A stretch of DNA of 24,967 bases from a virus, in the IMG/VR virus record IMGVR_UViG_3300044858_001602, positions 1-24,967 of that record, one strand, 5' to 3'. The position numbers were made by a program, and so were the translations under genes. The first letter of the stretch is position 1, and each line of letters opens with the position of its first letter. Under the pieces are notes generated by a model. The model saw nothing but the letters and a program-made list of their open reading frames with translations, made no database searches and was not told the origin of the DNA. This document shows positions 1 to 24,967 of this stretch, one piece after another.

Positions 1-1
1 G

Positions 2-220
2 TCCATCTGCCTATTCGCTTTTTCGTCCTTTTTCCGCACGCGAAAAATGGCACTCGCACTCTTCACCGTCGGATGGCAGGTATTCATTGCCGGATTCATC
101 GGCGGTGCATTCAATACCCGCTATGATTGGTGGGCATGGATTGTCCTTGCTGCATTCATCGCGGGAACGTGCTTCGCGATATATGATGAGTATCAGCTTT
201 GGAAAAAGCACAAAAAGTAA
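2..220 (+). CDS. Small two-helix membrane protein (5' end uncertain)
   Basis: The frame is open from the window edge to TAA at 218-220. The first ATG is at 47 and would give a 57-residue protein. I keep the wider span because coding may begin outside the window. From the ATG, two hydrophobic stretches are visible, around residues 2-21 (ALALFTVGWQVFIAGFIGG) and 29-46, followed by a charged tail ending WKKHKK. This predicts an inner-membrane protein with two helices and a Lys-rich cytoplasmic end. It is followed 28 nt later by the DUF4406 gene and probably shares its transcript. I do not recognise the family. The hydrophobic pattern and basic tail are seen in the sequence; membrane location is inferred. 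Confidence 0.5.
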   Translation, partial: SICLFAFSSFFRTRKMALALFTVGWQVFIAGFIGGAFNTRYDWWAWIVLAAFIAGTCFAIYDEYQLWKKHKK

Positions 221-248
221 ATCAGAAACCCCTAACCCCTAACAACAG

Positions 249-608
249 ATGAAAATCTACATCAGCGGCCCGATTAGCGGCCAACCAAATCTCAACCGTG
301 AAGCATTCGCAGACGCGGAGAATGCAATCATTGAAAGCGGCAATGATGCCATAAACCCTCACAAAGTATGCGAAGGCATCACAGCCGACAATGACCGCGA
401 ATTGTGGCAGAAATGCATGAGAAAGTGTATTGCAGCCATGGCCGAAGCTGACCAACTTGTAACCCTCGACGGATGGGAAAAATCCGAAGGCGCAACATTG
501 GAGGTCAGAATCGCGCATATCCTCGGCATGAAGGTAGTGCCGTTGAAGGTGTTTATTCATGCCGTGCTGAGTGCGAAAGATGTATTCATTCCTGAAAATG
601 GCTGTTGA
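249..608 (+). CDS. DUF4406 protein, nucleoside 2-deoxyribosyltransferase-like
   Basis: This 119-residue protein starts with the pattern MKIYISGPISG, typical of DUF4406 and the wider nucleoside 2-deoxyribosyltransferase-like fold, where this loop lies at the nucleotide-binding site. A second family segment lies near residues 75-98 (DGWEKSEGATLEVRIAHILG), where an acidic residue after GA is normally catalytic. Family knowledge suggests a cytoplasmic enzyme acting on nucleosides or nucleotides, but most DUF4406 members are untested. It sits in an early or accessory gene cluster before the ParB, glycosyltransferase and terminase genes, which fits nucleotide or DNA-modification metabolism, though that link is inferred. 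The ATG start follows an A-rich leader with no Shine-Dalgarno sequence, as is usual for Bacteroidota. The overlapping reverse ORF is a shadow. Confidence 0.8.
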   Translation: MKIYISGPISGQPNLNREAFADAENAIIESGNDAINPHKVCEGITADNDRELWQKCMRKCIAAMAEADQLVTLDGWEKSEGATLEVRIAHILGMKVVPLKVFIHAVLSAKDVFIPENGC

Positions 609-622
609 GATATAACCCAACT

Positions 623-874
623 ATGGACAAACAAAGCCTAATCGAATTGCAGAAGATTGATGCCAACTGCAATGATTGTAAGCACATGGACAGGGATTTT
701 GAGAAGTACAAATCCTTCGACCATCTATACGCTGACAAGAACGGCAAGCCCTCCAATCCATCCCATCGCATTCATTACGGGTTTTGTCGCAAGCGCGTTA
801 TCCCTGTATCATTCATCCCTAACACATGCATGCCTAATAATCAGGAATGCTTCCAACACCGAAGAGAATCATGA
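623..874 (+). CDS. Small Cys-rich, putative zinc-binding phage protein
   Basis: This is an 83-residue protein. I start it at ATG 623 rather than 605 because 623 gives a 14-nt gap after the upstream stop, whereas 605 overlaps the DUF4406 gene and adds six atypical residues. It has a CxxC pair (C16, C19 in NCNDCKH) followed by C55 (GFCRK), C69 and C76 (ECF.HR). The spacing suggests one metal-binding or disulphide-linked small domain; zinc binding is inferred. Similar short proteins with CNDCKH-type starts are common in Bacteroidota phage accessory regions, but I know no assigned function. Its stop overlaps the next start in an ATGA junction at 871-874, so the two are probably translationally coupled. 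Confidence 0.7.
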   Translation: MDKQSLIELQKIDANCNDCKHMDRDFEKYKSFDHLYADKNGKPSNPSHRIHYGFCRKRVIPVSFIPNTCMPNNQECFQHRRES

Positions 875-1218
875 AACCATCCCGCACCTACATTGTAGCT
901 CGCAATCATAACCCGCACACGGGGAAAAAGCCAACGGACGAGCAAGTACTTGAAAGCATCCGCGAAGGATTGACAAAGGAACAAATGGCCGCGAAATATA
1001 GCCGCTCATTGCAATACATCACCAATAGAGTTGCAGATGTTATGTACCTGCAAGCCATAAAAAAGCATCAGGCGGCAAAGGAGATTGAGGCCGAAATCAG
1101 TCCCATCCTGAAAATCTCGCACATGAGCGAAGAACAGGCATCGCTGACCATCGGGGAGGTATTCGTAACCAATGGCCGGATTTACGATATTGAATCTCAA
1201 CGGGAAGTGAAAGTGTAA
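871..1218 (+). CDS. Putative helix-turn-helix protein
   Basis: This 115-residue protein starts at ATG 871, overlapping the previous stop by 4 nt (ATGA). An upstream in-frame ATG at 847 would extend it into the Cys-rich gene and is less likely. Residues around 24-60 contain a segment of HTH appearance (DEQVLESIREGLTKEQMAAK, then SRSLQYITNRV), as in small phage DNA-binding proteins that use a KEQMA.K.. turn. The rest is helical and charged, ending in a short beta-like segment. A role in binding DNA or regulating transcription is inferred only; I cannot name a family. It is the last gene before the promoter-like box at 1225, so it probably ends an early or middle transcript. Confidence 0.55.
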   Translation: MKPSRTYIVARNHNPHTGKKPTDEQVLESIREGLTKEQMAAKYSRSLQYITNRVADVMYLQAIKKHQAAKEIEAEISPILKISHMSEEQASLTIGEVFVTNGRIYDIESQREVKV

Positions 1219-1224
1219 AATGTT

Positions 1225-1232
1225 TATCTTTG
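1225..1232 (+). promoter_or_regulatory. TAnnTTTG -7 box, 4 nt from the ParB-protein start
   Basis: TATCTTTG matches the Bacteroidota -7 consensus TAnnTTTG exactly and is followed by four bases (CAAC) and the ATG at 1237. No TTTG lies 19-21 nt upstream. The spacing would place the transcription start at or next to the ATG, giving a leaderless mRNA. Promoter function is inferred. Confidence 0.55.
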
Positions 1233-1236
1233 CAAC

Positions 1237-1866
1237 ATGGCAAAAAGCACGAAACCCGAACACAATCAACCTTCTGAGGTGAAAATCTTTTACAGAAACA
1301 TTGCAGAAGTAAAGCCCAACCCGCGAAATCCGAGGATTATTCGCGATGAAAAGTTCCAAAAGTTGGTTAAGTCAATCAAGGACTTTCCTGAAATGCTTGA
1401 AAAAAGGCCGTTAGTCTGCTATACCGATACCGATGGCACATTGGTAGTGCTTGGCGGGAATATGCGATTACGTGCCGCAAAAGAGGCCGGTATGAGCATG
1501 ATACCCGTTATGCTTGCTGATGATTGGACTGAAGAACAGAAAGCTGAATTTCTGATTAAAGACAATGTTGGTTTCGGGGAGTGGAATTGGGAGGAATTGG
1601 CGAATGAGTGGGATTCAGAAAAATTGGATGTATGGGGATTGGATGTGCCAAATTATTCAATAGGATTAGATGTAAATAATATGACAGACGATGATGTTGA
1701 TATTACAGAAGAATTTGACCCAATAGGCACTATGGATGGCAAACAACGAGTGGTTTTTTTGTTTGACGGCAAGGATGAAGCAGAAAGTTATTTGAAATCA
1801 TTGAATGTTGAATTCAAAAAAATGAACATGGCATGGCAGGTAAACATGTGTTCCCAGTTTACATAA
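1237..1866 (+). CDS. ParB N-terminal-domain protein, terminase-linked
   Basis: This 209-residue protein has a ParB/Sulfiredoxin-type N-terminal domain over about residues 15-110. Visible parts are the entry segment VKPNPRNPR, the helix FQKLVKSI, and the box VLGGNMRLRAA, which corresponds to the GERRxRA nucleotide-binding motif of ParB. Residues 110-140 continue with IKDNVGFGEWNWEELAN, typical of phage ParB-like proteins encoded next to terminases. Those proteins may bind CTP or act as nucleases; the activity here is unknown. There is no HTH domain of plasmid ParB type, so a partition role is unlikely. The last third is AT-rich, unlike the first two thirds. The 3' end overlaps the glycosyltransferase start by 34 nt in a different frame. 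Confidence 0.85.
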   Translation: MAKSTKPEHNQPSEVKIFYRNIAEVKPNPRNPRIIRDEKFQKLVKSIKDFPEMLEKRPLVCYTDTDGTLVVLGGNMRLRAAKEAGMSMIPVMLADDWTEEQKAEFLIKDNVGFGEWNWEELANEWDSEKLDVWGLDVPNYSIGLDVNNMTDDDVDITEEFDPIGTMDGKQRVVFLFDGKDEAESYLKSLNVEFKKMNMAWQVNMCSQFT

Positions 1867-2606
1867 TTTCAAAAGGACGTTTTGAAATAACTTTAACGGC
1901 AGATAATTTTGAAAAAGCTGGAATTGATTATTTTATTGCAGTTGAGCCACAAGAATATAATTTATATGTCAAAAAATTAGGGAAACACAGAGTACTAAAA
2001 TTGCCATTTAGTAATTTAGGACTTGGTTCATATCCTGCTCGTAATTTTTGTTGGGAGCATGCTAAAGTATCAGGATATCTATATCATTGGCTTTTTGATG
2101 ATAATATACAAAATTGGGCAAAATGGATTAATGGTAAAAGAAAAAAATGGGATGATATTAAAACTGCTTTATCATACGTAGAACAATATGCAAGAAAAAC
2201 AAATATTGATATACTTGGTTTTAAAGAACCTAATTTTGTAGTAAAAACACCAAAAAAAGCATTTAAGAAAAATTGTCATGTATATTCTGCGATGTTAATT
2301 AAGAACAATTTGCCATATAGATGGCGATTAAAATACAATGAAGATGTTGATTTGTGTTTGCAAGTTTTACATAATGGAGGGTCGACAGCAAGTTGTGTTT
2401 ATTATATGGCTGATAAAGTGAGTACTGCACAAAAAATGAAAGGAGGCAATCAAACTGAATTATATCAAGGAAATAATCCAAAAAAAAATCTACTTAAAGC
2501 TAAAATGTTAGAAGCAGTTTGGCCACAATATGTAAAAACAGTGATAAGATTTAACCGACATCATGATTTGATAAATTGGAAAATTTTTCAAAGAAAAAGT
2601 TTTTAA
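1833..2606 (+). CDS. TET-associated-type glycosyltransferase (TAGT-like), putative DNA-base glycosyltransferase
   Basis: This 257-residue, GT-A-like protein resembles the TAGT family, described from phage loci that hypermodify DNA bases. Seen in order: PVYIISKGRF (8-17), a VEPQEY segment (37-42), LPFSNLGLGSYPARNF.WEHA (57-77), WLFDDN (86-91), which should be the metal/sugar-nucleotide DxD-type site, NEDVDL (169-174), probably the catalytic acidic segment, and KMKGGNQTELY (201-211). By family knowledge it would transfer a sugar to a hydroxylated base in phage DNA. The acceptor is unknown here because no TET/JBP dioxygenase or hydroxymethyl-pyrimidine synthase lies in the window. The gene is markedly AT-rich (14 of 60 G+C at 2221-2280). 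It starts inside the ParB gene. A different GT-A glycosyltransferase role is possible. Confidence 0.75.
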   Translation: MAGKHVFPVYIISKGRFEITLTADNFEKAGIDYFIAVEPQEYNLYVKKLGKHRVLKLPFSNLGLGSYPARNFCWEHAKVSGYLYHWLFDDNIQNWAKWINGKRKKWDDIKTALSYVEQYARKTNIDILGFKEPNFVVKTPKKAFKKNCHVYSAMLIKNNLPYRWRLKYNEDVDLCLQVLHNGGSTASCVYYMADKVSTAQKMKGGNQTELYQGNNPKKNLLKAKMLEAVWPQYVKTVIRFNRHHDLINWKIFQRKSF

Positions 2607-2620
2607 GTAATTAAAATGTA

Positions 2621-2628
2621 TATCTTTA
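2621..2628 (+). promoter_or_regulatory. Possible -7 box upstream of the RadC/JAB gene
   Basis: TATCTTTA differs from TAnnTTTG only in its last base and lies 20 nt before ATG 2649. The surroundings are very AT-rich, so a chance match is quite possible, and I see no -33 TTTG. If used, it would transcribe the JAB gene and the terminase genes behind it. Confidence 0.3.
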
Positions 2629-2648
2629 CATCATCAAAACTTCACACA

Positions 2649-3104
2649 ATGTCAATTAAAACACAAAAAACTAACTCGCTCAAATTGTTTGAATTAAAAA
2701 AAATCCAAACTGATTTTCCGAATAAAAAAATAACATCATCACGTGATGCCTCAGATTTTATCAGGCAATTTTATGGAGATGATATTGAGATATTTGAAAG
2801 TGCTTTCATATTATTATTGAATCGAGCAAATACAACTATTGGTTATGCAAAAATAAGTCAGGGAGGAATTGCAAGCACGATTATAGATGTAAGGATTGTT
2901 GCTAAATATGCAGTTGAAACATTATCAACCGCAGTAATTGTATGTCATAATCACCCATCGGGTAATTTACAACCATCTGATGCTGACTTTAATTTTACAA
3001 AAAAACTTAAAAATGCTTTACAAATCTTAGATATTTCATTGCTTGATTCTTTAATCATATCAAAAGAAGGATATTATTCAATTGCTGACAATCATGCCAT
3101 TTAA
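2649..3104 (+). CDS. RadC-like JAB/MPN-domain protein
   Basis: This 151-residue protein is a stand-alone JAB (RadC C-terminal) domain. The metal site is visible as CHNHPSG (residues 99-105) followed by PSDAD (109-113), with an upstream glutamate near residue 50 (IFESAFILLLN). These correspond to the H-x-H-P-S-G...D metalloprotease-like signature. RadC-type proteins are common in phages, plasmids and islands; whether they are peptidases or act in DNA metabolism is unsettled. I start at ATG 2649 because the in-frame ATG at 2616 would place a poor extension over the possible promoter box. It lies inside the AT-rich segment with the glycosyltransferase. Its end overlaps the small-terminase start at 3094 by 11 nt. 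Confidence 0.85.
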   Translation: MSIKTQKTNSLKLFELKKIQTDFPNKKITSSRDASDFIRQFYGDDIEIFESAFILLLNRANTTIGYAKISQGGIASTIIDVRIVAKYAVETLSTAVIVCHNHPSGNLQPSDADFNFTKKLKNALQILDISLLDSLIISKEGYYSIADNHAI

Positions 3105-3480
3105 GAAAGGAGTTACACCACCGGGAGCAAAGCCATTCAAGAAAGGCCAATCCGGAAATGTCAAAGGGCAGCCGAGAAAGCTAATATCCGTTGTCATCAG
3201 TGATTTGAAAAAAGAGGGAATTGCGGAGGTTAGCAAGGTCGAAATCAAATCAGTTTACATGATGTTGCTGAATTTGAAAATATCGGAATTGGAGGAAAGA
3301 GTGAAAGACAATAATCAGCCGGCATTGGTGAGGATTGTTGGAAAGGCAATTCTGAGCAACAAAGGATTCGATGTGATTGAAAGAGTATTAGACCGAGCAA
3401 TGGGCAAACCAACGCAGGAAATTGAGAACATCGGTAATGCCATTATCGTACAAGTGGGCACGCGCAATACGGATGAATGA
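3094..3480 (+). CDS. Putative terminase small subunit (DUF5681-like N-terminus)
   Basis: This 128-residue protein begins with the basic, Gly-rich segment FKKGQSGNVKGQPRK (residues 17-31), the hallmark of DUF5681 proteins that sit directly before terminase large subunits. The rest is helical. By position and this motif it should recognise phage DNA ends and load the large subunit for packaging. I choose ATG 3094; an upstream TTG at 3082 exists but is less likely. It overlaps the JAB gene by 11 nt and the large-subunit start by 4 nt (ATGA at 3477-3480). Base composition returns to the phage average near its first codons, which marks the right edge of the AT-rich cargo. Confidence 0.7.
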   Translation: MPFKKGVTPPGAKPFKKGQSGNVKGQPRKLISVVISDLKKEGIAEVSKVEIKSVYMMLLNLKISELEERVKDNNQPALVRIVGKAILSNKGFDVIERVLDRAMGKPTQEIENIGNAIIVQVGTRNTDE

Positions 3481-4925
3481 ATCAGCCGACAATCATTCAC
3501 TTTCCCGAGTACGAAGAATTATTTAATAAGGCATTTCTGCCATTGGTGGATGATACGTCAAGGGTAATCATTCTGTATGGTGGCAGGGGCAGTAGTAAAT
3601 CATCATTCGCTGCCGCCGCAAAGGTTATCCTCCCAACGCTTCGGGAAAAGTATTTCAAGGCCGTCTGCATTCGCAAAAGTTACAACACCATATCGGCATC
3701 ATGTTATGAGACGCTGAAAAGCACGATTGAAGAGTGGGGGTTATCCTCACTTTTCAAGTTCTACACATCACCGCACCGGATAGTGTGCATTAACGGCAAT
3801 CAGATTCTATTCCGAGGATTGGATGAGCCGACAAAGCTCAAATCCATCAAAGACCCGACCATGATATGGTGGGAGGAAGATATACCGGATGAGGCAGATT
3901 ACATCACTATATCTCTATCATTGCGAAGCATGAAGGCAAGATTCGTGCAAGAGGTATTCAGCATTAACCCCGAAGTTCAGGGAGATTACAAAGACCATTG
4001 GTTTTGGAAGCGATTTTTTGAAGGTAGCCTGGAAAAATCATTCCGCTTTGTTGATGAGATTGAAATACCGGAAAAGAATGAATATGTTAAGCGTACCGTG
4101 GTAGTGCATCATTCAACGTACCGCAACAATAGATTCCTAACACCGGAATACGTCGCCGACCTGCTTTCTTTGCGCGAAAGAAACCCATACTATGCTACCG
4201 TGTACCTTGATGGATTGTGGGGCAAAAGAAACGTTGATGGACTGGCTTACCGGATGTTTGACCGCGCAAAAAGCGTATGCCGCGCAGAATATGACCCAAA
4301 GAAGCCACTACACATATCATTTGACTTCAATACCAAACCATACGTTACAATTACCGTACATCAGGCAGAAGGCAAGCATATTCAGCAGATTGATGAGGTG
4401 TTGGGGTATTACCCTAACAACCGCACGGAATCTGTATGTAAGCAATTTCTGATACAATATGGGCATCATCAAGGCATGGTGTATGTGTATGGTGATCCAT
4501 CAGGCAGAAAGGAGGACACGCGCACGGAGCAAGGTCAAAATGACTTTGCCATTATTGAAAAAACTTTGAAGCCACTCAGGCCGGTAATGCGTCAGGCGAA
4601 GGTAGCCCCAAATCCGGCCATGAGGATAAACTTCATCAACGCAATATGGCAGGGAGTAATAGGCGCACGATTTACCATCTCCGAAACCTGCAACATGACG
4701 ATTGATGAATACATGAATGTGAAAGAGGCAAAGGATGGAGGCAAGCACAAGGAAAAGGTCAAGGATAAGGCCACAGGCGTAAGCTATGAGCCTTATGGGC
4801 ATATTTCTGACGCAAATGATTACTTCATCTGTGAGTACCTATGGGATGAATATCAGACATTCATCCGCGCGGGTAACGTGCAAGCCCCGAAGGTGGGAAG
4901 GAATCGGCCTAAGAATGGTTGGTGA
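3477..4925 (+). CDS. terL: Terminase large subunit
   Basis: This 482-residue DNA-packaging motor has an N-terminal ATPase and a C-terminal nuclease. The Walker A loop is GGRGSSKSS (residues 35-43), and Walker B with the catalytic glutamate is MIWWEED (129-135). The nuclease domain begins near 270, with acidic metal ligands in SFDFNTKPY (D283), YGDPSG (D340) and HISDANDYF (D445/D448). This is the PBSX/Mu-type terminase_3/6 arrangement, and the length is normal. It would cut concatemeric DNA and pump it into the prohead through the DUF935-type portal encoded downstream. The start is coupled to the small subunit by ATGA. It is followed by about 110 bp without coding and then a reverse-strand gene, so the forward transcript probably pauses or ends here. 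Confidence 0.95.
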   Translation: MNQPTIIHFPEYEELFNKAFLPLVDDTSRVIILYGGRGSSKSSFAAAAKVILPTLREKYFKAVCIRKSYNTISASCYETLKSTIEEWGLSSLFKFYTSPHRIVCINGNQILFRGLDEPTKLKSIKDPTMIWWEEDIPDEADYITISLSLRSMKARFVQEVFSINPEVQGDYKDHWFWKRFFEGSLEKSFRFVDEIEIPEKNEYVKRTVVVHHSTYRNNRFLTPEYVADLLSLRERNPYYATVYLDGLWGKRNVDGLAYRMFDRAKSVCRAEYDPKKPLHISFDFNTKPYVTITVHQAEGKHIQQIDEVLGYYPNNRTESVCKQFLIQYGHHQGMVYVYGDPSGRKEDTRTEQGQNDFAIIEKTLKPLRPVMRQAKVAPNPAMRINFINAIWQGVIGARFTISETCNMTIDEYMNVKEAKDGGKHKEKVKDKATGVSYEPYGHISDANDYFICEYLWDEYQTFIRAGNVQAPKVGRNRPKNGW

Positions 4926-5036
4926 TGATATTGCATCCTTTATGACTATTTTGACCAAGCCATTTTGTTCGTGCGTTTTGGGGTTCAGGGGTTAAATATT
5001 GCGAAATGTTTCGGGAATAGGATAGTTAGCGCAAGG
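4926..5036. other. Convergent intergenic spacer
   Basis: This 111-bp gap separates the terminase stop from the stop of the reverse-strand gene. I see no convincing hairpin with a T-run and no small ORF of phage-like composition, so transcription from both sides must end by another route or run through. Confidence 0.5.
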
Positions 5037-5255
5037 CTATATTCCGTTTTCCAAAGACGAAATTTCATCCTTGATACGTTCAATAATATATTCGGGATGT
5101 ACTTGTCCTAAATCTTCAACCAGTCCTTTTAATTGGTCAATCCAATATGCTTCCATAAGTTCTTTTACTGCTTCTGCATTAATTTCAATATCCTTTTTCG
5201 CAATGTCAGGATTGTAATATGGATAGCGTTGTTTGATAATTTGGTCTTTTGTCAT
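5037..5255 (-). CDS. Small acidic protein on the reverse strand, unknown function
   Basis: Reading the reverse strand from ATG at 5255-5253 gives a 72-residue protein that begins MTKDQIIKQRYPYYNP and has an amphipathic, acidic helical remainder (AYWIDQLKGLVEDL, IIERIKDEISSLENGI). A longer open frame to 5504 exists, but its first part is basic and Cys-rich low-complexity sequence crossing the divergent promoter region, so I reject that start. The gene is opposed to the virion operon and preceded by its own -7 box at 5365-5372 (-) and a 21-codon ORF. Such reverse islands in phage late regions are often lysogenic-conversion or regulatory genes; here that is inference. I do not recognise the family. 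Confidence 0.65.
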   Translation of the reverse strand: MTKDQIIKQRYPYYNPDIAKKDIEINAEAVKELMEAYWIDQLKGLVEDLGQVHPEYIIERIKDEISSLENGI

Positions 5256-5278
5256 TTTGTTTCCAATTAAATTCAATG

Positions 5279-5344
5279 CTAATAAACCGCCCAGCAGGTA
5301 ACATCGGTTTGGCAAGATGCGGGGTTTTGTTCTTCGTTCTCCAT
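5279..5344 (-). CDS. 21-codon leader-like ORF upstream of the reverse-strand gene
   Basis: On the reverse strand, ATG at 5344 opens MENEEQNPASCQTDVTCWAVY and stops with TAG at 5281-5279, 23 nt before the ATG of the 72-residue gene. It lies 20 nt downstream of the -7 box at 5365-5372 (-), so it would be the first ORF on that transcript. It could be a translated leader that controls or couples the next gene, a tiny gene in its own right, or chance. It is too short for composition tests. Confidence 0.35.
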   Translation of the reverse strand: MENEEQNPASCQTDVTCWAVY

Positions 5345-5364
5345 ATTCGTGTGTTTTGACCCTG

Positions 5365-5393
5365 CAAATATACAAAAAAATCTTCCATACAAA
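5365..5393 (-). promoter_or_regulatory. Reverse-strand promoter with -7 and -33 boxes
   Basis: On the reverse strand TATATTTG (5372-5365) is a perfect TAnnTTTG box. A TTTG ending at 5390 (complement of CAAA 5390-5393) lies 17 nt upstream, a little short of the usual 19-21 nt but acceptable in Bacteroidota. It would transcribe the 21-codon ORF and the 72-residue gene, divergently from the adaptor gene. Confidence 0.55.
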
Positions 5394-5461
5394 AAACTTT
5401 TCCAAAAAAAATTTACAAGCCCTAAAATAACTTAATCCAATCAGCACGGCAGGGCATCTAT

Positions 5462-5469
5462 TACTTTTG
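5462..5469 (+). promoter_or_regulatory. TAnnTTTG -7 box, 4 nt from the adaptor start
   Basis: TACTTTTG matches TAnnTTTG and is followed by four bases (CCGT) and ATG 5474. No -33 TTTG is found at the usual distance. The placement predicts a leaderless mRNA for the head-completion operon. Confidence 0.5.
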
Positions 5470-5473
5470 CCGT

Positions 5474-6301
5474 ATGTACCTATACATCGCGGACTTTTGG
5501 CCATACATTCAGCCTGACCAGTTAAACAAGCTAATCAGTAATGATGAATCGCTCAGGCTTGCCGCGCAATCGGCATCGGAAGCGGAGGCAATATCATATC
5601 TCATTCAACGGTACGACACATCACAAGAGTTTACCGATACAGCCGTATGGAGTAATTCAGCGGCAACCTACACAGGAGCATCAAGGGTGTATCTTTTCGC
5701 CGCGGATTTTGCCGCTTCCGTGCATTACGTTGTCGGAAATCTTGTCAATTATCAAGGAAATGTGTACCGATGCAGCGCGAATCACCACGGAGGATGGAAT
5801 GCATCAAACTTCACGTTAATCGGCAAGTTGTACGCGCTTTTTTACGCGAAATACCCTAAGCCATTGTTTGACCTCTATACGGAATACAAGACCGGAAATG
5901 AGGTGTATTACAAGGGAAAGACATACACGTGTCAGGCGAATATATCAGGCGTTTTTCCTGACGATGCAACGCGAGGAAATCAGTACTGGGGTACGGGTAC
6001 ATCATACGCAATTCCGGCGGGAACATTGCCGACGAACGCCACGTATTGGCAAGCGGGAGATAACCGCTCATTGCAAGTCCTTCAATGTGTCGTTGACATT
6101 ACCCTCTTTCATCTTCATTCGCGTCTTGCACCAGGTAACATTCCTGCATTGCGAATGGAGAGGTATGATAATGCTAAAGAATGGTTACGAATGGCAGGAG
6201 GACAGAATGATGCAATTACGGCCGACATTCCATTGAAGCAGCCAACGCAAGGGCAGCGGGTAAGGTTCGGGAGCAATCCGAAAAACGTAAATTGGTATTG
6301 A
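5474..6301 (+). CDS. Head-tail adaptor (gp36/DUF1320-like) with inserted carbohydrate-binding-like modules
   Basis: The ends of this 275-residue protein fit a Mu gp36/DUF1320-type connector: MYLYIADFWPYIQPDQLNKL at the N-terminus, EAEAISYLIQRYD near 36-48, and a C-terminal helical part with LQVLQCVVDITLFHLHSRLAP and RYDNAKEWLRMAGG (230-243). Between them, about residues 70-195, lie two aromatic-rich beta segments resembling CBM5/12-type chitin-binding modules: HYVVGNLVNYQGNVYRCSANH (84-104) and GNEVYYKGKTYTCQANISG (141-159), each followed by a Trp. The family core is normally contiguous, so this looks like a domain insertion. The protein would sit at the portal-tail junction; the inserted modules may face outwards and bind glycans (inference). 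Its position before the portal is unusual for Mu-like order. Confidence 0.6.
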   Translation: MYLYIADFWPYIQPDQLNKLISNDESLRLAAQSASEAEAISYLIQRYDTSQEFTDTAVWSNSAATYTGASRVYLFAADFAASVHYVVGNLVNYQGNVYRCSANHHGGWNASNFTLIGKLYALFYAKYPKPLFDLYTEYKTGNEVYYKGKTYTCQANISGVFPDDATRGNQYWGTGTSYAIPAGTLPTNATYWQAGDNRSLQVLQCVVDITLFHLHSRLAPGNIPALRMERYDNAKEWLRMAGGQNDAITADIPLKQPTQGQRVRFGSNPKNVNWY

Positions 6302-6302
6302 T

Positions 6303-7607
6303 ATGCAGAAATGGTATAGCACCCCGACAAACTACTTTGCTGACCAAGTAATTAAGAATCCGCAGGACTTAAAGCCCTCGAATCTTAAGAATTATCCCGT
6401 TCGCGTTCAGTTGGAACGCATCAGGCAGGATGTTCAAAAGTGGCGGGATGCAATACGCGAGGCTGAGCAGGCATGGTATCCGCATCGCGTGAAGATGCAA
6501 CAGCTATTCAATGACACGGTATTGAATGGCCATGTTTTTGCATGTATTGACCGCAGAAAAAAACTGACACTTTCGCGCGGACTTATCATTGTGGATGAAA
6601 AGGAAAATGAGAATGAGCAATGGACTAAGTGGATTCAGCAGCCTGTATTCGATAACCTTTCATCATACATCCTTGATGCTATTCTATACGGATATTCTTT
6701 CATGTGGTATGAAGGTATCAACGGAGATAACATCGAAGGCCTGACGTTAGGAAAACGATGGTTTATCAGCCCAGACAGAGAACAATACCTTGCATTTATG
6801 TACGCTATCAGCGGTATTGATATTGGTAAGAATGCAGCGGATGAGATTAAAGACTGGATTTTCTATTTTACGACACCCACGGAAACGGGACAAAGCCCGT
6901 GCGGTTATGGCTTGCTTTACAAGGTAGCATTGTATGAGATTTTCCTTCGGAATAATCTTGGGTACAATGGTGATTATATTGAACTTTTTGCCGCACCTTT
7001 TCGCGTTGGAAAGACGCGGAAAATATCAGAGTTAGACCGTGCTCAATTCGAGGCCGCGCTGAGGGATATGGGAAGTTCCGGCTATGCCGTGATTGACCCT
7101 GATGAAGAGATTGAATTCCTGCAAGGCAAGTCATCCGGCACGGGCAATGACGTGTATGATAATTTTGAACAGCGAATGGAGCGCAAGATTACAAAGGTTC
7201 TTCTCGGTCATCCTGACGCAATGGATTCAAAGCCGGGAAAGTTAGGCGCAAAAGACGAGGACGTTCAAAAGGCCTTAGATGATATTGCAGGAGATGATGC
7301 GAAGTATCTGATTAATAACTGGAATATCGTCGTGCTTCCGAAGCTACGCAATAACGGCATCACTATCCCTGAAAACCTCCGCTTTGCTTTACGCAATGAC
7401 CGCGCCAAGGCATTGGCACAGAAGGCCGAAAATGAGGACAGAAAGCAAGTTGCTGATTACATCAAGACACTGGCAGATGCCGGAATGGAGATTGACCCCA
7501 AGTGGGTGTCTGACCGCATAGGAATACCCGTAAGTATTTCGGCGGTCAAGGCATCCGCACCGCAGACGGCCATTGATAGACTTAACGCTATTTATCAAGA
7601 CCTTTGA
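6303..7607 (+). CDS. Portal protein, DUF935 (Mu gp29-like)
   Basis: This 434-residue protein matches the DUF935 portal family in length and layout. It has an N-terminal segment with WYPHRVKMQQLFNDTVLNGHVFACIDRRKK, a central clip/wing region with DAILYGYSFMWYE and a WFISPDREQYL segment, the stem region AQFEAALRDMGSSGYAVIDPDEEIEFLQG, and a C-terminal IERKITKVLLG-type helix (written ERKITKVLLGHPDAMD here). It would form the dodecameric ring at the capsid vertex through which DNA passes and to which the terminase docks. It starts 1 nt after the adaptor stop. The last codons overlap the next gene's TTG start in a TTGA junction. The call is secure from the family pattern and from neighbours terL and the gpF-like gene. 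Confidence 0.85.
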   Translation: MQKWYSTPTNYFADQVIKNPQDLKPSNLKNYPVRVQLERIRQDVQKWRDAIREAEQAWYPHRVKMQQLFNDTVLNGHVFACIDRRKKLTLSRGLIIVDEKENENEQWTKWIQQPVFDNLSSYILDAILYGYSFMWYEGINGDNIEGLTLGKRWFISPDREQYLAFMYAISGIDIGKNAADEIKDWIFYFTTPTETGQSPCGYGLLYKVALYEIFLRNNLGYNGDYIELFAAPFRVGKTRKISELDRAQFEAALRDMGSSGYAVIDPDEEIEFLQGKSSGTGNDVYDNFEQRMERKITKVLLGHPDAMDSKPGKLGAKDEDVQKALDDIAGDDAKYLINNWNIVVLPKLRNNGITIPENLRFALRNDRAKALAQKAENEDRKQVADYIKTLADAGMEIDPKWVSDRIGIPVSISAVKASAPQTAIDRLNAIYQDL

Positions 7608-8491
7608 ACCCACAGATTGAATATGATTTCAACAAGCTGATTGCGGCCATTTATACGGGCGTTATAAGCGTGCGGAATCTTCCGAAGGGATTGTATTTGA
7701 AAACAGCGGAGAAACTCATCGAGGCCATTGAGAAAGGATTTGAAGCACCGCCGCCGGTTGAGATTGGCGCACCGCAGGGATTCAGGATGCCGAAGGTAAA
7801 GCCACCGGCAACAGGTATAGGCATTGCATACATGACACCTGACGAGGCCTTGATGGCTGAGCTTGCAGAAAACGTGTATGTGTTCAGCGGTGCAAAGACG
7901 TATCAACAGGTTCGCGAATTGGTTGAGCAGATTGCACCGGATGGAATCGTTAAGCCTTTTATCGAATTCAAAAAAGAGGCCGAAAAGATTATCGGCAAAT
8001 ACAACGGTGCATGGTTGGAGGCAGAATACAATACGGCATTAGGTAGTGCACAGGCCGCTCGGGATTGGCAGGATTTTGAAGAAGATGCAAACCTTTTCCC
8101 GATGCTGAGATATGATGCCATTATTGATGCTAATACATCCGACATCTGCCGCCCATTGGAGGGTATTACATTGCCTGTGAATCATCCTTTTTGGAAGATA
8201 CATTCACCGTTAAATCATTTCAATTGCCGTTGCCGGTTGATTAAAATTAGCAAGTACGAGGGCGCAAAAAAAACGAATGCGAAAAAGCTGGAAAAGGTTT
8301 CTGCAAAGATTGACCCATTGATGCAAGACCTTTTCAAAATGAATCCCGGCCAAGAGAAAGTTATCTTCAAAGAGCGCGGCAAGGGCAAGCATCCGTATTT
8401 TAATGTTGCAGCGAAAGATAAAGAATTCGCGAAAAGGAATTTTGATTTACCCATTCCTGAGCGATTTGCTTTCATGCCGAAATCCGCGTAA
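7604..8491 (+). CDS. Minor head protein, Mu gpF-like (phage head morphogenesis)
   Basis: This 295-residue protein carries the Mu gpF/SPP1 gp7-type signature in its second half: an ANTSDICRPLEG segment near residues 177-188, then a W and HSPLNHFNCRCRL near 200-213, the conserved Cys/His pattern of the family. These proteins associate with the portal and are needed for infectious heads; a few copies enter the virion. The start appears to be TTG at 7604, which overlaps the portal stop by 4 nt (TTGA), copying the ATGA coupling used elsewhere. The next in-frame ATG lies far inside the protein. The C-terminus is Lys-rich. The N-terminal half is helical and has no motif I recognise. Confidence 0.85.
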   Translation: MNPQIEYDFNKLIAAIYTGVISVRNLPKGLYLKTAEKLIEAIEKGFEAPPPVEIGAPQGFRMPKVKPPATGIGIAYMTPDEALMAELAENVYVFSGAKTYQQVRELVEQIAPDGIVKPFIEFKKEAEKIIGKYNGAWLEAEYNTALGSAQAARDWQDFEEDANLFPMLRYDAIIDANTSDICRPLEGITLPVNHPFWKIHSPLNHFNCRCRLIKISKYEGAKKTNAKKLEKVSAKIDPLMQDLFKMNPGQEKVIFKERGKGKHPYFNVAAKDKEFAKRNFDLPIPERFAFMPKSA

Positions 8492-8496
8492 ATTTG
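8465..8496 (+). promoter_or_regulatory. Complete -33/-7 promoter inside the end of the gpF-like gene
   Basis: TTTG at 8465-8468 and TAAATTTG at 8489-8496 are separated by 20 nt, the standard Bacteroidota spacing. Four bases (AGCC) then lead to ATG 8501. The TAA of the -7 box is also the stop codon of the gpF-like gene. This is the best-formed member of the TAnnTTTG-N4-start group. Confidence 0.6.
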
Positions 8497-8500
8497 AGCC

Positions 8501-8833
8501 ATGCAAAAGACCTACACAGAAGCGACAAAGCGAGCCATATTCATTGAAAAATACGGCTTTGCGCCCACCGGAAACCTCGGCGTTGATGCCGTGGCTGCTA
8601 TCATTCATTATGACCGCAAACGTGGGATGCCTCCGAAAACGATATATCTCTGCAAGGAGTATTTCAGCCAATTCAAGAAATTCGCTATGAGCAAGGTTGA
8701 TGACGAGCAAAAGCACATGATTGAATCTAGAGAGATACAATTAGAATTCGATGGCGTGTTGGTGAAAGATGCCGGAGTATTGACTAACAAAAGATGGTTT
8801 GTTGAATACATACCTGTTGAAGTGAATGCGTAA
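8501..8833 (+). CDS. Unknown virion-module protein
   Basis: This 110-residue protein lies between the gpF-like minor head gene and the gpG-like completion gene. The N-terminal half is helical (TEATKRAIFIEKYGF; CKEYFSQFKKFAMSKV) and the C-terminal part is beta-rich, with EIQLEFDGVLVKDAG and KRWFVEYIPVEV. A protein in this slot may be a head-completion or decoration factor, but I see no family motif and make no functional call. It has the best promoter-like sequence in the window directly in front, and its end overlaps the next start by 8 nt if that gene begins at 8826. Composition is normal for the virion genes. Confidence 0.75.
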   Translation: MQKTYTEATKRAIFIEKYGFAPTGNLGVDAVAAIIHYDRKRGMPPKTIYLCKEYFSQFKKFAMSKVDDEQKHMIESREIQLEFDGVLVKDAGVLTNKRWFVEYIPVEVNA

Positions 8834-9347
8834 GAATAAATTCAATATGAAGGCCGTCGTTAAGCGGTGGGAAGTTGCCAAAAAGCAACTGCCGAAGCTA
8901 TTGACCAACACGTCGAAAAATATCTTTGTTGATTCATGGAAAAAGCAAGGATGGGATGGTGTCAAGTGGCAGGAAGTACAACGCAGGACACCGGGAACGA
9001 AGGCATACAAAAGCGCGACAAAAGCAGCGCGGACGCGTGCAATACTCGTTAAGTCAGGCACATTGCGGAGGTCAATCGTTGTCAATTCGCAGACCTTCCA
9101 TCGGATGGTAATTTCAACTAATGTTCCCTATGCAGAGGTGCATAATGAGGGGTTTTCCGGCATTGTTCGCGTAAATGCTTATTCGCGAATGGGTAAAAGA
9201 ATTAAGGCACATTCTCGAAAAGTAAACATTCCGCAGCGTAAATTTATGGGGCATGGTCAAAGGGTTGAAAAAGAGCAACGCAACATCATTGGCGTGGCAT
9301 TGGCGAATGTATTTATGCCCGGAAAATTCAAATACAAAAGAGCATGA
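8826..9347 (+). CDS. Tail-completion/virion morphogenesis protein, Mu gpG-like
   Basis: This 173-residue protein matches the phage virion morphogenesis family (Mu gpG, P2 gpS). The visible pattern is a basic N-terminus, F.DSWKKQGWDGVKWQEVQRRTPG (about 36-57), the turn ILVKSGTLRRSIVV (74-87), VPYAEVHNEGFSG (99-111) and the terminal FMGHGQRVEKE segment. The family completes the tail or joins it to the head. Two starts are possible, ATG 8826 and ATG 8847; I keep 8826 because it overlaps the previous gene slightly, as is usual here, but the first seven residues are uncertain. Its stop overlaps the next start in an ATGA junction at 9344. The protein is strongly basic. Confidence 0.8.
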   Translation: MRKNKFNMKAVVKRWEVAKKQLPKLLTNTSKNIFVDSWKKQGWDGVKWQEVQRRTPGTKAYKSATKAARTRAILVKSGTLRRSIVVNSQTFHRMVISTNVPYAEVHNEGFSGIVRVNAYSRMGKRIKAHSRKVNIPQRKFMGHGQRVEKEQRNIIGVALANVFMPGKFKYKRA

Positions 9348-9847
9348 CACGGGAAGCTATCGAGGCCATAAAAGCACAGATTAAAGCGGAAACATCAATT
9401 CAGGATGTTCGCGTGTTTAATGACCAATTCTCAAAGATGCTTGTCGATGGTAACCCATTCGGGTACAACATACAAAGCCCGTCGGCATTAATCGAAGTGC
9501 AACCAACTGAGATAAGGCAGTTAGGCGACGGTGTGCAGATTTATGAGCCATTAAACATCACCATCCATATTGGCCAAATGGAGCTAAATGGCGACGGTGA
9601 TACGATGGATGAAACGCTGAGTATTTTCGACCTTAGGAACGAAATCTTTCTTGCCTTGCAAGAATTCAGTGCGGATACATTAGCGCGGATGTATCGCACA
9701 TCCGAAGAACCGGATTACAATCATGGCAACTGGTATGTTTGGAAAATGACTTTCACAACAACATTTACGGATTTTGGAGCGCAAAGGCCGCGCAATGCAG
9801 CAACAGCAGAAAACCCGACATTAACATTAACAGCATCAATGGAATAA
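9344..9847 (+). CDS. Putative tail terminator/connector protein (Mu gp37-like)
   Basis: This 167-residue protein follows the gpG-like gene with a 4-nt overlap. It has an N-terminal helical region (REAIEAIKAQIKAE), a beta region with SALIEVQPTEIRQLGDGVQIYEPLNITIHIG, a helix (ETLSIFDLRNEIFLALQEF), and a beta hairpin with WYVWKMTFTTTFTDFGA. This alternation fits the small alpha/beta fold of tail terminator or gp37-type connector proteins, which cap the tube and join it to the head. The fit is by pattern and position, not by a diagnostic motif. The next gene starts 1 nt after its stop. Confidence 0.55.
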   Translation: MTREAIEAIKAQIKAETSIQDVRVFNDQFSKMLVDGNPFGYNIQSPSALIEVQPTEIRQLGDGVQIYEPLNITIHIGQMELNGDGDTMDETLSIFDLRNEIFLALQEFSADTLARMYRTSEEPDYNHGNWYVWKMTFTTTFTDFGAQRPRNAATAENPTLTLTASME

Positions 9848-9848
9848 C

Positions 9849-10703
9849 ATGGCAAGAAGTACGCAAGAGATTAAATCACAGATGGTGGCCGAGAAGAACG
9901 CGCAAAGCGGCTTATCAGGCTTTACATCGAATTCACAGGCTTCACGGTGGGGCTTATTCCTTTGGGTGGTCGCGCAGACCATCAACATATTCGAGCAGAT
10001 GTTAGACATCTTCCGCTCAGATATGGAATCCATACAAGCCTCCGCGCGTCCCGGCACTGAGGCTTGGGTGCGTTGGAAGGTGCGCCAATTCCAATATGAT
10101 GCTACCGTTACTCAGGTGGCGCAATTAAACACCACGACGCTTACCGTTGAATATCCCATTGTCAATACATCCATGCAGATTATTACAAGGGTAGCGACGC
10201 AGGTAGCGCAAAATAAAACCGTGCTTGTCAAGGTTGCGAAGTCAGACCCGCCAACACCATTGGCGGCAGGTGAAGAAACGGCATTAGCGGCTTATATTGA
10301 TTTGTGGGGCGTTGCCGGAGTGAATTATCAAATCATTAACGAGGACAGCGACAAGATTGAAGTGGCCGGCACGGTATTCTATGATGGTCAATATAACGCG
10401 GTGATTCAACAATCAGTTGAGGATGCTTTGAGAAATTACCTTGCTTCTTTGGATTTTAACGGCATTATTACCGTGCAAGATGTTGTTGATGTAATTCAGG
10501 CCGTGCCCGGTGTAATTGACGTGAATTTATCACAGATTCGTGTCAGGAAAGATTCAATTCCGTATTCATCCGGCGTTGACCTTTACAACCTGTCATTAGG
10601 CGTTAATGCCGTGCAATATCGTTCCTTTGCCGGCTATGTAACCGAAGAAAATACCTCCGGTCATACCTTCGCAGATACCCTCACTTATTCACCGCAATAC
10701 TGA
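9849..10703 (+). CDS. Baseplate J-like protein
   Basis: This 284-residue protein resembles the baseplate J/gp47 family. A long N-terminal helical part (SRWGLFLWVVAQTINIFEQMLDIF) is followed by a beta region, then YDGQYNAVIQQSVEDALRNYL (near 190-210) and ITVQDVVDVIQAVPGVIDV (214-232), which match the conserved V..AL..yl..l.f...i...dv...i..v.GV.dv pattern at the family C-terminus. In contractile tails it forms wedge arms around the hub. It is unusual here because it lies before the protease and capsid genes, far from the other baseplate genes at 20-23 kb. It ends in a TGATG junction with the next gene. Confidence 0.75.
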   Translation: MARSTQEIKSQMVAEKNAQSGLSGFTSNSQASRWGLFLWVVAQTINIFEQMLDIFRSDMESIQASARPGTEAWVRWKVRQFQYDATVTQVAQLNTTTLTVEYPIVNTSMQIITRVATQVAQNKTVLVKVAKSDPPTPLAAGEETALAAYIDLWGVAGVNYQIINEDSDKIEVAGTVFYDGQYNAVIQQSVEDALRNYLASLDFNGIITVQDVVDVIQAVPGVIDVNLSQIRVRKDSIPYSSGVDLYNLSLGVNAVQYRSFAGYVTEENTSGHTFADTLTYSPQY

Positions 10704-11386
10704 TGAGTTTTTTCACGAATAATCTCAATACTCAGGCTCAGAATCTTTTGCCGCCTACCCGCAGATTGCCGGGATGGTTGGCATGGATGGCCGTTGTCAT
10801 GAAGCCCTTGCAGTGGCTATGGGATATTATCTTTTTCAGCTACAAAGAAGGAGATTACACGACCGCAGAATTTGACCCGCTTACAACTTATGCCGTAGGT
10901 GACCGCGTAAAATGGGGGAAGGGAATCTATGAAATGATTCTGCTTGCACCATCGGGAACAACACCGCTTGATACCTCCGTATGGACGTTGGTTCAAAGTA
11001 ACTTTATCGGCGTTGAAGTCCGCGCAAAATTCACGGCAGAGAAATTGAAGTTTGAGTATGCACTCAACTTATGGTTCGGCACGACATTCAGGCAACCGCC
11101 GCTTATTTCTGATATTTACATCGAGAGGCTAAACAATAACCTAACCGATTTCTTTGTCGGTTTTTCTGACGATGAAAGCTCGCTTGTTGTGTATGAAAAT
11201 GGTGAAGCAGAATCTTTTATTGGTGATGCCAATCCTACATACGGAGTGATTGATTTTACGATATGGTTTCCCGCAGCAGTCTTTGCAGCATTAGGCTCAA
11301 CAGACGCGGAACGCGAGGCCATTATTAGGCGGTTTGCCGATGCCATAAATACGGCAGGATTAACGTACAACATTGATACCTATTAA
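10703..11386 (+). CDS. Baseplate protein with an inserted carbohydrate-binding-like module
   Basis: This 227-residue protein follows the J-like gene with a 1-nt overlap, in the place of a gpI-type wedge partner. The N-terminus is helical and Trp-rich (GWLAWMAVVMKPLQWLWDI). Residues about 56-98 hold a short aromatic module (TTYAVGDRVKWGKGIYEMI, then a Trp) much like those in the adaptor at 5474. The remaining core continues with NFIGVEVRAKFTAEKLKFEYALNLWFG (near 100-126) and a mixed alpha/beta C-terminus. Glycan binding by the insert is inferred from its similarity to CBM5/12-type folds. The core itself I can only assign by position as a baseplate or fibre-connecting protein. Confidence 0.6.
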   Translation: MSFFTNNLNTQAQNLLPPTRRLPGWLAWMAVVMKPLQWLWDIIFFSYKEGDYTTAEFDPLTTYAVGDRVKWGKGIYEMILLAPSGTTPLDTSVWTLVQSNFIGVEVRAKFTAEKLKFEYALNLWFGTTFRQPPLISDIYIERLNNNLTDFFVGFSDDESSLVVYENGEAESFIGDANPTYGVIDFTIWFPAAVFAALGSTDAEREAIIRRFADAINTAGLTYNIDTY

Positions 11387-11388
11387 TC

Positions 11389-12234
11389 ATGAAACTAATT
11401 AAAACCTCAACCATTGCGCCGGGTTCGGCAATGCCTTTGAAAGGCGGTATGCTTGCCATGTTGCAAGACAATTCGAAAGAAACAACAACGCGGATGGTGA
11501 ACGGCCAAGACCTTTCATCATTATCGCGTATTACGGCATTATTTGGCCGATGGACAGAAAGCGGAGGAACGTATGCCATAACAGCCGGGGCGTTGTTATA
11601 CAACGGTGAAATATACCGTTGGCCTTCGGTGAATGTTACTCCCGGCGTTGGTCAGGTAGTGGTGGGAACTATCACAGAATTCAGCCAATCAGGAACGGGC
11701 TTAGACCCGGTGGAATTCTCTGATGCATCATTGCAGAATGTGAACGTTGAAAGGCGCATCGTATGGTCAGCCGGTGCATCCGGTAGCGGTGATTTTAACC
11801 TCAGCGCGGTTAAATTCATCAACGGCACATTCCCACAAGTTTACAATGCCGGTAATATGTATGCGCTTACCGGAACATGGACTTTGCCGGGCGGTGCGGC
11901 AGATTTCAGCGTTAATATAAGCACTCAGGGAGCATTCATTCACATTGACTTTGAGATTGTCAACGGCACGCTATCTAACAACACGACTTATTTCAGACTT
12001 GCCTTAGCGTCATTATTGAATGGAACGCCAATCGTGCCTAAAAGAAATGCACATGGCGTGGCATACATGACCAACAGCAATAACTCTCCGGCGAATGAAT
12101 TGGCAAGGGTTGAAATACCCGCAGGAACAAATGATTTGATATTCTATCGTGTTGCAGGTACATCACATCAGGCCGTTACCGGTGGCCTCGATGTTAAAGG
12201 CTCAATCATGTTTGAGAATGATTACGGATTCTAA
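11389..12234 (+). CDS. Putative tail fibre / receptor-binding protein
   Basis: This 281-residue protein is rich in Gly, Thr, Ser and Asn. It starts with a short conserved-looking stem (MKLIKTSTIAPGSAMPLKGG) and continues as beta-rich repeats (GGTYAITAGALLYNGEIYRW, GTWTLPGGAADFSV). This composition fits a phage fibre with an N-terminal attachment segment and a C-terminal beta-sandwich head, which would contact the host surface. It follows the two baseplate proteins and ends where the reverse-strand regulator ends: its TAA (12232-12234) overlaps that gene's stop (12231-12233 on the other strand). I see no enzymatic motif. The specific receptor cannot be inferred. Confidence 0.6.
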   Translation: MKLIKTSTIAPGSAMPLKGGMLAMLQDNSKETTTRMVNGQDLSSLSRITALFGRWTESGGTYAITAGALLYNGEIYRWPSVNVTPGVGQVVVGTITEFSQSGTGLDPVEFSDASLQNVNVERRIVWSAGASGSGDFNLSAVKFINGTFPQVYNAGNMYALTGTWTLPGGAADFSVNISTQGAFIHIDFEIVNGTLSNNTTYFRLALASLLNGTPIVPKRNAHGVAYMTNSNNSPANELARVEIPAGTNDLIFYRVAGTSHQAVTGGLDVKGSIMFENDYGF

Positions 12235-12491
12235 TATCCGTTCTTCGAGCGACGTTCAGAAAGTTCGTCGTATCTTTTAATCAGGCTTTGCCTTTCTCGT
12301 TCGGGAAGATTCTTGCAATAATCCTCTAATATGCGATTGACAAAATCAGCGGCAGCAATGCCGTTGTTTTCGCAATGTGCCATGATTATTTTGTAGGGCG
12401 CAGGCTTGCAGTACGTCTGTATCCTTCGCGCTGAATTATTCTTTATATCCAGCAATTCATCATTCGTCGGAAGTTTGCGATTTCTGCCCAT
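12231..12491 (-). CDS. Ribbon-helix-helix-like regulator, reverse strand
   Basis: This 86-residue basic protein reads from ATG at 12491-12489. After the basic start MGRNRKLP, residues about 20-58 follow an RHH (Arc/MetJ/CopG) pattern: a short strand (RRIQTYCKP), helix A (PYKIIMAHCENNG) and helix B after the turn (IAAADFVNRILEDYC). A charged C-terminal helix follows. The RHH match is by pattern, not by search. RHH proteins bind DNA as dimers, often to inverted repeats near their own genes. A perfect 8-bp inverted repeat lies about 90 bp away at 12575-12597, over the start of the capsid operon, and is an obvious candidate operator. The gene opposes the late genes and could keep the head operon silent in a lysogen. 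Confidence 0.7.
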   Translation of the reverse strand: MGRNRKLPTNDELLDIKNNSARRIQTYCKPAPYKIIMAHCENNGIAAADFVNRILEDYCKNLPERERQSLIKRYDELSERRSKNGY

Positions 12492-12508
12492 GATTCTATT
12501 GGTTTGTG

Positions 12509-12516
12509 CGAAAGTA
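12509..12516 (-). promoter_or_regulatory. Possible -7 box for the RHH-like regulator
   Basis: On the reverse strand TACTTTCG resembles TAnnTTTG with one mismatch and lies 17 nt before the ATG at 12491. A TTTTTTG run touches it directly, so a properly spaced -33 element is not visible. Weak call. Confidence 0.35.
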
Positions 12517-12574
12517 CAAAAAACGGGATTAACTTAAAGATGGTTTGCTAATAACTTAAAAAAATTACATCCTT

Positions 12575-12597
12575 ATGCAATGTTAATATCATTGCAT
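12575..12597. promoter_or_regulatory. Perfect inverted repeat, candidate operator of the capsid operon
   Basis: ATGCAATG (12575-12582) and CATTGCAT (12590-12597) are exact reverse complements separated by 7 nt (TTAATAT). The right arm covers most of the -7-like box and ends 1 nt before the GTG start of the protease gene. It has no T-run, so it is not a terminator. A dimer bound here would block RNA polymerase. The RHH-like protein encoded just to the left on the other strand is the natural candidate ligand (inference). Confidence 0.6.
12587..12594 (+). promoter_or_regulatory. -7-like box, 4 nt from the protease GTG start
   Basis: TATCATTG differs from TAnnTTTG at one base and is followed by CATC and the GTG at 12599, repeating the 4-nt spacing seen at 1225, 5462, 8489 and 18147. 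It overlaps the inverted repeat at 12575-12597. Confidence 0.45.
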
Positions 12598-12598
12598 C

Positions 12599-13726
12599 GT
12601 GGAATATCAGTACACCATAAATCCATTCAGCGAAAAGCCTGTCATGATGATTGACCGACACATCGGGTATCTCGATGGTGAAGGATATGGCATCATGGCC
12701 GGACAATTTCAACGCGAAATGCAGATGTTACTTGATGCAGGAGCGAAAGAAATTGAGATTCGTATGAATAGCATCGGAGGGCAGGTCTTTGAAGGCATGG
12801 GCATTTTCAACGCTATTGAAAGTGCAAAAAGCAAATGCAAAATCAAGATGGTCAACATTGGACTTGTCGCATCTATTGCCGGAGTGATTTTTCAGGCCGG
12901 TGATGAGCGCGAAATGGCCGATTATGCTTTAATGATGGTGCATGGTGTGCAGAATGCAGAAGGAGAACTCGAAGAAAAAATTACCGAAAGCCTTATCACC
13001 ATGCTTTGTCGTTCAGGCAAAAGAACGCGTAATGAAGTGGCTGCATTGATGCAAGGTGATAATTGGTTGACGGCTGCCGAATGCCTTGATGCCGGATTTT
13101 GCACAAGCATTACCAACGGTGATGCATCGGTGAGAAAGGTCATGCAATCCACAAAAGATATTGCAGCACGATACAAAGAAATTGCCGCAATTACGAACAA
13201 ATTGAAACACCAATCCAGCTATATGAACAAGCAGATTACCAACGCTCTCGGATTGCAGGAAGGCGCAGCGGAGGACATTATCGCACAGGCTATCAACAGC
13301 CTGAAAGAGAAGTCCGCCAAAGCGACGGACTCTCTGAAAGCAAAGGATGCTGAAATAAGCACCTTAAACACAAAGGTTGGCGAATTGACCAACACATTGA
13401 ACGCTACCATTCAGGAGCGCGACACTTTGAAAGCGCAGATTGATGAGGCCAACGCCGAGGCATTAGCCACGAATGTTGCCGCTGAATTGACCAACGCTAT
13501 CAATCTCGGAAAGATTGCGAATTCCGATGAGGCGCGCGCAAAATGGAGTGAAAAACTGGTTGCTGACTTCGAAGGAACGAAAGAGCTTCTGAACTCTATC
13601 CCTGCATCGAAAAAAGCACCCGAAGCAGTAACTTCATTTGGGGTAAGCAAAGAGGCAAAAACTCCAAAGAATTACGCCGGTTCTGTGATGCTGAAAATCG
13701 CAGAAAAATTGAAAAACAAAGCCTAA
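12599..13726 (+). CDS. ClpP-type prohead protease fused to a scaffold domain
   Basis: This 375-residue protein begins at GTG 12599. Residues about 15-200 have a ClpP/S49-like serine protease fold: EIEIRMNSIGGQVFEGMGIFNAI (51-73), the nucleophile region GLVASIAGVIFQAG with Ser92, MMVHGVQ with His115, and AECLDAGFC (160-168), whose Asp may complete the triad. Residues about 210-375 form a Lys/Glu/Ala-rich coiled coil (with EISTLNTKVGELTNTLN), typical of the scaffold attached to Mu- and HK97-like prohead proteases. It would assemble the prohead with the capsid protein and then degrade the scaffold. MNKQITNALGLQEGAAEDI at 209 could be an internal start for free scaffold. The inverted repeat and -7-like box sit directly in front. 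Confidence 0.85.
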   Translation: MEYQYTINPFSEKPVMMIDRHIGYLDGEGYGIMAGQFQREMQMLLDAGAKEIEIRMNSIGGQVFEGMGIFNAIESAKSKCKIKMVNIGLVASIAGVIFQAGDEREMADYALMMVHGVQNAEGELEEKITESLITMLCRSGKRTRNEVAALMQGDNWLTAAECLDAGFCTSITNGDASVRKVMQSTKDIAARYKEIAAITNKLKHQSSYMNKQITNALGLQEGAAEDIIAQAINSLKEKSAKATDSLKAKDAEISTLNTKVGELTNTLNATIQERDTLKAQIDEANAEALATNVAAELTNAINLGKIANSDEARAKWSEKLVADFEGTKELLNSIPASKKAPEAVTSFGVSKEAKTPKNYAGSVMLKIAEKLKNKA

Positions 13727-13731
13727 CCATT

Positions 13732-13738
13732 AAGGAGG
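13732..13738 (+). promoter_or_regulatory. Strong Shine-Dalgarno in front of the capsid gene
   Basis: AAGGAGG lies 10 nt before ATG 13749. This is a full anti-SD match, uncommon in Bacteroidota, where most genes (including others here) use A-rich leaders. It suggests very high translation of the capsid protein. Confidence 0.7.
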
Positions 13739-13748
13739 ACTAAGAACA

Positions 13749-14735
13749 ATGGAAGCATTGAATATACAAGACACCACGTATGCCGGAGAGGCAGCGTCGT
13801 TGATGATTGTTAAGGCCGTAACCGGTGCTGATACAATTGATGGAGGTAACATCTACGTGCAAGATGGTATCAAAAAGAAATACACCATCCCAAAGTTGGA
13901 TGTTGCCAACTTCATTCAGGAGCGTCAAGCCGTACCAACATCACAGGGTGATGTAACGGTAAGTGCCGCATCATTAGAGCCGCAGGACTTCATGCTGTAT
14001 CTCGAAATGAATCCGCGCGATTTTGAGCAACATTGGTTTGCCGTTCAAATGAACCCAAAACTTTTGGATGCTGAATTGCCGCAGACATTTGAGGCATACT
14101 TCATGATGTACATTCTCGAAAAGTTGGATGAATTCATTGATGGTCAGATTTGGCAAGGCCGCACCGCGTATGGTGGAAGTTCACCTATTACTCCCGCCTC
14201 GGTCAATGCACCGACATCTGCAAGTCAGTACAAGTATTTCGATGGCCTTATCAAAAAGGCACTTGACAATACCACGGTTATTGATGTGTCATCTCCAGTT
14301 GCATTGACCTCATCCAACATTCTCGCAAAAATGGAAGCCGCGCGTGCATTGCTTCCTAAGGCACTTTTGAGAAAGTTCGGGCCGATGGGAACTAAGTTCC
14401 TTTTGTCTTATGAGGACTATGAAAAGTATGAACAGGCCTTGATTGACCTCACATACAAAGGGCCAAGCCCGGAGGGTGTTGTGAATGGAAAATACAAAGG
14501 TTACAATGTTGAACGCATTGCCGGTATTCCTGAAAATACCTTCATGGTAACCATCGCAAAGCCAACCACTGAATCCAATCTTTGGTTGGGTATGAACTCG
14601 ATGGAGGACAATCAGTTGGAACTGAAAAGACTGCAAGCCAATGCAGAACTTTATTTCTGCAAGGGCTTGTTTAAGATGGACGTTCAAATCGGATGGGGCG
14701 ACCAATGCGTATTGTACACCACTCAAACCGCGTGA
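13749..14735 (+). CDS. Major capsid protein
   Basis: This 328-residue protein lies directly behind the protease/scaffold gene and has the strongest ribosome-binding site in the window. Its length and pattern fit an HK97-fold capsid: an N-terminal arm, a MYILEKLDEFIDGQIWQG segment (about residues 118-135), KAARALLPKALLRKFGPMGTKFLLSY-type helix and strand (here MEAARALLPKALL...), NGKYKGYNVERIAGIPENTFMV (near 247-268) and a closing ELYFCKGLFKMDVQIGWGDQCVLY. It would form the icosahedral shell. The gene ends with TGA at 14733-14735, but the same frame continues for 14 codons of Gly/Tyr/Asp-rich sequence to TAA at 14778-14780. Read-through may therefore make a longer minor form. Confidence 0.85.
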   Translation: MEALNIQDTTYAGEAASLMIVKAVTGADTIDGGNIYVQDGIKKKYTIPKLDVANFIQERQAVPTSQGDVTVSAASLEPQDFMLYLEMNPRDFEQHWFAVQMNPKLLDAELPQTFEAYFMMYILEKLDEFIDGQIWQGRTAYGGSSPITPASVNAPTSASQYKYFDGLIKKALDNTTVIDVSSPVALTSSNILAKMEAARALLPKALLRKFGPMGTKFLLSYEDYEKYEQALIDLTYKGPSPEGVVNGKYKGYNVERIAGIPENTFMVTIAKPTTESNLWLGMNSMEDNQLELKRLQANAELYFCKGLFKMDVQIGWGDQCVLYTTQTA

Positions 14736-14780
14736 ACTGGTAACGGATACTCAGACGGGTACGGAGATGGATACGGCTAA
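14733..14780 (+). other. In-frame Gly/Tyr-rich extension after the capsid TGA
   Basis: Reading past the TGA in the capsid frame gives TGNGYSDGYGDGYG and then TAA. The repeated GYxDGYG pattern is not expected from random intergenic DNA. It could be a read-through tail on a few capsid subunits, or the remnant of a formerly longer gene. The base after the TGA is A, a context often leaky in bacteria. Confidence 0.5.
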
Positions 14781-14840
14781 CAATAAGAACCGATTCACTC
14801 CGTGCCTTTTTTCAAAATCAAAAATCAAAAATCAATCGAA

Positions 14841-15287
14841 ATGAAAAAGCTTCTTTCACTCTGCTTTCTTCTTGCCTTCACGCTCTCAGCGTTGGCACAA
14901 TCCACATCACCGCGCTTTGGCACGGCGAAAAATCAGGATAATACCGGAAGGGTATTGACCTACAAACTTATCACCACGAATGATGATGCCGGCAATGATA
15001 CCATTACCGTGAATGCAAATGCCTGGCAGACCATTGTGAGGCCTTCGAGCAATATTACGGATAGCGTCAACATCAAAGCCTCACTCACTAATTGTTATCT
15101 TGGTGATGAGCTTTATGTAATCGTTTCAAAAGGCACTGGCGCGGGGGCTATTAGATTTCCTTCGGCATCCTTTACGAATGATGCCGCTGCCAATAGATAC
15201 ACGATAGCTGCAAATAAAACTGCCGTTTTTTACTTCAAATTCAACGGCAGCAAGTGGCACATGGTCAGCAAAACAATTCAGCCCTAA
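14841..15287 (+). CDS. Secreted-type beta protein with signal peptide, behind the capsid gene
   Basis: This 148-residue protein starts at ATG 14841, after an A-rich leader containing short TCAAAAA repeats (14812-14835). Residues 1-20 (MKKLLSLCFLLAFTLSALAQ) form a classic Sec signal peptide with an ALA-type cleavage site near 18-20 and no lipobox Cys. The mature part is beta-rich (GRVLTYKLITTNDD, NIKASLTNCYLGDELYVIVS, NKTAVFYFKFNGSKWHMVS), like a small jelly-roll or Ig-like domain. By position it could be a capsid decoration or head-fibre protein, but cytoplasmic capsid assembly does not need export. It may instead be a surface protein made in late infection or a lysogenic-conversion gene. I do not recognise the family. 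A longer ORF from 14802 is rejected because it hides the signal peptide. Confidence 0.75.
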   Translation: MKKLLSLCFLLAFTLSALAQSTSPRFGTAKNQDNTGRVLTYKLITTNDDAGNDTITVNANAWQTIVRPSSNITDSVNIKASLTNCYLGDELYVIVSKGTGAGAIRFPSASFTNDAAANRYTIAANKTAVFYFKFNGSKWHMVSKTIQP

Positions 15288-15308
15288 TCACCCCTTAAAC
15301 AACGAATC

Positions 15309-15530
15309 ATGACCAAAAGAAAATTCTCAGCAGACCTTCAAGACTTCCTGAAGTCAGAAGCCGGGCAAAATATTAAATCCGTATGGATTAATGATGCCGG
15401 TGAATGGTACTTCCACGCGAAAACGGGATGCGAAAAAATCGCATCTTCTGAAATCATTGCATTGGATGTTCAAGAGATTGAGGAAGAAGGAGAACATGCT
15501 GAAAAACCCGCGAAAAAGGCTAAGAAATGA
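15309..15530 (+). CDS. Small protein with acidic then Lys-rich tail
   Basis: This 73-residue protein begins MTKRKFSADLQDFLKSEAGQ and has a beta-like segment (IKSVWINDAGEWYFHAK). It then runs into an acidic stretch (VQEIEEEGEHAEK) and a basic end (PAKKAKK). A similar PAKN/PAKK end closes the next gene. The layout (small folded core plus charged tail between capsid and sheath genes) fits a capsid cement or head-completion protein, but no family motif is visible. The stop overlaps the next ATG in an ATGA junction at 15527-15530. Confidence 0.65.
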   Translation: MTKRKFSADLQDFLKSEAGQNIKSVWINDAGEWYFHAKTGCEKIASSEIIALDVQEIEEEGEHAEKPAKKAKK

Positions 15531-15733
15531 GCGAATTCACGCGGCAAAAGGCTTTAGCCTTAGCAAAGAAAAAAGGTATCAACACGGAAAGATTTTCCAA
15601 CGTGGTATGCTTTAGCGATGGCACTATATTTTGCAACACAACGGATAAGGCCGTGGCCGCATTCGTCAAGGAGCATAAGGTAAGTGAACATTGGCTGAAA
15701 GGTACACCGGAGGAAAAGCCCGCTAAAAACTAA
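15527..15733 (+). CDS. Small basic protein, unknown
   Basis: This 68-residue protein overlaps the previous gene by 4 nt. It has an N-terminal helix (TRQKALALAKKKGI), a short beta part (VVCFSDGTIFCNT) and a C-terminal helix (AVAAFVKEHK), ending in EEKPAKN. It lies 5 nt before the sheath gene and belongs to the same transcript as the capsid genes. The fold looks compact and complete. I do not recognise it, and a head-tail or regulatory role would be guesswork. Confidence 0.65.
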   Translation: MSEFTRQKALALAKKKGINTERFSNVVCFSDGTIFCNTTDKAVAAFVKEHKVSEHWLKGTPEEKPAKN

Positions 15734-15738
15734 GTGAA

Positions 15739-17271
15739 ATGGCACTTCCTTTACCAAATGTAAACTTTCAGGTAGCGCAAGGTGGATTAGGCCGCAGACC
15801 CGCGAATAACGATTATATCAGCGGGCTAATTGCCTATATTGCCAACGCTGACCTTCCCGCAGGTTTTTCGACCACGGACAGAATCAAGCGCGTATTCTCA
15901 TTACCGGAGGCTGAATCACTTGGAATCAATCTTGATTACACGGATGAAACAAAGGCAACCGGTACATATACCGTTACGAATGTTGGAAGTAATGGTGATA
16001 CCATTGAACTATTCGTACCCGACCCATCCGGCACGCCGGTAAGTCTTGGTGTGTACACAAAATCGGCATCCGAAACTAACTCAACTCAGGTAGCCGCCGC
16101 AATTGTCGCTATTATCAATGCAGGTACATTCTTGCATGGATATACGGCAAGTAATTCATCAGGCGTTATTACGGTAACGGCAAAGGCAAGTCTTGGCGTG
16201 TTCCTCAATGGTCTTTCCATGACTGCTACCATTGTAGGCGGTATTACCGGCAGCATTGCAGCCTTTTCAGGCGGTGTTGCGTCAAAAATTGCGGTGCTGC
16301 ATTACCACGTATCGGAGTATTTTAGGCTGATGCCGAACGGTCAACTTTATATCGGAATTTATGCCGCGTATGGTACGAATTTCGAGGAAGTTGCAACGAT
16401 TCAGAATTATGCCGAAGGTACTATCAGACAATTGGCAATTATGAATGACCTATCGACGGCATTCTCCACTACTCAGGTAACTAAGATTCAGGCGCAATGT
16501 CAAGTCAACTTTGATTTGTACCGCCCGATGGTTGCAGTCTTCGCGCCGGAGATTTCTGGAACAAGCAGCATTTCATCCTTGCCAAATCTCAGCACGTTGG
16601 ATTCTGAAAAGGTATCTGTGATTATCTCACAGGATGCCGGAGCAAGAGGAAAGTACTTGTGGCAGACCGTCAAAAAATCCATCTCTGATATTGGCGCAAA
16701 GTTGGGTGTGTTATCCCTTAGCCGCGTGAGTGAATCGTGGGCTTGGCTTGGTGCATACAACATGAGCGACGGTACTGAATTGGATACTATCGGATTCAGC
16801 AACGGAGAACTCTATTCCGCAATTTCGGCATCGGCCTTGAATTCGGTTAATGAGTATGCCTATTGCTATCTAAGAAAGGTTGAAGGCCTTACAGGTTCGT
16901 ACAATAATCAGCCCAACACATGCACATTGCTTAATTCTGATTTCCGATTCATCTATGCAAATAGAACGATTCAGAAGGCAATCAGATTGGCGCGTGCAGG
17001 TATTCTGCCGCAGGTGTCCGGGCCGGTTATTCTCAATGCAAACGGAACGTTACCGGATTGGCAGGTTGAAAACCTGAAAACGCTGAGCGACGATAAGTTG
17101 ATTCAGATGATTTCAGACGGAGAAATTTCGGCAGGTCAAACCTTGTATGACCCCGCTCAGAATGTTCTTTCAACGAATGAGATTGTGGGTGCTATTGAGA
17201 TTGTACCGGTAGGAGTGAGCGACCAGTTCAAAATTAAAATCGGATTCGTAACACGATTAACACAAGCATAA
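15739..17271 (+). CDS. Contractile tail sheath (DUF2586/Mu gpL-like)
   Basis: This 510-residue protein makes the contractile outer tail layer. The N-terminus (residues 1-65) has NDYISGLIAYI and RIKRVFSLPEAESLGI, as in Bacteroidota sheath proteins. Residues about 72-183 form an inserted Thr/Ser/Gly-rich beta domain (GTYTVTNVGSNGDTIELF, GVITVTAKASLG), probably exposed on the tail surface. The core resumes with LHYHVSEYFRLMPNGQLYIGI and later SRVSESWAWLGAYNM. The conserved C-terminus has NRTIQKAIRLARAGILPQVSG and YDPAQNVLSTNEIVGAIEIVPVG, which joins neighbouring subunits. It is followed 1 nt later by the tube gene, the normal contractile-tail order. The length is within the family range once the insert is counted. 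Confidence 0.85.
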   Translation: MALPLPNVNFQVAQGGLGRRPANNDYISGLIAYIANADLPAGFSTTDRIKRVFSLPEAESLGINLDYTDETKATGTYTVTNVGSNGDTIELFVPDPSGTPVSLGVYTKSASETNSTQVAAAIVAIINAGTFLHGYTASNSSGVITVTAKASLGVFLNGLSMTATIVGGITGSIAAFSGGVASKIAVLHYHVSEYFRLMPNGQLYIGIYAAYGTNFEEVATIQNYAEGTIRQLAIMNDLSTAFSTTQVTKIQAQCQVNFDLYRPMVAVFAPEISGTSSISSLPNLSTLDSEKVSVIISQDAGARGKYLWQTVKKSISDIGAKLGVLSLSRVSESWAWLGAYNMSDGTELDTIGFSNGELYSAISASALNSVNEYAYCYLRKVEGLTGSYNNQPNTCTLLNSDFRFIYANRTIQKAIRLARAGILPQVSGPVILNANGTLPDWQVENLKTLSDDKLIQMISDGEISAGQTLYDPAQNVLSTNEIVGAIEIVPVGVSDQFKIKIGFVTRLTQA

Positions 17272-17272
17272 C

Positions 17273-17695
17273 ATGGCAAGAGGAGTATTAGTTAATGGCG
17301 TAAGCTATGATTGGGGAAGCATTCAGGTAGTGCTTTTCGGCGCACCGGTTGTCGGAATCTCTGCTATTTCATACAAGAAAAAGCAGAACAAGGAAAACAT
17401 CTATGGTGCAGGATACAAGCCCGTAAGCCGTGGATATGGCAGAATTGAGTACGAGGGCAGCATGACGCTAAAGATGGAAGAGTGGAAGCGTATTATCGCA
17501 GCCGCTCCAAATCGAAACCCGTTAGAAATTGCACCTTTCGCCATTACCGTCGTGTTGGGAACATCGGGCAGAAACACGCCAACGGTTGACAGATTGTATG
17601 CCGTGGAATTCATGGATGATGGACTTGATTCATCAGAGGGCGACACCTCGATTGATGTTGAGATTCCCATCATCATCGGAGAGATTGAAAGATAG
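17273..17695 (+). CDS. Tail tube protein
   Basis: This 140-residue protein directly follows the sheath gene, as tube genes do. It is beta-rich: SYDWGSIQVVLFGAPVVGI, a loop of basic residues (YKKKQNKENIYGAG), GYGRIEYEGSMTLKMEEW, a helix (KRIIAAAP), then FAITVVLGT and VEFMDDGLDSSEGD before the final IDVEIPIIIGEI. This is the single-sheet barrel pattern of the Hcp/gpM-like tube fold. It would polymerise around the tape measure to form the DNA channel. A strong intrinsic terminator lies 33 nt behind its stop, so the long head-tail transcript ends here. Confidence 0.8.
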   Translation: MARGVLVNGVSYDWGSIQVVLFGAPVVGISAISYKKKQNKENIYGAGYKPVSRGYGRIEYEGSMTLKMEEWKRIIAAAPNRNPLEIAPFAITVVLGTSGRNTPTVDRLYAVEFMDDGLDSSEGDTSIDVEIPIIIGEIER

Positions 17696-17727
17696 TTGTC
17701 AGGGGTGACAGCCGCGCAATATGCGCG

Positions 17728-17764
17728 AAAAGGCCGGTCGTTGATTCGTTCCGGCCTTTTTTTT
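17728..17764 (+). terminator. Intrinsic terminator after the tail tube gene
   Basis: AAAAGGCCGG (17728-17737) and CCGGCCTTTT (17751-17760) form a 10-bp stem with a 13-nt loop, followed by T's through 17764 (eight T's in total after CCGGCC). It ends the transcript of the sheath/tube genes. Confidence 0.9.
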
Positions 17765-17793
17765 GTCCTATATCAAAAAACTTTGTACATTCG
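17762..17793 (+). promoter_or_regulatory. Promoter of the 74-residue moron gene
   Basis: TTTG at 17762-17765, using the last T's of the terminator, is separated by 20 nt from TACATTCG at 17786-17793, a TAnnTTTG box with one mismatch. The ATG at 17814 lies 20 nt further on. Spacing is standard for Bacteroidota promoters. Confidence 0.55.
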
Positions 17794-17813
17794 CAAATCA
17801 AATCATTTCACCT

Positions 17814-18038
17814 ATGACACTCAAAAGAATCAAAGCCAACATGAAGCCGGGAACGGTAGGATGGACTTATGCACCGGACGGCGTGCCGATGGTGCTTGTT
17901 TGCGAGCCAACGAACAAAAATGTTAAAAAGTTCACGTCAATCACCGATTATGCCTTTCCGAACACCGCGCGAAGGGGCGCAAAAAGACAGGCAGCGCGAT
18001 TAGGGTTCAAATACATGGGCTGCCTTCACGATGCATAG
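17814..18038 (+). CDS. Small basic protein in its own transcription unit (moron)
   Basis: This 74-residue, basic protein starts at ATG 17814 (MTLKRIKANMKPGTVGWTY). It has a beta-like first half (VGWTYAPDGVPMVLVCEP), then a Lys/Arg-rich helix (NTARRGAKRQAARLGFKYMG) and two Cys. The positive charge may suit nucleic-acid binding, but no motif names it. It has its own promoter and is enclosed by two intrinsic terminators, which cuts it off from the tail genes on both sides. That arrangement is the definition of a phage moron, usually expressed from the prophage and affecting the host or rival phages; this role is inferred. The upstream frame is open to 17763 but crosses the promoter. Confidence 0.7.
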   Translation: MTLKRIKANMKPGTVGWTYAPDGVPMVLVCEPTNKNVKKFTSITDYAFPNTARRGAKRQAARLGFKYMGCLHDA

Positions 18039-18064
18039 GGTTAGGGCATAATTCCTGCATCGAG

Positions 18065-18094
18065 GCCGTTGGGGTAATATCCAACGGCTTTTTT
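18065..18094 (+). terminator. Intrinsic terminator after the moron gene
   Basis: GCCGTTGG (18065-18072) and CCAACGGC (18081-18088) form a perfect 8-bp stem with an 8-nt loop, followed by six T's (18089-18094). It isolates the 74-residue gene from the tail-assembly operon. Confidence 0.9.
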
Positions 18095-18146
18095 ATTTAT
18101 AGTTAATTCCGAGCATTCGATAGGAAACATAAAGCCATTTACAAAG

Positions 18147-18154
18147 TATTTTTG
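18147..18154 (+). promoter_or_regulatory. TAnnTTTG -7 box, 4 nt from the chaperone start
   Basis: TATTTTTG matches TAnnTTTG and is followed by AAAC and ATG 18159. It lies behind a terminator, so a promoter is needed here for the whole tape measure and baseplate operon. No -33 TTTG is visible at the usual distance; an activator may be involved. Confidence 0.6.
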
Positions 18155-18158
18155 AAAC

Positions 18159-18551
18159 ATGGAAACCAAAAACACCCCAACCCCAAAAGACATCTTTCAA
18201 CAGGCCGCAGATACAGCCGCTGAATTGCAACAGAAATACGCAGCTATTGACCCTGTAGCGGTTATTGATTATTGGGTTATCCCGATGGAAGAAAATCGAA
18301 TGCAGCCCATTTATTTCAAAAAGCCTTCGCGGATGTTAAAGATGATTTTCTTTGATCAGATGCAATCCGGGCGCAATAGCCTTGCCGCTCAGGATTTCTT
18401 GAAAGCAATGATCTTGCCGGAAAACTCCGCAAACGTATTGGATGCCATTGAGCCGGACGGCAAGCCCGAAAATGATACCCTTGCAATGACGCTCATCATG
18501 AAGGCCAACACGATGGTCAATCTGTATGCTGCTGAATTAAAAAAAAAATAG
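18159..18551 (+). CDS. Tail assembly chaperone, short (zero-frame) form
   Basis: This 130-residue protein occupies the slot before the tape measure gene, where lambda gpG-type tail assembly chaperones are encoded. It is mostly helical, with DIFQQAADTAAELQQKYAAIDP at the N-terminus and KPSRMLKMIFFDQMQSG, NSLAAQDFLKAMILPEN and TLAMTLIMKANTMVNLYAAELKKK behind. It ends in three Lys codons inside a run of ten A's, then TAG (18549-18551). That run is where a -1 frameshift would extend it. The protein would bind the tape measure and recruit tube subunits, and is not itself in the virion. It is the first gene after two terminators, with a promoter-like box just ahead. Confidence 0.75.
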   Translation: METKNTPTPKDIFQQAADTAAELQQKYAAIDPVAVIDYWVIPMEENRMQPIYFKKPSRMLKMIFFDQMQSGRNSLAAQDFLKAMILPENSANVLDAIEPDGKPENDTLAMTLIMKANTMVNLYAAELKKK

Positions 18552-18703
18552 ATGAGGCAAAAAATCAAATTGGATGGATGCAAGTGGCCGATATTCTTAT
18601 TCGGCATTACCTCCATATTGATACCAATACCCTCAGCGATGAAGAATGGGCAAGAACCTATCATGGCCTTGTCAAAGCCGGATTAATTGAATTGAAGAAA
18701 TGA
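18159..18703 (+). CDS. Tail assembly chaperone, long form made by -1 frameshift
   Basis: A -1 slip on the A10 run (18539-18548) moves ribosomes into a frame that is open from 18548 to TGA 18701-18703 and adds 51 residues, giving 181 in total. The added part begins IDEAKNQIGWMQVADI and includes IDTNTLSDEEWARTYHGLV and GLIELKK, a folded, protein-like sequence and not random translation. Its stop overlaps the tape measure start in an ATGA junction, the same junction used between real genes here. Without the frameshift this segment would be a 148-bp gap. The G/GT arrangement is well known in phages with long tails; the long form is thought to bind the tape measure. Frameshift efficiency cannot be seen from sequence. 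Confidence 0.85.
18539..18548 (+). other. A10 slippery site for programmed -1 frameshift
   Basis: Ten consecutive A's cover the final Lys codons of the short chaperone. Tandem tRNA-Lys slippage, or RNA polymerase slippage on the homopolymer, would yield the -1 frame. I see no strong hairpin immediately downstream. Confidence 0.8.
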
Positions 18704-20193
18704 GCACGGAGAAGGTAACGTATGTAATCAGTCTGCAAGACTATTTCACGGCGAAAATTGACGGTGCAACTAACAGCGCAAATCGTCTTGATAAAACCGT
18801 GGAAAGCGTTCAAAGCCGATTGGCCGGCATGGGCAGCATGCTTGCATCTGCTTTTTCCGTGTATGCCATTGCTGCCTTCGGTAACGGAGTGGTGAAAGTA
18901 GGAGAGGACTTTGAGGCCATGCAGATTGGCCTTGAAACATTGCTAAAATCAAGCACCGAGGCAAGCCGCGTATTTCAGCAGATTCGCGAAGATGCTAAGG
19001 CAACGCCTTTCGACGTTAAGAGCCTACTCATGGCCAACCGTGCATTAATATCATCAGGCATTTCAGCGGATGCCGCGCGGGAAGATGTATTAGCACTGGC
19101 CAATGCAATCAGCGCGACAGGTGGGGGTAATGATGAATTACAGCGGATGGTTGTAAATCTGCAACAGGTGGCCGCCACAGGTGTTGCTACCGCAGCAGAC
19201 GTTAAACAATTCGCATACGCGGGAATTAACATCTACAAGCTGCTTGCCGATGCCACCGGAGGGAATACGGAATCTGTAAAGGAAATGGATGTATCCTATC
19301 AGATGCTAACCAAAGCACTTAAAGATGCTGCAAAGGCCGGAGGGATGTTTGAGAATGGATTAGGAAAGATGCAGAACAGCATCAAGACGATGCGCTCTAA
19401 TCTCGGTGATGCCTTTGATGAATTGCGAAATAGTATGTTCATGGCCTTTCGTCCGGCCATTAGCGGAACGATTACCGCGCTTAATGCTTTAATGAATGGA
19501 TTTAATCGTTTCATGACAACCGTTGAGCCATTCGTGCCTATTATCATTGAATTCGGCCAAAGCCTGAATACAACATTAACACCGGCTTTCTATGCACTTA
19601 CGTCAGCCTTAAAAATCGGCTTGGGTGTAGTTGTTACATTGATGGAGATATACAACGGCATGCCGGATATCTTCAAAGTGGCCGCCGGTACGGTTCTTAC
19701 TTATGTTACTGCAGTATGGGCAATTAACAAGGTGATGAAAATTGTCCGCGCTTCACAAATGGCCTACAACGCATCATTAGCAATCACCGCAGCACTCAGC
19801 ATGAACTGGGTAGCATTGGCCGCGGCCGGAATCGTGGCCGTGGGCGTTGCTACATGGGCAGCAGCGGATGGTCAGGAGGCATTTAACAAGGAACTTGAAA
19901 AAACAGAAAGCATAGCATCAAAAGCTGGAGATTGGTCAGGCAGCGCGGGGGCGATGTCAACGGCAAAAGCCGGAGGCGTTACCACGCAATCCATACCGAC
20001 AGCAGCAGGTGCAGTAGGCAAAGCATCGGCAAGCAAGGCGACTCAGATAACCATTACCGTTGGGAAGTTGATTGAAACGCAAAATGTAAACGTGGCATCG
20101 AATAACAACGCGGTAAAGAATGGTGTAATGAATGCAACGACAGAGGCCTTGCTTTCAGCATTGAATGACGTTCAAAGAATCGCAGCGCAATGA
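18700..20193 (+). CDS. Tape measure protein
   Basis: This 497-residue protein sets tail length and passes through the tube. The N-terminal domain (residues about 1-230) has the tape-measure pattern: FEAMQIGLETLLKSSTEASRVFQ, AKATPFDVKSLLMANRALIS, and QVAATGVATAADVKQFAYAGI with the AYAGI core. A helical, hydrophobic middle follows with two or three membrane-like stretches (IGLGVVVTLMEIYNG; VAAGTVLTYVTAVWAINKV; MNWVALAAAGIVAVGVATWA), probably used during DNA entry. The C-terminus is Ala/Ser/Thr-rich. At about 1.5 angstrom per residue the tail would be near 75 nm, short for a contractile phage. It overlaps the frameshifted chaperone by 4 nt in front and the DUF6046-like gene by 4 nt behind. Confidence 0.85.
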   Translation: MSTEKVTYVISLQDYFTAKIDGATNSANRLDKTVESVQSRLAGMGSMLASAFSVYAIAAFGNGVVKVGEDFEAMQIGLETLLKSSTEASRVFQQIREDAKATPFDVKSLLMANRALISSGISADAAREDVLALANAISATGGGNDELQRMVVNLQQVAATGVATAADVKQFAYAGINIYKLLADATGGNTESVKEMDVSYQMLTKALKDAAKAGGMFENGLGKMQNSIKTMRSNLGDAFDELRNSMFMAFRPAISGTITALNALMNGFNRFMTTVEPFVPIIIEFGQSLNTTLTPAFYALTSALKIGLGVVVTLMEIYNGMPDIFKVAAGTVLTYVTAVWAINKVMKIVRASQMAYNASLAITAALSMNWVALAAAGIVAVGVATWAAADGQEAFNKELEKTESIASKAGDWSGSAGAMSTAKAGGVTTQSIPTAAGAVGKASASKATQITITVGKLIETQNVNVASNNNAVKNGVMNATTEALLSALNDVQRIAAQ

Positions 20194-20825
20194 ATCCAAT
20201 AATCATACCGCCTCAGAATATCGCACAGGCTGAATTTCAAAAGGCAATTCAGATACAACAGGCATTTGCACGTGATTCTGTATCATCATTGATTTATCAG
20301 GCCGGAATGCCGCCGCCCGGCACACCGGATGACAGGGGATTAGGCACATCAAAAATGCTCGGCAATATCGTCATGAGTAATCTTGAAATTGAGGCAGATA
20401 GTTACCCGGTGTCAAAGACTCGCACGGTTAATTTTCCGGCTTTAAGATTCGATGCCGTGCTTTTTAATGTTACCGGACAAAAAAACATTATCGAAACCAA
20501 TATTCAGGGGAAGCGCGGCAGCGTTTTTGAGTACATAAATCTCAGTAACTATATTGTGCAGATTCGCGGTGTATTGACAGCACCGCAGGGTGTGTACCCT
20601 GGTAAGCAGACTCAATACAACGGCGTGAATAACGTGGATAGCCTTCGCGTGGCATTGGAAGCACCGCAGGCATTGAGGGTTAATTCATGGTATCTTAATG
20701 GCTTTGATATTTTTCGCCTTGTCGTGCTGAATTATGACTTTCCTCAGAATGAAGGTCAATACAGCGTTCAGCCGTTTTTTATTGAAGCTAAAAGCGATGA
20801 AGATTTTATCGTGAATCTTAGGTAA
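20190..20825 (+). CDS. DUF6046-like tail/baseplate protein
   Basis: This 211-residue protein resembles DUF6046, a family known to me mainly from Bacteroidota phage and prophage tail loci. Matching parts are FDAVLFNVTGQKNIIETNIQGKRG.VFEYI (here near residues 90-115), NYIVQIRGVL (near 118-127), ALEAPQALRVNSWYLNGFDIFRLVVLNYDFPQNEG and a closing FFIEAKSDEDFIVNL. The family function is not established. Its place between tape measure and hub suggests a distal-tail or hub-connecting protein, comparable in position to a tail initiator. The N-terminus is Gln/Pro/Ile-rich. It is linked by ATGA to the tape measure and by a 1-nt TAATG overlap to the hub gene. Confidence 0.65.
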   Translation: MNPIIIPPQNIAQAEFQKAIQIQQAFARDSVSSLIYQAGMPPPGTPDDRGLGTSKMLGNIVMSNLEIEADSYPVSKTRTVNFPALRFDAVLFNVTGQKNIIETNIQGKRGSVFEYINLSNYIVQIRGVLTAPQGVYPGKQTQYNGVNNVDSLRVALEAPQALRVNSWYLNGFDIFRLVVLNYDFPQNEGQYSVQPFFIEAKSDEDFIVNLR

Positions 20826-22012
20826 TGTTACAACTGATAAGCGATATCACAATAACACAACAGCCTAATGAGAATTGGCCGGGAAGGTCGCGTGCCTTTA
20901 CATTGGATTTTCTTTCAGACTTCACAGCGGTATCCTCATGGCAGAATCTAAGCGATACCGGAACGCTAATTATTCCGCGCTCACTTTATTTTCAAACTGA
21001 GGACGGTGGCAAGTTTACATTCAATGGCAAGTCTGTTATCGGACAACCGGACACCGCGCCGATAATCATGAAGGGCGATAAGATTAAAGTCAGGTGCGGA
21101 TACCGGTATTACGATGATACCGTGAAAGCATACGTTCAGGAGCGAAAAACAAAGTTTGAAGGCTTTATTGCGGAGATAAACCCGGCAAGACCGTTGGAAT
21201 TATCACTCGTTGATAATATGTATGTTCTGCAGAACACATCCGCGCCTAATAAGATGTGGAAGGCATCGGAGTACACATTAGAGAAAATTGTCAAGGAGTT
21301 AATCACTCCGCTTGGATTTACCCTAAGAACGCGGGATATTATTACCAACATCGGGGATTTTCTTACGGAAAATGAAACCATCGCAGATGTGTTGAATAGG
21401 CTAAGAAAGGATTACCGTATTGAATCTTGGTTCCGCGGCAAAGAGCTTTCATGCAGTCCGATTGTGTATTGGCCGCAGGATAGAAAAGAACACATTTTTG
21501 ATTTTCAATACAATATCATTGATTACGACTTAAAGTATCAGCGAATTGATGATGAGCAAATCGGCGTGGAGGTCTATTCATATTCATACGTTGATGCCGG
21601 GACAAACAAGGACGGCACACGGAAACTCACAACAAAAAGGCATCAGCGGTTTGCAACGTATTTCAAAGGCAAGGTCAAGATATATCCATCCCGGCCAAAG
21701 GATTTCACCGGCGAGATACGCACGCTCAATCTATTCCGCACACCGGAAGCGCAATTAGAGCAAGCGGTCAAAAGGAATATTAACCGGATATTCTATCAAG
21801 GATATACGGGCACAATTACGGTATTCGCATTGCCGGACGTTAAACATGGGGACGCGGTTATCCTTAGAAACGCAGTCATTCCGGAGATGGAAGGAGAGTA
21901 CATGATTAAGGCGGTTGAAAATCAATTCGGAGTGAACGGTGGGCGGCAAGTGCTGACATTGGATATGAGAATTGACACATTAACCGATGAAGAAATTAAC
22001 GCGGGATTATGA
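20825..22012 (+). CDS. Baseplate hub protein (gp27/gpD-like)
   Basis: This 395-residue protein fits the late-control gpD/gp27 hub family. It has an N-terminal beta domain (WPGRSRAFTLDFLSDF; GTLIIPRSLYF), MKGDKIKVRCGYRYYDD and FEGFIAEINPARPLELSLVDNMYVL (near 113-138), then a helical part with TLEKIVKELITPLGFTLRTRD and NETIADVLNRLRKDYRIESWF. The C-terminal barrel has FALPDVKHGDAVILRN and EGEYMIKAVENQFGVNGG. It would form the trimeric base of the tail tube on which the spike sits. It overlaps the DUF6046-like gene by 1 nt and the spike gene by 4 nt (ATGA), consistent with strict co-expression. Confidence 0.8.
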   Translation: MLQLISDITITQQPNENWPGRSRAFTLDFLSDFTAVSSWQNLSDTGTLIIPRSLYFQTEDGGKFTFNGKSVIGQPDTAPIIMKGDKIKVRCGYRYYDDTVKAYVQERKTKFEGFIAEINPARPLELSLVDNMYVLQNTSAPNKMWKASEYTLEKIVKELITPLGFTLRTRDIITNIGDFLTENETIADVLNRLRKDYRIESWFRGKELSCSPIVYWPQDRKEHIFDFQYNIIDYDLKYQRIDDEQIGVEVYSYSYVDAGTNKDGTRKLTTKRHQRFATYFKGKVKIYPSRPKDFTGEIRTLNLFRTPEAQLEQAVKRNINRIFYQGYTGTITVFALPDVKHGDAVILRNAVIPEMEGEYMIKAVENQFGVNGGRQVLTLDMRIDTLTDEEINAGL

Positions 22013-22572
22013 CGGCACAAGCAAGGCAAATCAGAGAGGCAATACAACGCATAGCCGGCGTACCGGATAACATTCTTGTAATCTTGGATTGTACGGTAGA
22101 ATCGGTAAACATGGCCGCACGTACCTGTGATGTGAAAATCATTGACGGGGATACCGATACATTGATAGAGGGCGTTCTTCTTTCTGCCATGCCTAATGAT
22201 GGGCTGATATGCAAGCCTTCCATCGGTAGCGTGGTTCGGGTTGCCTTTAATGATAAAAAGCCGCGATTTGTCGTGCAATTTTCAGACATTGATGAGCTTC
22301 ATGTTACCATTGCCAACATGGAATTCGTCATTAATGCTCAGGGAGTTTTTCAAGGTGATGAATCTTTCGGCGGTGTGGTTAAAGCTGACAGCGTTGCATC
22401 AGGCGTGAACGGTCAATTTTCTTCCGTAATTGCGGCAATTCAGGCGGGATTTTCCGCACTTTCAGGTATTGATAGCGGTGTATCATTGGCGGCATTTAAT
22501 TCAGGCATTGCAGCATATCAGCCGCTTCAATCGGGTAATCTTCAAAATATGAAATTCAAGCATGGCAACTGA
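22009..22572 (+). CDS. Baseplate spike protein (OB-fold, gp5/gpV-like)
   Basis: This 187-residue protein has an N-terminal OB-fold pattern: VILDCTVESVNMAARTCDVK (about residues 24-43), LIEGVLLSAMPNDG and SIGSVVRVAFNDKKPRFVVQFSDI. The C-terminal half is Gly/Ser/Ala-rich (FGGVVKADSVASGVNG; GIDSGVSLAAF), as in trimeric needle or spike tips. It would sit below the hub and pierce the outer membrane. I do not see a lysozyme domain. There is no clear Cys/His iron-binding tip motif. Its end overlaps the next gene by 11 nt. Confidence 0.7.
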   Translation: MTAQARQIREAIQRIAGVPDNILVILDCTVESVNMAARTCDVKIIDGDTDTLIEGVLLSAMPNDGLICKPSIGSVVRVAFNDKKPRFVVQFSDIDELHVTIANMEFVINAQGVFQGDESFGGVVKADSVASGVNGQFSSVIAAIQAGFSALSGIDSGVSLAAFNSGIAAYQPLQSGNLQNMKFKHGN

Positions 22573-22870
22573 ACTTTTTGATATCGCAGAGCAAGACATG
22601 GATATTGTGGCCGTGGATGGAGATTTCGGTATTCAGGCAAGCAATAATCAGCATATCCGGGACATTGTTGAGGCATTTCCCGGATGGTGGAAAGAATACC
22701 CTACAATGGGATGCAGTGCTATGTTGTATGTAAGCGGCAATACCAATTCACAGCAGTTTCAGCGGATTGTTCAGGAACAATTACAGATTGATGGATTCAG
22801 TGATATTCTCATTCAGCCTTTAATTGTTGACAATCAATACACGTACAATATCACAGCAACAAGAGAGTAA
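22562..22870 (+). CDS. Baseplate wedge protein, gp25/gpW-like
   Basis: This 102-residue protein matches the gp25-like wedge family in size and pattern: VDGDFGIQASNNQHIRDIVEAFPGWWKEYPTMGCSAMLYV (residues about 18-57), with the QHI...PG..KEYP.MG core, followed by QQFQRIVQEQLQIDGF and a beta end with NQYTYNITATRE. In contractile tails gp25 nucleates sheath polymerisation at the baseplate and pairs with the J-like protein, which here is encoded 12 kb upstream. It overlaps the spike gene by 11 nt and the next gene by 1 nt (TAATG). Confidence 0.75.
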   Translation: MATELFDIAEQDMDIVAVDGDFGIQASNNQHIRDIVEAFPGWWKEYPTMGCSAMLYVSGNTNSQQFQRIVQEQLQIDGFSDILIQPLIVDNQYTYNITATRE

Positions 22871-23373
22871 TGGAGTATCAGGTAAAAGAAGGTCAAAGCA
22901 TCTATGATGTGGCCGTGGCTACATACGGCGCGGCATCTTTTGCCGTGAAGCTATTGAAAGATAACCCTTTAATTTTTCCCGATATTAATACGGTCAACGT
23001 CGGTACGGTGCAGTATGATGAATCACTTGTTATTCGTGTCATTCCGGGCGTTCAATTAGTATCCGATGCCGTACCATCAGGTGCGCGGTCAATAACCGGC
23101 CAAGAAAATCAAAGCATCTTTGACCTTGCATTGCTTACCGTCGGAACGATTGACCGAGTGGTAGAAATGGTAAGAAATGCAGACCGTAAACCATTATCAT
23201 ACCTTGCTGCCAATGGCCGCGTTTTTCCGTTTAACTTAAATTCAGTATCAGACATTAATCTCTATTTATTTTTGAAGCGATTAGGCACATCTATTGGTGG
23301 AACTATTGACCCGAATAGCAACACGACAGGAAAAGCCTACAATAACCAAGCGTACAGCAACGGATACAATTAA
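22870..23373 (+). CDS. LysM-like baseplate/tail protein
   Basis: This 167-residue protein contains two LysM-like segments: YQVKEGQSIYDVAVATYG with VKLLKDNP (residues 3-34), and ITGQENQSIFDLALLTVG with VEMVRNAD (near 75-108). Both follow the V..GQS..D.A...YG...........N pattern of tail LysM and gpX-type proteins. In phages such domains hold the hub and wedge together and may touch peptidoglycan during entry. The C-terminus is Asn/Gly/Tyr-rich (NTTGKAYNNQAYSNGYN). The gene lies between the gp25-like wedge and the fibre, with a 1-nt overlap in front and 6 nt behind. Peptidoglycan binding is family knowledge, not shown here. Confidence 0.7.
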   Translation: MEYQVKEGQSIYDVAVATYGAASFAVKLLKDNPLIFPDINTVNVGTVQYDESLVIRVIPGVQLVSDAVPSGARSITGQENQSIFDLALLTVGTIDRVVEMVRNADRKPLSYLAANGRVFPFNLNSVSDINLYLFLKRLGTSIGGTIDPNSNTTGKAYNNQAYSNGYN

Positions 23374-23379
23374 CGGCAC

Positions 23380-24480
23380 ATGGCATTAAGCAGAGCATCA
23401 TTAGCGGCATTGATAGCCGCAAATATCGCTGACAATACAAGCGAGGCTATTACCCCGGCATTGCACCGTGCCGTTGAAAATGCATTGAATGATTCATTGG
23501 TGAATTGGGTTGATGATGCCGAAGATGTATTGACCAACAGCGTTAACAAAGTGCCAAAAAGCGCGGCGGTGTATGCAGCGTTGGCGGGGGTTAATGTGGT
23601 AACCCGTGCCGCCTTTGATGCTTTGGTGGCGGGTAATTCATTGCAGACGGACAGATGGTATCTTGTTCGCGGTGCTTTTACCGATAACATCTGGACGTAT
23701 GGATGGGATGCACTTGTCTTGGCCGATAGCACGAACACAATACGAGATAAGGCATTTGGGTATCCGCGTATCGGTGCAATTCAATCATGTCCGTGGGTTA
23801 CTTTGTTGGTGAATATCGACTTCACGGCGAATGTGATATGTAATTGCGATGATGTGAATTTTAATTTGAACGGCACAATCGTCTCAGGATATACTGTCGG
23901 CGGGGTCTTAACCTTTGCGGATAATATCAACGTAAACATTGAAGCAACCGCTCTTGATGGCACAACCGCAATTGTGAAATGTACGACTAAGGGAAATTCG
24001 CCACATGAATTAGGATACGTTACTACTGAATCATACAACGGTGATTACAGCATGGGTGCATGCGTGGTTGATTTCTCTAATGATGCATTAGTCCCCACTG
24101 CGCCTGTAACAGCATATCTTCAATTATCGGCCGCTGACTTGGCCGCAGGCGGTATGTTTGACCTGCTGCCGAAATTACCCGCAGGATGGTATTGGTCTCC
24201 ATTGTCAGGCCAATATCAATATATTCATCAAACAACAGCATACACAGGATTAAGGCTGCTGATTAAATGCGAAAACGGAACGCGGCCAATCATGGAGTCA
24301 AAAAATTTTGACGGCGCAACACAATCATGGGTAGGTTCTTTCAATCTTGTTGATGACCATATTGATTCAAATCAATTCGTAACGGCTGATAAACTCGTGT
24401 GCGATGTCGATGCGGGAACAGGTGGTGATGCAACGGCAGATGTATGGGTAACAGCGCAAGCAGTTTATGGCTATTTCTAA
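23380..24480 (+). CDS. Distal tail fibre / receptor-binding protein
   Basis: This 366-residue protein has a helical N-terminus (LAALIAANIADNTSEAITPA, then HRAVENALNDSLVNWVDD) resembling the baseplate-attachment segments of Bacteroidota phage fibres. A Thr/Asn/Gly-rich beta region follows, with repeated aromatic positions (NSLQTDRWYLVRGAF; AGWYWSPLSGQYQYIHQT). The last part ends VTAQAVYGYF. This is the probable second receptor-binding protein, the other being at 11389. I see no enzymatic or chaperone motif, and no C-terminal intramolecular chaperone peptidase signature. It is the last gene of the baseplate series and is followed 3 nt later by a membrane-protein gene. Confidence 0.65.
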   Translation: MALSRASLAALIAANIADNTSEAITPALHRAVENALNDSLVNWVDDAEDVLTNSVNKVPKSAAVYAALAGVNVVTRAAFDALVAGNSLQTDRWYLVRGAFTDNIWTYGWDALVLADSTNTIRDKAFGYPRIGAIQSCPWVTLLVNIDFTANVICNCDDVNFNLNGTIVSGYTVGGVLTFADNINVNIEATALDGTTAIVKCTTKGNSPHELGYVTTESYNGDYSMGACVVDFSNDALVPTAPVTAYLQLSAADLAAGGMFDLLPKLPAGWYWSPLSGQYQYIHQTTAYTGLRLLIKCENGTRPIMESKNFDGATQSWVGSFNLVDDHIDSNQFVTADKLVCDVDAGTGGDATADVWVTAQAVYGYF

Positions 24481-24483
24481 ACC

Positions 24484-24894
24484 ATGCCCTTCCTAACCCT
24501 CACATACTGGATTCTCGTTTCTTGCCTTGTTGGCTACATTGAAGCCCATTACTGGCATTATCTCGATGCGAAATACCCAAATCCTCATGAATCGGGCGCA
24601 CTCATTAAAATCCGCGCTTTGCTTTTTCTGCCCGTGGCAATTCAAGCCGTGTACATGGGATGGCAAGGCATACCGTATGCCTTCGGATGTGCAGGGGTGT
24701 TCGTGTACTTTCACGCGGGAACGATGTACTCATGTCGGCATAAACTGAATCCGCGTATCTATGAGAAGCGATGGAAGGCCGAACCATCCGACACATCAAC
24801 GGCGGCAATTAACTTCACGTATCATCAGCGCGTTATGCTTTTGGCAGTTAGCATCGCGTTATTAATCGCATCGGCAATATGGACGTTATTGTAA
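24484..24894 (+). CDS. Four-helix membrane protein, possibly lysis-module
   Basis: This 136-residue protein has hydrophobic stretches at about 4-20 (LTLTYWILVSCLVGYIE), 43-60 (IRALLFLPVAIQAVYMGW), 63-80 (PYAFGCAGVFVYFHAG) and 115-136 (RVMLLAVSIALLIASAIWTLL). A hydrophilic loop of about 30 residues lies between the last two. It should sit in the inner membrane. A position just after the last fibre gene is common for holins and other lysis genes, but the four segments and His-rich loops are not diagnostic, so the role is open. Its end overlaps the next ORF by 16 nt. Confidence 0.6.
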   Translation: MPFLTLTYWILVSCLVGYIEAHYWHYLDAKYPNPHESGALIKIRALLFLPVAIQAVYMGWQGIPYAFGCAGVFVYFHAGTMYSCRHKLNPRIYEKRWKAEPSDTSTAAINFTYHQRVMLLAVSIALLIASAIWTLL

Positions 24895-24967
24895 CGAAAG
24901 AAATCATTGGCATCATTACCATCACGGTTATGTTGGTGGGATTAATTGTTAGGCTTAATTCACGAAT
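24879..24967 (+). CDS. Partial single-helix membrane protein at the window edge
   Basis: ATG 24879 opens MDVIVTKEIIGIITITVMLV, and the frame continues to the end of the window (29 residues seen). After a short charged start, residues 8-25 are strongly hydrophobic, suggesting one N-terminal membrane helix. It overlaps the upstream membrane gene by 16 nt and may belong to the same lysis cluster (for example a holin or spanin-like protein), but too little is visible to say. Confidence 0.5.
   Translation, partial: MDVIVTKEIIGIITITVMLVGLIVRLNSR

Follow-up and report, generated by a model that had tools for sequence, protein, structure and literature searches.

Minor extended capsid proteins of tailed phages have so far been known as products of frameshifting, and stop codon read-through as the route taken by phage Qbeta. 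In Qbeta, where Trp is inserted at the stop and the extension is flexibly attached, the minor coat protein A1 is made by read-through of the coat gene UGA at a frequency given as about 1 in 15 (PMC8067240). Extended capsid forms that arise by frameshifting have been described for T7, T3, A2, A118, A500 and PSA (PMC5009743). Our literature search, with most subscription journals outside it, returned no description of a tailed-phage capsid extended by read-through. Here we describe an HK97-fold capsid gene whose UGA is followed in frame by a short Tyr/Gly tail. If read-through takes place, this UGA-tail cassette would represent a second route in dsDNA phages, with an extension that is invisible to standard gene callers; in hosts of the Bacteroidota type it would also serve as a natural reporter of UGA read-through, and it would provide a small motif that can be traced on virion proteins.

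The window, that is the whole stretch of DNA that was analysed, is an IMG/VR virus record of 24,967 bases from environmental DNA. A search for DNA-level similarity to any phage record found none. The gene content is that of a contractile, Mu-like tailed phage and includes a Mu-type portal, Mu F, head protease, capsid, tail sheath, tape measure and baseplate hub. The major capsid protein gene (13749..14735, + strand) encodes 328 amino acids and ends in UGA. Its product matches PHROG 11320 with an E-value of 4e-54 and, more weakly, head proteins; its homologues are annotated as major capsid protein in hankyphage-type records. A sequence search of the PDB gave no match. An AlphaFold model (mean pLDDT 76.9, pTM 0.75) assigns the protein to the HK97-like fold, since the best Foldseek matches (E about 1e-9) are shells of the HK97 fold, among them HK97 itself, with P4 procapsid, R4C and encapsulins also matched. 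The initial annotation had read an in-frame TGNGYSDGYGDGYG and a TAA behind the capsid TGA, and we found coordinates and frame to be exactly as claimed: the putatively leaky UGA (14733..14735, + strand) is followed by an A, the extension of 14 codons occupies 14736..14777 (+ strand) and its UAA lies at 14778..14780 (+ strand). The tail is disordered in the AlphaFold capsid model.

As in Qbeta, the proposed minor coat form would result from read-through of the UGA of the coat gene. However, Qbeta, an RNA phage, has an unrelated coat fold, and its extension is long (about 200 aa) and folded, whereas the present case concerns a tailed dsDNA phage, the HK97 fold and a putative low-complexity tail of 14 residues. 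A minor, C-terminally extended major capsid protein of a tailed phage is also what T7 and T3 (10A/10B), Lactobacillus phage A2 and the Listeria phages A118, A500 and PSA have. These phages differ in that they use −1 or +1 frameshifting and in that their extensions are longer, some of them Ig-like; here the extension is in the frame of the main capsid ORF, unlike the extension of T7 10B. Also close are the hankyphage (Bacteroides phage p00, BK010646) and related Mu-like Bacteroidota phages, which share with the window a homologous capsid (about 28% identity), the Mu-type portal and Mu F. Where Bacteroides-type capsid genes were examined in host genomes, their stop was TAA or TAG and no tail was present.

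We compared the capsid stop between the window and its relatives. Eight IMG/VR relatives (L001–L008) have capsids of 84–88% identity. Two of them, L007 and L008, which come from different samples, are almost identical to each other and show 84% capsid amino acid identity to the window, also have TGA-A at the end of the gene, then exactly 14 codons (NTSAYDSGYGAGYD) and a TAA at the matching position. In L001–L006 a TAA follows the same residue (TTQTA), with no tail and a hairpin directly behind. Of about 140 other homologues, with identities as low as about 30%, the great majority have TAA as their stop and the others TAG, apart from a sole TGA (L223) that forms an ATGA overlap with the next gene; a Gly-Tyr tail, whether fused or in frame past the stop, is absent from all of them. 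Pattern scans across IMG/VR for a TGA plus Gly-Tyr tail at a real gene end yielded only L007 and L008, all other hits being chance matches, and a scan for YTT(x)TA-TGA ends yielded no further capsid relative. A scan of genome contigs with the single protein found no relative; an alignment-based scan found 46 distant relatives, none with a tail. A search of about 800 host genomes gave a few extra capsids, which were left out of the stop comparison. Among capsid homologues, non-overlapping UGA and tail thus go together. In the initial annotation, homologues lacking an in-frame extension had been set down as evidence against its reading, and the comparison cuts both ways: the homologues ending in TAA indeed lack one, and the only homologues with a non-overlapping TGA carry one that agrees with that of the window in length and pattern. 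The capsid tree places the window outside (L001–3,(L004–6,L007–8)), which implies either two losses, each with a change to TAA, or horizontal or repeated gain; in every one of these scenarios UGA and tail changed together. That tail-bearing capsids are confined to two independent lineages counts against read-through.

Next to this association, the use of UGA elsewhere in the window is informative. Where a gene end is free, the stop is TAA or TAG, and the other UGAs belong to overlapping or abutting genes or are doubled (TGATGA after the terminase), with the uncertain small ORF 249–608 as the exception. The capsid UGA is the only one in the window that ends a confidently called gene without overlapping or abutting the next gene and without a tandem stop. 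For the capsid gene, presumably one of the most highly translated, a lone UGA as the stop is therefore out of character. A reassignment of UGA to an amino acid, by which all capsid subunits would be tailed, is suggested by nothing beyond the open frame, and we regard it as extremely unlikely: the genes for terminase, portal, tape measure and baseplate have their UGA exactly where the orthologues end, in the window as well as in relatives including G007 (for the genes on its contig), and neither a suppressor tRNA nor any other tRNA was found in the window or the relatives' contigs, which are fragments. Of the two statements made earlier on this point, the doubt about genome-wide recoding thus agrees with our data, and the suggestion that UGA is decoded as an amino acid in this phage is rejected on a genome-wide scale. 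A late-expressed suppressor of phage or host could possibly raise the decoding of UGA. Selenocysteine insertion finds no support, as a search for a SECIS element after the UGA gave no Rfam match at E-values up to 5, only chance matches to unrelated families.

We then asked how far the tail behaves as a peptide. The motif [AGS]Y-x(2,3)-[AGS]YxxGYx-stop covers both capsid tails and the C-termini of a second virion gene (see below). Among 3,000,000 random spacers of 15 codons with the composition of the window, 1 had the motif before its first stop, and among 3165 ORF ends (ORFs of at least 100 codons in 2.9 Mb of loci, tail-bearing capsids excepted) none was followed by it, figures that are generous because the motif was defined post hoc, after the tails had been seen. 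With this reservation, the view that so regular a Gly/Tyr/Asp pattern is unlikely in a spacer holds. Between the tails of the window and L007/L008, 22 of 42 bases differ (4, 8 and 10 at codon positions 1, 2 and 3), and yet Tyr 5, 9 and 13 and Gly 8, 10 and 12 are identical and no stop arises. In neutral simulations with random placement of equal changes, at least six identical residues without a stop were retained with P = 0.004 and all three Tyr with P = 0.0008. As 57% of the four-fold sites of the capsid gene have diverged between the window and L007/L008, the tail region had time to randomise. These data bear on the proposal that the tail is the decaying vestige of an ancestral longer capsid truncated by the TGA. 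Its absence from some relatives indicates that it is dispensable in some lineages, as a vestige would be; a fused tail, however, is found in no homologue, the conserved last residue is common to the close relatives, and TGA, length and pattern have all been retained in spite of a synonymous divergence near saturation. We consider such a truncation, which the initial annotation had proposed as a recent event, very improbable.

The conservation could also reside in the DNA. The tail DNA is a 12-bp GGNTAY repeat and one of its antisense frames retains as many identities as the sense frame, so that the substitution pattern alone cannot separate constraint on the DNA from constraint on the peptide. 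Four features speak for a peptide, namely the frame, a constant length closed by a TAA, the link to UGA and the occurrence of the motif in the second gene; we are thus dealing with an open extension that appears conserved at the peptide level in two lineages, with a possible contribution of DNA constraint. Furthermore, a terminator-like stem-loop with a U-run (14757..14812, + strand; folding z −3.6) overlaps the tail. In both tail-bearing phages it starts 20–21 nt past the UGA, its 5′ arm lies in tail codons 8–11 and its loop contains the tail UAA; the U-run of the window is only short in L007. Most relatives have a hairpin of unrelated sequence about 6–14 nt past the capsid stop, and for this reason the stem-loop is best seen as the ordinary hairpin that the family carries after the capsid gene. 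An Rfam search yielded nothing credible. Classical read-through stimulators lie closer to the stop codon than this stem-loop does, and no such stimulator was seen. The location of one hairpin arm within the extension suggests termination at the UGA by most ribosomes.

Given this hairpin, the sequence after the stop might be an untranslated nucleic-acid element, either an arm of a terminator or processing hairpin or a tandem GGNTAY protein-binding repeat, with the Gly-Tyr reading being incidental. Both tail-bearing phages have a strong stem-loop whose 5′ arm occupies tail codons, the window has a U-run, hairpins occur after the capsid stop throughout the family and the repeat has a 12-bp period, all of which would fit. 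However, tail-less relatives have hairpins whose arms are unrelated and which lack GGNTAY repeats, the arm does not contain two of the three Gly-Tyr units, which are situated upstream of it or in the loop, and such an element predicts neither the open frame and its register nor the length of 14 codons common to both lineages nor the tie to UGA; the tail motif also ends a protein elsewhere. Overall we judge the element to be an unlikely explanation, although it is the foremost competitor of read-through. A regulatory variant would have ribosomes that pass the UGA cover the 5′ arm of the hairpin, so that transcription continues into the downstream tail genes and the peptide is a by-product. It would suit the position of the arm within the tail frame in both lineages and the U-run of the window, but it leaves the conservation of Gly and Tyr in the loop and the motif in the second gene unexplained and sits badly with the short U-run of L007, and we give it hardly any credence.

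The second gene (22870–23373) belongs to the baseplate block and encodes another virion protein. Its C-terminus TGKAYNNQAYSNGYN (23326..23370, + strand) carries the Tyr-tail motif with no intervening stop. Searching the viral collection with the protein of this gene gave nothing, and the orthologues come from the contigs of the relatives. They end in TGKSYQDAAYSSGYD (G002 and G003), TGKSYQENAYSSGYN (G005) and TGKAYKDDSYTNGYN (G007), so all five phages that hold the gene, including the window, have a Tyr-tail C-terminus; phages without a capsid tail are among them. As the tail of the second gene is always translated, a C-terminus of this kind is a real protein feature of the phage group.

Taken together, the capsid locus is probably best explained by a programmed leaky UGA, by which a minority of the capsid subunits would be extended. 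This was one of the readings offered by the initial annotation, and it fits best. In E. coli, tRNA-Trp is reported to misread UGA particularly readily when an A follows (PMC5289835, citing Engelberg-Kulka 1981), and on this basis leakiness is predicted for the UGA-A of both lineages. Most ribosomes would stop at the UGA and release a subunit of 328 residues. A minority would insert an amino acid, most likely Trp by means of near-cognate tRNA-Trp, translate 14 more codons and stop at the UAA, which would yield a subunit of 343 residues with a flexible Tyr/Gly tail at its C-terminus. In HK97-fold shells the C-terminus usually faces outward, and the tail would then be displayed sparsely on the surface of the head. 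Since the capsid tail and the baseplate-block protein share their C-terminal motif, both may present the same sticky aromatic ligand, directed at a phage partner or at a host glycan or surface. It is conceivable, though we would put it at somewhat below an even chance, that one and the same Tyr/Gly tag is used at two copy numbers, on few capsid copies by UGA read-through and constitutively on the baseplate-region protein.

Several further observations were made in the surroundings of the capsid gene. At 8501–12234, tail- or baseplate-looking genes stand between the Mu F-like head gene and the genes for head protease and capsid; this gene order is unusual and seems to be kept in G003–G005. Between tail-type genes and the head protease an ORF of 86 amino acids lies on the − strand (12231–12491), and this antisense reading looks conserved in G002, G003, G004 and G005. 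For the head protease/scaffold gene (12599–13726) the best match in G004/G005 ends at residue 174 and is followed by unrelated sequence, which suggests a domain swap or an insertion. A 7-base tandem repeat (AAAATCA, 3.1 copies, 14814–14835) is located just upstream of the gene that follows the capsid. This gene (14841–15287) has a signal-peptide-like N-terminus, MKKLLSLCFLLAFTLSALAQ, that is kept in close relatives; apparent homologues in L010 and L230 start without it, for example with MATSRIVSGANQDNTSRV. Should the product be a decoration-type protein, or be exported, a signal peptide that varies in this way would be unusual for a phage.
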